Assembly: GCF_026278245.1 (NCBI RefSeq)
Contig: NZ_CP111079.1
Location: 498,501-562,500 of the forward strand
Direction: 5' to 3'
Source of the DNA: Pontibacter kalidii
GTDB taxonomy: Bacteria; Bacteroidota; Bacteroidia; Cytophagales; Hymenobacteraceae
Length of the DNA stretch: 64,000 bases
Every line of letters begins with the position of its first letter. The first letter of the stretch is position 1. The translations under genes were made by a program, and so were the position numbers. The notes beneath the pieces are model-generated. The model was not told where the DNA came from. It did not search any database and saw nothing but the letters and a program-made list of their open reading frames with translations. Below are positions 1 to 64,000 of the stretch, one piece after another.

Positions 1-45
1 GGCCACCAGGAAGAGTGCCCCGTGCACCTGCAATTGCTTATTCAT
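1..45 (-). CDS. EamA/DMT family transporter, N-terminal fragment
   Basis: Only the first 15 codons are inside the window; the gene runs off the left edge on the minus strand. They read MNKQLQVHGALFLVA. A short polar start followed by a hydrophobic stretch fits the first helix of drug/metabolite (EamA) exporters of Bacteroidota. It is divergent from the AI-2E family gene. The family call rests on this short stretch alone and is tentative. Confidence 0.4.
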   Translation of the reverse strand, partial: MNKQLQVHGALFLVA

Positions 46-121
46 AGGGCAAAGGTACGTGCTAAATCGTGCCGCTCCGTATAAGGGAGGAAACAAAACA
101 ACACCTAAAACGACAAGGTAT

Positions 122-1267
122 ATGAACGGGATGCCCCTTACGGTGCGGCGGTCAATAGAAATAATGGGACTGTTCTTTCTGGGATGGTTTATTGTGCTGG
201 CAAAGGGGCTGCTGACTCCACTGTTGCTGGCCTTCTTTATCAGCATCATGCTAATGCCGCTCTACCGCTTCTTCACAAAGTATAAACTGCCCGACGCGCT
301 TGCCATTATAATCAGTATCCTGGTCATGGTGGTTGTGTTTGGCCTGATCATCTGGTTTTTCTCCTCCCAGATCGGAAACCTGGTATCCGATTTCCCGGTC
401 ATCCAGAAAAACGTGACCAACCACCTGAACGCCCTGAGCGCCTGGATCGGGGAGCACTCGCCCTTTTCCACCACCGAGCAGCTGGACTTTATAAAGGAGC
501 AAAGCAACAAACTGTTGGGGTTCACGGGCACTATCCTGACCGGGGCCGCCGGGTCGGTTACCTCGCTGGTGGTGCTGCTGGGTTTGCTGCCTATCTATAT
601 CTTCCTGATCATGTTTTACAAGAACCTGCTGTTGCGCTTCGTCTTTTTCTGGTTCCCGCAGGAGCAGCACGGCAGGGTGGAGGAGACGCTGCAAGAGATG
701 CAGGTGATCATCAAAAGCTACCTGTTCGGCCTGCTGATACAGGTGAGTTACATGACGGTGCTGCTGGGCGGTATCCTGCTCATCATCGGCATTAAACACG
801 CGCTGCTCATCGGGCTGATCTTCGCCTTCCTTAACCTGATCCCCTACGTAGGGGCCTTGTTGGGCAACATTATCGGCGTGCTGCTGACCCTGGCCTCTTC
901 GTCGGAGCTGTGGCCTGTATTTGCTGTGTTGGGCACCATCACGTTCGTGCAGTTCCTGGACAATAACATCCTGATGCCCCGCATCGTGGGCTCTAAGGTA
1001 AGGCTGAACGCGCTGGCAACCATTGTGGGCGTGATTGTGGGCGGGGAGATTGCGGGGGTAGCCGGCATGTTCCTGTCGTTGCCCATCATAGCCGTGCTCA
1101 AGGTAGTGTTCGACCGCACCGAGCAGTTCAAGCAGTGGGGCGTGCTGTTCGGCGACGAAAGACCTGATAGAAGCCCGATGGAGGTGCCTTTTTTACGAGG
1201 GAAAAGCGAGCGAGTCCGGAAGAAGCTGGAGCGGGAAAATAAAGTGGAGCCCCCCCACAAGAGCTAA
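122..1267 (+). CDS. AI-2E family transporter (PerM/TqsA-like membrane protein)
   Basis: This is a multi-pass inner-membrane protein of about 381 residues in the AI-2E transporter family, whose members export small molecules or ions. Hydrophobic segments lie near the N-terminus (two), mid-protein and in a C-terminal cluster. Family landmarks visible are LIPYVGALLGNIIGVLL and the following QFLDNNILMPRIVGSKVRLN block near the C-terminus. The tail after the last helix is charged. I chose the ATG at 122; the frame stays open to a GTG at 59, but that would start only 13 bases from the divergent gene and add a non-membrane extension. An ATG at 131 is also possible. The substrate cannot be told from sequence. 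Confidence 0.85.
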   Translation: MNGMPLTVRRSIEIMGLFFLGWFIVLAKGLLTPLLLAFFISIMLMPLYRFFTKYKLPDALAIIISILVMVVVFGLIIWFFSSQIGNLVSDFPVIQKNVTNHLNALSAWIGEHSPFSTTEQLDFIKEQSNKLLGFTGTILTGAAGSVTSLVVLLGLLPIYIFLIMFYKNLLLRFVFFWFPQEQHGRVEETLQEMQVIIKSYLFGLLIQVSYMTVLLGGILLIIGIKHALLIGLIFAFLNLIPYVGALLGNIIGVLLTLASSSELWPVFAVLGTITFVQFLDNNILMPRIVGSKVRLNALATIVGVIVGGEIAGVAGMFLSLPIIAVLKVVFDRTEQFKQWGVLFGDERPDRSPMEVPFLRGKSERVRKKLERENKVEPPHKS

Positions 1268-1306
1268 GGGAGCGCATTTATACTTACCTCTTTGCCCGCA
1301 AATTCG

Positions 1307-1314
1307 TAGCTTTG
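1307..1314 (+). promoter_or_regulatory. Possible -7 promoter element for rarA
   Basis: TAGCTTTG matches the Bacteroidota -7 consensus TAnnTTTG and lies 31 bases upstream of the rarA ATG. No well-spaced -33 TTTG box is seen (the nearest TTTG is only 12 bases upstream), so this is a weak call. Confidence 0.3.
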
Positions 1315-1345
1315 CCTTTACCGACACCGGAGAAACTTAGAGCAG

Positions 1346-2614
1346 ATGAACCACCCGAACATACCCCTGGCCGAGCGCATGCGGCCCCACAACCTGGATC
1401 AGTATTACGGACAAAAGCACCTGGTAGGGCCTGACGGCATTCTACGCCGCTACATCGAGGGCGGCGTGATACCCAGTATGATTCTGTGGGGGCCTCCGGG
1501 CGTAGGCAAAACCACGCTGGCCAACATCATCGCCAACCAAATGAAAGTGCCTTTCGTGGCGCTGAGCGCGATCAACTCCGGTGTAAAGGACATACGTGAG
1601 GTAATTGACCAGGCCAAAAAGCGGCAGGGCACCGTGCTGTTCATCGACGAGATCCACCGGTTTAACAAGTCGCAGCAGGATGCCTTGCTGGGCGCTGTGG
1701 AGAAGGGCACCGTAACCCTGGTGGGCGCCACCACCGAGAACCCTTCCTTTGAGGTGATCTCGGCCTTGCTGTCGCGCTGCCAGGTATACATCCTCAAGCA
1801 CCTGACAAAGGATGAGCTGATAGAACTGGTGGACAAGGCGCTGGCGCAGGACGAGTGGATGAAGTACCGCAAGGTGCGGGTGCAGGAGTATGAGGCCCTG
1901 CTGACAATATCCGGCGGCGATGCCCGCAAACTGCTGAACCTGCTCGAGATCGTGGCCGAAGGGGTGAAGGCGGAGGAAGTGGTGGTGACAAACGAGCTGG
2001 TGAAGCAGGTGGCGCAGCAGAACATCGTGATGTATGACAAGTCCGGTGAGATGCACTACGACCTGGTTTCGGCCTTCATCAAATCCATTCGGGGTTCCGA
2101 CCCCAACGCTGCGGTTTACTGGCTGGCGCGCATGATCGAGGGCGGCGAGGACCCGAAGTTCATTGCCCGCAGGTTGCTTATAGCCGCTTCTGAGGACATT
2201 GGCCTTGCTAATGCTAACGCCTTGCTGATGGCGACCAACTGTTTCCAGGCGGTGCAGATGATCGGTTATCCGGAAGCAGAGATCATACTTTCGCAGTGCA
2301 CGATCTACCTGGCTACATCGCCCAAAAGCAACGCCTCGTACAAGGCCATCAAAACGGCGCGGGCGCTGGTGCAGCAAACCGGAAATTTGCCTGTGCCGCT
2401 GCACATCCGCAACGCGCCGACCAAATTGATGAAGGAGATCGGCTACGGCAATAACTACAAATATGCTCACGACTACGAGGGGAACTTTGTGGCCCAGGAG
2501 TTTATGCCGCAGGAGCTGAGCAACACCGCGCTCTACCAACCCGGGAAGAACGGCCGCGAGAACGAGATGCTGAAGCAGCTGCAGGCGCAGTGGGGGAAGA
2601 AATATCGGTATTAG
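1346..2614 (+). CDS. rarA: Replication-associated recombination protein A (RarA/MgsA), AAA+ ATPase
   Basis: RarA is a clamp-loader-like AAA+ ATPase that acts at stalled replication forks in the cytoplasm. The 422-residue length is typical. Walker A is GPPGVGKTT (residues 49-57) and Walker B is VLFIDEIHRF with DEIH at 101-104. The sensor-1 region GATTENPSFE and the C-terminal MgsA tetramerisation region (SDPNAAVYWLARMIEGGEDP, then SEDIGLAN) are both present. The ATG at 1346 is preceded by a possible -7 box at 1307-1314. The gene is followed after 51 bases by a small membrane-protein gene. Confidence 0.96.
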   Translation: MNHPNIPLAERMRPHNLDQYYGQKHLVGPDGILRRYIEGGVIPSMILWGPPGVGKTTLANIIANQMKVPFVALSAINSGVKDIREVIDQAKKRQGTVLFIDEIHRFNKSQQDALLGAVEKGTVTLVGATTENPSFEVISALLSRCQVYILKHLTKDELIELVDKALAQDEWMKYRKVRVQEYEALLTISGGDARKLLNLLEIVAEGVKAEEVVVTNELVKQVAQQNIVMYDKSGEMHYDLVSAFIKSIRGSDPNAAVYWLARMIEGGEDPKFIARRLLIAASEDIGLANANALLMATNCFQAVQMIGYPEAEIILSQCTIYLATSPKSNASYKAIKTARALVQQTGNLPVPLHIRNAPTKLMKEIGYGNNYKYAHDYEGNFVAQEFMPQELSNTALYQPGKNGRENEMLKQLQAQWGKKYRY

Positions 2615-2665
2615 AAAGTTAGAAAGTTATGGAAGTCTAACAACTAATAACAAACAACCAACTAC

Positions 2666-2869
2666 GTGAACAGGATCATCTTTATACTTTCGTTTGTGCT
2701 GCTGATTGCTTTCTACATTCTCTGGGGGCAGCTGGGCTACCATTTTGGCAGCATACTGGTGTTTGTGGGCACGGTGGCGCTGATATACTTCCGCAGGCGC
2801 TACCTGGGCATGCGGCCGTACTGGGCCGGCAGCTTGTCTGATATTCCCAAATACTTTAAATTACCCTGA
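2666..2869 (+). CDS. Small two-helix membrane protein, function unknown
   Basis: A 67-residue protein starting with GTG. Residues 4-21 and 26-42 are hydrophobic and look like two membrane helices, followed by a basic RRRYLG stretch and a soluble tail ending IPKYFKLP. I do not recognise a family. The gene sits between rarA and sppA on the same strand. Short related repeats flank it in inverted orientation (GTTAGAAAGT at 2620-2629 and ACTTTCTAAC at 2884-2893), so it may be its own transcription unit. The coding call rests on the coherent membrane topology and on codon usage like its neighbours. Confidence 0.65.
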   Translation: MNRIIFILSFVLLIAFYILWGQLGYHFGSILVFVGTVALIYFRRRYLGMRPYWAGSLSDIPKYFKLP

Positions 2870-3032
2870 GTTAAAGCTTTCTTACTTTCTAACTCAATAG
2901 GTTTGTCTAGAAATAATTGTGGTTGGTCGAGTTGGGGTGGGGAGGATGAACTTTAAGCCTTAAATTTGATTATGATGTAGGGGAGCGGACGGCTCCTGAA
3001 GTAAAACGAACCAATTTAAACCCTGACATACC

Positions 3033-4793
3033 ATGCTAAATTTCCTGAAATATGTGTTGGCCACCTTTGTAGGCTTGCTCATATTCTTCTTTATCAGCGT
3101 CCTGTTGCTGATCGGCATTGCCGCCAGCACAGCCTCTGAAGACGAGGTGAAGGTTGCTGATAACTCCGTGCTCGAGCTTAAACTGAACAGGCCCATCACC
3201 GAGCGCGACCCTAAAGACCCTTTTTCTGAGATCGGCTTCTCGTTTGGCGGGTTCTCCAGCACCGATGGCCTCGACCAGATCAAAGCCTCTATCCGCCGCG
3301 CCAAGAACGATGACAAGATCGAGGGCATTTTCCTGAACATGACCTTTGTGGATGCCGGGATGGGCAAGCTGGAGGAGATCCGCAACGAACTGATCGACTT
3401 CAAGGAGTCCGGCAAGTTCATTGTTTCCTACACCGACCTCTCTACCGAGAAAGCTTACTACCTGGCCTCTGTGGCCGATAAGATCTACCTGAACCCGATG
3501 GGCACCATTGAGTTTAATGGCATGAGCTCGGAGCTATACTTTGTAAAGCGTATGCTGGATAAGCTCCACATCGAGGCGCAGGTATTTAAGGTGGGAACCT
3601 ACAAGAGCGCCGTAGAGATGTTCTTCCTGGAGAAGGCCAGCGAGGCCAACCGCGAGCAGGTAACCTCTTTCCTGAACTCCATCAACAACTACCAGCTGAA
3701 CCAGATCTCCAAGTCGCGCGGCGTTACGGCCGAGGAGCTCAAGAACGTGCAGGACAACCTGCTGGTGCGCGACCCCGAGGACGCTAAAAAGCATAAGCTC
3801 ATCACCGACATCGGTTACTACGACGAGGCCATCACCTACATAAAAGACCAGCTTGGGCTGGAGGAGCAGGACAAGTTGGAGATGGTGCAGCTGGCCAAGT
3901 ATAAAAAGGTAAAAGACAAGGACATCAGCACGTCTAAAAACCGCATTGCACTTATCTACGCCGAAGGCGATATCGTGGATGGGGAAGGGGACGAAGACAA
4001 CATTGGCGGCCACCGCTTTGCCGAGGCCATCCGCGACGCCCGACTCGACGAGGATGTGAAGGCCGTTGTGCTGCGCATCAGCTCCCCGGGTGGCAGCGCC
4101 TTGGCCTCTGATGTGATCTGGCGCGAGGTACAGCTCACCAAGAAGGTAAAGCCGGTAATTGCCTCTATGTCTGATGTGGCGGCCTCTGGCGGCTACTACA
4201 TTGCCATGGGCGCCGATACGATTGTAGCGCACCCGAACACCATTACCGGCAGCATTGGCGTGTTTGGCGTGGTGCCGAACATGGAAGGCTTCCTGGGCGA
4301 TAAGCTGGGCATTACTGTGGACCATGTAAGCACCGGCAAATTCTCTGACATGCCTACCGTTACCCGCCCGATGACGGCACAGGAAAAAGAGATCATGCAG
4401 CGCCAGATCGACCAGATCTACGAGGTCTTTACAGGCAAGGCCGCGCAGGGCCGCAACATGACGCAGGACCAGCTGAAGGAATATGCCTCGGGCCGCGTTT
4501 GGTCAGGTGCAGAGGCCATGGAGCGCAAGCTGGTGGATGTGTACGGCGGGCTGGATGAGGCCCTCGCCATTGCCGCCAAAAAGGCTGGCGTAGCCGATGA
4601 TTACCGTCTGAAGGAACTCCCTGCCCGCAAAACGTTCTTTGACGAGTTGCTGGGAGGTATGGGTGCCAAGGCGAAAGAGCAGGCCATAAAGGCCGAGATG
4701 GGGGAGCTTTACCCCTACTACAAACTCTACAAAAAAGCCTCTACGATTGTGGGCGCCCAGGCACGCATGCCTTATGAGATGATTATAGAGTAA
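3033..4793 (+). CDS. sppA: Signal peptide peptidase SppA, 67K type
   Basis: SppA degrades cleaved signal peptides at the inner membrane. The 586-residue length matches the long, duplicated (67 kDa) form. One N-terminal membrane anchor is at about residues 7-30. The predicted catalytic dyad is visible: Lys191 in VGTYKSAVEMFF of the N-terminal half, and Ser385 in SDVAASGGYYIAMG of the C-terminal half, followed by the diagnostic NTITGSIGVFG. A second serine-protease-like motif, SSPGGSALASD, precedes it. The gene ends before an intrinsic terminator at 4848-4885. Confidence 0.95.
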   Translation: MLNFLKYVLATFVGLLIFFFISVLLLIGIAASTASEDEVKVADNSVLELKLNRPITERDPKDPFSEIGFSFGGFSSTDGLDQIKASIRRAKNDDKIEGIFLNMTFVDAGMGKLEEIRNELIDFKESGKFIVSYTDLSTEKAYYLASVADKIYLNPMGTIEFNGMSSELYFVKRMLDKLHIEAQVFKVGTYKSAVEMFFLEKASEANREQVTSFLNSINNYQLNQISKSRGVTAEELKNVQDNLLVRDPEDAKKHKLITDIGYYDEAITYIKDQLGLEEQDKLEMVQLAKYKKVKDKDISTSKNRIALIYAEGDIVDGEGDEDNIGGHRFAEAIRDARLDEDVKAVVLRISSPGGSALASDVIWREVQLTKKVKPVIASMSDVAASGGYYIAMGADTIVAHPNTITGSIGVFGVVPNMEGFLGDKLGITVDHVSTGKFSDMPTVTRPMTAQEKEIMQRQIDQIYEVFTGKAAQGRNMTQDQLKEYASGRVWSGAEAMERKLVDVYGGLDEALAIAAKKAGVADDYRLKELPARKTFFDELLGGMGAKAKEQAIKAEMGELYPYYKLYKKASTIVGAQARMPYEMIIE

Positions 4794-4847
4794 GAGTGAA
4801 TGAATGTGTGCATGAATGATTTTGCACAACTTTGATTCTGTAACTTT

Positions 4848-4885
4848 AAACCGCTCCGGATAACTTTGCCGGGGCGGTTTTTGTT
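4848..4885 (+). terminator. Intrinsic terminator after sppA
   Basis: A 12-bp stem (4848-4859 with 4869-4880, one G-U pair) with a 9-base loop, followed by a T-rich tail (TTTTGTTTT). Confidence 0.85.
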
Positions 4886-5085
4886 TTATGGCAAGGCTAT
4901 TTTTTGCAACTTGCCTACCTGTACTTTCGGCTGCGGCCAGTAGCGGCAGGCAAGTATAAAAATGAGGCAGTGCGTAAGGTATGGGGTGTGATGAAAATCA
5001 TTTTAACTGATAAGTCGAACCTCTTACTTCGCGCCAGCAAAACGTAGAAACTAATTCACCCATTCAGTCATTCACAATTAAAGCC

Positions 5086-5901
5086 ATGATGGAGCAATTA
5101 CAGGAATCAACAGAACATATAAAAAGACAGATCGGCGACTTCGAGCCTGAATTCGGCATTATACTTGGCACCGGCCTCGGCGCGCTGGTAAATGAGCTGG
5201 AGATAGCGCATGCCATCGATTATGCAGCTATCCCGAATTTCCCGGTATCTACGGTGGAGAGCCACTCCGGCAAGCTGATTTTCGGGCACCTGGCCGAGCG
5301 CCGCGTGGTGGTGATGCAGGGCCGCTTCCATTACTACGAAGGCTACAGTATGGAGCAGGTGGTGTTTCCGGTGCGCGTGATGAAGTTGATGGGTGTACGG
5401 AAGCTGTTCGTGTCGAACGCCGCCGGCGGCCTGAACCCGGCCTTCAACACCTCCGACCTAATGGTGATCACCGACCATATCAACCTGCAGCCAAGCAACC
5501 CGCTGATCGGCAAGAATATAGACGAGCTGGGGCCGCGCTTCCCCGACATGAGCGATGTGTACGATGAGCACATGATACGCGAGGCGATGGTGATTGCCGA
5601 AGACGCCGGCTTCACATTGCAGGAAGGGGTTTACGCCAGCGTGCCCGGCCCCATGCTGGAGACACCCGCAGAGTACCGTTACATCACCATCATCGGTGCT
5701 GATGCCGTGGGCATGTCCACGGTGCCGGAAGTGATTGCGGCCCGCCATATGGGCATGCAGGTGTTCGCCATTTCTGCGATCACGGACATGGGCACCCCGG
5801 ACCGCATCAAGAAAGTAGTGTTGTCAGATATTCTGGAGGCGGCTGCCATTGCAGAGCCACGCATGGCGCTGATCATCCGGGAGCTGGTGCGCCGCGCCTA
5901 G
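5086..5901 (+). CDS. punA: Purine-nucleoside phosphorylase, type I/II trimeric family
   Basis: Cleaves inosine, guanosine or their deoxy forms with phosphate in purine salvage (cytoplasm). At 271 residues it has the usual length of the trimeric PNP/MTAP family. Visible landmarks are the phosphate-binding GTGLGAL near residue 28, GRFHYYEGY, SNAAGGLNP, and the purine-site region ETPAEYR followed by GADAVGMSTVPEV. Two ATGs are in tandem (5086 and 5089); I chose the first. It lies alone between inverted GTGAATGA-type repeats upstream and a very strong bidirectional hairpin downstream. Confidence 0.95.
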   Translation: MMEQLQESTEHIKRQIGDFEPEFGIILGTGLGALVNELEIAHAIDYAAIPNFPVSTVESHSGKLIFGHLAERRVVVMQGRFHYYEGYSMEQVVFPVRVMKLMGVRKLFVSNAAGGLNPAFNTSDLMVITDHINLQPSNPLIGKNIDELGPRFPDMSDVYDEHMIREAMVIAEDAGFTLQEGVYASVPGPMLETPAEYRYITIIGADAVGMSTVPEVIAARHMGMQVFAISAITDMGTPDRIKKVVLSDILEAAAIAEPRMALIIRELVRRA

Positions 5902-5920
5902 CAGGGTGGCAAAAATATAG

Positions 5921-5981
5921 AAGTATAAAATGCGCAAAGGCAGAAAAACTTGGTGTTTCTGCCTTTGCGCATTTTATACTT
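5921..5981. terminator. Bidirectional terminator with a perfect 26-bp stem, bounded by AAGTATAAA / TTTATACTT
   Basis: Bases 5921-5946 and 5956-5981 are perfect inverted repeats around a 9-base loop. The hairpin lies between the converging purine-nucleoside phosphorylase and CPBP protease genes. Each arm is bounded by the recurrent AAGTATAA motif, and the stem ends in A/T runs that supply a U-tract on both strands. Confidence 0.9.
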
Positions 5982-6003
5982 CATCCTGAGAGGATTCCCT
6001 TAG

Positions 6004-6786
6004 TTACACCCCTACCGTGTAGCCGTACAGCAGAAGCAGCACTATCAGGTTGTGGAACATGTGCAGCCCTACGGCCCAACCCATGCCCAGGCGGAGGCGC
6101 GTGTATCCCAGAAAAACGCCCCCTATAAACTTTGGCAGCAGCAACAGCAGGAGCAGCACCGGCGGTAAACTGATGCCTTGGTAGTTGAGCAGGTGCAGGA
6201 GCCCGAAAAGAACCGTGGAAGTATAAAATACCAATCCGAAACGCCGCTTCCAAAGCAGGTACATATTTGCCTGCCATTTCCTGGACGACAGGTACCAGCC
6301 TAAAAGTATAACCAGCAGCAAAGCAACAGTTGCCATCAGCCAGACAGGCGCCCCCGCCGCTCGTGCCACAACCGGCCCGAAGCTAATCATAAAGGCCAGC
6401 GCAGCCACTACGACAAAACTACGCGCGTATACCAGCGGCAGCCGGAAAACCATTTCCTCGGTAACTGGGGCCAGCAGCACAGCCACCACAAATAGCGGGA
6501 AGAAAGGGATGTTAGTGGGAAACACCTCTATGAGGCTCGTGGGGCGGTATGGCACCCCCACCGCACTACATACCAACGCCAGGGAAATAAACAGCACCGT
6601 CTGCAGTACCGTCTCGATCAGAGCTAACTGCAGGATGAGCGGGAGCTTGGTTTCCAGTAGGTTATGCTCTTGTTTCAGGGGCTTCGGCTGCAGCGCAAAT
6701 GCCCATAGCTTCCTCAGCGTGTCCTGTACCGAGGGAGGCGCTGCATAGGGCGATGCCTCTGTAAAGAAGAAGACAGGTGTTTTCAT
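6004..6786 (-). CDS. CPBP family intramembrane glutamic endopeptidase (CAAX-protease-like)
   Basis: A 260-residue multi-pass membrane protein with the hallmark EExxxR motif (TEEMVFRLP, Glu110-Glu111, Arg115), a second motif LFGLLHLLNY near residues 195-205 and a third histidine motif HMFHN near the C-terminus. These are the predicted active-site elements of the Abi/CPBP protease family. Substrate and role are unknown. It stands alone on the minus strand, converging on the purine-nucleoside phosphorylase gene. Its upstream region (6787-6850) is strongly AT-rich, with runs of TATATA. Confidence 0.88.
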   Translation of the reverse strand: MKTPVFFFTEASPYAAPPSVQDTLRKLWAFALQPKPLKQEHNLLETKLPLILQLALIETVLQTVLFISLALVCSAVGVPYRPTSLIEVFPTNIPFFPLFVVAVLLAPVTEEMVFRLPLVYARSFVVVAALAFMISFGPVVARAAGAPVWLMATVALLLVILLGWYLSSRKWQANMYLLWKRRFGLVFYTSTVLFGLLHLLNYQGISLPPVLLLLLLLPKFIGGVFLGYTRLRLGMGWAVGLHMFHNLIVLLLLYGYTVGV

Positions 6787-6983
6787 AGGAAAGTTCGCTC
6801 TACAGAATAATATAAATATATATATTATTATTTATAATCAAAACAAGTATAAATAAAGCGTGGAACAGGTCTATAGTAGCGGTGGCCCTGGTGAACGGTG
6901 TGTAGTTCAGGCTTCGTAAGGATGGGGCGGGTAATTAAATGTTCATACTTTGTTTAAGTGGTTTAGGTTGAGCGGCGCATAAA

Positions 6984-7011
6984 AAAACGGCTGCCGGTTA
7001 GGGCAGCCGTT
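6984..7011 (-). terminator. Intrinsic terminator of the receptor/DUF4249 operon
   Basis: Stem AACGGCTGCC (6986-6995) pairs with GGCAGCCGTT (7002-7011). On the minus strand it is followed by a run of T. It lies 27 bases past the DUF4249 stop codon. Confidence 0.85.
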
Positions 7012-7037
7012 GAAAGAATCAGGAGGTAGGGCGTAGG

Positions 7038-7853
7038 CTATTTTGTGATGATGACGGTTTTACGGTCGTAGGCCAGGTTAGTGAAAATGCCGAAGCCGCC
7101 TTCCACCGACGACTTGATCTGGGAAGGCTGCGCAAAGGGATTGCCGTTGGCGTTCTTGGCGTCGGAGATGGAGGCCAGAAAGTCGTAGTACTGCTTCTCG
7201 ATATGGTAGAGCGTTACGATGAGCGTATCGCCCTCCTCATACTTATATGACGACCCTAAAGAAACCCGCTTGCCGTTCGTCAGGTTGTCGGAGGTAACGA
7301 AGTCGCGGTCGGAGCCGCCGCTGAGGCTGTCGATGTGGGTCATGTAACGGTAGTAGTTGGCGGTGCTGGCATCATCCTGAAACGTGGTGAGCAGGTAGGC
7401 CTCCTCCTTGTCGTTAAATTTCCATACTACCTCCTCAATGGGCACCTGTGTTTGTAACTTAGTGAAGCCGGTTACTTTGCGCCCCTTGCCATCCACCACC
7501 TCCAGGTGGTAGGTCTGGCCGGGTTTGCCGTACAGGATCTCGGTGGAGGTGTGCGTATAGAAGCGGCCCGTGCTCTTCACGATCACAGGATTATACTTTA
7601 GCTGAATGCGCCTGCCGATGGGGGTGGTGATGTATACTTCCGCATCAGGTACCAGAGGCGGGGCGGGGTCCTCAAAATAGCCCGAACTCTCCAGTACCGA
7701 GGCGCGGATATGCTTGCCCTGCTCCAGGTAGCACTCCACCACCAGCTGCGGCTCATGGTTTGGCAGCTCCACGTCAATATCCTTCTCCAGGTCGCAGGCG
7801 GTAAGTAGGACCGTCAGCGGTATCAGCAAGTATAAAAGTAGCTTTCGCATCAT
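7038..7853 (-). CDS. DUF4249 domain-containing lipoprotein
   Basis: A 271-residue exported lipoprotein. The signal peptide ends in the lipobox LTAC (Cys20), followed by an Asp/Glu-rich stretch and a beta-rich body resembling DUF4249. DUF4249 proteins in Bacteroidota are encoded beside TonB-dependent receptors and probably serve as surface partners of the receptor, as SusD does for SusC. The ATG overlaps the stop of the upstream receptor gene by one base, so the two are translationally coupled. Substrate unknown. Confidence 0.88.
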   Translation of the reverse strand: MMRKLLLYLLIPLTVLLTACDLEKDIDVELPNHEPQLVVECYLEQGKHIRASVLESSGYFEDPAPPLVPDAEVYITTPIGRRIQLKYNPVIVKSTGRFYTHTSTEILYGKPGQTYHLEVVDGKGRKVTGFTKLQTQVPIEEVVWKFNDKEEAYLLTTFQDDASTANYYRYMTHIDSLSGGSDRDFVTSDNLTNGKRVSLGSSYKYEEGDTLIVTLYHIEKQYYDFLASISDAKNANGNPFAQPSQIKSSVEGGFGIFTNLAYDRKTVIITK

Positions 7854-10162
7854 CAGAATCTGAAATTATAGGTAACCGACGGAATAACGGGAAACAGCGA
7901 CACCTGCTTGGCCTGGAAGCCCAGGATTGTCTGCTCGTTTGTCCTATCCTTCTGCTGCTCAAAGTATACAAAATAGGGGTTGCGGCGGTTGTATACGTTG
8001 TACACGCTGAAGGTCAGGTCGGCCTCACCCCGCTTGGGTTTCAACTTCAGCACCGCCCCCAGGTCCAGGCGGTGGTAGGCGGCCAGCCGGTAGGCGTTCC
8101 GGTCTTCGTAAATCGGCACGATGCTCGGCTCCTTCCCTTCCACATCCTGAAAAGCGAACCTGGCCACCGGCACCGAATAGGCATTGCCCGTGCCGTATAC
8201 AAAGGCCCCCGTCAGGCTGAGGCGCTTGTTGAGCTGGTGCATCAGTACCAGGCTGATGTCGTGGCGGCGGTCGTAGCGGGCCGGAAAGCGCCTGCCGTTG
8301 TTAATGCCGTCGAACGTGCGGTAGGTCCAGGAGAGGGTGTAGCCCAGCCAGCCGGTGGTCTTGCCGCTCACTTTCTCCAGGTATAACTCGTTGCCGTAAC
8401 TCTCGCCCTTGCCAAAGAGGAACTCGTTCTCCAGGCTATCGTTTACAAACAGATTGGCCCCGTCGCGGAAGTCGATCTGGTGCTGCATCCACTTATAGTA
8501 TACCTCGTTGGAAACAAGGTATTTGCCTTTGCCGAACAGGTGGCTTACCCCCAGGGCTGCCTGCTGCGAGCGCTGCGGTTTCACGCCCTTGTTGGATGGA
8601 TACCAGATATCAGTGGGCAGCGAGGCGCCGGAGTTGGTGAGCAGGTGCACGTACTGCATCATGCTGGCGTAACTGGCTTTTAATGAGGTGTGCTCATTTA
8701 AGGTATACTTTACAGATCCCCGGGGCTCCAGGGCCGCATAGGTTTTGCCGCCGCTGTTAAAACCCGATAGCCGCAGGCCGTAGTTGAACGAGAGCATCGG
8801 GCTGAGTTCGTAATCGTCGGAGGCATACAGACCAAACTCACTGCCGCTGTAGGTGCTCCCCGCACCAAAGTTCAGGGTGCTGTCCGCAGACTCAAAGTTG
8901 AGGCGGCCCACCGTAAAGCCATGGTGCGTTGCCTGCGCCCCGAACTTCAGGCTATGCCCATCCCCTAAAAACCAGTCAAAATCAGTTTTGAAAGTATAAT
9001 CCTGTACCTGGGAGGTGAGCTTAAAGCTGAAAATATCAATCTTGTTGTTGATGTTGTACTTGTAGCCGGTGGAGGTGAGGGAGGTGGTGGCGTAGAGGTT
9101 GTCGTTGAACTTGTGGCGCCAGCGCAGGCTGCCCATGGTGTTGCCCCAATCGAACCCGAAGCTGAAATCGCTGTCATTGAACCCGAAGAAGTCGCGGCCA
9201 TAGTAGCCGCTCAGGCTCAGCTCGTCCTTCTCGCTTAAAGTATAGCTCAGGTTGCCGTTTAGGTCGTAAAAATAATAGTCGGGGATGGGGTTGTAGTCTT
9301 TGTCGCCCTCCTTGATGCGGTTGAGTTGGCGCGTGAAAATGTCCACGTACGTGCGCCTGCCCGACAGAGAGAAATTGAGCTTGTCCTTCAAGATGGGCCC
9401 ATCCAGGGTGAGGCGTGAGGAAATGAGGCCAAGACCGCCGGTGCCGCGCACGCGCTCGTTGTTACCCTTGTTCATCTTCACATCCACCACCGATGAGAGC
9501 CGCCCGCCGAACTGCGCCGGAAAGCCGCCTTTATACAGTTCCACGCTTTTCACGGCATCGGGGTTAAACACACTGAAAAAACCGAACAGGTGCGAGGGGT
9601 TGTAGATCATAGCGTCGTCGAGCAGCACCAGGTTCTGGTCGGGTCCGCCGCCGCGCACGTAAAGGCCGGAGGTGCCCTCACCGCCAGACTGGACGCCCGG
9701 CTTCAGTTGCAGCGTCTTCAACAAGTCCACCTCGCCGAAAAGAGCGGGCAGCAGCTTGGCCTCTTTGGAAGATAGGGTCTCCACGCTCATGCGGGTGTCG
9801 TTGAGCTTCTGGCGCAGCGAGTTAGCCTGTATTTCCACCACTTGCAGCTCGTTGCGGGCCGGGTCAAGTATAAAGTTTATAGTTTGGTGGCTCCCGGCTA
9901 CAGAAATGGTGCGTGTGGCGGTGGTGTAGCCCACATAGGTTGCCCGCAGCCTGTGCTCGCCCTGCGGCAGGTTTAAAGTATAAAATCCTTCCTCGTCGGT
10001 GATGGTGCCGATGCCTGCCTCCGTTACCGACACGCTGGCCCCTACGAGGGCCTCGTTGTTGCTGGCGGCCCGCACATAGCCCTGCACCACCTGCCGTTGC
10101 GCCCAGGCGGGCAGCGAGACAAGCAGCAATAATAAAAAACAGGTAGTATGGTAAATCCGCAT
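7853..10162 (-). CDS. TonB-dependent receptor with carboxypeptidase-regulatory-like N-terminal domain
   Basis: A 769-residue outer-membrane receptor. After a signal peptide ending ...PAWAQ comes a CarboxypepD_reg-like beta-sandwich (about residues 24-105, GYVRAASNNEALVGASVSV). The plug follows at about 120-240 (LKPGVQSGGEGTSGLYVRGG, then ELYKGGFPAQFGGRLSSVVD). The rest is a beta-barrel that ends in the aromatic YNFRF. Such receptors import scarce ligands with TonB energy. It is the first gene of a two-gene operon with the DUF4249 lipoprotein. I see no nearby enzyme that would identify the ligand. Confidence 0.93.
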   Translation of the reverse strand: MRIYHTTCFLLLLLVSLPAWAQRQVVQGYVRAASNNEALVGASVSVTEAGIGTITDEEGFYTLNLPQGEHRLRATYVGYTTATRTISVAGSHQTINFILDPARNELQVVEIQANSLRQKLNDTRMSVETLSSKEAKLLPALFGEVDLLKTLQLKPGVQSGGEGTSGLYVRGGGPDQNLVLLDDAMIYNPSHLFGFFSVFNPDAVKSVELYKGGFPAQFGGRLSSVVDVKMNKGNNERVRGTGGLGLISSRLTLDGPILKDKLNFSLSGRRTYVDIFTRQLNRIKEGDKDYNPIPDYYFYDLNGNLSYTLSEKDELSLSGYYGRDFFGFNDSDFSFGFDWGNTMGSLRWRHKFNDNLYATTSLTSTGYKYNINNKIDIFSFKLTSQVQDYTFKTDFDWFLGDGHSLKFGAQATHHGFTVGRLNFESADSTLNFGAGSTYSGSEFGLYASDDYELSPMLSFNYGLRLSGFNSGGKTYAALEPRGSVKYTLNEHTSLKASYASMMQYVHLLTNSGASLPTDIWYPSNKGVKPQRSQQAALGVSHLFGKGKYLVSNEVYYKWMQHQIDFRDGANLFVNDSLENEFLFGKGESYGNELYLEKVSGKTTGWLGYTLSWTYRTFDGINNGRRFPARYDRRHDISLVLMHQLNKRLSLTGAFVYGTGNAYSVPVARFAFQDVEGKEPSIVPIYEDRNAYRLAAYHRLDLGAVLKLKPKRGEADLTFSVYNVYNRRNPYFVYFEQQKDRTNEQTILGFQAKQVSLFPVIPSVTYNFRF

Positions 10163-10202
10163 GTGTGCAGCTGCTAGGCTTGTTTCTGGTCAAGTTAGCC
10201 AA

Positions 10203-10801
10203 TCAACGGCGTAACGGGAAATCATTTATACTTCTTCTAAGGCTAAACTGTTGGTTTATGCATTTGGTTTAGTTTGAGGCTGTTTTCTGGGAAATAGCAA
10301 AAGCCGTTGCCAGCGGCAACAGCCTTTGCAGTAGTTGATAGGTTTTGGGCTGCTTTATACTTTCCGGGCTATACTTAATACTCCCTGGCGCAAGCGTCCG
10401 CTTGTGCCTCTCTTAGTCGCCGTTTTCCGCAACTGGAACCAAGTTATTCCTACTAGCTTCTGTTCATCCTCCAGACTTACAAGTCTACAGTTGCAATTCC
10501 AAGTTTGGCTCCCTCCAGGCCGGGAGGCCTCGTCTTCCCGCATCGCGCGGTGTTCCCTTCCTTTGCTACCCTTCGGTCGCAATGCCCTTGCAGGGCACCG
10601 GAATCTCACAAGGCGCTCAACGGAAAGACTGGGATCAGATTCGATAGCCACTGCTGACGAAGCTTGAACAGAGCTCCCCTCCTTAGCCAATGAGGGGCAG
10701 GGGTGGTTGGACCCGATCCTGCAGATGATTTCCACACTATAAGTATGTGGATTGCCGCTACTCTTTATAAAACAACGCCGAAAGGACCAATACAATAAAG
10801 A
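10203..10801. other. Gene-free interval holding dispersed repeat copy A
   Basis: No convincing gene is present. The interval holds a copy of the dispersed repeat family (10385-10713) that ends in the CCCCTCCTT...AGGGG / GGGTGGTTGGACC unit, plus AAGTATAAA-type motifs near 10227 and 10357. An open frame across the repeat (10355-10795, minus) has repeat-derived composition and is not a gene. Confidence 0.7.
10385..10713 (+). repeat. Dispersed repeat family, copy A
   Basis: Starts at the GCAAGCGTCCGCTTGT hairpin, passes through GCATCGCGC and CACCGGAATCTCACAAGGCG, and ends with TTCGATAGCCAC plus the GGGTGGTTGGACC tail. It matches 42468-42749 and 45373-45635 (both reversed) and 53586-53933 (same direction). 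In the middle it carries GGCCGGGAGGCC, a variant shared with copy C. Confidence 0.85.
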
Positions 10802-12154
10802 TCACCCCTGATACAACTCCAGAATCCGCTTCTTCAGGTAAAACTCGCACTTGCTTTGCAGCAGCTCAGCCTGCGATTTGTTCATGTTGTTCAGCGACTC
10901 CATGTAGGCGAAAAAGTCGATGTTGCCCAACTCGTAGCGGCGTTTGGCCGACTCGAAGGCGCGTTGGGTATACTCCAGGTTGGCGATGACGGTGTTATAC
11001 TTTTCACGGGCGGCGAGAACATCCTGGTAAGCCTGCTGCACCGTCTGCCGTAGTTGGTTCTGGCTGGCCGCATAGTCCAGTTCGGCGTTGCGCAGGTCCA
11101 GGCGGGCGGTTTGGGCATCGAAGTGGCGGCTCAGGCCATTGAAGACTGGGATGCTCAGGTTCAGAGCTACCACCTTGCGCTGGTTCAGATCCAGCTGGTC
11201 GAAGTAGGGCATGGTCTGCAGGTTGCCGTTCTCCGGGTCTTTGTAGATGTTGCTGGAGTAGTTAGAGCCGATCATACCTTCCAGGGTGAGGGTGGGGGAG
11301 AAATTGCTCTTAGCCACCTTCAGCTCGGTTTTGGCGGCATCCAGGGTGGCGGCAGAGGATTTCACGAGCGGGGAGTAGTTCAGCGCGTTCGCCATCACCT
11401 CCTGCTCTGTTGGCAGCTCCATGCGTATCTCGTCAGGAGTGGCAGGCATCTCGAGCGCGTAGTCGGGCGTACCCTCCACGTTCATCTCCTGCACCAGCTG
11501 CAGCATAGCCTTGCGGTAGTTGTTCTGGTAGGTGATCAGGTTCAGCTTTTCAGTGGCAATCTGGGCCTTCATCTGGTATACTTCATCCATGGCCCGCACA
11601 CCGGCGCGCTCGAGTTTCTCCATCTGGCTCAGTTGCCCTTCCAGCAGTGCAATACGTCCCTCAGAGATGCTGATGTTCTCGCGGTCTACGAGGGCCTGCA
11701 GGTAATAACCTGTTACATTGGTCTCCAGGTCAATCTCGGCCTGTTGCTCGGCGTAGGCGCTGGCTTGGGCCTGTTGCTTAGCTTTCTTAAGCTCAAACAA
11801 CTTGGAAAAGCCGTCGAAGAGCACCACCTGCCCGGCCAGGTAGGGGTAGGAGCCGGTGGTGTTGCCTCGCTGCACCTGCCCGGTCACGTTGTCGAACACG
11901 AGGCCATTGGTGCGGTTAAGGTCGGCGTTGGCAGAGATGCTGGGCAGGTAGCCATACTTGTTGCGTCGCACCTCTATCCCGGATTTGGTGCTGTTGTAGC
12001 GCGCCTGGCGCAGCGCCACGTTGTGCTGGCGAGCCAGTTCCATGCTTTTCTCCAGCGTCAGGGGTTCCTGTGCGTAGGCGGCGGTTGCTAAACCAAGGCA
12101 TAAGGTGAGCCCTCCCAGCTTTTTGAGCAGGGCTCTGGTTATACATTTTTTCAT
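10802..12154 (-). CDS. TolC family outer-membrane efflux protein
   Basis: A 450-residue protein with a signal peptide (...LATAAYAQ) and two long alpha-helical heptad-rich halves typical of TolC/OEP channels. Examples are the RQARYNSTKSGIEVRRNKYG region and the second-half repeat SLNNMNKSQAELLQSKCEFY near the C-terminus. TolC trimers form the outer-membrane exit duct for tripartite pumps. As the last gene of the minus-strand export locus it is the natural partner of the HlyD-type adaptor and MacB-type permeases upstream. The gap to the peptidase gene is only 46 bases. Confidence 0.92.
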   Translation of the reverse strand: MKKCITRALLKKLGGLTLCLGLATAAYAQEPLTLEKSMELARQHNVALRQARYNSTKSGIEVRRNKYGYLPSISANADLNRTNGLVFDNVTGQVQRGNTTGSYPYLAGQVVLFDGFSKLFELKKAKQQAQASAYAEQQAEIDLETNVTGYYLQALVDRENISISEGRIALLEGQLSQMEKLERAGVRAMDEVYQMKAQIATEKLNLITYQNNYRKAMLQLVQEMNVEGTPDYALEMPATPDEIRMELPTEQEVMANALNYSPLVKSSAATLDAAKTELKVAKSNFSPTLTLEGMIGSNYSSNIYKDPENGNLQTMPYFDQLDLNQRKVVALNLSIPVFNGLSRHFDAQTARLDLRNAELDYAASQNQLRQTVQQAYQDVLAAREKYNTVIANLEYTQRAFESAKRRYELGNIDFFAYMESLNNMNKSQAELLQSKCEFYLKKRILELYQG

Positions 12155-12200
12155 AGTTTTATCTTATACTAGTGGCAATGATCCTGATACAACGTATGGC

Positions 12201-14081
12201 TTAGGCCTCCTCCAGTCCGAGCCAGGCATTGCGCAACTGCACCTGCTCCGGCGTGGCCATCGGGTCGAGTTGTAGCACATGCTGCTGCTCGCGTTTCACG
12301 GCGGTTGCCCTGCCTTTCAGTTTTTTCTCCTTCACCTCGCCTTTGTCATTCACACGACCCACGGTAAAGGTAAGTCTGTCGCCGGGTTTCATGTTTTGCA
12401 GGTCCTCGGCTATGATCTGCCGTATGTTGGCAGGGGTGATCTCGGTGCCGTTAAAGGCCAGCAGCAGGTCGCCGGTCTGGAAGCCTATCTTGCGGCCAAA
12501 CGCATCCATGTCCGCGGTGTCAGCTACTTTTATCTTGTTTGTCTCTTCATCAAAACCAGGGGCAAAACCACCGTAGGAGATAAGCTCCTGTGTGCCTTTC
12601 GGCTTGTACACGATGCCCACCTTACGGAACGTCTCCTCCAGCGGCAGTGGCTCCGATCCCTCCACATACTTGGCGAAAAATTCCCGGATCTCGGGGCTGG
12701 TCATCTCAGCGATCTTGTCGAACAGCTCCTCATCCTTAAAAGCATTGTCCTTGCCGTAGGTCTTGGAGAGGTCCAGCATCAGGTCGCGCAGGCCATACTT
12801 GCCATCGCTCAGCTCACGCAGCTTCACGTCCAGTACCAGGCCAATCAGAGCACCTTTCTGATACACGTTGCCATACTCGTTCTCATACTTCTCCAGTACC
12901 TGCGAGCTCATCTCTGTAAAGGGCAGGGTGTCGTTGTAATAGGTTTTGGAGGTGAGGATGTAGTCGCGGATCTTTTGCAGGAACTCGTCCACATCGTAGA
13001 GGTTTTCATACACCTGCACGTGGGAGGCAAAATACTCCGTAACGCCCTCATACAGCCACAGGTGCTCCGACATCTTGGGGTTGATGAAGTCGAAGTTGCC
13101 GATCTCCTCGGAGTGGACGTTCAGCGGCGTTACGATATGGAAAAACTCATGTGCGGCCACATCGCGGATGGTGGAGCTGAACTGCGCCTCCGGCATCTCC
13201 GGCAGAAAGTATACCGAGGAGTAGGAGTGCTCCAGCGCTCCGAAAGAGCCGGACTTGCCCACGCGCTCCGGCACGTAGATCAGAAACGCATACTTGTCTA
13301 CCGGCAGGGTGCCGCCCAGGTAGCTGCGCTGCGCCTCCAGTATACTTTGCACGTTCTTCGCTATTGGCTCAGACGTCACGCGGCCAGATGGCGAGTACAC
13401 CGACACCAGCACCTCTGTTCCGCCCAGGTTAAGCACCGTCGTGTCGGGTACGTTATACATCAGCGGTGAGTCGGCCAGGTCCACGTAGTTTGGCAGTTGG
13501 TAGGTGTCCAGCGAGTCGTTGGAGGCAACGGCTTTGAGCGGTGTTGAGCCGTAGAATCCCTCAGGCTTGGTAATGTTGAGCGTGTAAGGCACCTGCTTCA
13601 TGCCTTCGAAATAGCCCACGAAGCCAAAAGTGTTGAGCAGAAAGTTCTTACCCTCCTCAATGTTCGTTCCGCCCGGCTCAAATACCACGTCCTCGCGCTT
13701 GGCGGCGTCAAACGTATCATCCACCCAATAGGTAATCCTGTCCAGCCTGTCAGCATTGCTGATCTGCCAGCGGTTGGTGTCCAGCCTTGCTACGGCCAGG
13801 GTATCGCCGTTTTCGGCAAAGGCTTTAAAATCGTTTACGAATTTGCCAAAGTCAGACACGGAGTAGGTGCCCGGTACGATCTTAGGCATGTTGTAAATTG
13901 TTACTTTCTCAGTTATCTGCGGGGCCTGTACCGTTACCTGTACCTGGTCGTTCTGTACATTTTTCAGGTTGATGGTGACATTATACTTCTGAGCAGGGTC
14001 GGTCTGCGGCGCACTACCTGCCAGGGCAGCCATGTGCAGGCCGAGGCAAAGTGTTAGCGCAGTGAATGTGTTTTTTAGCAT
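12201..14081 (-). CDS. M61 family metallopeptidase with PDZ domain
   Basis: About 626 residues, exported (signal peptide ...LHMAALAG). The zinc motif HEFFH is followed by the downstream Glu in WLYEGVTEYFA, as in M61 glycyl aminopeptidase-type enzymes. A PDZ domain lies in the C-terminal quarter (KIGFQTGDLLLAFNGTEITP). I start at the ATG at 14081; the frame continues to 14102 but the added residues spoil the signal peptide. It lies inside the export locus between the last permease and the TolC gene, suggesting it processes or degrades material in the periplasm. That role is an inference from position. Confidence 0.9.
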   Translation of the reverse strand: MLKNTFTALTLCLGLHMAALAGSAPQTDPAQKYNVTINLKNVQNDQVQVTVQAPQITEKVTIYNMPKIVPGTYSVSDFGKFVNDFKAFAENGDTLAVARLDTNRWQISNADRLDRITYWVDDTFDAAKREDVVFEPGGTNIEEGKNFLLNTFGFVGYFEGMKQVPYTLNITKPEGFYGSTPLKAVASNDSLDTYQLPNYVDLADSPLMYNVPDTTVLNLGGTEVLVSVYSPSGRVTSEPIAKNVQSILEAQRSYLGGTLPVDKYAFLIYVPERVGKSGSFGALEHSYSSVYFLPEMPEAQFSSTIRDVAAHEFFHIVTPLNVHSEEIGNFDFINPKMSEHLWLYEGVTEYFASHVQVYENLYDVDEFLQKIRDYILTSKTYYNDTLPFTEMSSQVLEKYENEYGNVYQKGALIGLVLDVKLRELSDGKYGLRDLMLDLSKTYGKDNAFKDEELFDKIAEMTSPEIREFFAKYVEGSEPLPLEETFRKVGIVYKPKGTQELISYGGFAPGFDEETNKIKVADTADMDAFGRKIGFQTGDLLLAFNGTEITPANIRQIIAEDLQNMKPGDRLTFTVGRVNDKGEVKEKKLKGRATAVKREQQHVLQLDPMATPEQVQLRNAWLGLEEA

Positions 14082-14239
14082 GGTATGTTCTGTTTCTATC
14101 AATATAACTTATACGAAGTATAAAGGATAGCTTTTTTAGACCAAAGGGCTCTTTTTGTAGACCAGCTTCCCAGCCACGTTTTTTGTTACGGATGAATAGA
14201 TGCTACTTCTGAACGAAAGGTTGTCTGGCTTTTAAAGAA

Positions 14240-14276
14240 CCCCGGCAGCGGCAGGCCATACCGTCTTACGCCGGGG
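14240..14276. other. Hairpin between permease 3 and the M61 peptidase gene
   Basis: CCCCGGC (14240-14246) pairs with GCCGGGG (14270-14276). On the minus strand it is followed by TTCTTTAAAA, so it could be a weak terminator or an mRNA-processing site within the locus. Confidence 0.4.
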
Positions 14277-14384
14277 ATTCACCTTAAACAAACAACAAAC
14301 TTTTAAGAGTTAGAGAGTTTAGGAGTTTGGGAGTTAAAGAATTCCCCCCTCCAATAACTATCAACTAATCACAAATAACAATAC

Positions 14385-16778
14385 CTACTGCGTGCGGATA
14401 GCCTTTACCGGGTCGAGCAGGGCAGCTTTCACGGCCTGGAAGCTCACCGTGGCCAGGGCGATGACCAACGCAAGCAAGCCAGCCAGGACAAAGATCCACC
14501 AGCTCAGGTCTACGCGGTAGGCAAAGTCCTGCAGCCACTGGCTCATGCCGTACCAGGCCACAGGGCTGGCCAGCACAATGGCGATAAGTACCAGCAAAGC
14601 AAAATCCTTGGAGAGCAGCAGCACGATGTTGCCTGTGCTGGAGCCCAGCACTTTGCGGATGCCAATCTCCTTGGTGCGCTGCTCGGCCGTGAACGAGGCC
14701 AGGCCGAACAAGCCGAGGCAGGCGATGATGATCGTGAGCAGGGAAAAGTAACCAAAAATGGTCAGCATCTTTTCCTCGGCCAGGTACTGCTTGTTGAAGC
14801 TCTCATCCAGGAAAAAGTAATCCATGGGGTGCGTGGGAGCGAAACGCTGCCAAGTACTCTCGATGTGCGTCATGGTCTGGCGTAAATCACCGGGGGATAT
14901 CTTGGCCATCAAGGAGCCGTTGTTGCGGGGCGCCAGCAGGATGACGAGCGGCTCAATCTGGCTGTGCAGCGATTTATAGTTAAAGTTGCGCACCACTCCA
15001 ATCACTCGACCAGAGGTGGTATCAGTAAATCCGATGCGCTTGCCGACAGGGTCTGCCCAGCCGAGTGCCTTGACAGCCGCCTCGTTCAGGATGTACCCGT
15101 TTTCAGGGTCTGTGCCCATGTCCTTCGAGAAGTTTCTGCCTGCTGTCACCGGAATGTCCATCAGGTCGAAGAAGTCATAGTCTACCCAAATGGTGTTCAT
15201 GGTTTTTTCGGCCATGCCGTTGCCGCGCTCCACGTTGAAGATGATCACCCCCGTTTCCTCGCCCGGTATCATGGCCGAGGTAGCCACTTCCGTAATGCTT
15301 GCATCCTTCAGAAGCTCTGTTTTAATGACAGACATCTTGTTCACAAGGGTAGTGTCGCCGCTGGGAATGTCGATCACCACCACCTGCTCTTTTGTAAAGC
15401 CGAGGTCCTGGCTTTTCAGGAACTGCATCTGGCTGTATACTACCACAGTACCGATAATCATGACCAGCGAAATGGAGAACTGCAGCACCACCAGGCTCTT
15501 GCGCAGCATGGCACCTCCTCCATTAGGGACTTTGTCTGTCTTGAGCGTATCCACCGGCCGGAAGTGCGAGAGGATAAAGGCAGGGTAGCTACCGGCTACC
15601 AGCCCTATGAAAACGGCAATGCCCAGGATGAGCACAAGTAAAGACGGATCAGTAAAAAAAGTGGATGGGATCTGCTTATTTGCCAGGTTGTTGAACATAG
15701 GCAGTAAAAGCTCCAGCAGCCCCAGCGCCAGGACTACGGCTATGAGCGTCAGCAGTACCGATTCGCTCAGAAACTGTAGCACCAGCTGCAGCCTGCTGGC
15801 GCCCACCACCTTTCGTAAACCGACCTCTTTAGCTCGCTTGGCAGAGCGCGCGGTAGCCAGGTTCATGTAATTTATACTTGCTATCAGAAGTATAAACAGG
15901 CCCACAAACGCAAATATGTAGATATAGGACTTGTTGCCAACAGGAAAGGCCTCCCAAAGGTAGTCGGTGTTCAGGTGAATGTCGGGCAGCGCCTGCATGT
16001 GTATCACTACGCGCTCTGTAGTGGCGCTTCTGCGGATAGGGGTGATGCGCCGCTCCACAAACTCCGGTAACTTTGCCTCCAAACCTGCCGCATCATGGGC
16101 GTTGCGCAGCAAAAGGTACGTATAGCTGCTCGTGCCAAACCAGTCTGTGCCCAGGTTCCGGCGCGTCTCGGCAGACAGGGTGTTAAGCGAAGTAAGCACG
16201 TTCGGCCGCATATGGGCGGCATCCACCGGCTCGAAAATACCGGTCACCTTGTAGGTTTGACTACCGATGCGGAAGGTGCTGAGCATGGCCTGCATCGGAT
16301 CACTAAAGAACTTACCTGCTACGTCCTTAGACAGCACGAGAGTGTTTGGCTCCTGCAGGGCCGTTTTGGGGTTGCCAGCCAGGAGTTTGTAGTCAAATAG
16401 CTGAAAATAGTTACTGTCTACCCAGAAAACATGTTCAATGGCTATCGCCTTCTCGTCCAGCCGGAGTACCTGTTTGTTTCTGTTGATCATGCGCACCGCA
16501 GCCTCCACTTCCGGGAAGTCGGCAGCCAGCGTTGGAGCGAGCGCACCATGCGTGATGGAAGCTTTCTCCACCTCGTCTTCTACTATCAGGTCGTTCACCA
16601 CCCGGTATATCCGGTCATGCTTTGAGAAAGCTTTGTCATAGCTCAGCTCGTGCTGCACATACAGGTAGATCAGGATGCAGGATGCAATGCCGATGGCCAG
16701 GCCAATGATGTTGATCGCGGCATACACTTTATTGCGGGCCATGTTCCGGAAGAAAATAAGCAGATAATTGCTAAGCAT
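14385..16778 (-). CDS. ABC transporter permease, MacB/FtsX type (permease 3)
   Basis: A 797-residue permease with the layout of Bacteroidota double-module permeases. One N-terminal helix (about 20-42) precedes a MacB-type periplasmic domain. An FtsX three-helix block follows, containing LATARSAKRAKEVGLRKVVG. A second periplasmic domain and a C-terminal FtsX block close the protein (LFGLASFTAEQRTKEIGIRK). Its last 110 residues are almost identical to those of the permease at 17606-20014, even at DNA level, indicating recent duplication or gene conversion. It has no ATPase of its own and presumably shares the one at 22610. Confidence 0.92.
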   Translation of the reverse strand: MLSNYLLIFFRNMARNKVYAAINIIGLAIGIASCILIYLYVQHELSYDKAFSKHDRIYRVVNDLIVEDEVEKASITHGALAPTLAADFPEVEAAVRMINRNKQVLRLDEKAIAIEHVFWVDSNYFQLFDYKLLAGNPKTALQEPNTLVLSKDVAGKFFSDPMQAMLSTFRIGSQTYKVTGIFEPVDAAHMRPNVLTSLNTLSAETRRNLGTDWFGTSSYTYLLLRNAHDAAGLEAKLPEFVERRITPIRRSATTERVVIHMQALPDIHLNTDYLWEAFPVGNKSYIYIFAFVGLFILLIASINYMNLATARSAKRAKEVGLRKVVGASRLQLVLQFLSESVLLTLIAVVLALGLLELLLPMFNNLANKQIPSTFFTDPSLLVLILGIAVFIGLVAGSYPAFILSHFRPVDTLKTDKVPNGGGAMLRKSLVVLQFSISLVMIIGTVVVYSQMQFLKSQDLGFTKEQVVVIDIPSGDTTLVNKMSVIKTELLKDASITEVATSAMIPGEETGVIIFNVERGNGMAEKTMNTIWVDYDFFDLMDIPVTAGRNFSKDMGTDPENGYILNEAAVKALGWADPVGKRIGFTDTTSGRVIGVVRNFNYKSLHSQIEPLVILLAPRNNGSLMAKISPGDLRQTMTHIESTWQRFAPTHPMDYFFLDESFNKQYLAEEKMLTIFGYFSLLTIIIACLGLFGLASFTAEQRTKEIGIRKVLGSSTGNIVLLLSKDFALLVLIAIVLASPVAWYGMSQWLQDFAYRVDLSWWIFVLAGLLALVIALATVSFQAVKAALLDPVKAIRTQ

Positions 16779-16820
16779 GATGTTCTGATTTAAGTGAATA
16801 CCTCTAGTCCAGGTATGCTG

Positions 16821-17564
16821 CTATTTCTCGTTCATTACAGTGATGCTGCCAAGGCCACCTGTCGCCTTTATCGTGAGCGTGTGCTTTGATTTTCCCAGGG
16901 CCGCATTGCGGTAGTATGTGCCTTCTTTGGTTAGCCCGTCCAGCTCCTGGCTTCCCAGCCCAGCCGTCTCCAGCCGTACGCCTGTATTCTTGGGTAGCTT
17001 GATGTTAATATCGCCTATGCCGCCGGCTACATCCACGGTAAGGTCATGGCTCCAATCCCCCGTCAGGTCAAGGGTTAGCTCCCCTACGCCAGCCTTTATA
17101 TCGGCCTGCCTTAGGTCGCTCTTGCTCAGTTTTACATTCAGCTCCGCAGCGCCAGCTTCTATCTGTAGCTTCTGCACCTTGCTGTTAGTTAAGTTTATAT
17201 CTGACTTGCCGGCTCCGAATTGTAGATGGAGCGCAAGCGGGGTGGTTCTGCTCAGGTTAACTACCCAGTCGTTCTGGCCGCTGTCTTCGTTATTCCTCAG
17301 GCTTTCTTGCTTAAGGGTAATGCTGGCGGTGCCGTTGTTGGTATGCATCTGCATGCTTGGCTTCCAGCTTGGCCGCTCGTACTCCACCTGCGCGCGGAGC
17401 AGCTCACTCCCCGAGGCGTTTAGCTTCAAGGTGCCGGCAGGTATCTCCAGCTTTACAGTACCCTTCGATACACCTGTGGCAGATACAGATTTTTCATACT
17501 TCTGCTGGGCAAACAGACCGTGCGCTGCAAAAAGAAGGCAAAGGAGCAGGGGTAGCTTTTTCAT
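16821..17564 (-). CDS. Exported beta-repeat protein resembling the LiaF/toast-rack type
   Basis: A 247-residue protein with a signal peptide (...AAHGLFAQ). The body is a regular series of short beta strands such as GVGELTLDLTGDWSHDLTVD, GGIGDINIKLPKNTGVRLET and GGLGSITV. This resembles the toast-rack/DUF4097-like beta solenoids found with cell-envelope stress and transporter genes. I chose the ATG at 17564; the frame remains open upstream to 17759, but that part overlaps the neighbouring permease gene and lacks a signal peptide. It sits between permeases 2 and 3 and probably acts in the periplasm or at the envelope. Function unknown. Confidence 0.78.
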   Translation of the reverse strand: MKKLPLLLCLLFAAHGLFAQQKYEKSVSATGVSKGTVKLEIPAGTLKLNASGSELLRAQVEYERPSWKPSMQMHTNNGTASITLKQESLRNNEDSGQNDWVVNLSRTTPLALHLQFGAGKSDINLTNSKVQKLQIEAGAAELNVKLSKSDLRQADIKAGVGELTLDLTGDWSHDLTVDVAGGIGDINIKLPKNTGVRLETAGLGSQELDGLTKEGTYYRNAALGKSKHTLTIKATGGLGSITVMNEK

Positions 17565-17605
17565 GGTTTTATGGTAAGGGTTAGAAATCAGAGGTAGATC
17601 CGCCT

Positions 17606-20014
17606 TTACTGCGTGCGAATAGCCTTTACCGGGTCCAGCAGGGCTGCTTTCACGGCCTGGAAACTCACCGTTGCCAGGGCTATGACCAAGGCCAGGATGC
17701 CGGCCAGGGCAAAGATCCACCAGCTCAGCTCGATGCGGTAGGCAAAGTCCTGCAGCCACTGGCTCATGCCGTACCAGGCTACCGGGGTAGCCAGCACAAT
17801 GGCCACCACCACCAGCAAGGCAAAATCTTTGGAGAGCAGCAGCACGATGTTGCCTGTGCTGGAGCCCAGCACTTTGCGGATGCCGATCTCCTTAGTGCGC
17901 TGCTCGGCCGTGAACGAGGCCAGTCCAAACAACCCAAGGCAGGCAATGAAGATGGTCAGGCCAGCGAAGTAGCCGAACACGGTCAGCATTTTCTCCTCGG
18001 CGCGGTACTGTGCGTCGAAGTGCTCGTCCAGGAAGAAGTACTCCATGGGGTGCCGCTGATCAAACAAACGCCACTGCTGCTCGATAAAGCTGATGGTGTT
18101 TGCCTGTTCTTCCGGCGCAAGGCGGGCCAGCAAATAACCAGGTGACTGTGGAATGAGGCGTATAGCCAAAGGCTGCACATCAGTATGAAGAGAGTTCATA
18201 TGGAAGTCCTTTACCACACCTATAACTCTGGCATCTGCACCGGTTATACTTTCATCGCCGGTTTCTACCTTCTTGCCAACAGGGTCGCTCCAGCCAAGCC
18301 ATTTAGCAGCCGCTTCGTTAATAATAATGCCCTCGCTCTGGTCTGTTTTCATGTCGCGGGAGAAATTGCGGCCTGCCTGCATTTCTATACCCATCAAGGG
18401 TATAAAGTCGTAGTCCACGGCAATGATGTCGATTGTCTTCTCCACCATTTTATCACCTTGCTCCACCAGCATCAGGGTTCGGCTGGTAAGTTCGGCAGGA
18501 ATGCTGTAGGAGTTAGATACCTGGAGCACGTTAGGGTTCTGCAGCAACTTCTGCTTGATGATAGGCAGGCGTTGTACCAGCGTAGAGTCACCTCCCGGCA
18601 CATCAATTACCATTACCTGCTCTTTGTTAAAGCCCAGCTCGGAGTTTTTGAGGAAGTGCATTTGGGCGAACACGACGATGGTGCCAATGATCATGATGAG
18701 CGAGATGCTGAACTGCAGCACCACCAGTGCCCGGCGCAATGTCGCGCTGCCGCCTCGGGGCTGCTTGTCTGACTTCAGCACGTCGGCCGGTTTAAAGGCA
18801 GAGAGGAAGAAGGCCGGGTAGCTTCCTGCCACCACGCCCACCAGCAGCACAATGGTCACCAATACTAGCCCAAACTCCCACTGCAGAAAGAAATCGGAAG
18901 AGAAGTTCTTTTCGGTCAGGTTATTAAAGCTCGGGATGAAGATCTGCACGAGTGCCAGCGCCAGAAGCACTGCGATCAGCGTCAGCAGCACCGACTCGCC
19001 CAGAAACTGGCGTATAATCTGGCTGCGGTCGGCCCCTACTACCTTGCGCAGGCCCACTTCCTTGGCGCGCTTGGCCGAGCGGGCGGTGGCCAGGTTCATG
19101 TAGTTTATACTTGCTATCAGGAGCAGGAAAACTGCCACTGCGCTGAAAATGTAAACATAAGACAGGTTGCCGTGCGGGTTAAGGTCATGCTTAAACCGGT
19201 TGTCGAAGTGGATGTCCTGCAGGGGCTGCACAAAAAAGTTCATGTGCGCGTTCAACTGGTTCTCCTTTATCCAGGGATTCACACGGTTCTTTGCCAGGTT
19301 ATCCACCTGTTGCTGCAGTGCAGGGATATGTTCCTTATCATGCAGCAGCACATAGGTGAAGTTGTTCAGGTTGAACCATTGGTTGTTCCGGTCGTCTGCG
19401 CTGGTGCGCGCATCCTGTGTCGCTTTAGAGAGTAGCCCGGAGGCCTTTATGTGCGAGTGGCCCGGGTTGCGGTACACACCCGTTACCGTATAGGAGTCGC
19501 GGCTGAACTGCAGGGTCTCACCCATCGCCTGCTCCACCCCGCCAAATATTTTGTTGGCCAGTTCTTCGGTCAGAACGATGGTTCTGGGGGCATTGAGGGC
19601 CGTGGCTGGGTCTCCTGCCAGCATGTTGTAATCGAACACCTTGAAAAAGGCACTGTCGGCGAAGATCAGATCTTCTTCTGAGAAGGTTTGGTTATCGTAC
19701 CAGATGGTTTGCTTACCAGCCTGGTAAAACTGCGTCAGTGCCGCGATGTCGGAGAATTGGCTTACGGCTGGCGCCAGTGCCGGGGGTGTTACGGCAAACT
19801 CGTCCTTGTGTCCCTCAAACACCACTTCGCCCACAAGGCGCACAATGCGGTCTGATTTGCTAAAATGGCTCTCGTAGCTCAGCTCGTCCTGAACAAACAG
19901 GTAAATAAGGATACAGGAAGCCACCCCGATAGCCAGCCCCACAATATTGATGGCCGAGTATACTTTGTTCCGCAGCAGGTTGCGGACAGCTATTTTGAGG
20001 TAATTCTGTAGCAT
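17606..20014 (-). CDS. ABC transporter permease, MacB/FtsX type (permease 2)
   Basis: An 802-residue paralogue of the permease at 14385 with the same two MacB-type periplasmic domains and two FtsX blocks. Landmarks are LATARSAKRAKEVGLRKVVG after the first periplasmic domain and FGLASFTAEQRTKEIGIRK near the end. The C-terminal block and the end DPVKAIRTQ are shared with permease 3, while the periplasmic domains have diverged. Such permeases work mechanically on periplasmic cargo or lipids rather than moving it through the membrane. It lies 22 bases from permease 1. Confidence 0.92.
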   Translation of the reverse strand: MLQNYLKIAVRNLLRNKVYSAINIVGLAIGVASCILIYLFVQDELSYESHFSKSDRIVRLVGEVVFEGHKDEFAVTPPALAPAVSQFSDIAALTQFYQAGKQTIWYDNQTFSEEDLIFADSAFFKVFDYNMLAGDPATALNAPRTIVLTEELANKIFGGVEQAMGETLQFSRDSYTVTGVYRNPGHSHIKASGLLSKATQDARTSADDRNNQWFNLNNFTYVLLHDKEHIPALQQQVDNLAKNRVNPWIKENQLNAHMNFFVQPLQDIHFDNRFKHDLNPHGNLSYVYIFSAVAVFLLLIASINYMNLATARSAKRAKEVGLRKVVGADRSQIIRQFLGESVLLTLIAVLLALALVQIFIPSFNNLTEKNFSSDFFLQWEFGLVLVTIVLLVGVVAGSYPAFFLSAFKPADVLKSDKQPRGGSATLRRALVVLQFSISLIMIIGTIVVFAQMHFLKNSELGFNKEQVMVIDVPGGDSTLVQRLPIIKQKLLQNPNVLQVSNSYSIPAELTSRTLMLVEQGDKMVEKTIDIIAVDYDFIPLMGIEMQAGRNFSRDMKTDQSEGIIINEAAAKWLGWSDPVGKKVETGDESITGADARVIGVVKDFHMNSLHTDVQPLAIRLIPQSPGYLLARLAPEEQANTISFIEQQWRLFDQRHPMEYFFLDEHFDAQYRAEEKMLTVFGYFAGLTIFIACLGLFGLASFTAEQRTKEIGIRKVLGSSTGNIVLLLSKDFALLVVVAIVLATPVAWYGMSQWLQDFAYRIELSWWIFALAGILALVIALATVSFQAVKAALLDPVKAIRTQ

Positions 20015-20035
20015 GGGGTTCTGTATAAGCTAGTT

Positions 20036-22465
20036 TTATTCTGTTCGTAGCGCATCCACGGGATTAGACGATGCAGCTTTTATAGCCTGGTAACTTATGG
20101 TAACCATCGCCACAGCAAACGCAACCAATGTGGCCAGTAAAAAAATGTCGGTGCTGATGTCGATGCGGTAGGCAAAATCGGAGAGCCATTGGCGCATGGC
20201 ATACCAGGCAATAGGCCACGCAAGCAGGTTCGCAACCAACACCAGCTTCAGAAAGTCCTTGGAGATAAGCGCCACTATACCCGACACGGAGGCCCCAAAA
20301 ACCTTTCTTACCCCAATTTCCTTGGTGCGCTGTATGGTGGTGAAGGAGGCTAAACCAAACAGGCCAAGGCAGGCGATGAGTATGGCGATGCAGGAGAATA
20401 TGGTGAATATCTGCCCTTTCTTCACCTCATCCTGATAACTCTTCTCATAAAGATCATCTATAAACTGGTAGGAGAACGGTACTTTAGGTAAAAACTCCTG
20501 CCAGGTTTCTTCCATGTGGGCGAGCGCCGCTTTGGTATCGCCTGCAACTTTTACAGAGATGTTGCTATACCCTTGCGAGTCAGAGATCATGAACACCATG
20601 GGGGAGATCTCCTTGTGCAGCGACTCGAAGTGAAAATCCTGGGCTACCCCCACAATGCGCCCGTTGTTACCGCCATAGCTCAAGGTTTGGTCTATGGCTA
20701 TATTCGGGTCGTGCCAGCCGATCATGCGTGCGGCTGCCTCATTAATAATGTATGCGGCCGTGTCGTCGCTGGCAAACTTACGGTCGAAGTTGCGGCCAGC
20801 GGCCATCTTCACCTTGTACACATCCAGCATGTCGTGGTCTATAGTAACAAACTTTATAGTAGCAGATGTAGGGGCTAAGTTGCCGCCTTTGCTTACCTGG
20901 GCACCCATGGAGTTCAGCAGCTGGTCGGTAGGCACCAGCGAAGACCTGCCCACGCCCTGTATGGTGGACGATTTCATCAACTCAGCCTTGAAAGCCTCAT
21001 ACTTCGGCGTGAGGTTGCTGCTGTTGGGCAGGACCACCAACTGATTCGAATCGAAGCCAAGGTCTTTCTGCTGCATATACATCAGCTGCTGGTAAATAAT
21101 ACCCGTGGCGATGATCAGCACAGTGGAAATAGAGAACTGCAGCACTACCAGCGTTTTGCGTAGCATCGGGTTTTTAGAGCTGCTGCTCAGGGAACCTTTC
21201 AGTACGGTGGCAGCCTGGAAGTGCGATAAGTAAAAGGCCGGGTACAAGCCTGCCAGTACCCCCACCACAAGCGGAAGGGTAAGCACAAGGAGTAGTACCC
21301 ACTTATCAGACAGCAGGGTGGTGGTGATGTTTTTACCTGTGAATTCGTTTAGCCAGGGTAGGGCAAGCTCCGTCATACCGAGTGCCAGGATCGTGGCAAT
21401 GGTGGTGATCAGGACGGACTCCAGCAGAAACTGAAGCACCAGGTTATGTTTGGCAGCGCCAATCACCTTGCGCACGCCTACCTCCTTGGCGCGGCTGGTA
21501 GACCGGGCTGTACTCAGGTTTACATAGTTGATGCTGGCAATAAGAAGTATGACAATGGCTACAGCGCCTAGTACCATGATACTATCTATGTCGCCGTTTA
21601 CCTCCAGTTCCGAATCCAGGTTAGATTTCAGGTGGATGTCTGTCAGCTTTTGCAAGTATAAGTTTGTGAACTCGGAAGGCTTGCGGCTTCGCGCATGGTT
21701 GGTGCCACTCAGGTGGCGATCCAGAAAAGCGGGGAGCTGGGCCTGCAGGCTTTTTGCCTGCTCCTCCGACTGCAGCAGCAGGTAGGTAGGAAAAGAGTTG
21801 TTACCGTAGTTTGTTTTCAAAGCCTCTGCGCCATACACGGTGGTGTCGTTCAGGGTAGAGAAAGAGGCGAGAAAGTCAGGGTGCATGTGCGAATTCTCCG
21901 GGAAAGACTTGAATACGCCTGAAACTTTGAAGGTGAGTGTCTCATTCAACTTTAGCACTTTTCCTACGGCCTCTTCATGCGGATAGTACTTCTCCGCCAT
22001 TTTATCGCTGAGCAGGATTGAGTAAGGCTCCTGAAGAGCTTCGTGGGCACTGCCTTTCAGCATGTTGATGTCAAAAATATCCACAAAAGCAGGCTCGGCA
22101 AAGTAGATGCCCTCTTCGCGGAAGGTCTTCTGCTTTTCTGCATCCTCCACGGTCAGGGTAGTACGCAGGGTGCGGGCAATACGCTCAATCTCAGGAAAAT
22201 CCTGCTGCAGCAGTGGACCAAAAGGAGGGGCCACGCGTGCCAGGTGAAGACTAACAGAGCCATCATCGGAAAGGAAGTCGCGTGTTATGCGGTAGATATT
22301 GTCTGCTTTCGAGTGGTGACGGTCATAGCTAAGCTCATCCTTTACATAAAGAAAGATGAGCATGCAGGCAGCTATCCCAATAGCCAAACCACCAACGTTT
22401 ATAGCAGAATATACTTTGTTGCGGGCAAGGTTACGCAAGGCAACCTTTAGGTAGTTTTTTAGCAT
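20036..22465 (-). CDS. ABC transporter permease, MacB/FtsX type (permease 1)
   Basis: An 809-residue third paralogue, more diverged than the other two but with the same organisation: STARSTSRAKEVGVRKVIG, then FGLASFTTIQRTKEIGVRK near the end and the terminus NPVDALRTE. I start at the ATG at 22465 (MLKNYLKVALRNLARNKVYS), because the other permeases begin with the same type of sequence. An open frame continues upstream to 22555 without resemblance. It is the permease closest to the ATPase gene. Confidence 0.92.
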   Translation of the reverse strand: MLKNYLKVALRNLARNKVYSAINVGGLAIGIAACMLIFLYVKDELSYDRHHSKADNIYRITRDFLSDDGSVSLHLARVAPPFGPLLQQDFPEIERIARTLRTTLTVEDAEKQKTFREEGIYFAEPAFVDIFDINMLKGSAHEALQEPYSILLSDKMAEKYYPHEEAVGKVLKLNETLTFKVSGVFKSFPENSHMHPDFLASFSTLNDTTVYGAEALKTNYGNNSFPTYLLLQSEEQAKSLQAQLPAFLDRHLSGTNHARSRKPSEFTNLYLQKLTDIHLKSNLDSELEVNGDIDSIMVLGAVAIVILLIASINYVNLSTARSTSRAKEVGVRKVIGAAKHNLVLQFLLESVLITTIATILALGMTELALPWLNEFTGKNITTTLLSDKWVLLLVLTLPLVVGVLAGLYPAFYLSHFQAATVLKGSLSSSSKNPMLRKTLVVLQFSISTVLIIATGIIYQQLMYMQQKDLGFDSNQLVVLPNSSNLTPKYEAFKAELMKSSTIQGVGRSSLVPTDQLLNSMGAQVSKGGNLAPTSATIKFVTIDHDMLDVYKVKMAAGRNFDRKFASDDTAAYIINEAAARMIGWHDPNIAIDQTLSYGGNNGRIVGVAQDFHFESLHKEISPMVFMISDSQGYSNISVKVAGDTKAALAHMEETWQEFLPKVPFSYQFIDDLYEKSYQDEVKKGQIFTIFSCIAILIACLGLFGLASFTTIQRTKEIGVRKVFGASVSGIVALISKDFLKLVLVANLLAWPIAWYAMRQWLSDFAYRIDISTDIFLLATLVAFAVAMVTISYQAIKAASSNPVDALRTE

Positions 22466-22609
22466 AGTCTTATTTGTGTAGTGGTATGGCTTTAGGAGGA
22501 AAACAGCGGGATATTCACATCTGAAGTAGATTGTTGTAGAGGCGCGAAAGCTCACGCCTCTTTCACAACAAACAGCACTTTAAACTTAATCTCGATGTAT
22601 GTAAACTCC

Positions 22610-23329
22610 TTACAATAACTCTGCAGCGTGGCGCTTTACGTTCAGGTTTTCGGTCACGATCTGGCCGTCGAAGAGGTTCACGATGCGGTGGGCGTACTCC
22701 GCATCAGTAGGGGAGTGTGTTACCATTACCACCGTAGTACCGGCATCGTTCAGCTCCGAAAGCAGCTGCATTACCTCACGACCATGTACTGAGTCCAAGT
22801 TACCGGTAGGTTCGTCGGCAAGTATAAGGGCTGGCTCTGAAACTACGGCCCGGGCAATGGCGGCACGCTGCTGCTGGCCACCCGACAACTGCTGCGGGAA
22901 GTGGTTGCGGCGGTGTGCGATGCCCATGCGCTCCATAGCCTGCAGGGAGCGCTTCGCCATTTCAGACTTGGAGTGGCCCAGGTACGCCAGCGGCAGGGCG
23001 ATGTTCTCCTCCACGGTCAGCTCATCGATCAGGTTAAAGCTCTGGAACACAAAGCCCAGGTTCTGCTTGCGCAGCTTGGCCCGCTGGCGCTCCGATACAT
23101 TGGCTACCTCCTGGCCCTGGAACTTGAAGCTTCCGGCAGATGGGCTATCAAGCATACCCAAAATGTTGAGCAGCGTAGATTTGCCGCAGCCTGATGGGCC
23201 CATAATGGCCACAAACTCGCCGCGTTTGATTTTCAGGTCTACCCCGGCCAGGGCAGTGGTCTCTACAGTATCGGTAACGTACTTTTTCTGCAGGTTTTGC
23301 GTGTCGATGATAAGTTCTTGCATGCTCAT
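22610..23329 (-). CDS. ABC transporter ATP-binding protein (MacB/LolD type)
   Basis: A 239-residue ATPase. Walker A is GPSGCGKST (residues 44-52), the signature is LSGGQQQRAAIARA and Walker B is LILADEPTGNLD. The Q-loop region reads FVFQSFNLIDEL. The match to the LolD/MacB class fits the permeases. It is the only ATPase in the locus and may power three different permeases. A second ATG lies two codons in. Confidence 0.95.
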   Translation of the reverse strand: MSMQELIIDTQNLQKKYVTDTVETTALAGVDLKIKRGEFVAIMGPSGCGKSTLLNILGMLDSPSAGSFKFQGQEVANVSERQRAKLRKQNLGFVFQSFNLIDELTVEENIALPLAYLGHSKSEMAKRSLQAMERMGIAHRRNHFPQQLSGGQQQRAAIARAVVSEPALILADEPTGNLDSVHGREVMQLLSELNDAGTTVVMVTHSPTDAEYAHRIVNLFDGQIVTENLNVKRHAAELL

Positions 23330-23398
23330 GGTTCTTGCGGTTGTAGAAGTTCTTAAAGTTTTATCCTGTACTAATGGTGTGTCAATTGATTGTTGAGT

Positions 23399-23480
23399 GG
23401 CTGCATGGTTAAATTGTTGTTTTGGTTAGTAGTCAAAACTCAAACTATTTAACCATGTAGCCATGTAGCCATGTAGCCAT
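23399..23480. repeat. Inverted repeat plus CCATGTAG tandem repeats between adaptor and ATPase genes
   Basis: Bases 23399-23414 pair with 23447-23462 (16 bp, one G-U). The right arm continues as further CCATGTAG units (to about 23480). This is one of several intergenic short-period repeat arrays in the window; it may set mRNA stability between the two genes. Confidence 0.7.
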
Positions 23481-24731
23481 TTACTTCAGTTCCAACTGGT
23501 CTATGTCGCCGTAGCTGTCGTAGGAGGAGAGCACTACCTTTTCGCCCGGCTGCAGGCCCTCCAGCACCTCGTAATAGTTCGGGTTCTGGCGTCCCAGTTT
23601 AATTCTGCGCTTTTCGGCGTTGCCGCTGGCCTCGTTCACTACAAACACCCAGTTGCCGCCGGTGCTCTGGTAGAAGCCGCCACGCGGCAGAAGTATAGCC
23701 TGCGCCCCATCGTTGAGGTTCAACTTTACCTGCAGCGTCTGGCCACGGCGGATGCCTGCCGGTGCGCCATCTGCAAACTCCAAATCCACCTGGAAGGTAT
23801 TGCTCTGCACCTCCGGGAACACCTTCGCCACGGTGACTTTGTAGCTCTTGCCGTTGAAGTCGAATGTGCCGTTCAGGCCGGGGTGGATTCTGGAGATATA
23901 GTGTTCGTCTATGTTGGCTTTTACTTTGTAGCCGTTCAGGTCGTCGATCTGGCCAATGTTCTCACCCGGCGCCTTCGACTCGCCCACCTCAGCCTTTAAA
24001 GTAGAGAGCTGCCCGGTGAAGGGGGCGGTCACATACAGGTTGTTGAGCGTGTTGCGGGCCATGCCGATGTTAGCCTCCATGCGCCGGATAGACTCATCCA
24101 GCTGCTTCAGGCGATCGTTCATCAGTTGGGCGTCCTGCTTCACAGAGCGCTCGGCCAGGGTCTTGCGGGTAGTCAGGTAATCAAACTCATCTTTAGAGGC
24201 CTCATACTCCTCCCGCGAGATCACTTTCTCCGCGATCAACATTTTGTTGCGCTCATACTTGCGTTTAGCCAGGGCCAACTGATACTGTATCTCTGCCAGG
24301 TCGTTTTCCTTGCGGATCAGGTCCTGCTTCATCGTGATCTCGGAGTTCTGGCGCTCGTTCATCAGGTCGTAAAGCTGTGTTTCGCGGGTCATGAAGTCGA
24401 TCTGCAGCGTGGTGTTGGAGAGCTTCAGGATCGTGTCGCCTTTCTCCACCATGCGGCCGTCGTCGGTATAGATCTTCTCCACGCGGCCGCCCTCGGTAAT
24501 GTCCAGGTAAAACGACTTGAGCGGCTCCACGGTACCATCAATGGCGATGAACTCCTGGAACATGCCCTCACTCACCTGCCCAACCGTAATGCGCTTGCTG
24601 TCCACGTTCAGTTTGGAGCTGTGTTCGGCAAACAACAGGTTGTAGAGCACCAGTACCAGCACCAGGGCGCCGCCTGCTATGAGGAGTATTTTCTTCGGCG
24701 TTACTTTTTTCTTTTCAATTACGCGATCCAT
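23481..24731 (-). CDS. HlyD/MacA-type periplasmic adaptor subunit
   Basis: A 416-residue membrane-fusion protein. It has one N-terminal helix (about residues 15-33, ILLIAGGALVLVLVLYNLLF), a biotinyl-lipoyl-like segment split by a long alpha-helical hairpin rich in charged heptads (about 115-235), then beta-barrel regions (VTAPFTGQLSTLKAEVGESK and onward). Such adaptors link an inner-membrane ABC permease to a TolC duct. It is the first gene of the minus-strand export locus and is divergent from the sigma-54 regulator. Confidence 0.92.
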   Translation of the reverse strand: MDRVIEKKKVTPKKILLIAGGALVLVLVLYNLLFAEHSSKLNVDSKRITVGQVSEGMFQEFIAIDGTVEPLKSFYLDITEGGRVEKIYTDDGRMVEKGDTILKLSNTTLQIDFMTRETQLYDLMNERQNSEITMKQDLIRKENDLAEIQYQLALAKRKYERNKMLIAEKVISREEYEASKDEFDYLTTRKTLAERSVKQDAQLMNDRLKQLDESIRRMEANIGMARNTLNNLYVTAPFTGQLSTLKAEVGESKAPGENIGQIDDLNGYKVKANIDEHYISRIHPGLNGTFDFNGKSYKVTVAKVFPEVQSNTFQVDLEFADGAPAGIRRGQTLQVKLNLNDGAQAILLPRGGFYQSTGGNWVFVVNEASGNAEKRRIKLGRQNPNYYEVLEGLQPGEKVVLSSYDSYGDIDQLELK

Positions 24732-24784
24732 AGTTGTAGATTGTGGTCGTGAGCACAGGTTTCTATCGTTCCCTTACCGCATTG

Positions 24785-24799
24785 CCAATTAGTGTGCCA
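24785..24799 (-). promoter_or_regulatory. Possible sigma-54 promoter of the export operon
   Basis: On the minus strand this reads TGGCACACTAATTGG, close to the -24/-12 consensus TGGCAC-N5-TTGC with one mismatch in the -12 GC. It would place transcription start about 40 bases before the adaptor ATG. The divergent neighbouring gene encodes a sigma-54 activator, which supports the idea, but the -12 half is imperfect. Confidence 0.4.
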
Positions 24800-25022
24800 C
24801 TATTTATAAGTGATTGATAATCAGATAATTAATTTTAAGTATAGTGTTGGTGCTATTTCTATACTGTCCGGTTCCGTACACCTGGGTGTCCTGTAGCGAA
24901 CAGCGGGCGGGCAAGGGAAAGGGAATTTGTAGCTGATGCTTTATACTTAGCCGGAAACATGGCATATTGCACAGAAAAAACGTAGTTTTACATATACAGC
25001 TGCGCGAAATCAACATAAAACT

Positions 25023-26405
25023 ATGAGTAAAATCCCCTGCAAAGTATTGGTGGTAGATGATGAGGAAGATATCCTGATGGCAGGCAAACTGCTCCTGAAG
25101 CAACATTTTGAAGTCGTCATCACGACCTCAGACCCCTACCGGATTCCAACGCTTTTGCTGGAAAACGCCTTTGATGTGGTGCTGCTGGACATGAACTACA
25201 GCACCGGTGCCACCTCCAGCAAGGAAGGGTTCCACTGGCTGAAGCAGATACTCCAGCTCTCCCCAAAGACCACTGTGATACTGATGACAGCCTATGGCGA
25301 CATAGAACTCGCCGTGCGCGCCTTAAAAGAGGGAGCCACTGATTTTGTACTCAAACCCTGGCAGAACGAGAAACTAGTAGCCATACTTAAAACGGCCTGC
25401 CAGAACCGGGCTTCCACGAGCAAGCGCAGTGCCGAGATAGCCGAGCGCGAAAATACCGCCTACCACTACGATGGCTTCATCGGCGTGTCGCCGGCCATGC
25501 AGCGTGTGTACCAGACCATAGCCAAAGTGGCCGCCACCGATGCCAATGTGCTTATACTTGGTGAGAACGGAACAGGCAAGGAAGTGGCCGCCCGTGCCCT
25601 GCACCGGAAATCGAAACGGGCAGGCAGCGTGTTTGAGATCGTGGACTTGGGTGCCATCAGCACAACGCTCTTTGAGAGCGAGTTGTTTGGCCATGCCAAG
25701 GGGGCTTATACGGATGCCAAGGAGGAGCGGGCGGGGAGGCTGGAGGCAGCCTCCGGCGGCACGCTTTTCCTGGATGAGATCGGCAACCTGTCGCTGGCGC
25801 TGCAGGCCAAGCTCTTAACGGTGCTGCAAAGCAGGCAGGTTATCCGCCTCGGCACCAACCGGCCACGCCTCATCGACATACGTCTTATCTGCGCCACCAA
25901 CATGCCCCTTTACGAGATGGTGCGCGAGGGCACGTTTCGCCAGGACTTGCTTTACCGCATCAACACCGTGGAGATACATTTGCCGCCCCTGCGCGAGCGG
26001 CGCGAGGACATCAGGCTGCTGGCCGAGCACTTCCTGAAAGTATACCGCCAGAAGTATGACCGCCCCGAACTACACCTGAACACCGAAACGCTGCGCCGTC
26101 TCAACGAGTACCACTGGCCCGGCAACATACGAGAGCTGGATCATGCCATGGAGCGGGCCGTTATACTTTGCGACGGCAACGAGCTGCACCCTGATGACTT
26201 TTACTTTGCCCCCAGCGAAAACGGGCAGCCCAAACCGCATGCACCGGAAAGTATAACCGACAATGATTACACCTTAGAGGCGCTGGAGAAAATGATGGTG
26301 CAGAAGGCGCTGGTAAAACATTCGGGCAATATCACGCACGCCGCCAAAGAACTGGGCATCACGCGCACCGCCCTGTACCGCAGAATAGAGAAGCATGGGC
26401 TATAG
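25023..26405 (+). CDS. Sigma-54-dependent response regulator (NtrC family)
   Basis: A 460-residue three-domain activator. The receiver spans about residues 6-122 with phospho-acceptor Asp56 (VVLLDMNYS) and Lys111. The AAA+ domain has Walker A GENGTGKE (180-187), the sigma-54 contact loop as GAYTDA (227-232, usual form GAFTGA) and GGTLFLDEIGNL. A Fis-type helix-turn-helix closes the protein (HAAKELGITRTALYRRIEKH). It probably drives the divergent export operon. The stop overlaps the start of the histidine kinase gene by 11 bases. Confidence 0.94.
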   Translation: MSKIPCKVLVVDDEEDILMAGKLLLKQHFEVVITTSDPYRIPTLLLENAFDVVLLDMNYSTGATSSKEGFHWLKQILQLSPKTTVILMTAYGDIELAVRALKEGATDFVLKPWQNEKLVAILKTACQNRASTSKRSAEIAERENTAYHYDGFIGVSPAMQRVYQTIAKVAATDANVLILGENGTGKEVAARALHRKSKRAGSVFEIVDLGAISTTLFESELFGHAKGAYTDAKEERAGRLEAASGGTLFLDEIGNLSLALQAKLLTVLQSRQVIRLGTNRPRLIDIRLICATNMPLYEMVREGTFRQDLLYRINTVEIHLPPLRERREDIRLLAEHFLKVYRQKYDRPELHLNTETLRRLNEYHWPGNIRELDHAMERAVILCDGNELHPDDFYFAPSENGQPKPHAPESITDNDYTLEALEKMMVQKALVKHSGNITHAAKELGITRTALYRRIEKHGL

Positions 26406-27789
26406 TGGCTTCAGGTTAAGGCTGCTGCTGCGCCTATTTCTGCTGGTCGCCGTGGTAGGGGTGCTCCTGCTGGTGCTCTTCCGCACCGACTGGTACATGA
26501 CGGCCCTGGTGCTGTTCCTGCTCGTGCTCTTCCAACTCTACGACCTCATTCATTTTGTGGAGCGCACCAACCGCGACATCAGCAGTTTTCTGCAGTCCAT
26601 CCGCCACTCCGACTTTACCCAGCGTTTCGCCACGGAGGGGGGAAACCCGTCTTACCGCGAGCTCTACCAGAGTTTCAATGATATCTCGGAGGCCTTCCAG
26701 CGGGTAAAAACGGAAAAGCAAGTCCATTACCATTACCTGCAGGCCATTGTGGAGCAGGTGGGGGTAGGGATACTTTCTTTTGATGAGGAGGGGGAGGTGC
26801 AGCTAGTGAACCACGTCACCAGGGAACTGCTGCACGTGCCGCACCTGCGCCATCTCGATTCGCTGGAGCGGATCAGCAGGGAGCTGGTGCAGGCACTCTA
26901 TACCATCGGCCACGAGGAGAAGCGACTGGTGACGCTACAGGTAAACGATGAACTGCTGCTGCTGAACCTCAATGCCACTGAGCTGCAAATGCAGGGGCAG
27001 CCGCTCAAGATCGTGACGCTGCAGAACATACAGTCGGAGCTGGAGGAGCAGGAGCTGCAGACCTGGCAGAAGGTGATTCGGGTGCTGACGCACGAGATCA
27101 TGAACTCGGTAACGCCGGTGGTGTCGCTGGCGACGACGGTAAGCAACCTGCTGGAGCAGGAGGTGATGGTCAGGCACGAGACTGGCGAGGGGATTAATCA
27201 GGAGGTGCTGGAGGATATGCACGCCGGTCTGAAGACCATCGAGAAGCGCAGTGCCGGCATGCTGCACTTTGTAAAGAATTACCGCCGCCTGATGCGCCTG
27301 CCGGCCTCTGAGCTTAAGCCGGTGCGGGTAACAGAACTCCTGCGCAATGTGCACACACTCCTGCACCATCAATTGGAAGAGCAGCAGGTGAGCCTGAAAA
27401 TGTACATGCCCGATGAAAGAACAGAGGTGCTGGCCGATGCCGAGCAGCTGGAGCAGGTGCTTATCAACCTGATCAAAAATGGCCTGGAGGCATGCCAGGG
27501 GCGAAGCGGCTCGTGTGTGGAGGTGGTAGCCTTTTTGCCGGAGAACGAGCGCGACAAGCTTCGGATAGATGTAACCGACAACGGGCCCGGGATTCCCGAC
27601 GATGTGCTGGACAAAATCTTTATACCTTTCTATACCACTAAAAAGCAGGGGTCCGGCATAGGGTTGAGCCTATCCAGGCAAATTATGCAGCAGCACGGCG
27701 GCACGATCCGCGTGCACGCCCAACCCGGTGAAACAACCTTTAGCCTGGGGCTGAGGAGAGTGAGTGGGGGAGGGATTAGGGAATTTTGA
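26395..27789 (+). CDS. Sensor histidine kinase (NtrB/NtrY-like)
   Basis: A 464-residue inner-membrane kinase. Two membrane helices lie in residues 8-29 and 35-54, with a very short periplasmic loop between them. A PAS-like segment follows at about 112-210. The phospho-acceptor His233 is in VLTHEIMNSVTPV. The ATPase domain has NLIKNGLEAC (N box), VTDNGPGIP (G1) and GSGIGLSLSRQIM (G2). With almost no outside domain it probably senses the membrane or an intracellular cue. It is translationally overlapped with its cognate sigma-54 regulator. Confidence 0.93.
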   Translation: MGYSGFRLRLLLRLFLLVAVVGVLLLVLFRTDWYMTALVLFLLVLFQLYDLIHFVERTNRDISSFLQSIRHSDFTQRFATEGGNPSYRELYQSFNDISEAFQRVKTEKQVHYHYLQAIVEQVGVGILSFDEEGEVQLVNHVTRELLHVPHLRHLDSLERISRELVQALYTIGHEEKRLVTLQVNDELLLLNLNATELQMQGQPLKIVTLQNIQSELEEQELQTWQKVIRVLTHEIMNSVTPVVSLATTVSNLLEQEVMVRHETGEGINQEVLEDMHAGLKTIEKRSAGMLHFVKNYRRLMRLPASELKPVRVTELLRNVHTLLHHQLEEQQVSLKMYMPDERTEVLADAEQLEQVLINLIKNGLEACQGRSGSCVEVVAFLPENERDKLRIDVTDNGPGIPDDVLDKIFIPFYTTKKQGSGIGLSLSRQIMQQHGGTIRVHAQPGETTFSLGLRRVSGGGIREF

Positions 27790-27799
27790 ATGAGCGACT

Positions 27800-27865
27800 G
27801 AGTGAATGAGTGAATATAAATTATTCTATACCTCTATTGAGGAGCAAATAGTCACTCATTCACTC
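27800..27865. repeat. Inverted repeat between the histidine kinase and trxA genes
   Basis: GAGTGAATGAGTGA (27800-27813) pairs perfectly with TCACTCATTCACTC (27852-27865). It lies between converging genes and could act as a terminator, but lacks a clean T tract. Related GTGAATGA-type repeats flank the gap at 4795-5077. Confidence 0.65.
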
Positions 27866-27888
27866 ACACATTCATTCAAAATTAAATG

Positions 27889-28194
27889 TTACACATACTG
27901 CTGGATCACCTGCGTGAGCTGCTGCGCCGGCATGGCCCCGGACTGCCGCCATACCTGCTGGCCCTTGTGGAATAGTATGAACGTGGGAACGCCCTGCACC
28001 CTGAACTGCGCGGCGGCGGTTTGGTTGCTGTCTATGTTCACCTTTATCACCTTCAGCTTGCCGTTGAACTGGCTGGCCACCTGCTGTACCACCGGGCTCA
28101 TGGCCTTGCAGGGGCCGCACCAGTCGGCGTAGAAGTCCACGAGTACCGGCATGCCCGGGCTGTTGATCAGTTCCTGAAAAGATTTCTTTGCCAT
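27889..28194 (-). CDS. trxA: Thioredoxin
   Basis: A 101-residue single-domain thioredoxin with the active site WCGPC (Cys26, Cys29) and the cis-proline loop GVPTFILF. It reduces disulfides in the cytoplasm; no signal peptide is present. It converges on the histidine kinase gene and is unrelated to the flanking signalling genes by operon structure. Confidence 0.96.
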   Translation of the reverse strand: MAKKSFQELINSPGMPVLVDFYADWCGPCKAMSPVVQQVASQFNGKLKVIKVNIDSNQTAAAQFRVQGVPTFILFHKGQQVWRQSGAMPAQQLTQVIQQYV

Positions 28195-28466
28195 GGCTCT
28201 TTCTCTAAAGTGTAAAGTATTAGCTAAAAGTAAAAGATACTATTCATACGGTTGCGTGTGCCGTACCGTTTGCAGAGCCAGAAAGGTTAGGGTACGCCCT
28301 GTGTACTGCACCTAAAGTATAAAGGTAAGCAGTTGGCGGCTACTGTAGTGTGCTTTTTCCAGAGCAGACAATTTATTCTACTGTTCTTACAAAATTCGCT
28401 CCCCGTTTGTATCATAGTAAATTAGTAATTCACTATATTTCGTTTTTCAACCTAAGCCAAAATTAT

Positions 28467-28796
28467 ATGCCAAAATTCGACGGTTCAGAGGGTGTAGCCA
28501 TAGACCTGGCCACAGCCGCTAAATGGACTAGAAACTACCGCGAAAGAGCCACGCCAGACCCTGTGCGCGGAGTAGTGGTCAAGGGCCACTTCTTTGGCCG
28601 CGAAATTCTGGAGAAGATACTGAGCCAGGAAGGCTGCATGGGCATCCGGGTGTACCACGCGCGCGACGAGCGGGGACAGCGCCAGCTGGTGCTGGTGGGT
28701 GCCAACGCCGATGGCGAAGACATGACACAGGGCACAGTAGCGGATGGCGCTAAGGTATGCCCACCAGACTGTGCGACAGGGGAGCTGAATGGCTAA
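28467..28796 (+). CDS. Conserved hypothetical protein, about 109 residues
   Basis: A small soluble protein starting MPKFDGSEGVAIDLATAAKW, with the later segment GHFFGREILEKILSQEGCMG followed by IRVYHARDERGQRQLVLVGA. No signal peptide or membrane segment is seen. I do not recognise a named family. I chose the ATG at 28467 over an upstream start at 28350, because the intervening codons look non-coding and AT-rich. Its stop overlaps the start of the next membrane-protein gene by one base (TAATG), so it is the first gene of the signalling block upstream of the curli genes. Confidence 0.75.
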   Translation: MPKFDGSEGVAIDLATAAKWTRNYRERATPDPVRGVVVKGHFFGREILEKILSQEGCMGIRVYHARDERGQRQLVLVGANADGEDMTQGTVADGAKVCPPDCATGELNG

Positions 28797-29458
28797 TGGA
28801 GTTTTACATTCGGGAGATTTATCCTTGGGTAGTTGAGGTATCCTCCTTTAGCTTTAGCATACCGCTCGTAGCTGGCATTTTGCTGATAAGAAAGCGGAAC
28901 AGCAAGCTGTTTAACCTACTTTTGCTATACACAGTTTTTATTGCCCTGATAGAGATAACAGGGCAGCTGACCGTATACCTGGGCACCAGGAACAACCATT
29001 GGATTCAGCATATTTACACGCCCATAGAGTACGTTTTGCTGGCGATGGTCTACTACTTTAGCCTCACCAGCAGGTTTCTAAAACGTGGAATAGTGATAAG
29101 TATAGCAGGCATTAGTGTGTTGTGCGTGCTGACTGTGGTTATGGTGGAAGATATCACACAGATGAACTCCATGCCGCGAATGATAGCCGGGGCAATGCTG
29201 ATTGCGATGGCCGTGCTCTACTTTTACCAGACCGCCAGCAGGCCAAGCTTTACCTACCTGGACCGTGACCCCATGTTTGTGCTCAGCAGCGGGGTCATTA
29301 TTTACCAGGCGGGCACTGCTATGGCCTTCAGCATGTTCAACGCAGCGCTAGCCGAGTCTTACGACGCCGCCCGAATTTGTTTGTCTATTATTGTGGTGCT
29401 CAACATCCTGTTTAGGATTGTACTGATGATGGCCCTGAGGCGGGCCCCTGTAGCATGA
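28796..29458 (+). CDS. Multi-pass membrane protein of the signalling block
   Basis: About 220 residues with six to seven hydrophobic segments (for example SFSIPLVAGILLI, LLLLYTVFIALIEI, VISIAGISVLCVLTVVMV). No catalytic motif is recognised. The ATG at 28796 overlaps the preceding stop, and the stop overlaps the following kinase gene by 4 bases (ATGA). Tight coupling to a histidine kinase that has only a single membrane helix suggests that it is the sensing subunit; that is an inference. Confidence 0.8.
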   Translation: MEFYIREIYPWVVEVSSFSFSIPLVAGILLIRKRNSKLFNLLLLYTVFIALIEITGQLTVYLGTRNNHWIQHIYTPIEYVLLAMVYYFSLTSRFLKRGIVISIAGISVLCVLTVVMVEDITQMNSMPRMIAGAMLIAMAVLYFYQTASRPSFTYLDRDPMFVLSSGVIIYQAGTAMAFSMFNAALAESYDAARICLSIIVVLNILFRIVLMMALRRAPVA

Positions 29459-30276
29459 AAACTCTGGACCCTCTCATACTGATCACGCCCGTTATGCTGA
29501 TGCTGGCGGTAGGAATCATTGTGTTCGTGGTGCTCTACCAGCGGCGCATGCTGCAGCACCAGGAGCAGCTGCGCCAGTTGCAGTCGGTTAAGCAGCAGCA
29601 GCTGCTGGAGGCTACCCTGCACGCGCAGGAGGAGGAGCGCCGCCGCGTGGCCCGCGACCTGCACGACGAGGTGGGCGCCATGCTGGCCCTTGTCCGCCTG
29701 AACCTGCACCAGATGGTGAGCCACACGGAAGCCAGGGATGAGAAATTGCTGCGCAACACCCAGCACCTGAAGCAGCAACTGGACGAGGTGCTCAGCAGCG
29801 TGCGCCGCATCTCCCACGATCTGATGCCGGTGGTGCTGGAGAAAATGGGGCTAGCTCAGGCTTTGGACGCCTTGCGTAGAACCCTTGCCCACAGCGGGCA
29901 AATAGAGTTGATTATCAGCTACAACGATAAAAGTAAACGCTTCAAACCGCAACACGAATTACTGCTGTACCGTATGGTGCAGGAGTTGCTGAACAACACC
30001 ATCAAGCACGCCCGGGCTACTCAGGTAAAAATAGACCTGCAGTTTACGCCCACGGAGACAAAGCTACTTTACAAGGACAATGGCGTAGGCTTTGATATGG
30101 CCACCATGCAGCAGGAGAAAGCATTGAGCGGTGGACTGGGCATTATGAGCCTGCAGAGCCGGGCGGCCCTCCTGAACGGAAGCATCAGTTTCACGTCTGC
30201 TCCAGGGGGAGGCACAACCGCCAGCATCAGCATTCCTACTACATCACCCGAACTAATACCTACACAACCAACATAA
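29455..30276 (+). CDS. Sensor histidine kinase, HisKA_3 (NarX/DesK-like) type
   Basis: A 273-residue kinase with one N-terminal helix (residues 8-27), a helical linker and the HisKA_3 dimerisation motif with phospho-acceptor His70 (RRVARDLHDEVGAMLALVRL). The ATPase domain shows ELLNNTIKHARATQ and KDNGVGFD, then GGLGIMSLQSRAALLNG. It is coupled to the upstream membrane protein and to the receiver-only regulator 19 bases downstream. All three precede csgE and probably control curli formation. Confidence 0.92.
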   Translation: MKTLDPLILITPVMLMLAVGIIVFVVLYQRRMLQHQEQLRQLQSVKQQQLLEATLHAQEEERRRVARDLHDEVGAMLALVRLNLHQMVSHTEARDEKLLRNTQHLKQQLDEVLSSVRRISHDLMPVVLEKMGLAQALDALRRTLAHSGQIELIISYNDKSKRFKPQHELLLYRMVQELLNNTIKHARATQVKIDLQFTPTETKLLYKDNGVGFDMATMQQEKALSGGLGIMSLQSRAALLNGSISFTSAPGGGTTASISIPTTSPELIPTQPT

Positions 30277-30295
30277 TTTAAACCTGTTACTGCCC

Positions 30296-30712
30296 ATGGA
30301 GTATCAGCCGCTTACTTTGGCTATTGCCGATGATCACAACCTGTTCCGGAAGGGGGTTCTGGAACTGTTGAAGGCTTTTGAGGAAATTACCTTGGTAGCT
30401 GACGCCAGCAATGGCGCCGAACTGCTCGAAAAAATTGAGTCCGACTTGCCCGATGTGGTGATGCTGGACCTGGAAATGCCCGAAATGGACGGCGTAGCCA
30501 CCTCGCGTTACCTGCTGTCGAAGTACCCTGACGTGCGCATTCTCGTGATGTCTACCTACGGGGATGAGGCGCTGGTGGAGAGCCTGCTGGAGGAAGGCGT
30601 AAAGGGCTACCTGCTCAAGAATTCCGAACCCGACGAGCTGCGGCAGGCCCTGCAAGCCCTGCGTGCCGGTGATGGGTTCTTCTCGTCCGGCATCAGAATC
30701 GACTCCTTCTGA
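30296..30712 (+). CDS. Response regulator receiver domain without output domain
   Basis: A 138-residue protein consisting of a single NarL-type receiver: acidic pair DD12-13, phospho-acceptor Asp58 (VVMLDLEMPEMDG), the Ser/Thr and Lys switch residues (MSTYGD, GYLLKNS). It ends at RIDSF. HisKA_3 partners normally carry a C-terminal LuxR helix-turn-helix, and none is found here or in other frames before the terminator at 30739. It may act through protein contacts or as a phosphate sink. The position, at the end of the signalling block before csgE, suggests curli control. Confidence 0.9.
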   Translation: MEYQPLTLAIADDHNLFRKGVLELLKAFEEITLVADASNGAELLEKIESDLPDVVMLDLEMPEMDGVATSRYLLSKYPDVRILVMSTYGDEALVESLLEEGVKGYLLKNSEPDELRQALQALRAGDGFFSSGIRIDSF

Positions 30713-30738
30713 CAAGCCCTTGCGCCCAAACGGTACAG

Positions 30739-30768
30739 AGCCCGGTTCCTCAAGAGCCGGGCTTTCTT
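30739..30768 (+). terminator. Intrinsic terminator after the receiver gene
   Basis: AGCCCGGTTC (30739-30748) pairs with GAGCCGGGCT (30754-30763), followed by a T-rich run. It separates the signalling block from csgE transcription. Confidence 0.85.
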
Positions 30769-30845
30769 TGAATCAATTTATTTATACTTATACCAAGTAA
30801 AGGTAAACTTTTTTCAGGGGATCAAGTATTAGGACTATATAATAT

Positions 30846-31397
30846 GTGTTTAATATAATATTGAAAGATTTCTTTTTGCACCCTTTGAAAACATACCTGT
30901 TGCGGCAGGCCCTGGCGGCAGGTATACTTTGCTGCGCCATACTTTTGCCGGCAGAGGCTGAGGCGCAAAATACTACCAGGCAGGATACCACACAGCAGCA
31001 GGCAAAGACCCGGCAGCAGGCTTCTCCGCGGCCGAACCAGTTCGAGGAAGTTATCCGCAGTTCAGCCGACCTGGAAGTAGACGGCCTGATCGTCGACGAG
31101 ACCATCACCAAGATTGGCCGCGACTTTTACGATATTTTCCATCGGCAGTGGGAGGCGCCGCCTTCTGCCAAGAACTTTACCATACTTATAAAAGAGCGCC
31201 CTACCCGTGGCAGCGGTGCCCTGATCCAAGTTGCGCTGAACGATGAGTTGCTTTTTGAGCAGCAACTGCAGCCAAGGTATGATATGATAGAGGAAACAGC
31301 GACTTATGTGGCAGCAGGGCTTTACGAGTACCTGGTCCGGAACCAGCTGCAGCAACAGCTGGAGGCTGAGGGGCAGCAACTGAGAGAGGTATTTTAA
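30846..31397 (+). CDS. csgE: Curli secretion specificity factor CsgE
   Basis: A 183-residue exported protein with the CsgE core DLEVDGLIVDETITKIGRDF, later KERPTRGSGALIQVALNDEL and the acidic end EYLVRNQLQQQ. CsgE caps the periplasmic mouth of the CsgG channel. The signal peptide is QALAAGILCCAILLPAEAEA. The frame begins with a GTG at 30846; TTG codons at 30861 and 30900 give more compact signal peptides and are equally plausible starts. It heads csgE-csgF-csgG in the usual order. Confidence 0.92.
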   Translation: MFNIILKDFFLHPLKTYLLRQALAAGILCCAILLPAEAEAQNTTRQDTTQQQAKTRQQASPRPNQFEEVIRSSADLEVDGLIVDETITKIGRDFYDIFHRQWEAPPSAKNFTILIKERPTRGSGALIQVALNDELLFEQQLQPRYDMIEETATYVAAGLYEYLVRNQLQQQLEAEGQQLREVF

Positions 31398-31421
31398 GAC
31401 AACGTATTATCTAACGCATCT

Positions 31422-31850
31422 ATGAAAAATGTTATTACTACTCTGGTAGCATTTCTTTTGCTCACTTTAGTAAATCTTAGTAATGTGCAAGCGCAGGATA
31501 TGGTTTATACTCCGAAGAACCCTGCCTTTGGCGGCAACCCCTACAACTACTCCTGGATGCACAGCTCTGCCCAGTCGCAGGACAAGCTGAAGGACCCGGA
31601 TGCCGAGAGCGGCTCGCTGTATAACCGCGATCCGATGGAGGACTTTAAGAACAGCCTGAACCGCCAGATCCTCAATGAGCTTTCGCGAAAGCTGATCGCC
31701 AATCAGTTCGGCGAGGACGGCGTGACCCCAGGCAGCTACACCTTAGGCGATTACCAGATCGACGTAACCGAAGGCCCCGGGGGCATTAACATCGACATTG
31801 TAGACATGACTTCGGGCAACCGCACTTCAGTTACCATCCCATACTATTAA
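31422..31850 (+). CDS. csgF: Curli assembly factor CsgF
   Basis: A 142-residue exported protein (signal ...NLSNVQAQ). Right after the cleavage site it has VYTPKNPAFGGNPYNYSWMH, which matches the CsgF segment that plugs into the CsgG pore. The C-terminal part GSYTLGDYQIDVTEGPGGIN also fits the family. CsgF couples the pore to curlin nucleation at the cell surface. It lies 24 bases after csgE. Confidence 0.93.
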   Translation: MKNVITTLVAFLLLTLVNLSNVQAQDMVYTPKNPAFGGNPYNYSWMHSSAQSQDKLKDPDAESGSLYNRDPMEDFKNSLNRQILNELSRKLIANQFGEDGVTPGSYTLGDYQIDVTEGPGGINIDIVDMTSGNRTSVTIPYY

Positions 31851-31914
31851 GGTTAAAGCTTACTCCCCAACTGTTCCTGTACCCTGGCTTTTCCTTACTA
31901 CCTCGCCCTCTCTT

Positions 31915-33321
31915 ATGATCCAAAAGCTTTACACCTATACTTATTATACGCTGCTGTTGTTAGGGCTTTGCCTGGGGCAGAGCTGCTCGCCATACTTTCA
32001 GCAGCCCATGCGGAGCTCGGAAGCTTCGCTGGGGGTGCCTTCCCCGGCTTATAAGGACCTGGTGAGCCTGCCTGAGCCGCAGCAGAAGGTAGTAGCCGCT
32101 GTGTACAAGTTCAGGGACCAGACGGGGCAGTACAAACCCTCCGAGATCGGTACCAGCTGGTCTACTGCCGTAACGCAGGGGGCCACCACCATCCTTATCA
32201 ACTCCCTGGAGGAATCGGGCTGGTTTACGACGATAGAGCGGGAGAACCTGGGCAACCTGCTCAACGAGCGCAAGATCATCCGCTCCACCCGCGCTGAGTC
32301 TGAGGCCATAACGGGCAAGAAAGAGCCAAACCTGCCGGGCCTGCTGTTTGCAGGCATCATCCTGGAGGGCGGTATCATTTCCTATGACGCGAACGTGGTG
32401 ACAGGCGGGGCCGGCTTGCGTTATTTTGGTGCCGGGGGCTCCGGACAGTACCGCGAGGACAAGGTAACGGTGTACCTGCGGGCCATATCCACCGGCACCG
32501 GCGAGATCCTGAAAACGGTTTATACTTCCAAAACCATACTTTCGCAGTCTGTTGATTTCGGTGTTTTCCGGTATGTGCACTTCAAGCGCCTGCTCGAGGC
32601 AGAAACGGGTTTTACCTATAATGAGCCTTCCGAGATTGCCGTGAAAGAAGCGATAGACAAAGCTGTGCAGAGCATGGTGATCGAGGGGATGCTGGCCGGG
32701 TACTGGAGGCCCAAAGACAAAGCCGATCTGGAATCGCAGGTGGTGAAGAATTACCTGCAGGAGAAGGAGGATATTCTTAGTAGCGACATTCACGGCAACC
32801 TGATGGCGGAGCGCCGCAGTCTGGTTGGCGTAGCCGGAGCGGCGGGGGCCATGTACTATAAAGGTGATTTCCCGGACTCGCAGGTTGAGTTTATGGGCGA
32901 GGTTGGGCTAAAAATCAGCTCGCGGCAAAACATTGGGTTGGACCTTAGGCTGGGCAGAGGCAAATTAGCTACAGACAACGGATTTGATGCTAGTATCAAC
33001 TATGCGGAGTTAAACCTCAACTATCTCCTGTTTCCGAAACTGCGCTATACGCCATACGTGCAGGTAGGCGGTGGAGGCCTGGTGCTAGGCAGCGGCGTCG
33101 TGGACATTTTTGATAGTTTCGGAGACAGCGGCCTGATGCCCTACGTGAAAGCCGGCGCAGGCATGGAGTACCTGCTCACCCGGAACATTGGGTTAGACGT
33201 TAGCCTCGGGAGCTCATACTTGCTGGATGACGACCTGGATGAGGTGGAGCAGGGCCGTTTTAACGATTACTTCTGGACGGGGAAAGTCGGTATTAACTTT
33301 TACCTGGGTCTATACAAGTAG
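31915..33321 (+). CDS. csgG: Curli secretion channel CsgG with an added C-terminal barrel-like domain
   Basis: A 468-residue lipoprotein (Cys24 after LGQS). Residues about 40-285 are the CsgG pore domain: PEPQQKVVAAVYKFRDQTGQ, QGATTILINSLEESGWF, the ERENLGNLLNERKIIR motif, and GLLFAGIILEGGIISYDANV. The enterobacterial protein ends near 277 residues. Here about 165 more residues form amphipathic strands (EFMGEVGLKISSRQNIGLDL, YVKAGAGMEYLLTRNIGLDV) ending with GINFYLGLYK, like a small outer-membrane barrel. It lies downstream of csgF in the same operon. The function of the extra domain is unknown. Confidence 0.94.
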   Translation: MIQKLYTYTYYTLLLLGLCLGQSCSPYFQQPMRSSEASLGVPSPAYKDLVSLPEPQQKVVAAVYKFRDQTGQYKPSEIGTSWSTAVTQGATTILINSLEESGWFTTIERENLGNLLNERKIIRSTRAESEAITGKKEPNLPGLLFAGIILEGGIISYDANVVTGGAGLRYFGAGGSGQYREDKVTVYLRAISTGTGEILKTVYTSKTILSQSVDFGVFRYVHFKRLLEAETGFTYNEPSEIAVKEAIDKAVQSMVIEGMLAGYWRPKDKADLESQVVKNYLQEKEDILSSDIHGNLMAERRSLVGVAGAAGAMYYKGDFPDSQVEFMGEVGLKISSRQNIGLDLRLGRGKLATDNGFDASINYAELNLNYLLFPKLRYTPYVQVGGGGLVLGSGVVDIFDSFGDSGLMPYVKAGAGMEYLLTRNIGLDVSLGSSYLLDDDLDEVEQGRFNDYFWTGKVGINFYLGLYK

Positions 33322-33471
33322 CTCTTGATCTAGTCTCGGATCACAGGCCGCGTAAAAGTGGCCTGAATTGGTTATAGAGTTGATGACTTTGAGAACAAGG
33401 CATGAATTATTTATGTATATAATCAAATAAAAAATATTAATAAATTTTGAAACATTAATATTGTTGATAGG

Positions 33472-33498
33472 TATAGTGCTAATGTAAATCATCTTAAA
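33472..33498 (+). promoter_or_regulatory. Conserved leader element upstream of curlin gene 1
   Basis: This 27-base segment starts with TATA and contains GTAAATCATCTTAAA (33484-33498), 34 bases before the ATG. The same arrangement with GTAAATCATTTTAAA lies 36 bases before curlin gene 2. Alignment is gap-free. It may be a shared promoter or mRNA leader. Confidence 0.6.
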
Positions 33499-33517
33499 TC
33501 TTAAAAAAATCATTAGC

Positions 33518-34651
33518 ATGAAAAAAAGAGTAATGTATGCTGCCGCGGCAGCATTAATGTTCACAGCAGGTTCTGCTTTCGCACAGAGCACAGCAAACAC
33601 GGCTACCACATCCCAGAGTGGCATCACAAACATTGCCACCATTGACCAAGTAGGCGGCTTAAGCAACTCCGCCAGCGTAAGCCAGGTAGATTTAAGCAAC
33701 ACAGCAACTATCCAGCAGGATAATGGCGTTGGCAACAGCGCTACCGTTGCTCAAGTTGGAGTTGAGAACAATGCCTTTGTTTGGCAGGATGGAGGCATAA
33801 GCAATGAAGCTAATGTTAGCCAAACTGGTTACCAAAATGACACCTACGTTGATCAGTGGGGAGGTGAGGACAACGACACAGAAGTTTCTCAGGCAGGTGA
33901 CCAGAACTACGCTGAGGTGCTGCAGTACGACGGCGAGAATAACGATGCCGACGTAGTGCAGGAGGGGAACCTAAATACCGCACTGATTCACCAAAGTGGC
34001 GGTGAAAGCAACGACGCCGATATTACGCAAGAGGACGGTGACCTGAATGTTGGCCACATTGATCAGGTCGATGGTGAAAACAATGACGCAGACATTGAGC
34101 AGGATGGTAATCTAAATAATGCCTACATACTTCAGTTTGGTGGCGAGAACAATGATTCTGACATCGATCAGGATGGAGACCTGAACTTTGCCGCTGTTCT
34201 TCAGAGTGGTGGGGAAAGCAACGATGGTGATGTTTATCAGGATGGTGCCTTGAACAGTGCCCTTATTGAACAGGTGGATGGATACCGCAACGATGCTGAA
34301 ATCAGACAGAACGGTTTAGCTAACGGAGCTGCGATTTACCAGTTTGGCGGCGACTACAACACAGCTGCTGTTGCACAGGATGGCATTGGCAATGGAGCCG
34401 TCGTTGTGCAGGAACTGGCTTCCCAGAATGATGCTTCAGTAACGCAGAGTGGCTGGTATAACGGTGCAAGTGTTTATCAGACAGGTCTGTTAAATACAGC
34501 CTCTGTTTCGCAGGCTGGCATCCTGAACGGTGCCACTGTGGAGCAGGCAGGAGACACCAACACCGCCACCATCAGCCAGATGGGATGGGGTAATGCTGCC
34601 TCAGCTGTCCAGAGCGGTTCCGGCAACGTGAGCACTATCACGCAGCACTAA
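33518..34651 (+). CDS. Curlin-repeat amyloid subunit, acidic, about 31 half-repeats (CsgA-like)
   Basis: A 377-residue exported protein (signal ending GSAFAQ). The mature part is about 31 half-repeats, each ending in Gln. Alternating 12- and 11-residue units (for example SGGESNDADITQ then DGALNSALIEQ) form 23-residue curlin repeats with the Gln/Asn ladder of CsgA. CsgA of enterobacteria has five repeats, so this is far longer. After the signal peptide there is no Lys or Cys and only two Arg, against dozens of Asp/Glu. It lies 196 bases after csgG behind an AT-rich leader and ends at a strong terminator. Confidence 0.93.
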   Translation: MKKRVMYAAAAALMFTAGSAFAQSTANTATTSQSGITNIATIDQVGGLSNSASVSQVDLSNTATIQQDNGVGNSATVAQVGVENNAFVWQDGGISNEANVSQTGYQNDTYVDQWGGEDNDTEVSQAGDQNYAEVLQYDGENNDADVVQEGNLNTALIHQSGGESNDADITQEDGDLNVGHIDQVDGENNDADIEQDGNLNNAYILQFGGENNDSDIDQDGDLNFAAVLQSGGESNDGDVYQDGALNSALIEQVDGYRNDAEIRQNGLANGAAIYQFGGDYNTAAVAQDGIGNGAVVVQELASQNDASVTQSGWYNGASVYQTGLLNTASVSQAGILNGATVEQAGDTNTATISQMGWGNAASAVQSGSGNVSTITQH

Positions 34652-34674
34652 TTAAGAGTTTATATAGTCTCACC

Positions 34675-34710
34675 CATGGCACCCACGTTGGTTGGGTGCC
34701 ATGTTTTTTT
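34675..34710 (+). terminator. Intrinsic terminator after curlin gene 1
   Basis: Perfect 11-bp stem (34675-34685 with 34693-34703), 7-base loop and seven T. Confidence 0.93.
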
Positions 34711-34854
34711 GCTGTTTCCAAAAGCCTTTGTAAAGCATGGAATCTTGTAGAGGGTACTGCACCCGGGTGGTGCTATGTTAGGAAATAGAAAACTAAATAA
34801 TTAGAAAAGTATAAATTTAAATTATTTGCATGAAACCATTATACTTTGTTAAAG

Positions 34855-34881
34855 TATAATATTAGCGTAAATCATTTTAAA
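34855..34881 (+). promoter_or_regulatory. Conserved leader element upstream of curlin gene 2
   Basis: TATA at 34855 and GTAAATCATTTTAAA (34867-34881), matching the element at 33472-33498 in sequence and in distance to the ATG. The preceding 60 bases are AT-rich and carry three AAGTATAA-type motifs. Confidence 0.6.
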
Positions 34882-34902
34882 CTTTCCTCTATTCCCAACA
34901 CT

Positions 34903-36534
34903 ATGAAAAACAAACAAAAGTATGCAGCAGCAGCTGTAGCAGCTATGCTATTAGCTTCAGGATCAGTATTTGCTCAGAGCGGCACCGCCAACACAGCCAC
35001 CACAACCCAGACCGGTACCTTAAACAGAGCAGTTTCCAATCAGATGATGGGAACTGCAAATGTGCAATCTATTGTGCAGGAAGGAGATAATAATGCAGTA
35101 GAGACAGTACAGCTAGGAGGTGTTGGGAATATGGCTTCAATCACACAAATAGGTGTAGGAAATGCTACTGGTATTTGGCAAACGTACGGAGAAGGCAATG
35201 AAGCAGAGGTTTATCAGCAAGGAGGTGGAAATGTAACTTGGGTTGAACAGTATGGTGGTGCCGCGAAGGGTGCCGTTGCGAACCAGTATGGGAACTTTAA
35301 TAGCGTGTATATTAACCAACCTGAAGGGGAAGATAACATCGCTGAGGTGAACCAAAGCGGAAATGAGAACGGAGCCTTTGTACAGCAGGCTGGTGGTGAG
35401 AATAACGATGCTTATGTGACCCAAAACGGAAATCTGAACAGTGTTTTCTTAGATCAGTCTCCTGGAGAAAACAATGATGCTGATATTGTTCAGAACGGAG
35501 ATGATAACTACACATTCATTGGTCAGTATGGAGGCGAAACCAATGATGCAGAGGTGATCCAAGAAGGAAATCTGAATCGAGCTTCTGTTGGCCAGTATGA
35601 TGGAGTAAACAATAATGCCGATGTAACCCAGCTGGGTATTGCTAACTATGCTCGTATACTGCAGGACGGAGGCGAGGATAACGATGCTGATATCGACCAG
35701 GATGGTACAAACAACTGGGCGGAGACAAACCAAATTGGAGGTGAAAACAACGATGTAGAAGTTGACCAGGCAGGCACAGGTAACATGGCGGAAGTTTGGC
35801 AAGTGGAGGGCGAAAATAACGATGCTGACATTGTGCAGGATGGAGAAATGAACGTAGCTAGTATTTCTCAGACCGGAGGGGAAAGCAATGATGCAGATAT
35901 TACACAGCAGATCAGCATTGAAAACGAAGCTTCGATAGTGCAGGAAGGCGGATTGAACAATGAAGCGGAGATAAACCAGCTACACGATTACAACAATGCT
36001 TTTATCACTCAGTTAGGAGGAGAGAATAATGAGGCATATATAAGCCAAAGGGGTGATTATAATAATGCAGACGTTACTCAGATAGGAGGTGTCGGAAATT
36101 ATACTGATCTCGATCAGAGAGGTGAAGGTATGATGAGTGATATCCTTCAAGATGGAGGTCAGGACAACAGCGTAATGGTAGTGCAGTCTGGCTTGGGGAA
36201 TTATGCCCTTGTGGAACAGGTAGATGGATTGTCTAACACAGCAGTTGTTGACCAAACGGGCGGGTTTGGTGATCGCGCAATAATCACCCAGAACGGTGGT
36301 GATAACAATATAGCAGCGATAGATCAAGATGGTTCCTTCTCTACTTCAACTATCACACAAGAGATGGGTTCTTCCAATAATGCTGCGATATCTCAGTATG
36401 CGGCAGACAGTATGGCTGATATCTACCAGACAGGTGTGCTAAACTCAGCGTCGATAACACAGAGCGGTGAACTGAACAATGCTTCTATCTCACAAAGTGG
36501 CACAGGCAATAGCAGTGTGATCAATCAGCAATAA
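34903..36534 (+). CDS. Curlin-repeat amyloid subunit, acidic, about 45 half-repeats
   Basis: A 543-residue exported protein (signal MKNKQKYAAAAVAAM..., ending SVFAQ). The rest is about 45 half-repeats ending in Gln, alternating 12- and 11-residue units such as DGGEDNDADIDQ and DGTNNWAETNQ. The 12-residue strands carry most of the Asp/Glu. Only a handful of basic residues occur. It is a paralogue of the preceding gene with a similar signal peptide and leader element. I start at the ATG at 34903, not the open frame at 34846, because only this gives a signal peptide. Probably a structural fibre subunit. Confidence 0.93.
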   Translation: MKNKQKYAAAAVAAMLLASGSVFAQSGTANTATTTQTGTLNRAVSNQMMGTANVQSIVQEGDNNAVETVQLGGVGNMASITQIGVGNATGIWQTYGEGNEAEVYQQGGGNVTWVEQYGGAAKGAVANQYGNFNSVYINQPEGEDNIAEVNQSGNENGAFVQQAGGENNDAYVTQNGNLNSVFLDQSPGENNDADIVQNGDDNYTFIGQYGGETNDAEVIQEGNLNRASVGQYDGVNNNADVTQLGIANYARILQDGGEDNDADIDQDGTNNWAETNQIGGENNDVEVDQAGTGNMAEVWQVEGENNDADIVQDGEMNVASISQTGGESNDADITQQISIENEASIVQEGGLNNEAEINQLHDYNNAFITQLGGENNEAYISQRGDYNNADVTQIGGVGNYTDLDQRGEGMMSDILQDGGQDNSVMVVQSGLGNYALVEQVDGLSNTAVVDQTGGFGDRAIITQNGGDNNIAAIDQDGSFSTSTITQEMGSSNNAAISQYAADSMADIYQTGVLNSASITQSGELNNASISQSGTGNSSVINQQ

Positions 36535-36544
36535 AATGTACAAA

Positions 36545-36585
36545 AACTTCTCCGCGGTGGGTGTGCTGCCCATCGCGGAGAAGTT
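36545..36585 (+). other. Long hairpin between curlin gene 2 and the CsgB-like gene
   Basis: A 17-bp stem (36545-36561 with 36569-36585, one G-U) with a 7-base loop and no T tract. It may stabilise the curlin mRNA or partly terminate it ahead of the minor-subunit gene. Confidence 0.65.
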
Positions 36586-36610
36586 ATAAAGTTATACCCA
36601 AACAGGCATT

Positions 36611-37189
36611 ATGAAAAAAGCGATCTTAGCTTTCGTAGCCATCACTGTGCTGGTGCTGAACCAGGCAACTGCGCAAAACAGTAGAACCGAGGAGGCCATG
36701 CTCGAGAACCTCCGCTCTAAGAACCTGCAGAACAGGTTACCGGGCGCAGCAGGGGACGTAGCCGAGACAACCCAGGAAGGGCGGGCCAATGTCTCGATGG
36801 TGCAGCAGGTGCAGACAAACACTGTGGCGAACCAGGCAAGCGTGCTGCAGGTGGGGAACTATAACAACGCGGTAGTGCAGCAAAATGGCACGGGCATACG
36901 TGCCACCATAGGCCAGTATGGCAACAGTAACTCGTACGAAGGCAGCCTACTGGGCAACAATTTGAGTTCCAATGTGGTGCAGCAGGGCGATAACAATGCC
37001 GTGAACCAGCACATAAGAGGCAACAGCCTGGAATACAGTCTTATCCAGCTGGGTAACAATAACACCATCAATCAACTAGAAACTACCCCTGCCTCCAGGC
37101 CTTACCAGGTGGTGCAGGAGGGCAACAACATGAACATTACCATTGAGCAGAGCAGAGGCTTTGCGCCCGCCACTATCCAAAAGCAGTAA
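36611..37189 (+). CDS. Curlin-like minor subunit (possible CsgB nucleator)
   Basis: A 192-residue exported protein (signal ...NQATAQ). A charged N-terminal segment (RTEEAMLENLRSKNLQNR) precedes an irregular set of curlin-type repeats such as QVGNYNNAVVQQNGTGIRA, GDNNAVNQH and QLGNNNTINQ. It is shorter, less acidic and more degenerate than the two long curlins, as the nucleator CsgB is relative to CsgA. The CsgB role is an inference from that pattern and its position. Confidence 0.8.
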   Translation: MKKAILAFVAITVLVLNQATAQNSRTEEAMLENLRSKNLQNRLPGAAGDVAETTQEGRANVSMVQQVQTNTVANQASVLQVGNYNNAVVQQNGTGIRATIGQYGNSNSYEGSLLGNNLSSNVVQQGDNNAVNQHIRGNSLEYSLIQLGNNNTINQLETTPASRPYQVVQEGNNMNITIEQSRGFAPATIQKQ

Positions 37190-37364
37190 TGGGATAGCAT
37201 AGTCCCGTTCCCTTTCCTAACTATTATTCCTATAGAATTGAGGTGCTGGCATCTGGTGGGTGCTGCATAGCTGGCTGTATTGTAGATCAGCGACAGACAA
37301 AGGCGTAAGTGTAATTGTTAAAGTATAAGTTATTCATAAAAATAGACAACATAAGTATAGTATA

Positions 37365-37384
37365 TAAGTATATGTTTATACTTA
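37365..37384. repeat. Inverted pair of AAGTATA motifs
   Basis: TAAGTATA (37365-37372) and TATACTTA (37377-37384) form a perfect 8-bp inverted repeat with a 4-base loop in the AT-rich region before the propeller lipoprotein gene. Confidence 0.6.
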
Positions 37385-37431
37385 GCTAGACTTTTCCAAC
37401 TTGCTGCTAAATCACCAAACTTAACCTTCAC

Positions 37432-38931
37432 ATGTTAAAAGCTGCTTCTACCCTTAAGTTGTTTTGCTTTTCTCTACTTTTAATCGGTCTTGCCTCCTGC
37501 AACGAAGAAACTGTGGAGCCGGAAGGAGGGGGCTCTATCAGAGGAGTAGTGATACATGCCGAAACCGATGCGCCCATCTCGGGTGTGAGTATCAGCACAA
37601 AACCAGCCACTGCAGCCGTTATTACCGATCAGGAAGGAAATTTCTCGATACCGGAGGTAGATGCCGGAGAGTATAATGTGGTGGCCCAGAAGCTCGGATA
37701 CAAGATGAAAGGCGTGACCGTAGCCGTTAAAAGCTTTAAGAGCAGCCATGTTACCATTGTGCTGGAGGAGGCTATTGGCGGCGGACTGGCTCCAGGCAAG
37801 GCGACTAACCCGGTGCCAGCGTCAGGCACTACGTCCCAGCCAACGGATGTAACCCTACGCTGGAAGGCCCCGAAGTCCAACAGCAGCGACACGCTTTCCT
37901 ACGATGTGTACTTGTACGAGTCTGGCAACACGGAGAAAAGATTGATCGCCGAAGCCATTTCAGACACAAGCGTGGTGGCCAGGAACCTGAAGTATAACAC
38001 GACGTACTTTTGGCAGGTGGTGGTAAAGGATGCCAGTAGCCGAACATCTAACGGGGATGTCTGGAGCTTTACGACGCTGGCGCTCACCAATGCCCGCTAC
38101 CTTTTCGCCCGGGCCATTGAGGGCGATTACAACATTTATCGCTCAGACGGCACAGAGGTCAACACCTTCAGGCTTACCTCGGGCGTGAGCCGCGACTGGT
38201 GGCCCCTGCTGAACCCTAAGCGCGATGTGATAGCGTATGCCTCCAACGAATCCGTAGAGCCCCAGATCTACACCATGAATCTGGACGGAACGGGCAAGCT
38301 GCAGATTACCACGGTGCCTGTGGCTGGCTACCATAACCAGGGTATTGGTTTTGTGTGGTCGCCGGACGGCGGGCAGCTGATTTACCCGCACTACGATAAG
38401 CTATACCGCATTGTGCGCGACGGCTCCGGACTTACCGTGCTGGCCACCGCCCCGGAGGGCCGCCACTTCCGCATGCTCGAATGGACAGACCGCGGCAATA
38501 AGATTCTGGCGCAGACCATCGGGCAGAACATCAACCATTCCGAGATTTACATCATGGACTCCAACGGGGCAAACATGACGGTGCTGGTGGAGAACCTGCC
38601 GGGGCGCGTGGAGAGCCCCGCCTTCGCGATAGATGGCAAAAGTATACTTTATACCCACGATGCGGCTGGTTTCGAGAATACCGAGGGCCGGCAGTTGAAT
38701 TCCCGCATCTACCGGAAGGAGCTGGGCACGAACCGGGTGACGGATTTATCCAGCGGAAAGCCCGCCGGCACAAACGACCTGTACCCGCGCTACTCACCAA
38801 CCGGCGATAAGATTATTTTTGTGAATACGCCAAACGATGGTTTTGGCCCCTACGATATTTATGTGATGGATGCCAATGGCAGCAACCGCACCAGGATCTT
38901 CTCCAACGCCACCATGCCGGACTGGAAATAA
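37432..38931 (+). CDS. Lipoprotein with carboxypeptidase-regulatory-like, fibronectin-III and TolB-type propeller regions
   Basis: A 499-residue lipoprotein (lipobox LASC, Cys24). A CarboxypepD_reg-like domain comes first (GSIRGVVIHAETDAPISGVS), then a fibronectin-III-like domain (PVPASGTTSQPTDVTLRWKA), then several TolB/PD40-type propeller repeats (YASNESVEPQIYTMNLDGTG, FVWSPDGGQLIYPHY, YSPTGDKIIFVNTPNDG). Likely attached at the outer membrane. It follows the curli cluster on the same strand but after a 240-base AT-rich gap, so the link to curli is uncertain. A terminator follows. Confidence 0.85.
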   Translation: MLKAASTLKLFCFSLLLIGLASCNEETVEPEGGGSIRGVVIHAETDAPISGVSISTKPATAAVITDQEGNFSIPEVDAGEYNVVAQKLGYKMKGVTVAVKSFKSSHVTIVLEEAIGGGLAPGKATNPVPASGTTSQPTDVTLRWKAPKSNSSDTLSYDVYLYESGNTEKRLIAEAISDTSVVARNLKYNTTYFWQVVVKDASSRTSNGDVWSFTTLALTNARYLFARAIEGDYNIYRSDGTEVNTFRLTSGVSRDWWPLLNPKRDVIAYASNESVEPQIYTMNLDGTGKLQITTVPVAGYHNQGIGFVWSPDGGQLIYPHYDKLYRIVRDGSGLTVLATAPEGRHFRMLEWTDRGNKILAQTIGQNINHSEIYIMDSNGANMTVLVENLPGRVESPAFAIDGKSILYTHDAAGFENTEGRQLNSRIYRKELGTNRVTDLSSGKPAGTNDLYPRYSPTGDKIIFVNTPNDGFGPYDIYVMDANGSNRTRIFSNATMPDWK

Positions 38932-38960
38932 GTATCATCTTAAACCACTCAAGAGCAAAG

Positions 38961-38987
38961 AGCCACGGTTCGTATCGTGGCTTTTTC
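38961..38987 (+). terminator. Intrinsic terminator after the propeller lipoprotein gene
   Basis: AGCCACG (38961-38967) pairs with CGTGGCT (38976-38982), followed by TTTT. Confidence 0.8.
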
Positions 38988-39126
38988 TGTGTACGGCCAG
39001 AGCCGGAAGTATAAAAAGTTTACTTCATACTTATTATACTTGTTATACTTGTGCAGGCACAGAAAACCATACGACCAGGGTTGTTGTTTAGATGGATGGA
39101 AGTATAAAGTATAATTGCTGCGTAGT

Positions 39127-39417
39127 ATGGCCAGAAAGCAGGCGGAACAAGTATGCGAGCTTTGCGGCAGAGAGGTGCTGAATTTGTCGCGGCACCACCT
39201 GGTGCCCCGCGAGGAAGGAGGCCGCTACGGCGCTACCGCCGAGCTTTGCCAGCCCTGCCATAGCACCCTGCACCTCACCTTTAGCAACCGCGAGCTGGCA
39301 CAGATCTACAATTCCATACCCGCGCTGCAGCAGGCGGAGCCGCTGCAGAAGTACCTGAAGTGGGTGCGCGGCAAGCGTATCGAGAAAATAGCAAACCGCC
39401 GCGGCAAGCGCCGATAA
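39127..39417 (+). CDS. HNH endonuclease domain protein
   Basis: A 96-residue protein with CELCG at the N-terminus, the HH pair in NLSRHHLVPREEGGRYG, and CQPCHSTLH: a zinc-binding HNH nuclease core. The C-terminus is strongly basic (RGKRIEKIANRRGKRR), consistent with nucleic-acid binding. I chose the ATG at 39127; a TTG at 39115 adds four residues. Its upstream region is dense in AAGTATAAA-type motifs (39007-39113). Not clearly part of an operon. Confidence 0.88.
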   Translation: MARKQAEQVCELCGREVLNLSRHHLVPREEGGRYGATAELCQPCHSTLHLTFSNRELAQIYNSIPALQQAEPLQKYLKWVRGKRIEKIANRRGKRR

Positions 39418-39480
39418 GGTATATAGTCCGAGCAAGTGAAAAAGGCACTCTCGTGAGCACCTTTCCTGGGCGTCTGCCAC

Positions 39481-40944
39481 TTATTTCTCTGTCCCTCTTA
39501 GCTTCAGGATCAGATCCATTTTAAAGTGATGCAGGCCGCTTTCGAGGCCTGCCGGGTAGCTGTGCGGGTTCAGATAGCGGCGTATGCTTTCGTGTAGCTG
39601 AGTAATTTCCTTTAAAGTATGGGCTTTTATACCTGGCAGGTCTGGCAACGTATAAACCAGCTTGCCCTGCCTGAAAATCGGCACCAGCAGGTCTTTGTGC
39701 TTTGCATCTTCCTCCACATTGCGGCGGCGGGTTAGGTCCAGCGGGTCCACGATCTGCGGGTGCTCTGGTAGCTGCTCCTGCTCGTTGTAGATCATGTCGG
39801 CCAGGTAACGCTCCTGGTTATAAAAGCGGCGCACTTGCAGGATGCCCGGGTTCGAGGTTTTCGCCAGCTGCTCCGATAGCTTGATCTTATACTCCCACTT
39901 GCCGTTTTTTATCGCGGCCAGTTTGTACACGCCACCCAGGGCAGGCTGATCATAAGCGGTGACCATTTTGGTGCCTATGCCCCACACATTTATTTTGGCG
40001 CCCTCCTGCTTCAGGTGCGTAATCAGGCGCTCATCCAGGTCGTTGCTGGCCACGATGCTAGCATCCTGAAATCCGGCAGCATCCAATAATTTCCGGGCTT
40101 CCTTGCTCAGGTACGTCAGGTCGCCGGAGTCGAGGCGGATGCCCCCGAAGAGAAAGCCCTTTGGCTGCAGTTTTTTGGCCACCGCGATGGCCTTTTTCAC
40201 GCCCTCCACAGTATCGTAGGTATCCACCAGAAAAACAGAGTCCTTCGGGAATGCCTCGCCATACGCCTCAAAAGCATCCTCTTCTGTATCAAAGGCCTGC
40301 ACCCAGCTGTGGGCGTGCGTACCTTTTACCGGGATGTTGAATAGCTGCCCCGCCAGCAGGTTGGAGGTGGCATCGGCGCCACCAATATAAGCTGCGCGTG
40401 CCGCAGAAAGCGAGCCGTCTATACCCTGTGCCCGACGCATGCCAAACTCTATTACGGTATCGCCTTTGGCGGCCTCTTTAATACGGGCGGCCTTGGTGGC
40501 AATTAGTGTTTGGAAATTGATGATGGTAAGCAGCGGCGTCTCAATGAGCTGTGCCTGTAGCAGGGGACCTTTTACGCGCACCAGCGGCTCGCTCGGGAAC
40601 ACCACTGTTCCTTCCGGAATGGCGTCTACATCGCAGGAGAACTCCATGCGGGCCAGGTAGTCGATGAATTCCTGCTCAAAAAGTGGCTGCCCCTGGCTGC
40701 CTTTCAGACTGCTGAGGTAGGCAAGGTCCTCCTCCGTGAATTTCAGCGCCTGCAGGTACTCCACCACATGCTCCAGTCCCGCCGCCACCGTATAGCCGCC
40801 GCCAAACGGGTGCTTCCGGAAGTATAAATGAAACACAGCCTCGCGCTCAGCCATGCCGTTTTTCCAGTAGCCGTAGGCCATTGTCAGCTGGTAGAGGTCG
40901 GTGAGGAGGGTGAGGGAGGTGCGATAGATTTCCTGAAGTGCCAT
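39481..40944 (-). CDS. pncB: Nicotinate phosphoribosyltransferase
   Basis: A 487-residue enzyme of NAD salvage that joins nicotinate and PRPP. Family signatures include LTDLYQLTMAYGYWKNG at the N-terminus, EFGMRRAQGIDGSLSAARAA with the catalytic-region arginines, GTHAHSWVQAF, and GGIRLDSGDLTYLSKEARK. The length suits the long bacterial form. It diverges from the DUF6687-like gene. Confidence 0.95.
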   Translation of the reverse strand: MALQEIYRTSLTLLTDLYQLTMAYGYWKNGMAEREAVFHLYFRKHPFGGGYTVAAGLEHVVEYLQALKFTEEDLAYLSSLKGSQGQPLFEQEFIDYLARMEFSCDVDAIPEGTVVFPSEPLVRVKGPLLQAQLIETPLLTIINFQTLIATKAARIKEAAKGDTVIEFGMRRAQGIDGSLSAARAAYIGGADATSNLLAGQLFNIPVKGTHAHSWVQAFDTEEDAFEAYGEAFPKDSVFLVDTYDTVEGVKKAIAVAKKLQPKGFLFGGIRLDSGDLTYLSKEARKLLDAAGFQDASIVASNDLDERLITHLKQEGAKINVWGIGTKMVTAYDQPALGGVYKLAAIKNGKWEYKIKLSEQLAKTSNPGILQVRRFYNQERYLADMIYNEQEQLPEHPQIVDPLDLTRRRNVEEDAKHKDLLVPIFRQGKLVYTLPDLPGIKAHTLKEITQLHESIRRYLNPHSYPAGLESGLHHFKMDLILKLRGTEK

Positions 40945-41030
40945 GGGCCGTTTTTCTGTTGTTTGTGCCGAAATTTAAGAAGTATACCTGAGAAAAGCCG
41001 AAAAGGCTGCCGTTTGGGTATGTTTCGGCC

Positions 41031-41059
41031 TTGCGCTCAGTTCTATAAAATTATATTTG
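41031..41059 (+). promoter_or_regulatory. Bacteroidota-type promoter for the DUF6687-like gene
   Basis: TTG at 41031-41033 and TATATTTG at 41052-41059 (perfect TAnnTTTG) with an 18-base spacer. The expected start of transcription is about 41066, which argues that translation begins at the ATG at 41092 and not at 41071. Confidence 0.6.
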
Positions 41060-41091
41060 CGGTTTGATGCATGTATCTGCAACTTTATGGC

Positions 41092-42153
41092 ATGCAGAAA
41101 CGACAGTTTATACCTTTTTCGGAGGTTAAGGATAAGAAGGCTATCGTGGTGGACAGCACCCATGCCAATGGCTTCATGCTTTCGCACTGGAAGGGCGCCC
41201 CAACGCCTACGTCGGTGAAGGACGACACCAGCGCGGCCATAGTATTGAACGCCATGCGCCAGCAACTGCCTGAGCTGGACCTGCCTTACGTGACCGCCAA
41301 CCACTTCGACATCGACGGATTTGTGGGGGTGTGGGCTTTGCTGAACCCGGAGCTGGCGCTGGAGAACGAGGAGCTGCTGCGGCAAATGGCTTTAATCGGC
41401 GATTTCCGGGAGCTGGACCTGAACCACCCGCTGGCCGGTGAGGCGCTGAAGCTGGTGTGCTGGCTGAATGCCAGGGAGCGGGAGCTGTTTTACAGGCCTT
41501 TTGAGGCGGATGAGATGGAGGAGAAGGAGGCGGCGCAGTGCGTGCAGAAGTTCCGCTATTTTCTGCGTGAGTTTACCCGTGTGCTGCAGGACCCGGACTG
41601 GGAAAAAGGCGCCTGGGAAGATGAGGTGGCCAGCGTGCTGCTGGGCTACCGCGATATGTACAAGCCGGAGACAAAGATCACGCGCCACCCCGAGATCGGC
41701 CTCATCATCATCGAGACCCCGCACCCGCTGCATTACTACGCCCTCTTCAGCCGCTCTCAGGGGTTTGACATGGTGCTTGCCTGCTACCAGGGCAATAAGT
41801 ATGAACTGGAGTATAAGTATACCACCTGGGTGGATATTACCTCCCGGCCAACACTTCCGAGGCTAAGTATGGCCCCGCTGGCCGCACGCCTCAACGAACT
41901 TGAAACGTCCGGCCGCCGCTGGACGCATGATGCTGTGACCGAAACCGGCCCGCTCCTGCGCCTGGACGGTGATAAGCTTACCCGCTCCGAAACCTATGCC
42001 AATCCCACCGAACGCGAGATTTATACTTCGTCTATACCCGTGGAGCAGCTGAAGCAAGAGGTGGTGCAGTATTACGAGCAGGCTTACCTGGGCATCCAAC
42101 CGAAGTATAACTGGACCTGGAAAGAGGTGAAGGAATTGAACAGGGGGAATTAA
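41092..42153 (+). CDS. Conserved protein resembling DUF6687
   Basis: About 353 residues, soluble. Features are AIVVDSTHANGFMLSHWKGA at the N-terminus, NHFDIDGFVGVWALLNPELA (a DHH-like Asp/His motif) and conserved aromatic segments near the C-terminus. I associate it with DUF6687, a family of unknown function, from recall and not from a search. I chose the ATG at 41092 (MQKRQFIPFSEVKDKK) because a promoter at 41031-41059 would leave the upstream ATG at 41071 almost leaderless. Confidence 0.75.
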   Translation: MQKRQFIPFSEVKDKKAIVVDSTHANGFMLSHWKGAPTPTSVKDDTSAAIVLNAMRQQLPELDLPYVTANHFDIDGFVGVWALLNPELALENEELLRQMALIGDFRELDLNHPLAGEALKLVCWLNARERELFYRPFEADEMEEKEAAQCVQKFRYFLREFTRVLQDPDWEKGAWEDEVASVLLGYRDMYKPETKITRHPEIGLIIIETPHPLHYYALFSRSQGFDMVLACYQGNKYELEYKYTTWVDITSRPTLPRLSMAPLAARLNELETSGRRWTHDAVTETGPLLRLDGDKLTRSETYANPTEREIYTSSIPVEQLKQEVVQYYEQAYLGIQPKYNWTWKEVKELNRGN

Positions 42154-42206
42154 AACTAAATATTGGGCAACCGGAAGCCAAGGTGAACCTGCTTTTGCTC
42201 CTGTTG

Positions 42207-42259
42207 AAGTATAAGTTTATAGTTGCTGCCGTTGCGCGGGCAGGTCGCGACCTGTCCCT
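42207..42259 (+). repeat. AAGTATAAGTTT...GTCGCGAC palindromic unit, copy 1
   Basis: Begins AAGTATAAGTTTATAGTTGC and ends with the palindrome CAGGTCGCGACCTG plus TCCCT. The same unit occurs at 45139-45196 and, reversed, at 53976-54033. Confidence 0.75.
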
Positions 42260-42467
42260 CCATCACCCCACCCCAGCCCTCCCCTAAGAACAGGGGAGGG
42301 AGCCTGTGACAGCTCTAGCTAATGTGTAAGTTTCGTAGCTGCTAATAGCATCAGCACAAGTATAAACCCACCCCTAAGCCCCTCCAAGGAGGGGAATTGC
42401 TCGTGAACGATTGTCATCCCCCTACCCCTTCAAAGGGGGACTTATACTTGTTCCATAGCAATGGCCG

Positions 42468-42749
42468 TGCCTATCGAACCTGTTCCCAGTCCTTGGGTTG
42501 AGCGCCTTGTGAGATCCGGTGCCCGCTAAGGGCATGTCGAGCGAAAGCGAGGCAAGGAGGTAACACAGCGCGATGCCCTTATCGAGGGCCCCTACCCCCA
42601 GGACGAGCCCTCTCGGGCTTGAGAGCAGAAAGCAGGAGGTGAAACAAGCTGGTTGTAAAGCCGTGGAGGAACAGCAGCTAGCAAGTATAACCTGTTTCAA
42701 ATGGAAAGAAGCAGCGGCTAAAAGAAGTACAAGCGGACGCTTGCGCCAG
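42468..42749 (-). repeat. Dispersed repeat family, copy B
   Basis: Reverse orientation relative to copies A and D. Shares the AAGCGGACGCTTGCGCCAG hairpin, GGTTGTAAAGCCGTGGA, ACAGCGCGATGC and GGCGCT/CAAGG segments. The centre has the GAGAGGGCTC and GGGCCCTC variant, as in copy D. Confidence 0.85.
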
Positions 42750-43103
42750 AGAAGAATGAATTGTAGCCTACGCGGATCTGGAGATCCGCAGCAGAGGGGT
42801 TTCGGACAAGTATATCCGAAACAGCGAGAGAATAGCCAATGTATAACTCAAGTATAAGTATGGCTTTCCAAGCCAGTTGAGTCGGAGACTTAACACCATA
42901 ATAAGACACACGTCTTCAGGTTTGCGCCAGAATGGGAAAGTATAAAAGCATTGCTCAGGTATAAAGTCCCGTTTGTCCAATCATCCTAACAATCCTGATT
43001 CAAATAAGAAAAAATTATGGCTCCTACTCGCCCGCTGGCAGACCGATTGTCGGACTAGGAAATGGGCAAGAGCAGAAGGCCCTCGCTGGTTTTTGGGGAA
43101 AGC

Positions 43104-43340
43104 CTAAAATAATGTGCCAGCACTACCTTCCTGCGGCTTAGCCGGGGCAGGGGTTTCACAATTTTCCTCGTTAAACACCTGGTCGATGGCTTTTTCGGCT
43201 TTGCGCAGTTTTTCCTTGCACAGCTTTATCAGCTGCGACGAGCGCTGTACTTTCTGCGTCAGTTCATCCACGTCTACGGCGTCGTTTTCGATGGCGCGTA
43301 AGATCTCCTCCAGTTCCTGCGTTGCCTCGCGGTAGGTCAT
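43104..43340 (-). CDS. xseB: Exodeoxyribonuclease VII small subunit
   Basis: A 78-residue helical protein with the family pattern MTYREATQELEEILRAIEND followed by heptads with LTQKVQRSSQLIKLCKEKL. It combines with XseA to degrade single-stranded DNA. I start at the ATG at 43340, one base after the xseA stop. Upstream in-frame starts (43361, 43370) would overlap xseA, and family members usually begin with MTY. It carries a Pro/Ala-rich C-terminal tail (ETPAPAKPQEGSAG). Confidence 0.92.
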   Translation of the reverse strand: MTYREATQELEEILRAIENDAVDVDELTQKVQRSSQLIKLCKEKLRKAEKAIDQVFNEENCETPAPAKPQEGSAGTLF

Positions 43341-43341
43341 G

Positions 43342-44910
43342 TTATTTAATTCCTTGTTCATCTGTATCAATGTTTACAACCATGCTGTGGAGCGTGCCGT
43401 CCTGCAGCTTCGTCTCCACCACATCGCCGTCTTTAACCTCTTTTATACTTTTAATGATCTTGCCGTTCAGAAGCGTGAGCGTGTAGCCGCGCAGCAGCAG
43501 CTTCTCGGGGTTGTTGGCCTCGATGCTCATCTCCAGCAGCTTTAGCCTGTGGTTCTCGCCCTGCAGTCTGCCTTTGGCGCTGTACTCCAGCTTGTCGCTA
43601 TACTTGGTAAAGGTCAGTTGCCTTTGCTTCAGCTTGTCCTTGGCCTCGGTTTCCACGCAGTGCACCAGGTGGTTAAGCTCGTGCTCCTTCAGGTGCAGGT
43701 AACGCTGGCTTTTACCCTCCACGCATACCGAGAGCTCCTGCAGGTGCCGCTGCCGTTCGTGCAGCAGGTCTTTGGTGCCGGCGTTGAGGTCTTTGTCCAG
43801 GTCGCTTATAAGATGGCGCTGCGCCTCCAGGTATGCCTTCGGCTTCAGTAACAGCCCCCGCGACAGCGTTTCCAGTTTATCTTTGCTTTTCTGTAGCAGC
43901 TGCCTTGTGATGTTCTGGAAGCGCAAGCTTAGTCGTTCCAGCTTGTCGTCCGTCAGCTTCAGCTGTTGTGCTGCAAACATTCGGATGCTGTCAAACAGAT
44001 CTTCCGCGTACTCCTCCGCCTCCCGGAACCTGTCTATCAGGAAACCGGCCACAGCAGTGGGAGTCTTCAGCCTTGTGTGAGCCACCAGGTCGGCAATACT
44101 TTCGTCGCGCTCGTGGCCTATGCCCGTGAGCACCGGAAGCGGTGCGTTACCAATGGCAGCCGCAATTTTGTAGTCGTCAAAACAGCTCAGATCTGTCTGG
44201 GAGCCACCGCCCCTGATCAGCACGATGGCATCAAACTGGTCGCTTCGCTTTGCTATCTGTACGAATGCCTGCGCCACCGAGGCCGGTGCCTCATTGCCCT
44301 GCACTGTGGCCGGGAAAAGCGTGGCCTCAAAAGTATAGCCGTAGCCGTTGTTCTCCAACTGGTGTATAAAATCCTGGAAACCGGCTGCCGTGGCTGATGA
44401 AATGATAGCCAGCCGCTGCGGTACCGGCGGCAGTTCCAACTCCTTGTTCGCCTCCAGCAACCCTTCAGCCTCCAGGCGCTTCAGCGTTTCGAGGCGCTGG
44501 CGGGCTAGGTCGCCAATGGTATAGTTGGGGTCTATGCTGGTGATGTCGAGGCTGAGGCCGTAGAGCTCGTGGAACCGCACCGTTGCCTGCAGCAGCACCT
44601 TGAGCCCCGCCTTCAGTGGTTGCCCGGTTTTCTCCTCGAAGTAGCGCGCCAGCATCTGGTAACGCGACCCCCAGATGGTTGCCCGTGCCTGGGCCAGCAT
44701 CTGCCGTGCGTCGTCGCCTTTGTCCACCAGAGTCAAGTAGCAGTGGCCTTTGCGGCGGTCCACGTTTACCTGGGCTACCTCCGCCACCACCCAATAGCTG
44801 TCCGGGAAAGCCACCTCCAGTTCCTCGCGTATCTGCTGGTGCAGCTCATACAGCGAGAGCGGGGCCTGCTCCTCATACACTACCGTCTGGCGAAAAAAGA
44901 TCTGGGACAT
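43342..44910 (-). CDS. xseA: Exodeoxyribonuclease VII large subunit
   Basis: A 522-residue nuclease subunit with an N-terminal OB-fold (SYWVVAEVAQVNVDRRKGHC, YLTLVDKGDDARQML), the catalytic region IVLIRGGGSQTDLSCFDDY and the GHERDESIADLVAHTRLKTP motif, then a long coiled-coil region (about residues 290-450) and the C-terminal GYTLTLLNGKIIKSIKEVKD. It is longer than the E. coli protein. It is the first gene of the xseA-xseB pair. Confidence 0.96.
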   Translation of the reverse strand: MSQIFFRQTVVYEEQAPLSLYELHQQIREELEVAFPDSYWVVAEVAQVNVDRRKGHCYLTLVDKGDDARQMLAQARATIWGSRYQMLARYFEEKTGQPLKAGLKVLLQATVRFHELYGLSLDITSIDPNYTIGDLARQRLETLKRLEAEGLLEANKELELPPVPQRLAIISSATAAGFQDFIHQLENNGYGYTFEATLFPATVQGNEAPASVAQAFVQIAKRSDQFDAIVLIRGGGSQTDLSCFDDYKIAAAIGNAPLPVLTGIGHERDESIADLVAHTRLKTPTAVAGFLIDRFREAEEYAEDLFDSIRMFAAQQLKLTDDKLERLSLRFQNITRQLLQKSKDKLETLSRGLLLKPKAYLEAQRHLISDLDKDLNAGTKDLLHERQRHLQELSVCVEGKSQRYLHLKEHELNHLVHCVETEAKDKLKQRQLTFTKYSDKLEYSAKGRLQGENHRLKLLEMSIEANNPEKLLLRGYTLTLLNGKIIKSIKEVKDGDVVETKLQDGTLHSMVVNIDTDEQGIK

Positions 44911-45138
44911 GGTTCAACAACGTTACAATCTCCTGCACAACCGGCAGAGCGCCGGCTCCTGTGCCTCGAAGATAGGATTTTTTGGCTAAAATAATTAGTA
45001 AGGTGGCGGAGAAAAAGTTTTTGCTTGTCTGAATCAGGATTTGTGGGATTGTAGGATGGACAGGATTTTCTACAAACCAGTTCCAACCACCCCTGCCCCT
45101 CCTTAACTAAGGAGGGGAGCCTGAAATTGTTGTGGCTC

Positions 45139-45196
45139 AAGTATAAGTTTCATAGTTGCTGGCATAGAGCGAACAGGTCGCGACCTGTCCCTACAA
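45139..45196 (+). repeat. AAGTATAAGTTT...GTCGCGAC palindromic unit, copy 2
   Basis: AAGTATAAGTTTCATAGTTG at the start, ACAGGTCGCGACCTGT at the centre of the palindrome, CCCTACAA at the end. Same orientation as 42207-42259. Confidence 0.75.
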
Positions 45197-45296
45197 GAGT
45201 GAATCCACCCCTAGCCCCTCCCAGGAGGGGAGTTCACCCCACCCCAGCCCTCCCCTAAAAACAGGGGAGGGAGTTATACTTGCCACTATACTTAAT

Positions 45297-45366
45297 TGTC
45301 ATCTCGAATGAAATGAGAGATCTATCTGCAATTCTAAACAGATCTCTCACTACGTTCGAGATGACA
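45297..45366. repeat. Long inverted repeat TGTCATCTCGAA...TTCGAGATGACA
   Basis: Outer arms 45297-45308 and 45355-45366 pair perfectly, and inner arms TGAGAGATCT and AGATCTCTCA also pair. This looks like a MITE-like or REP-like element. No target duplication is obvious. Confidence 0.75.
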
Positions 45367-45372
45367 GATAGC

Positions 45373-45635
45373 GGTGGCTATCGGAAACTGATCCCAGTCT
45401 TTCCGTTGAGCGCCTTGTAGATTTCCGGTGCCGAAGGCATTGCGACTTTAGGAGCAAAGGAAATGTACACAGCGCGATGCGGGAAGACGAGGCCTCCCGG
45501 CCTTGAGGGAGTCAAAGTGTACTATAAAACAAGTAGGTTGTAAAGCCGTGGATGAACAGTAGCTAGTTAGGATATCCTGTTTCAGGTTACGGGAAGCAGG
45601 GGCTAAGAAAAGGCAAAAGCGGACGCTTTCGCCAG
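45373..45635 (-). repeat. Dispersed repeat family, copy C
   Basis: Reverse orientation like copy B. Carries GGCGCTTG-type ends, the variant GGCCTCCCGGCC of copy A, GGTTGTAAAGCCGTGGATGA and AAGCGGACGCTTTCGCCAG. Confidence 0.85.
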
Positions 45636-45865
45636 TGAAAGTATAGCAGCAAGTATAAACTGAAGTATAAGAATATAGCCCAAGTATAAAGTATGGCTTT
45701 TCAAGCCAGTCGAGGCATAGACGCGACACATTGGTAGGGCGCAAGTCTTTAGACTTGCGCCAGATAGAGAGGAAATTGTAGGCTTGTATACCAGGCTGAA
45801 ACGCGATGGTTCTGGCATAGAAATCCAAAGATCTTAAACTTGATTTTAAAAAAACATCAAAAACA

Positions 45866-45898
45866 TTTGGCATTTTAAAAAGTCGCGCCGTATACTTG
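45866..45898 (+). promoter_or_regulatory. Promoter of the met operon
   Basis: TTTG (45866-45869), a 21-base spacer and TATACTTG (45891-45898), one base off TAnnTTTG. Predicted transcription start is about 45905, some 25 bases before the riboswitch. Confidence 0.55.
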
Positions 45899-45929
45899 CA
45901 ACATCAAGTCAATACTCCCTTTGCGGATA

Positions 45930-46043
45930 TTGGTTTATAAAGAAGCGTGGAGAGACAGGCTCTGTGAAACGCTAGCAACCTAACGATCGGTGTTAAGGTG
46001 CTAATTCCTGAGTTCGGCAGGGTGCCGGACGAATATAAATTGA
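45930..46043 (+). promoter_or_regulatory. SAM-I family riboswitch (S-box-like)
   Basis: The conserved order is visible: GCGTGGAGAGAC, GTGAAAC, GCAACC (45975-45980), then a variable stem and GGTGCTAATTCC (45997-46008). Outer P1 strands are TTTATA and TATAAA. This is the consensus order of SAM-I aptamers, which bind S-adenosylmethionine to lower methionine-gene expression. It sits between the predicted promoter and metY. No intrinsic terminator follows directly; a leader ORF and a hairpin occupy the space. Confidence 0.88.
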
Positions 46044-46050
46044 TACGGTC

Positions 46051-46197
46051 ATGAACAAGGGAATCAATTCAACGCAACACGTATTACTAGTATCGCCGAC
46101 AGCCAAAGCACTGTCGCAAGTCTGCATTTTAGCTCCTGCTAAGGCTTTCGTCATGCGCATGCCCATGTGCGCCATGCACGACTGTTGTTGCTGTTAA
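46051..46197 (+). CDS. Candidate Met/Cys-rich leader peptide, 48 codons
   Basis: An ATG-started ORF lies directly after the SAM riboswitch and 144 bases before metY. It encodes 48 residues starting MNKGINSTQHVLLVSPTAKA and ending FVMRMPMCAMHDCCCC then stop. The last 14 residues hold four Met (35, 37, 39, 42) and five Cys (40, 45-48), the last four codons before the stop all being Cys. That composition suits ribosome stalling when charged Met or Cys tRNA is scarce, as in attenuation leaders. A hairpin follows at 46228-46263. The coding and regulatory roles are inferred from position and composition. Confidence 0.65.
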   Translation: MNKGINSTQHVLLVSPTAKALSQVCILAPAKAFVMRMPMCAMHDCCCC

Positions 46198-46227
46198 CCA
46201 AGGTATAAAGTTCCTGTTTTCATACAT

Positions 46228-46263
46228 GGCTTAGTGGCAGATCCCGCATCTGCTGCTACAGCC
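46228..46263 (+). promoter_or_regulatory. Hairpin between the leader ORF and metY
   Basis: A stem of about 15 bp built from GGCT/AGCC and TAGTGGCAGAT/ATCTGCTGCTA (two G-U pairs, one bulge) with a CCCGC loop. No T tract follows, so it is not a classical intrinsic terminator. It could be one arm of an attenuator or a block to downstream translation. Confidence 0.55.
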
Positions 46264-46319
46264 TACTTATACCTCTACAGCATTCCTGTCTTTACTCAAA
46301 TCATACCTTTTCTTTTTAA

Positions 46320-47663
<1,344 letters not shown>

Positions 47664-47671
47664 GTATAATA

Positions 47672-48739
47672 ATGCCAACACAGCACGTTTTTCATCACCA
47701 ACAAGAGTTTCAGCTGGAGTCCGGGGCTACGTTGCCGGGCTTCCAGCTGGCTTATACTACTTACGGCGCGCTGAACCAGCAGCGCAGCAATGTGGTATGG
47801 GTGTGCCATGCCCTTACCGGCAGCGCCGATTTTACCGACTGGTGGTGCGACCTCTTCGGGGAAGGCAAGCTCTACGACCCGCGCGAATGGTTTGTCGTGT
47901 GCGCCAACACCATGGGCGGTTGCTACGGCTCCACAGGGCCACTCTCGGTAAACCCAAAAACGCTGCAGCCATACTTCCAGACTTTTCCGCAGCTCACCAA
48001 CCGCGACATTGTGCGCGCCTTCGATCTGCTGCGGCAGGAGCTGGGGTTGGAGCGGGTGCATACGTTGCTGGGTGGCTCGCTGGGCGGGCAGCAGGCGCTG
48101 GAGTGGGTGCTGCAGAAACCTGCTGTGTTTGAGCGGCTGGTGCACGTGGCCAGTAATGCGCGGCACTCCCCTTGGGGCATCGCCTTTAACGAAAGCCAGC
48201 GCATGGCCATCCGCCAGGACCCCACCTGGGGCACCAGCACAAAGGAGGCAGGACAGGAAGGGCTAAAAACGGCCCGCGCTATCGCCATGCTGTCTTACCG
48301 CCACTACAACACCTACAACGAAGCGCAGCAGGAGCCGGGGCATAGCATTACCGACAACTTTCGCGCTTCCAGCTACCAGGTATACCAGGGCGAGAAGCTG
48401 GCACAGCGGTTCAATGCTTATACTTACTGGCTGCTCTCCAAGGCCATGGACTCGCACAACGTGGGCCGCGACAGAGGGGGTGTGGAGCGTGCACTGGCAC
48501 AGGTAAAGGCCCGGAGCCTGTTTGTGGGTGTGGATACCGACCTGCTGTTTCCGGTAGAGGAGCAGTATTTCCTGCATGCCCAGGTGTCGGATTCCTCCTT
48601 TCACCTTATCCGCTCCAACTATGGCCACGATGGCTTTCTGGTGGAGGTGGACCAGCTGACGGAGGCTATCCGTCAATTTTATCAAAATGAAAAAGTAACA
48701 GAAGAAGAAGAATTCAACTATGAAAAGCAAGAGCGGTAA
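47672..48739 (+). CDS. metX: Homoserine O-acetyltransferase (MetX)
   Basis: A 355-residue alpha/beta hydrolase that makes the MetY substrate O-acetylhomoserine. The nucleophile motif is GGSLGGQQALEW (Ser136), with the oxyanion region CHALTGSADFTDWW and the C-terminal His in NYGHDGFLVE. It lies 8 bases after metY and overlaps hom by 20 bases. Confidence 0.95.
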   Translation: MPTQHVFHHQQEFQLESGATLPGFQLAYTTYGALNQQRSNVVWVCHALTGSADFTDWWCDLFGEGKLYDPREWFVVCANTMGGCYGSTGPLSVNPKTLQPYFQTFPQLTNRDIVRAFDLLRQELGLERVHTLLGGSLGGQQALEWVLQKPAVFERLVHVASNARHSPWGIAFNESQRMAIRQDPTWGTSTKEAGQEGLKTARAIAMLSYRHYNTYNEAQQEPGHSITDNFRASSYQVYQGEKLAQRFNAYTYWLLSKAMDSHNVGRDRGGVERALAQVKARSLFVGVDTDLLFPVEEQYFLHAQVSDSSFHLIRSNYGHDGFLVEVDQLTEAIRQFYQNEKVTEEEEFNYEKQER

Positions 48740-49979
48740 ACGAATCGGGATATTTGGCTTTGGCTGCGTGGGCCAGGGGCTGCATGACGTGCTGCAGGAC
48801 AACCCACACCTGGATGTGGCCAAAATCTGCGTGCGCGACAAGGAGAAGCTGCGCACCCTGCCCAAGCATCATTTTACCTATGACGCGCAGGAGCTGCTGC
48901 AGGACGAAAGTATAGATCTGTTTGCCGAGCTGATCAGCGACCCGGAGGAGGCGCTGCTGATAGTGCGCCAGGCGCTGGAGGCGGGTAAAACCATCGTGTC
49001 GGCCAACAAGAAGATGATTTCGGAGAACCTGCCGGAACTGGTGGCACTGCAGGAGGAGTTTGGCGGCACTTTGCTCTACGAGGCGGCTGTGTGCGGCAGC
49101 ATTCCAATCCTGCGGACGCTGGAGGCATACTATGGCAACGAGCCGCTGCAGGAGGTAAGCGGTATCTTGAACGGTTCATCCAACTACATCCTCACCAAGC
49201 TGGATGCGGAAGGCATAAGCTATGACGAGGCACTGGCGCAGGCGCAGGCGCTTGGCTTTGCCGAGGCTGACCCGACGCTGGACGTGGGCGGCTACGATGC
49301 CCTGCACAAGATCAGCTTAATTGCCGCGCATGCCTTTGGGGCCGTGATAAAGCCGGAGCAGGTACTCCGTGCAGGCATTCAGCACATATCGCGGCGGGAT
49401 GTGGCGCTGGCACAGGCACTGGGCGGGCGCATCAGGCTGGTAGCCACGGCCAGGCTGAACCAGCACAAAAAACTGGAGCTACAAGTGCTGCCTACGCTCG
49501 TGTTCCCCGACTCGGAGCTATACTATGTGGAGGCGGAGTTTAACGGGGTGCAGCTACAGGCCCGCTATGCCGGCGATCAGTTTCTGAAGGGGCGCGGTGC
49601 CGGAAGCCACCCAACCGGGTCTGCCGTATGGGCCGATGTATCGGCAGCGCTGGCCGGCTACAAGTATAAATACCCTAAATTCAAGTATAACGACGAGGCG
49701 CAACTGAAGCCGGTACCTTTGGAGGAGGACGATGAATTGAAAGTATACGTGCGCACGACCATGCCCGAGTTTCTGCCCCAGCTGCCGTGGCGGGAGCTGA
49801 GGGTCTTTGGTACGGGGAAAAGGGAGGTGCAACTGGTAGGCACCATTGGCAGGAAAGACTTTCTTTTATACCTGCCGGCCCTGAAGCAAACCATTGCTTT
49901 TATAGCACAGATTCCGGCCCATGTATCGGCGGAGCAGGTGGTAAATGCCTCGTATCTGAAGCTGGAGGAGGTTGTATAA
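48720..49979 (+). CDS. hom: Homoserine dehydrogenase
   Basis: A 419-residue NAD(P)H enzyme that makes homoserine from aspartate semialdehyde. The Rossmann motif GIFGFGCVGQGL is at the N-terminus; SANKKMIS and NGSSNYILTKLDAEGISYDE mark the catalytic domain. The C-terminal region carries an ACT-like fold. It is monofunctional, unfused to aspartokinase (lysC is separate at 52-53 kb), and its expression is probably tied to methionine via the riboswitch. Confidence 0.95.
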   Translation: MKSKSGKRIGIFGFGCVGQGLHDVLQDNPHLDVAKICVRDKEKLRTLPKHHFTYDAQELLQDESIDLFAELISDPEEALLIVRQALEAGKTIVSANKKMISENLPELVALQEEFGGTLLYEAAVCGSIPILRTLEAYYGNEPLQEVSGILNGSSNYILTKLDAEGISYDEALAQAQALGFAEADPTLDVGGYDALHKISLIAAHAFGAVIKPEQVLRAGIQHISRRDVALAQALGGRIRLVATARLNQHKKLELQVLPTLVFPDSELYYVEAEFNGVQLQARYAGDQFLKGRGAGSHPTGSAVWADVSAALAGYKYKYPKFKYNDEAQLKPVPLEEDDELKVYVRTTMPEFLPQLPWRELRVFGTGKREVQLVGTIGRKDFLLYLPALKQTIAFIAQIPAHVSAEQVVNASYLKLEEVV

Positions 49980-50153
49980 ACCTGAACGCGTTTTGTGTTT
50001 TTCTAAAAGGGAATCTTGATAGGTGTAAATTGACAAGGATATAAGTATATATAAATTATACTATGGTGATTTTTAATTTAATGAAATCGCAGCTATTATC
50101 CAAGTCTAACCGTACAAATAATCAATCTGTTAGCGATTATTATTTGTACCCAT

Positions 50154-50870
50154 ATGAAAAATATACCTGTACTCTTTTTCACCTTCCTGATGGTGGTCTT
50201 GGGGCTGTCATCTTGCAGAAATGATGGGGCTACTCCCATCCGAAACGTGAAGGCCGGCCCCACCTTGCTGAGGGTGCAAGCCGGAAATGGCTCCTGTGAT
50301 AATTACACGTACTTCTATGGCAATGAGCAGAAGAACCTGGGAAGCGTATTTACGAAACAAGTGCTGGTGGTGTTCGCCAGCGGCCTAAGCGCCGGGGAAG
50401 AGGCTGCGGCAGTGGCTGCCTACGGTTTTGTGAAAGGCAACAACGGACAGGTCAGCTCGAACTCGGCCATGCTCCATAACATTGAGCTGGTGGACGGGCT
50501 AAATTGCCGGCAGGTGGAAAAGGCGATGGAACTGCTAGCTGAAGACCCTGCTATAGCGTATGTGGCGCCATACTTCCTGAATGGGGATGGCTTGCTTGGC
50601 ATCAGCAACGAAGCTATCGTTACGATTGAAGCAGGAGCAGAAGATGCCCTGACTGCCATGGCTGCCGAATATGGCGCAGAGGTGCTGATGCCGTTGAGTG
50701 GCCAAACCTACCTGGTGCGTGTGGATAAAAATGCCACCGGCAATGCCTTAGAGCTAGCCAACTTCCTGAAAGGTAAAACCGGTATCACACACGCCGAACC
50801 CGATTTTATCGTATCGGCTGATGTGCCGGTAGCCGACAGAAGGAACGGCATCGGAAACCGCCTCAATTAA
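50154..50870 (+). CDS. Lipoprotein resembling an S8-peptidase inhibitor/prodomain
   Basis: A 238-residue lipoprotein (lipobox SSC, Cys21). It holds two segments with the subtilase prodomain rhythm: VLVVFASGLSAGEEAAAVAA followed by PAIAYVAPYF, and AEYGAEVLMPLSGQTYLVRV followed by GITHAEPDFIV. No protease catalytic domain follows; the ORF ends before a terminator. It may be a stand-alone inhibitor or chaperone, or the remnant of a protease gene. Its strongly AT-rich upstream region (50040-50150) has no clear promoter match. Confidence 0.65.
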   Translation: MKNIPVLFFTFLMVVLGLSSCRNDGATPIRNVKAGPTLLRVQAGNGSCDNYTYFYGNEQKNLGSVFTKQVLVVFASGLSAGEEAAAVAAYGFVKGNNGQVSSNSAMLHNIELVDGLNCRQVEKAMELLAEDPAIAYVAPYFLNGDGLLGISNEAIVTIEAGAEDALTAMAAEYGAEVLMPLSGQTYLVRVDKNATGNALELANFLKGKTGITHAEPDFIVSADVPVADRRNGIGNRLN

Positions 50871-50881
50871 ACTTTAGATAT

Positions 50882-50918
50882 AAAAAAACCGCTCTGGGTA
50901 TTCTAGAGCGGTTTTTTT
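50882..50918. terminator. Bidirectional terminator between the lipoprotein gene and lysA
   Basis: Stem ACCGCTCT (50888-50895) pairs with AGAGCGGT (50905-50912), with A and T runs on both sides giving U tracts in both directions. Confidence 0.9.
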
Positions 50919-50939
50919 ATACGTTAATGCACGCAGCAG

Positions 50940-52082
50940 CTATACATAAATAGCTTTTGCCCTGTCGCGCAGGTTGTAGGCTGAGGCCATTACCTCACCG
51001 TAGGCTCCCGCCGTGCGGATCGCGATCAGATCGCCCCGGTTGGTCTCCGGCAACATCACCGCCTTGCCAAAACAGTCGCTCGACTCACAGATCGGGCCCA
51101 CCACGTCGTAACGCACCTCCGGCTTCTGGCTTGTCAGGTTCTCAATCTTGTGGTACGACTGGTACAGTGCCGGGCGGATCAACTCCGTCATGCCCGCATC
51201 GAGTATGGCAAAGTTAGTAGATATCCCGTTCTTGATGTAGAGCACCTTAGAGATCAAGGTGCCACACTGTGCCACCAGTGCGCGGCCTAGCTCAAAATGC
51301 ACCTGCTGGCCCGGCCGCAGCTCCAGGAACTGGTTAAACAATGCAAAGTAGGCGGCAAAGTCAGGAACCGGGGATTCGTCCGGGGCATAATAATCCACCC
51401 CCAGGCCACCGCCCACGTTCACGTGCTCCAGCTGGATGTTATGCGCCAAAAACCACTCCTGGAACTCATTTACACGGGTGCACAAGTTCTTGAACACCGT
51501 CAGGTCCGTGATCTGGGAGCCGATGTGGAAGTGAATGCCGATTAGCTGCACATGCTTTAGTTGCTGCAGCAGCTCGATCACGCTCTCCAGTTCCCAGGCG
51601 TTTATGCCGAATTTGTTCTCCTCAAGGCCCGTGGTGATATACTTATGGGTGTTGGCGTTTACGTTCGGGTTGATGCGCAGGGCCACGCGGGCCACGGTAT
51701 TTTTCTTCTCAGCCAGCTCGTTTAGCACCTCCAGCTCATGCTTCGACTCGCAGTTAAAGCAGAAGATGCCCTGCTGCAGGGCGTAGTTTATTTCCGCATC
51801 CGACTTGCCCACACCGGCAAACACCACCTCCTGTGCCGGAAAACCGTTCTCTATGGCGGCTTTTACTTCGTTGCCGCTCACGCAGTCGGCACCGAAGCCG
51901 TGCTGACGCACCTCGTCCAGAATAGGTGCGTTGGCGTTGGCCTTCAGAGCGTAGTGAACATGGAAGTTATACTTCTCAGCCTCCTGTTGCACAGCTTTCA
52001 GGGTCTGGCGCAGCAGGCTTAGGTCGTATACATAGAACGGAGTAGCGTGTTGCTGCAGCTGCTCCGGGTTCAGGTTAAGCAT
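50940..52082 (-). CDS. lysA: Diaminopimelate decarboxylase
   Basis: A 380-residue PLP enzyme of the last lysine step. PLP lysine in HYALKANANAPIL, GGGLGVDYYAPDE mid-protein, and the substrate motif GPICESSDCFGK near the C-terminus. I start at the ATG at 52082, which overlaps the lysC stop by 8 bases; an upstream ATG at 52109 would extend the overlap. It is the second gene of the lysC-lysA pair. Confidence 0.95.
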   Translation of the reverse strand: MLNLNPEQLQQHATPFYVYDLSLLRQTLKAVQQEAEKYNFHVHYALKANANAPILDEVRQHGFGADCVSGNEVKAAIENGFPAQEVVFAGVGKSDAEINYALQQGIFCFNCESKHELEVLNELAEKKNTVARVALRINPNVNANTHKYITTGLEENKFGINAWELESVIELLQQLKHVQLIGIHFHIGSQITDLTVFKNLCTRVNEFQEWFLAHNIQLEHVNVGGGLGVDYYAPDESPVPDFAAYFALFNQFLELRPGQQVHFELGRALVAQCGTLISKVLYIKNGISTNFAILDAGMTELIRPALYQSYHKIENLTSQKPEVRYDVVGPICESSDCFGKAVMLPETNRGDLIAIRTAGAYGEVMASAYNLRDRAKAIYV

Positions 52083-53406
52083 GGGCTTTATTTCTGTTAA
52101 AGATGCCATCGTTCAATTTGGTTAGGGCCTCTACTTTGTCTGCTGTACTTACCAGGAAACTGATGTTGTTCTTGCTACCGCCGTAGGAGATCATGCGCAG
52201 CGGGATGTGCTGCAGCGACTGGAAAATAGCCAGCACCGAACCACTGCGCTCGGCAATAAAATCACCTACCACGCAGACGATGGTTTGCTCCTGATCTATT
52301 TCCACCTGGCCAAACTCCTTCAGCTCGGCCATGATCTCGTTCAGGTGCCTGTCGTTGTCGATCGTCAGCGATACGGCCACCTCAGAGGTGGTGATCATGT
52401 CAATTGGGGTTTTATACCTTTCGAACACCTCAAACACGCTGCGCAGGAAACCGTAGGCCAGCAGCATGCGGCCAGACTTTATTTTAATAGCGGTGATGCC
52501 ATCCTTGGCGGCCACGGCTTTTATCTTGCCACTTTCCGTTTGGGTGCTGATGGTGGTGCCTTTCGCCTCGGGTGCCATGGTGTTGAGCAGCTTTACCGGA
52601 ATGTTCTTTTGCTTGGCCGGCTTCACGCTGCTCGGGTGCAGTATTTTGGCCCCAAAGTACGCCAACTCCGCTGCCTCGTCGAACGAGAGCTCCGCTATCG
52701 GGTAAGTATTCTTCACGATGCGCGGGTCGTTGTTGTGCATGCCATCAATATCGGTCCAGATCTGGATTTCCGCTGCATCAGCGGCAGCCCCGATAAGCGA
52801 GGCAGAGTAGTCCGAGCCTCCGCGCTTCAAATTGTCGATCTCCCCAAAGGCGTTGCGGCAGATATATCCCTGCGTAACGAAAAGCTCCACGCCCGGGTAT
52901 TTCTCCAGCTCCTTTTGCAGGTGCTGGGCAATGTACTCGGTATCCGGCTCCTCATTCTCATCGATCTTCATGAAGTTTAGTGCTGGCAGCAGTACAGACT
53001 CTTCGCCCTGCTCCTCCAGGAAAAACTGGAAAAGGGCCGTGCTCAGCAGCTCGCCCTGCGCCAGCACCGCGCGCTCCTCATGAATGGTAAATAGGTCGAG
53101 GGTGAAGGCTGTGAGGTAATCGAAATGCTGTTTTAGCAGCTCGTTTGCCTGTTTTTTCTTATCGTCGGAGGTGTAGAGTTCCTCTACCACCTGTTTATAC
53201 TTATCGTGCAGGGCCTTAATGAGCGCCTTTGCTTCGTCGTGTTTATTCTGATACAGCGTCTCCGCTATCTGTACCAATGCGTTTGTGGTGCCCGACATAG
53301 CCGAAAGCACTACAATTTTAGGCTCACCGTTACAGATGAGCGTGGCTACCGCCTTCATTCTCTCAGCTGACCCCACCGAGGTACCGCCGAACTTGAGTAT
53401 TTTCAT
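52075..53406 (-). CDS. lysC: Aspartate kinase, monofunctional
   Basis: A 443-residue enzyme that phosphorylates aspartate at the start of the aspartate family pathway. KFGGTSVGSAERM is at the N-terminus; SLIGAAADAAEIQIWTDIDG is the catalytic region; two ACT domains form the C-terminus (around LTIDNDRHLNEIMAELKEFG). It feeds lysA and the hom gene in the met operon. Feedback regulation is likely through the ACT domains. No lysine riboswitch is seen upstream. Confidence 0.96.
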   Translation of the reverse strand: MKILKFGGTSVGSAERMKAVATLICNGEPKIVVLSAMSGTTNALVQIAETLYQNKHDEAKALIKALHDKYKQVVEELYTSDDKKKQANELLKQHFDYLTAFTLDLFTIHEERAVLAQGELLSTALFQFFLEEQGEESVLLPALNFMKIDENEEPDTEYIAQHLQKELEKYPGVELFVTQGYICRNAFGEIDNLKRGGSDYSASLIGAAADAAEIQIWTDIDGMHNNDPRIVKNTYPIAELSFDEAAELAYFGAKILHPSSVKPAKQKNIPVKLLNTMAPEAKGTTISTQTESGKIKAVAAKDGITAIKIKSGRMLLAYGFLRSVFEVFERYKTPIDMITTSEVAVSLTIDNDRHLNEIMAELKEFGQVEIDQEQTIVCVVGDFIAERSGSVLAIFQSLQHIPLRMISYGGSKNNISFLVSTADKVEALTKLNDGIFNRNKAHA

Positions 53407-53585
53407 TCAGGTGATAAAAATAAGTGATGATAGTAAGCTACAAAAGTAGCAAAAAATCAGCGGAATACGGCGGGTCTGTTTCTTCCTGTTGCGCAATGTC
53501 TGTAAAAACCGGGTAGATTATAATTTGTCTTTGGATGATTAGTAGGGGTGGCGGTGAATGTTCCTTATCAGGTAGGGCATTTCCT

Positions 53586-53933
53586 CGCGCAAGCGTCGGC
53601 TTGTATCTTATATAGCCGCTGCTTCCTGCTAACTGAAACGAGCTATACTTGCTAGCTGCTGATCATCCACGGCTTTACAACCAACTTGTTCCGTAGTATT
53701 CTTTCTGCTCTCCAGCCCGAGAGGGCTCGTCATGGGGGTAGGGGCCCTCGATAAGGGCATCGCGCTGGGAGCTTTTCCTGCCCTCGTGCCTCGGGCTGCC
53801 TCACTGGCGTTCGTCACCGGAAAAATCGCATAGGCCTCAGTCCAAGGACTGGGTATCATTTCGATAGCCACGGCTAACAAAGCTTCAACAGAGCTCCCCT
53901 CCTTGGCTAAGGAGGGGTAGGGGTGGTTGGACC
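53586..53933 (+). repeat. Dispersed repeat family, copy D
   Basis: Same orientation as copy A: GCAAGCGTCGGCTTGT, CTAGCTGCTGATCATCCACG, TTTACAACCAACTTGTT, the GAGAGGGCTC / GGGGCCCTCGATAAGGGC variant of copy B, GCATCGCGCTG, TTCGATAGCCAC and the GGGTGGTTGGACC tail. Confidence 0.85.
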
Positions 53934-53975
53934 AGTACTGCAGAATTCCCCTCCTCGGAGGGGCGGGTTTATACT

Positions 53976-54033
53976 TTGTAGGGACAGGTCGCGACCTGTC
54001 CGTGTGAGAACAGCGGCTATAAAACTTATACTT
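53976..54033 (-). repeat. AAGTATAAGTTT...GTCGCGAC palindromic unit, copy 3 (reversed)
   Basis: Reads, on the minus strand, AAGTATAAGTTTTATAGCCG, then GGACAGGTCGCGACCTGTCC and CTACA. Matches the units at 42207 and 45139. Confidence 0.75.
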
Positions 54034-54172
54034 TGGCTAATGCAGTTACAGACCCCCTCCTTAGACTACCGAGAACGGGAGTTCGAAGGTAGCGAGCGTA
54101 GCTTTGAGGGGCAGGGGTGGTTGGACCCGGCACCATAAAGCTGCTAGAAGCTTTAAGAAAAGCGGTTATACT

Positions 54173-55366
54173 TTAAACCAAACCCACCACCACACTGGCT
54201 GCGTTACCGCCAAAGCCGGCGGCATTTACCATGATGCGCTTAATACGTGATGGTACTGTTTGCTGGAGCAGATTTGGATACGGGATGAAAGTATACTGCT
54301 GTTGCTGCAGCACATGCAGGGCGTATTGCAGGCTCAGCGCCCCGGAGGCTCCCAACGTATGGCCAATCAGCCATTTATTAGTGGTGATAGCCGGGCTGTT
54401 TTCGCCGAAGACAGCCTTTATGGCGGCAAGCTCTGCTTTATCGCCAGCGCGGGTGCCGGGTGTGTGCGTAATAATCAGGTGTACGGTTCGGTCGTGCTCC
54501 GGCAGCTGGGCCAGCGCCTGCCTCATCGATTTCTGAAAATTGATACCCTCTGCTGAGATGCCCGTTTTGCTCACCAGCTTCTCAAAGCCCAACCCGACAG
54601 CCTCTATGACTGGCGTACCTGGCGCGGGTTGCCGCACCTGCTCCAGCGCAATAACAGCGGCTCCCTCGCCTAAGGTAAAGGTATTCTGCTTTTCCAAAGC
54701 GTAAGGCTGGCAAGGGTAGGTCGTGTTGGCAAGTCTGGAGTAAATGCCCACGGCCTTCATCTGCGCGATGGTGAAATGAGTGAGTGGGGCCTCGGTGCCG
54801 CCGGCCAGAAAGCGCTTGGCCATACCGGACTTTAGCCAGGCCACCCCGTTGGCAATGGCCATCAGGGCGGTGCTGCAGGTAATGGAGTGGCTGATTTGCC
54901 CGCCACCCGCGTTCACCGCATGCGCCACCCAACTCGACAGGTTTCCGAGAGTAGTGGTAGGGGAGGCGCTGGAAGATAGGTTCTCCTGTTGAAAAGCCTC
55001 GAAATGTTCCTCAAACAAGCCGGTTGCCCCGCGGGAGGAGCCAATGTTTACCGCCAGGTCATCATCTGCTGAAGAATTCTCTTGCAGCCAACCCGCCTGC
55101 GTTGCCGCTTGCCTGGCAGCATATACCGCCATCAGCACCGAGCGGTCGAGCTGCTTGTACACTGGGTTTTCGTGAAGCAAATCTTGCAACTGCTCCTCTG
55201 CCTCAGCTGGCAAAGCAGCTACAGGCGTTGGTTGGGCCTGGTGAAGTATAGCTTTGAAAGCTGGTATACCGGAAGTATAAGCTGCTGCAGTAGAAGTGCT
55301 ATCGTGCCCTAACGGAGAAATGGCCCCCAGTCCTTTGATGACAATATGTTCTTTCGCTGCTTCCAA
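54173..55366 (-). CDS. Beta-ketoacyl-ACP synthase (FabF-like) in the biotin cluster
   Basis: A 397-residue thiolase-fold enzyme. The Cys-His-His triad is Cys164 (SHSITCSTALMA), His301 (IITHTPGTRAGDK) and His336 (WLIGHTLGASG). It is more diverged than housekeeping FabF, and the sequence around the active site is unusual. It lies downstream of bioA on the same strand after a 271-base repeat-bearing gap. Ketoacyl synthases in bio clusters may build the pimelate chain. That role is an inference, since no bioC or bioH is in the window. Confidence 0.88.
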   Translation of the reverse strand: MEAAKEHIVIKGLGAISPLGHDSTSTAAAYTSGIPAFKAILHQAQPTPVAALPAEAEEQLQDLLHENPVYKQLDRSVLMAVYAARQAATQAGWLQENSSADDDLAVNIGSSRGATGLFEEHFEAFQQENLSSSASPTTTLGNLSSWVAHAVNAGGGQISHSITCSTALMAIANGVAWLKSGMAKRFLAGGTEAPLTHFTIAQMKAVGIYSRLANTTYPCQPYALEKQNTFTLGEGAAVIALEQVRQPAPGTPVIEAVGLGFEKLVSKTGISAEGINFQKSMRQALAQLPEHDRTVHLIITHTPGTRAGDKAELAAIKAVFGENSPAITTNKWLIGHTLGASGALSLQYALHVLQQQQYTFIPYPNLLQQTVPSRIKRIMVNAAGFGGNAASVVVGLV

Positions 55367-55390
55367 AACGTGGGCAAAGGTAAGTATTCC

Positions 55391-55428
55391 AGATCAGGAT
55401 TTACAGGATTTTAGGATAGGCAGGATGA
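55391..55428. repeat. ATCAGGATTTACAGGATTTT-type repeat
   Basis: Similar to 45031-45069 and to 42977-43003 (reversed). A degenerate intergenic repeat of GGAT-rich units, one of several in the 55367-55637 gap, which also holds two CCCCTCCAAGGAGGGG palindromes. Confidence 0.6.
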
Positions 55429-55637
55429 GAAATCGTGGAAAAACAACTCAGTTTCCACGATTCCTGCGCTGTTACGGATAGCTTTGTCCGAAACAGCGCC
55501 CTTATCTACCTCCGAGTATGGTTAAACTGTAAACCCACCCCTAACCCCTCCAAGGAGGGGAGTCCTACAAGTGTAATTTGACTCCCCTCCTTGGAGGGGG
55601 AGGGATGGGGTAATCGCAACTTGCGGTTTATACTTGC

Positions 55638-56954
55638 CTAATCATGCAGCATAATCGAATCCGGATGCGGGTGCTGCCTTTTGCCTGCCACAATCTCCTG
55701 CATTCCGATCAGTGTCTGGTATACCTGATCGAGTTGCTCGTCGGTGATGCAGTAAGGAGGGATAACATAGATGATGTTGCCCAGCGGACGAAGTATAACC
55801 CCGTTGTCCAGCCCGAAACTATAGAGCGTGTCGCGCAGGTCGCTGAAGTAGGACGTGGCTCCGTCATAGAATTCGATGGCTAGGATGGTGCCCTGCTGGC
55901 GCACCTCCAGCACCTGCGGCAGGTCTTTTATACTTTGAGCAAAGGCTGCGTGGCGATGTCCGATGCGGTTTATACTTTCCTGTGTTTCGGGCTGCAACAG
56001 CAAATCCATACTTGCCAGGCCGGCAGCGCAGGCCACGGGGTTGGCTGTGTAGCTATGGCCGTGGAAAAGGGTTTTGCTACGGTCGTCGTGCAGGAAGGCC
56101 TCGTAAATTTTTTCGTTGCAGGAGGTGGCTCCCAGGGCCATGGTACCCCCGGTCAGCCCCTTCGAGAGGCATACCATGTCGGGCTTTTGCTGCAGGTAAT
56201 CCGTCGCAAAAGTGCGCCCGGTGCGGCCAAAGCCGGTCATCACCTCATCGGCAATGTTGAGGATGTCGTGCTGCTGGCAGATGGCCATTAGCTTATCGAG
56301 CACTTCAGGGGTATACATGATCATCCCACCGGTACCTAGCACCAGCGGCTCGTAAATAAAAGCGGCAATGTCACCCTGAGCAGCAAGTGCTTCCAGTTGT
56401 TTTATACTTTCTGCTTCCTTGCCGACAGTAGGCACGTCTATAAACTCCACCTCGAACAGGTAGGGCCAGAACGGGGCGGTAAAGGCACTGCGGGCGCTCA
56501 CCGACATGGCCCCGAACGTATCGCCATGATAGCTGTCGCGGAAGGCGATGATCTTCTTTTTAGGCGTGCCGAGGTTGTTCCAGTACTGGATAGCCATTTT
56601 CAGGGCCACTTCCACGGCGGTGGAGCCGTTGTCGGAGTAAAAGATACGGCTCTGGCCCTGGGGCAGGAGCTGCAAAAGACGCTCGGCAAAGGTAACGGCG
56701 GCAGGATGTGTGAAGCCGGCAAAAATAACATGCTCCAGCGTGCGCAGCTGCTCGGCTACTTTTTTGGCAATGTAGGGGTGCGCGTGCCCGTGCAGGTTTA
56801 CCCACCACGAGGCCACGGCATCAATATAAGTCTGGCCATCCTCCGAAAACAAAAGCGCCCCCTCGCCCCGAACAATCGGAATAGGAAGCGCTGCGGTTTT
56901 CATTTGGGTATAAGGATGCCAGATAACGTTTTGATCACGTTCGGCTAAGTTCAT
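55638..56954 (-). CDS. bioA: Adenosylmethionine-8-amino-7-oxononanoate aminotransferase
   Basis: A 438-residue class-III PLP aminotransferase that makes diaminopelargonate for biotin. HPYTQMKTAALPIPIVRGEG at the start and the PLP-lysine region DMVCLSKGLTGGTMALG, then LFHGHSYTANPVACAA, are typical. It is third of four core biotin genes (bioF-bioD overlap upstream) and 60 bases from bioD. Several AAGTATAA-type motifs lie inside this gene. Confidence 0.95.
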   Translation of the reverse strand: MNLAERDQNVIWHPYTQMKTAALPIPIVRGEGALLFSEDGQTYIDAVASWWVNLHGHAHPYIAKKVAEQLRTLEHVIFAGFTHPAAVTFAERLLQLLPQGQSRIFYSDNGSTAVEVALKMAIQYWNNLGTPKKKIIAFRDSYHGDTFGAMSVSARSAFTAPFWPYLFEVEFIDVPTVGKEAESIKQLEALAAQGDIAAFIYEPLVLGTGGMIMYTPEVLDKLMAICQQHDILNIADEVMTGFGRTGRTFATDYLQQKPDMVCLSKGLTGGTMALGATSCNEKIYEAFLHDDRSKTLFHGHSYTANPVACAAGLASMDLLLQPETQESINRIGHRHAAFAQSIKDLPQVLEVRQQGTILAIEFYDGATSYFSDLRDTLYSFGLDNGVILRPLGNIIYVIPPYCITDEQLDQVYQTLIGMQEIVAGKRQHPHPDSIMLHD

Positions 56955-57013
56955 TCTTACAGTGTGCGTTCAGGCACGTTTGGTTTTGTAGAGTTTCTGC
57001 TATAGGCAAACAA

Positions 57014-57628
57014 CTATAAGTATCCTTCAAATGTTTTGGCATACTCGGCCACGGTATCCTTGCAGAAGTCGGCTTCCTGGCGGATAGACGGCAGGCAACG
57101 CAGTCCGGTATACTTCACGATGAAATCCTCTGAGGTGGCGTTCTCCTCCCCATTAAAGATGATACCGGCAACCGGAATTTTGCGGTAGCGCAGCACCTCG
57201 GCAGTGAGCAACGTATGGTTTATACTTCCGAGGTAGTTGCGCGACACAAGTATAACCTCCAGGCCCAGCTGCTGCACCAGATCCAGCACGAGGTAACGCT
57301 TGTTCAGGGGCACCATCAGGCCACCGGCTCCCTCCACAATCAGGTTGTTTTGGGTGTCGGGTAGTCTCATGCCTTTCACATCGATCTCCACGCCCTCGGC
57401 AGCGGCAGCCTTATGCGGCGACGCAGCCATTTTGAGGCGGTAAGCCTCCGGGTGGAAAACCGAGCGCTCGTTAGAAACCAGACTCTTTACAGTGTCTGTG
57501 TCGGTGAAGTCCAGACCGCCTGCTTGCACAGGTTTCCAGTAGTCGGCCTGCAGGGCTTCGGTAAGTATGGCAGCAGCAACCGTCTTGCCTACATCCGTAC
57601 CGATTCCTGTTACAAAATATTGTTTCAT
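57014..57628 (-). CDS. bioD: Dethiobiotin synthetase
   Basis: A 204-residue ATPase-like enzyme that closes the ureido ring of dethiobiotin. P-loop GIGTDVGKTVAAA at the N-terminus and GAGGLMVPLN mid-protein. Overlaps bioF by 4 bases, consistent with coupled translation. Confidence 0.95.
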   Translation of the reverse strand: MKQYFVTGIGTDVGKTVAAAILTEALQADYWKPVQAGGLDFTDTDTVKSLVSNERSVFHPEAYRLKMAASPHKAAAAEGVEIDVKGMRLPDTQNNLIVEGAGGLMVPLNKRYLVLDLVQQLGLEVILVSRNYLGSINHTLLTAEVLRYRKIPVAGIIFNGEENATSEDFIVKYTGLRCLPSIRQEADFCKDTVAEYAKTFEGYL

Positions 57629-58761
57629 GTACCTTTGGCTATGGCCTGCACGAGGCCCTCAATTTCTTCTTCTGTATTAAAAGCATGCACAATTACGCGC
57701 AGCCGTTCGGTGCCTTGGGGCACGGTGGGGCTAAGCACGGGGCGCACGTCAAAACGATCTTGTTGCAGCGCAGCCGCCAGCGCCTTTAGTTGCTGTGGCT
57801 GTTGCAGGAAAACAGAGAGTATAACACTGCCTTCCGGGGTACAGCGAATGCCGCTGATGTTGTTTAGTTTCCGGTACAATAGGTGCGCCAGCCGTTTTAC
57901 CCATTCCCGCTCTTCCGCAAGCTCGGGCAGCAACGTATAGGCGCACTTCAGGGCCACCAGCGCGTGCGTTGGAAGCCCTGTGGTATAAATAAAAGCGCGG
58001 CTGTAGTTGATGAGAAACTCACGGAGCACCTGCGGACCTACCACGGCAGCCCCGTGTAAGCCCATGGCCTTGCCGTAGGTCAGTACCCGGGCAAATACCT
58101 CCTGCTCCAGCCCCAGGTCCGATACAAGTCCCTCGCCTTTCGCACCGTAGAGGCCCACGGCATGTGCCTCATCCACAATAAGTGCCGCATTATGTGCGTT
58201 ACATACTTGTGCCAGTTCCCGCAAGGGCGCCTGGTCGCCATCCATCGAGTACACCGACTCTACCAGCACGTATACCTGCCCGCTCGTCCGTTCCAGTTTT
58301 TGCCGCAGGTCCTCCACATTATTATGGCGGAAGGCATAACTCTTGGCAAAGCTCAGGCGCAGCCCGTCTTTCATAGAGGCATGGCTGGCCTCATCATACA
58401 GCACGGTGTCGCCGCGCTGGGGCAGTGCCGACAGCAAACCCACGTTGGCGGTGTAGCCGGAGTTAAAAAGCAGCGCCGCCTCCGCCTGGTGGTAGCGCGC
58501 AATCATCCCCTCCAGCTCCTCAAACAGCGGGTGGTTACCTGATAACAGTCGGGAGCCGGTCGCACCCAATGGCAGATGTTTATACTTTTCCTCCTCCTTG
58601 TGGATAAGTGCCCGCAGTTTCTCAGAGCGAGCAAGGCCGAGGTAATCGTTAGAGCAGAAGTCAGTAAGGCCGGAGGTGATTTTCAGCGCCCGCAAGTTTC
58701 CCTGCGCCGCCCGCTCCGCCAGCTTCTGCTGTAGTTTTATGGACAAAGGATCTTGTGACAA
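57625..58761 (-). CDS. bioF: 8-amino-7-oxononanoate synthase
   Basis: A 378-residue PLP enzyme that joins a pimeloyl thioester and alanine. VDEAHAVGLYG and the PLP-lysine region VLTYGKAMGLHGAAVVG are present. The usual family form is TLGKALG, so the active-site flank is slightly unusual. It overlaps bioD by 4 bases. Upstream, GACAAAGGACAAAGG-type repeats separate it from bioB. Confidence 0.93.
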   Translation of the reverse strand: MSQDPLSIKLQQKLAERAAQGNLRALKITSGLTDFCSNDYLGLARSEKLRALIHKEEEKYKHLPLGATGSRLLSGNHPLFEELEGMIARYHQAEAALLFNSGYTANVGLLSALPQRGDTVLYDEASHASMKDGLRLSFAKSYAFRHNNVEDLRQKLERTSGQVYVLVESVYSMDGDQAPLRELAQVCNAHNAALIVDEAHAVGLYGAKGEGLVSDLGLEQEVFARVLTYGKAMGLHGAAVVGPQVLREFLINYSRAFIYTTGLPTHALVALKCAYTLLPELAEEREWVKRLAHLLYRKLNNISGIRCTPEGSVILSVFLQQPQQLKALAAALQQDRFDVRPVLSPTVPQGTERLRVIVHAFNTEEEIEGLVQAIAKGT

Positions 58762-58830
58762 AGGACAAAGGAGTTAAGCAATAATACCTTAAAGTATAAT
58801 TCTTTTGTCTTATGTCAAATAGTCTTTTGT
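58740..58830. repeat. GACAAAGG short repeats in inverted pairs between bioB and bioF
   Basis: ATGGACAAAGG and GACAAAGGACAAAGGAG on the left are inverted relative to TTTTGTCTTATGTC and AGTCTTTTGTCT on the right. The left part overlaps the start of bioF. Part of the same kind of locus-specific repeat seen at 23399 and 27800. Confidence 0.55.
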
Positions 58831-59832
58831 CTAGCCAACCACCGGTTGGCATACTTCTTTGAATGATTTTCTAGGATTCAGGCCCAGCAGCTCGAACATG
58901 GCTTTGTCCGCGTCAAAATCCGGGTTAGGAGTAGTCAGGAGTTTCTCTCCTGTAAAGATAGAATTGGCGCCAGCCAGGAAGCACAGGGCCTGTTCTGTCA
59001 CGCTCATGCGCTCGCGACCAGCCGACAGGCGCACCATCGACTTCGGCATCAGGATACGGGCCGTGGCGATCATGCGCACCATCTCCCACACCGACACCAG
59101 CGGCTGGTGCTCCAGCGGCGTACCTTTAACCGGCACCAGTGCGTTTACCGGCACCGACTCCGGGTGCTGCACCATGGTAGACAAGGTATGCAGCATCTTG
59201 ATGCGGTCTTCGTCCGTCTCTCCTAAACCGATAATGCCACCTGAGCATACCGAGATACCCGCTTTGCGCACGTTGTCGATCGTGTTCAGGCGGTCGTCGT
59301 AGGTACGGGTGGTGATGATGCTGGCGTAGTTATCCTCGGAGGTATCCAGGTTATGGTTGTAGGCATACAGGCCGGCCTCTTTTAGCTTCTCAGCCTGGTA
59401 CTCGTTTACCATACCCAGCGTGCAGCATACTTCCAGACCCAGGTCGTTCACACCTTTCACCATATCCAGCACCTTATCGAAGTCGCGGTTATCGCGCACC
59501 TCGCGCCAGGCCGCGCCCATGCAGAAACGGGTAGAGCCGCCTTCTTTGGCGCGCTGCGCCGCCGTCAGCACCTGGTCCTGGCTCAGCAGCTTATGCACAT
59601 CCACATCGGTGTGGTAGCGCGCCGCCTGCGGGCAGTAGGCACAGTCTTCGGAGCAACCGCCGGTTTTAACAGACAGAAGCGTGCACACCTGCACTTCGCC
59701 GGTGGCCTGGTACTGCTTGTGCACATTAGCTGCCTCTACAATCAGTTCCAGTACGGGTTTGTTGTATATCGCCTCTATTTCTTCCAAACTCCAGTCGTTG
59801 CGGAGAGCTGTGTTTTGTCCGTTCTGCATCAT
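58831..59832 (-). CDS. bioB: Biotin synthase
   Basis: A 333-residue radical SAM enzyme that inserts sulfur into dethiobiotin. The cluster ligands are Cys60, Cys64 and Cys67 in [34 protein letters not shown] and [15 protein letters not shown] segments (here [16 protein letters not shown]) follow. It is the first gene of the minus-strand biotin cluster. Its upstream region has no clear BirA operator that I can see. Confidence 0.96.
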
Positions 59833-60007
59833 GGTCCTCGTGTTTAGGGTTACGAAGGTAATTTGAAGATTTAGGATTTAAAAATCAAAAGTCTGGGCAG
59901 CTTCGGTGGATAAATAGTTAACTTATTCAGCACGTGCAGGTTCTTTGTGGATAAATTACTTTGTTGATTTGTTGAGAAAATTTGATTAGCGGGCCAAGGG
60001 TGGAAAA

Positions 60008-60035
60008 CAAAAAGCCCCTGCTGGTGGGCAGGGGC
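60008..60035 (-). terminator. Intrinsic terminator after the DUF4145 gene
   Basis: GCCCCTGC (60014-60021) pairs with GCAGGGGC (60028-60035). On the minus strand it is followed by TTTTTGTTTT. Confidence 0.88.
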
Positions 60036-60110
60036 GGGGGGAATGGTCTCGTGTAAGCAATGTGCAAGGCCGTCGGCCGTAGCATAATGTTTATACATTG
60101 TTAGCAAATG

Positions 60111-60881
60111 TTATTTTAGTTTACGCCTTTCTGCAAGCTCCATTTTCATAGCTTTTATTTTAGCAGGGAGTACAAAAACTTCATTTACTAAAAGTAAAAA
60201 CAAGTCGTGAACTGCATTAGCATCTTCTTCAGAAAATTCTTGTAATTCTTCGTCTTTATCGGGATGTGCTCCTTGATTTCCAACTTGTCTAATCAAACTA
60301 CTATTATCATGAAAAACATCTGTTAGATTAATTTGCAAAGCATTTACATTGTCTTTTAGCCATTCTAGTTCTTTATACAAGGTTCTGCCTTTGGCTCCTA
60401 ATATATCCTTAACTAAAATTTGTAGGGCACGCCTGAACATAATAGTTGCAGACATGTATTGAGAATGTTGCAAGGCGTACTTTGCTTCCAATACTGTTTT
60501 TTTCAACAAGCGATACTCTGCAGGTATATCTTTAGTCTCAAATTGTGATTCTTGAGATGGGAGGTTAAATAATTTATAGTAATCAAAAACATACCTACTG
60601 CCATTTTCAGATTCCTGCAATCTTGAAAGCACAACTAATTGTATGAAACTTTGCCTTTTACAACTTGGACATTGAATAAAAAAAGTAGCAAAAATTGGTA
60701 AGTTGTCTTTTCTGTAAGTTCTTTCATGCCACCGAGAACCTATTTTTAAGTAAGCATCTTTTTGACAAAAGTCACATCTACTAGATATTTCTGAACTTAA
60801 ACTTGAAGAGTCATTTGTCAAAACGAATTGATGATTACTTTTTATGTACTCAGTAAATTCTTCTTCATTTAATAATTTCAT
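60111..60881 (-). CDS. DUF4145 domain-containing protein, AT-rich (probable transfer)
   Basis: A 256-residue soluble protein. Two CxxC pairs (CDFCQK at residues 36-41 and CPSCKR near 75) suggest a zinc ribbon. The later region ATIMFRRALQILVKDILGAK, then QVGNQGAHPDKDEELQEFSE, matches the helical DUF4145 domain, which is often linked to defence or mobile genes. The gene is clearly AT-rich compared with neighbours and lacks the AAGTATAA motif, suggesting recent acquisition. Function unknown. Confidence 0.82.
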   Translation of the reverse strand: MKLLNEEEFTEYIKSNHQFVLTNDSSSLSSEISSRCDFCQKDAYLKIGSRWHERTYRKDNLPIFATFFIQCPSCKRQSFIQLVVLSRLQESENGSRYVFDYYKLFNLPSQESQFETKDIPAEYRLLKKTVLEAKYALQHSQYMSATIMFRRALQILVKDILGAKGRTLYKELEWLKDNVNALQINLTDVFHDNSSLIRQVGNQGAHPDKDEELQEFSEEDANAVHDLFLLLVNEVFVLPAKIKAMKMELAERRKLK

Positions 60882-60905
60882 ATGTTTTTAATATTTGTTA
60901 ATTTC

Positions 60906-60936
60906 AGTATAAACGGAACCCTATTCCGTTTATACT
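60906..60936. repeat. Inverted pair of AGTATAA motifs upstream of the DUF4145 gene
   Basis: AGTATAAACGGAA (60906-60918) and TTCCGTTTATACT (60924-60936) form a perfect 13-bp inverted repeat with a 5-base loop. It lies between the DUF4145 start and the terminator of the next gene. Could be an operator or a motif pair like that at 5921-5981. Confidence 0.75.
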
Positions 60937-60990
60937 ATCAAATCCGGGGGCTAAACGGAGTACTCTTTAAATATAGCAATTTCTATGAAA

Positions 60991-61020
60991 CAAAAAGAGC
61001 ACCCGTCTCCAGGTGCTCTT
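60991..61020 (-). terminator. Intrinsic terminator of the gene at 61047-61676
   Basis: AAGAGCACC (60995-61003) pairs with GGTGCTCTT (61012-61020). The minus strand continues with TTTG. Confidence 0.88.
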
Positions 61021-61046
61021 CCATTGCTGATTTCATACTTTGTACT

Positions 61047-61676
61047 TTACTCTTCCTGCGCCTCCTCCAGGTGCACCAGGTAGCGGGTTAGTTTGTCCCA
61101 CTGCAGCTCCTGGAAGATGGCCCAGCCGCCCTCGGCCACGAAGGTATTCAGCACGGCACGGTCGCCGGCATCTTCGCCCTGGTTGTTGATACCCTCATTT
61201 TTGCCGATCTCATACCCATGGATGGTATTCCCCTGGCGGGTTACCCGGAAGGTGCTGCTGGCCTCCTTTATAAAAAAGTGCTCTACCTCGGCCTCACCCT
61301 CGCCCAACTCCTTCGGTTTCTCGCTCGGGTGCACCACAAACTCGGCAAGGTTATCCTCCTCGCGCAGGTCCGCAATCTTCACCCAGTTCTCGATGGTGGA
61401 GGCCGGAAGTATGATCTTCAGGTAATAGCCAACCTCCGGCTTGAGCGCCGTGGTGCGGCCGCGGCTATCGTAGAGCTCGAACGTGGAGTTAACGCCGGAG
61501 AGCTTGGTCCAGTCATTCACGTTAAAGAGCTTTTGTTTCGAGCGTTCAAAGGCCGTCCTGGCTTCCTGCTCGGTCGGGTAGCTGTTCTCGTTCTGGTAGA
61601 CCTTGTCCTTGGTCTCCTCGCCCTGCAGCACTTTGGCCTCTTTCTTTACCTTGTTAAATATATCCTTTATCGACAT
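61047..61676 (-). CDS. Conserved hypothetical protein, about 209 residues
   Basis: A soluble protein beginning MSIKDIFNKVKKEAKVLQGE, with charged helical N-terminal third, then mixed alpha/beta segments (FNVNDWTKLSGVNSTFELYD, GYYLKIILPASTIENWVKIA) and a Glu-rich end (VHLEEAQEE). No signal peptide or membrane segment. I do not recognise a named family. It stands alone with its own terminator. Confidence 0.75.
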   Translation of the reverse strand: MSIKDIFNKVKKEAKVLQGEETKDKVYQNENSYPTEQEARTAFERSKQKLFNVNDWTKLSGVNSTFELYDSRGRTTALKPEVGYYLKIILPASTIENWVKIADLREEDNLAEFVVHPSEKPKELGEGEAEVEHFFIKEASSTFRVTRQGNTIHGYEIGKNEGINNQGEDAGDRAVLNTFVAEGGWAIFQELQWDKLTRYLVHLEEAQEE

Positions 61677-61947
61677 GGCTGTTCTTCGTTTTAGTGATGT
61701 GGAAGTATACCTCCTCAGAGAATGAGTTTACGCGCCATTTGGCCGGATGTTGATGGCTCGGATCAGAAAGTCCGGAGGAACGTGTGAGCGAACAGGTACA
61801 GAAGGCACAGCATATAAACCGTAGAGTTGCTCTTTAGGTCGTGCCTAACACAAGGTATAGGTGGTAATAGTTATAAATTCCCATTAAATCCATATCTTAG
61901 CATATTATTGCTGCACTATCACAAAAGAAGCTGCAAAAACATCTTTT

Positions 61948-64000
61948 ATGAAGAAAGAAGCAGGACGTTGGCTTATACTCGTGCTGCTGTTGCTGCTGTC
62001 TGCTTCCGGGGCAGAGGCAGGGGCGGCAGGCAGGCTAGGTTTTCCATACATTCAGAACTACACAAAGCAACAATATAAAGCCGGTAACCAGAACTGGTCG
62101 GTAACGCGCAGCCCCGACGGGGTGATGTACTACGGCAACTCTACCGGTCTGCTGGCTTACGACGGCAATAACTGGCAGCTCTACCAGATGCCCCATAAGC
62201 TAATCGTAAGGGCCGTGGCTGCAGACGCCAATGGGCGGGTCTATGCGGGAGGCTTTGGGGAGATGGGCTATTGGAGCCACGACGAAGAGGGGCTCTTCCG
62301 CTATACTTCCCTAGTGGGGCTGGTGCCGCCGCAGCACCGGCCTGCAGACGAGATCTGGAAGATCTACGTGGACGGGGACAACGTATACTTTCAGTCCTTT
62401 ACGAGCATCTTCAGGTACCAGCATGGGAAGATGACCGTGGTGAAAGCGTCGAATCCTTTCCTGTTCCTGCACCAGGCCGGCGGCCGCTACTTCGCAGAGG
62501 TCATCTCCGAGGGCCTTTACGAGTTGAGGGGCGACAGCCTGCATTTTGTACCTGGCAGTCAGCAGCTGGGCAGCTCGGGCATTCTGAGCATCCTGCCGTT
62601 TTCCGAGGGCAGGATTTTGATCGGCACTGCCAAAAACGGTCTTTTTTTATTTGACGGACAGCAATTTACACCTTGGCAGAACGAGGCAAACGAGTTTCTG
62701 AAAACTTACCAGCTCAACAACGGTACCCTGCTCGACGGCAGCTATTATGCCTTCGGAACCATCCTGAACGGGGTGGTAGTGCTGGATGAGGACGGGAAAC
62801 TGGTGCACCGCCTCAATAAAAGCAACGGCCTCCAGAACAACACTGTGCTCAACCTCTTTGCCGATGCCGCGCAAAACCTATGGGTGGGGCTGGATAACGG
62901 CGTCGACCGGGTGGAAATCAACTCGCCGCTATATTTCTACTTCGATAAGGTGGGCGATTTTGGCACCGTATACAGCAGCATCATCCATGGCAATAAAATT
63001 TACCTGGGCACCAACCAGGGCCTGTACTATAGCAACTGGAGTCCCGGTACCCCAAATGCGGCCCAGCACCTTAACTTTCGGATGATCGAGAACTCCCAGG
63101 GACAGGTATGGGAACTGACTGTTATAGATGGTGAAATTTTGTGTGGCCACAACGAAGGCACTTTCAGAGTAGAGGGAAGTGCGTTGGTCAAAATCTCGGA
63201 TGTGAAGGGGGGGTGGACGATCAAAAAGCTGCAGTCGGACCCCACGGTGCTGATACAGGGCACCTATACCGGGCTGGCCGTGTACCGCAAGGGCAAAGCA
63301 GGGCACTGGGCCTTCTCCCATATGGTCAGTGGCTTTGGCGAGCCGGGCAAGCACGTGGAGCAGGACCAGAGCGGCCATATCTGGGTAAGCCATGCTTACA
63401 AGGGGCTTTACAGGTTAGCGCTGAGCCCCGACCTGCGGCAGGTAACCGATAGCAGGAGCTTCGACGAAAGCCACGGCTTGCCCGGTAGCTATAATGTAAA
63501 TATTTCCCGGCTCTTCAACCGCCTGCTGTTTTCCACCGGCAGCGGGTTCTACCATTACAACGAGGCTTCCGGCAGGTTTATCCCTTACAAGGAGCTGAAT
63601 GGCAAGCTGGGGCCAATGGCCACCTCTAAGCGTGTACTGCCGGCCACCGGTAAAAAGCATTGGTTCATCAACCACGGCAAGGTGGCGCTGGCAGACATGA
63701 GCAATCCGCAGCAGCCCCGCATCAACACGAGCCAGTTCAGCATTCTGGACGGCCGAATGGTGCAGGAATACGAGAGCATCAGCAAGATCAGCGACACCAT
63801 TTACCTGATAAGTATGGACGACGGTTTTGTGATCTATAACTCGGAGGCCAGGGCGCAGCCAAGTATGGCGCTGCCGTCTGTCCTTATCCGGAGGGTGGAG
63901 AATACCGCGGGTAAACAGCAGGTGCTAAGCGAGACAGGCAGGTACAGGCGCGTGTTGGAGCTGCCTTACAGCCAGAATAACGTGCGGCTGTCTTACGCTT
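61948..64000 (+). CDS. Two-component-type propeller sensor protein, 5' part
   Basis: At least 684 codons, running off the right edge with no stop. Signal peptide (LILVLLLLLSASGAEAGAAG), then repeated propeller blades such as SVTRSPDGVMYYGNSTGLLA, VRAVAADANGRVYAGGFGEM, NLFADAAQNLWVGLDNGVD and QSGHIWVSHAYKGLY. The region near the edge (LPYSQNNVRLSYA) begins a Y_Y_Y-type beta-sandwich domain. This is typical of Bacteroidota sensors with a following membrane helix and a kinase or LuxR output; that part is outside the window. The start ATG is at 61948. Confidence 0.88.
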   Translation, partial: MKKEAGRWLILVLLLLLSASGAEAGAAGRLGFPYIQNYTKQQYKAGNQNWSVTRSPDGVMYYGNSTGLLAYDGNNWQLYQMPHKLIVRAVAADANGRVYAGGFGEMGYWSHDEEGLFRYTSLVGLVPPQHRPADEIWKIYVDGDNVYFQSFTSIFRYQHGKMTVVKASNPFLFLHQAGGRYFAEVISEGLYELRGDSLHFVPGSQQLGSSGILSILPFSEGRILIGTAKNGLFLFDGQQFTPWQNEANEFLKTYQLNNGTLLDGSYYAFGTILNGVVVLDEDGKLVHRLNKSNGLQNNTVLNLFADAAQNLWVGLDNGVDRVEINSPLYFYFDKVGDFGTVYSSIIHGNKIYLGTNQGLYYSNWSPGTPNAAQHLNFRMIENSQGQVWELTVIDGEILCGHNEGTFRVEGSALVKISDVKGGWTIKKLQSDPTVLIQGTYTGLAVYRKGKAGHWAFSHMVSGFGEPGKHVEQDQSGHIWVSHAYKGLYRLALSPDLRQVTDSRSFDESHGLPGSYNVNISRLFNRLLFSTGSGFYHYNEASGRFIPYKELNGKLGPMATSKRVLPATGKKHWFINHGKVALADMSNPQQPRINTSQFSILDGRMVQEYESISKISDTIYLISMDDGFVIYNSEARAQPSMALPSVLIRRVENTAGKQQVLSETGRYRRVLELPYSQNNVRLSYA

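Follow-up and report, generated by a model that had tools for sequence, protein, structure and literature searches.

In attenuators of the trp type, a leader that is not started gives the off state, and tnaC senses free tryptophan. Actinobacterial Cys leaders, a closely comparable case, are reportedly the subject of work by Canestrari in 2020. For the mycobacterial members, passages of one report state that no terminator was found and that Rho was therefore suggested, as in tna, which is named there for comparison (PMC1262725). In Mycobacterium tuberculosis, according to passages of another report, the uORF of ppe2 is needed for expression and is overlapped by ppe2 (PMC11260477). With respect to SAM-I riboswitches, passages of a survey place the ribosome-binding site (RBS) within the 3' side of the P1 stem (PMC2258182).

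Here we analysed a stretch of 64,000 nucleotides of Pontibacter kalidii (contig NZ_CP111079.1, positions 498,501 to 562,500 of the forward strand), hereafter the window, in which the metY-metX-hom genes follow a SAM-I riboswitch. Pontibacter belongs to the order Cytophagales. The features of the locus are given in Table 1. A first-pass annotation, made from the sequence alone, had described a 48-codon ORF behind a SAM riboswitch, a Met/Cys-rich end of this ORF and a hairpin between it and metY; all three were recovered, and the number of Met and Cys codons was as claimed. The riboswitch scored over the gathering threshold of its covariance model, and the leader ATG is located 9 nt behind P1. 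The nearest named relatives are other Pontibacter, the encoded MetY being 93% identical to those of P. mangrovi and P. anaerobius.

Table 1. Features of the metY locus of P. kalidii, in positions of the window.
Feature	Position	Strand	Evidence
Putative promoter of Bacteroidota type (TTTG ... TATACTTG), upstream of the riboswitch	45866..45898	+	motif match
SAM-I riboswitch aptamer (RF00162)	45932..46041	+	full-length covariance model match, 76.2 bits (gathering 44.4)
P1 strands of the SAM-I aptamer	45932-45939 and 46034-46041	+	RF00162 match
Leader ORF, 48 codons, ATG to TAA, MNKGINSTQHVLLVSPTAKALSQVCILAPAKAFVMRMPMCAMHDCCCC	46051..46197	+	ORF reading
Cluster of 4 Met and 5 Cys codons immediately preceding the stop (codons 35-48)	46153..46194	+	codon count
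Hairpin in the leader-metY interval (outer arms 46202-46208 and 46267-46273; inner hairpin 46228-46263)	about 46202..46273	+	
Interval between leader stop and metY, C-rich and G-poor, where Rho might load	46198..46340	+	composition
metY, O-acetylhomoserine sulfhydrylase	46341..47663	+	TIGR01326, 683.8 bits (cut-off 495.1); PF01053
metX, homoserine O-acetyltransferase	47672..48739	+	NF001209, 336 bits (cut-off 331)
Homoserine dehydrogenase	48720..49979	+	PF00742; NF004976, 316.8 bits (cut-off 205)

Within the genus, 46 of 50 genomes gave a MetY match with an E value no worse than 1e-150. The SAM box motif was present upstream of metY in all 46 loci, and in each of them a leader ORF of 39-51 codons begins with ATG at the corresponding position behind the riboswitch; in 45, at least three of its last eight codons are Cys. 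The leader is therefore what is expected of a ribosome-mediated attenuator, namely a short conserved ORF rich in codons of the amino acids of its pathway. Its position was nearly fixed, the distance from the end of the P1 strand (TATAAAY) to the leader ATG being 10 nt in 43 loci, 11 nt in two and 12 nt in one, while the leader stop was separated from metY by 110-151 nt. Outside the last 16 codons, Cys and Met were rare (0.010 and 0.004 per codon, respectively), and this concentration at the 3' end supports the explanation by a leader with two inputs that is developed below. When codon changes were counted on a tree built from partial metY sequences, synonymous Cys-to-Cys changes at the last three codons numbered 22 and losses of Cys 10, which supports a constraint at the codon level; codons -4 (5 versus 10) and -5 (4 versus 21), at which the simple 3'-end alignment is unreliable, give no support for it. 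The first-pass annotation had made its proposal depend on the frame and its Cys/Met run being conserved in orthologous leaders, and both are kept in 45 of the 46 Pontibacter loci. This conservation is beyond chance and confirms that the observation is real.

The locus without the Cys run is that of P. harenae (L079, the same as L313; also L412), in which the riboswitch and the leader ORF are kept. A metY gene that has the riboswitch and lacks the Cys run counts against the two-input explanation. A broken MetY as the cause of this loss was ruled out, since the gene is intact (432 codons), the TAA in the metY match being interpreted as the stop of metY itself.

Met codons are typical of the metY leaders, as the first-pass annotation had proposed for the window. 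The last 16 codons contained a mean of 2.57 Met in the 46 metY leaders and 0.41 in the 27 leaders found at other SAM riboswitches of the genus, a difference with a Mann-Whitney p of 7e-12, computed on related sequences that are not independent events; at least two Met were present in 43/46 and 2/27, respectively. The remainder of those 27 leaders had 0.007 Met and 0.000 Cys per codon. The positions of the Met codons varied among orthologous metY leaders. In 30 metY leaders of other genera, chosen by a joint Met and Cys rule and for this reason slightly biased towards Met, at least one Met was found near the end in 27 and at least two in 12.

The locus had been regarded at first as a single met operon with dual sensing. 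The leader of metY-metX-hom stands, but the confinement to one operon does not, because the regulon is wider: the genome has five SAM riboswitches at an E value of 0.001 or better, that of metY being the second match, and a poly-Cys ORF follows four of them at a distance of 43-54 nt, counted from where the SAM box motif begins. The genes concerned are metY; cysH (NF002537, 270.7 bits, over the cut-off), followed by cysD and cysN; a sulfite-reductase gene (sulfite/nitrite reductase domains PF01077 and PF03460), whose operon also contains a uroporphyrinogen methyltransferase and a MetZ-like sulfhydrylase; and an NhaC-type transporter (antiporter domain PF03553). The reductase and the cysH-cysD-cysN operons are convergent within about 11 kb. 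No poly-Cys leader was found behind the fifth riboswitch, that of metH. The composition of this regulon fits the two-input explanation, and the module with nearly pure Cys codons would serve the sulfate-assimilation genes. In addition, a search of the genome for runs of five Cys codons gave 41 matches, and the first 30, which were retrieved, included the sulfite-reductase and cysH leaders; among the same 30, short CCCC ORFs in L386, L403, L404, L406, L407, and L411 are probably out-of-frame readings. Three further Cys-run matches in the genome (L032-L034) were discarded by eye as not leader-like.

Outside metY, 45 riboswitch loci of the genus were examined (40 among the matches listed together with L023, L027, L169, L170, and L171). 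A poly-Cys leader, defined by an ATG 38-59 nt behind the box and at least three Cys in the last 15 residues, was present in 27, in which the ATG was 3-10 nt from the end of TATAAAY. A further 15 were of an AGATAAG type without poly-Cys leader, and their genes start like metH by eye; L167, a locus of this type, was put through family search. The remaining three (L286, L291, and L297) were of a direct type (TATAAAA), in which the ATG of the sulfhydrylase-like gene itself, put through family search for L286, is 46-49 nt from the SAM box. In L227, a metX-like ORF without leader starts 47 nt from the box.

Some of these loci have traits of their own. A poly-Cys leader and a SAM riboswitch precede an ATP-grasp gene in L023, L262, L266, L269, L282, and L295; this gene is weakly similar to RimK-type ligases (L262 searched) and is a candidate gene of sulfur metabolism. 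In L275 the leader is located before a gene with a CarboxypepD_reg domain. Leaders may also be arranged in tandem: at the sulfite-reductase locus (L171 and L391) a second Cys ORF, ...AQAMCCCCQQFFGMRAC, follows the first, and second ORFs ending in VHQRMCMCNCCC and VHQRMRMCSCCR were observed in L275 and L294, respectively.

At the order level, MetY was found in 123 of 194 genomes, four of them in the genus, and 86 of the other 119 were examined. Of these 86, 53 had an upstream ORF with at least three Cys in its last 14 residues, whereas the reverse complement gave 6 of 86; a few among the 53 seem to be accidental (e.g., L096, L117, L128, and L147). Among the best 80 named metY loci, the SAM box motif was found in 71 and a Met/Cys-rich leader in 42, of which 12 were in Pontibacter; the other bearers included Rufibacter, Marivirga, Chryseolinea, Pedobacter, Mucilaginibacter, and a Saprospiraceae MAG. 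TATAAA followed the SAM box in 61 of the 80, with a leader in 38 and none in 23, and the latter group counts against the two-input explanation. The 10 loci having a SAM box and no TATAAA included four with a leader. In Algoriphagus, Cyclobacterium, and Spirosoma no Cys run was found among the matches listed, although an ATG is mostly present at a similar place; such relatives speak, like P. harenae, against the proposal of the first-pass annotation. Spirosoma and Larkinella loci (L322, L328, L330, and L366) have a much shorter leader with a Cys-Met-Pro end (...QCMPARAY, ...RCCMPPAGY), perhaps a different variant.

At the phylum level, 67 loci were drawn from a larger listing, seven of them without recognisable SAM box. 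A Met/Cys-rich leader was found behind the box in five: L220, L226, and L241 (family f23), L230 (f26), and L248 (the family of the window). Four more Cys-ended ORFs look accidental (L202, L214, L236, and L251). The leader of L230, 44 nt behind the SAM box and before a MetY-like gene, ends in a stretch with numerous Met and four Cys, ...MCSPSMRMRMPMSCFSYMCA; the other 23 of the 24 loci examined in f26 had no such leader.

In attention to these data, we consider it fairly probable, judging from sequence, that a leader with two inputs, SAM and charged tRNA, explains the metY locus. Transcription would start ahead of the SAM-I aptamer. Binding of SAM would close P1, whose 3' strand, ending so near the leader ATG, would bar ribosomes from the leader; with SAM low, the leader would be translated. 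When charged tRNA is scarce (tRNA-Cys, and at metY tRNA-Cys and tRNA-Met), the ribosome would stall beside the stop codon and alter the fate of the downstream RNA, and metY-metX-hom would be expressed. The genes would remain low either when SAM is high and the leader untranslated, or when Cys and Met are ample and translation proceeds smoothly to the stop. A role of SAM as repressor agrees with the off state of trp-type attenuators whose leader is not started. In the window there can be no terminator between P1 and the leader ATG, because 9 nt are too short for it. This spacing, together with the direct-type loci, in which the gene's own ATG stands at a similar distance from the box and which suggest that SAM gates leader translation, and the RBS position in the survey of SAM-I riboswitches (PMC2258182), leads us to infer that SAM gates initiation at the leader. 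The leader would then probably be the target of the riboswitch and not an independent sensor of its own. The proposal of the first-pass annotation, one sensor for SAM and one for charged Met and Cys tRNA, is supported, with this difference in the relation between the two.

In its most general form, on which we are evenly divided, the arrangement would be a logic gate in which a translational SAM-I riboswitch has as its expression platform the start codon of a tRNA-sensing leader. This gate would operate regulon-wide in Cytophagales and relatives and turn the sulfur genes fully on only when both SAM and charged tRNA-Cys (at metY also tRNA-Met) are low, the amino acids read being fitted to the pathway.

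The output step is the least certain part. Transcription attenuation, perhaps by a tnaC-like masking of Rho, is the assignment that we favour, with slightly less than even credence. In 30 of the 46 metY loci, a promoter motif (TTG-N18-23-TAnn[TC]TTG) occurs in the 80 nt that precede the riboswitch, versus 0.4 expected from shuffling, and between the leader stop and metY it occurs in one of 46, versus 0.4 expected, which supports the two-input explanation. An internal promoter in the leader-metY interval was rejected on the latter count; many loci have before metY a TATAC-like stretch, which is unlike the motif used. The region 46180-46360 folds with a z-score of -3.3. Its hairpin is kept in 10 close relatives, and none of its 22 pairs was changed on both sides among them; in another subgroup of 12 loci the interval folds differently, also without covariation. 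Between the leader stop and metY of the window, no terminator-like site and no U-tract were found on the + strand, and no U-tract was seen behind the hairpins of the other loci inspected by eye. A conserved terminator, or mutually exclusive hairpins with a terminator, was therefore discarded, neither terminator nor covariation having been found. A translation attenuator, in which the end of the leader would pair with the start region of metY, was likewise unsupported, since species-matched energies were no better than swapped ones (-12.26 and -12.13 kcal/mol, respectively; p 0.33, 46 loci). The complementarity of the Cys run to the downstream RNA had a mean z of -0.61, versus -0.21 for an early segment of the ORF, and an anti-Cys-run sequence downstream was dismissed as a weak excess over shuffles. 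These results on terminator, hairpin, pairing and complementarity count against the two-input explanation. With respect to Rho, the interval contains 0.27 C and 0.14 G averaged over the 46 loci and the genome has a rho gene (670 bits), but among 27 upstream regions of the window the interval does no more than share the first place in C over G.

Other explanations must be weighed against the two-input leader. The riboswitch might have another expression platform and the leader might sense charged tRNA alone, so that both sensors would act in series and independently. Such an arrangement would account for Cys-rich ORFs in loci without a SAM box found by motif (e.g., L095, L101, and L102), in a search that misses some riboswitches; it is unlikely given that the 9 nt between P1 and ATG in the window leave no room for anything else, that this spacing is nearly fixed and that direct-type loci have a similar one. 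More doubtful still is a nascent peptide whose Cys-rich end would detect thiol oxidation or a metal and arrest the ribosome, tRNA charge not being the signal. Arrest peptides usually need upstream residues, and the remainder of the peptide varies widely among paralogous leaders, which argues against this mode; moreover, Met codons accompany metY but are not associated with the cys genes, which fits amino acid supply. On the other side, the Cys, Met, and His near the end of the window leader could bind metal, and redox status is also mentioned in passages on the mycobacterial case (PMC4633059).

That the ORF is conserved and rich in Cys would also be compatible with a small protein acting in trans, e.g., a metallothionein-like peptide. 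We give this very little credit, since three leaders had no Pfam match even at an E value of 1, the arrangement behind the riboswitch is strictly in cis and the compositional constraint affects the 3' end only. Even less credible is a UGY-repeat RNA motif, or chance, that mimics codons. The slight over-complementarity of the Cys run to the downstream RNA is in its favour, but the run is in frame with a near-fixed ATG and near the stop in 45 of 46 metY leaders and in 27 other leaders (these 27 selected by the run), losses at the last three codons are outnumbered by synonymous changes and the Met codons track the pathway.

If the two-input leader is true, two principles of RNA control that tend to be described separately, the sensing of a metabolite by an aptamer and of tRNA charge by a ribosome, would be joined in one unit in which the aptamer seems to gate the reading of tRNA charge, and the control of sulfur assimilation in Cytophagales and relatives would be revealed. 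The many variants (leaders with Cys alone or with Met as well, leaders in tandem, the direct type and the lost Cys run) would be natural material on the evolution of this logic. The first-pass annotation knew of no described case of a SAM aptamer with a Met/Cys leader in this group, and we found none in the open literature either: among the matches listed, no title or abstract described a Cys or Met leader together with a SAM riboswitch.

Each part of the arrangement has precedents in the parts of the literature covered, and it is their combination for which no description was found there. The actinobacterial Cys leaders are likewise short ORFs that precede cysteine or sulfur genes and have Cys codons close to their stop; however, they belong to another phylum, the passages on them describe neither a riboswitch nor a Met-plus-Cys type, and the mycobacterial ones are leaderless (PMC1262725, PMC4633059). 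The uORFC-8-2 before cysS of Rhodobacterales is, according to passages of its report, a conserved uORF with tandem Cys codons for which attenuation was proposed, but with an intrinsic terminator model, no aptamer and a single gene type (PMC8632094). The B12 riboswitches of M. tuberculosis also combine a riboswitch and a translated uORF in one leader, with another ligand and, in the passages and abstract, no codon run for an amino acid of the pathway (PMC11260477). As in E. coli tnaC and the trp, his, and leu attenuators, the position of the ribosome on the leader would set downstream expression, whereas those systems have no aptamer before the leader. Finally, the Pontibacter riboswitch resembles the translational SAM-I riboswitches, in which passages of the survey place the RBS in the 3' side of P1 and SAM would block initiation (PMC2258182), with the difference that the ORF adjoining P1 is the putative sensing leader and not the regulated enzyme.
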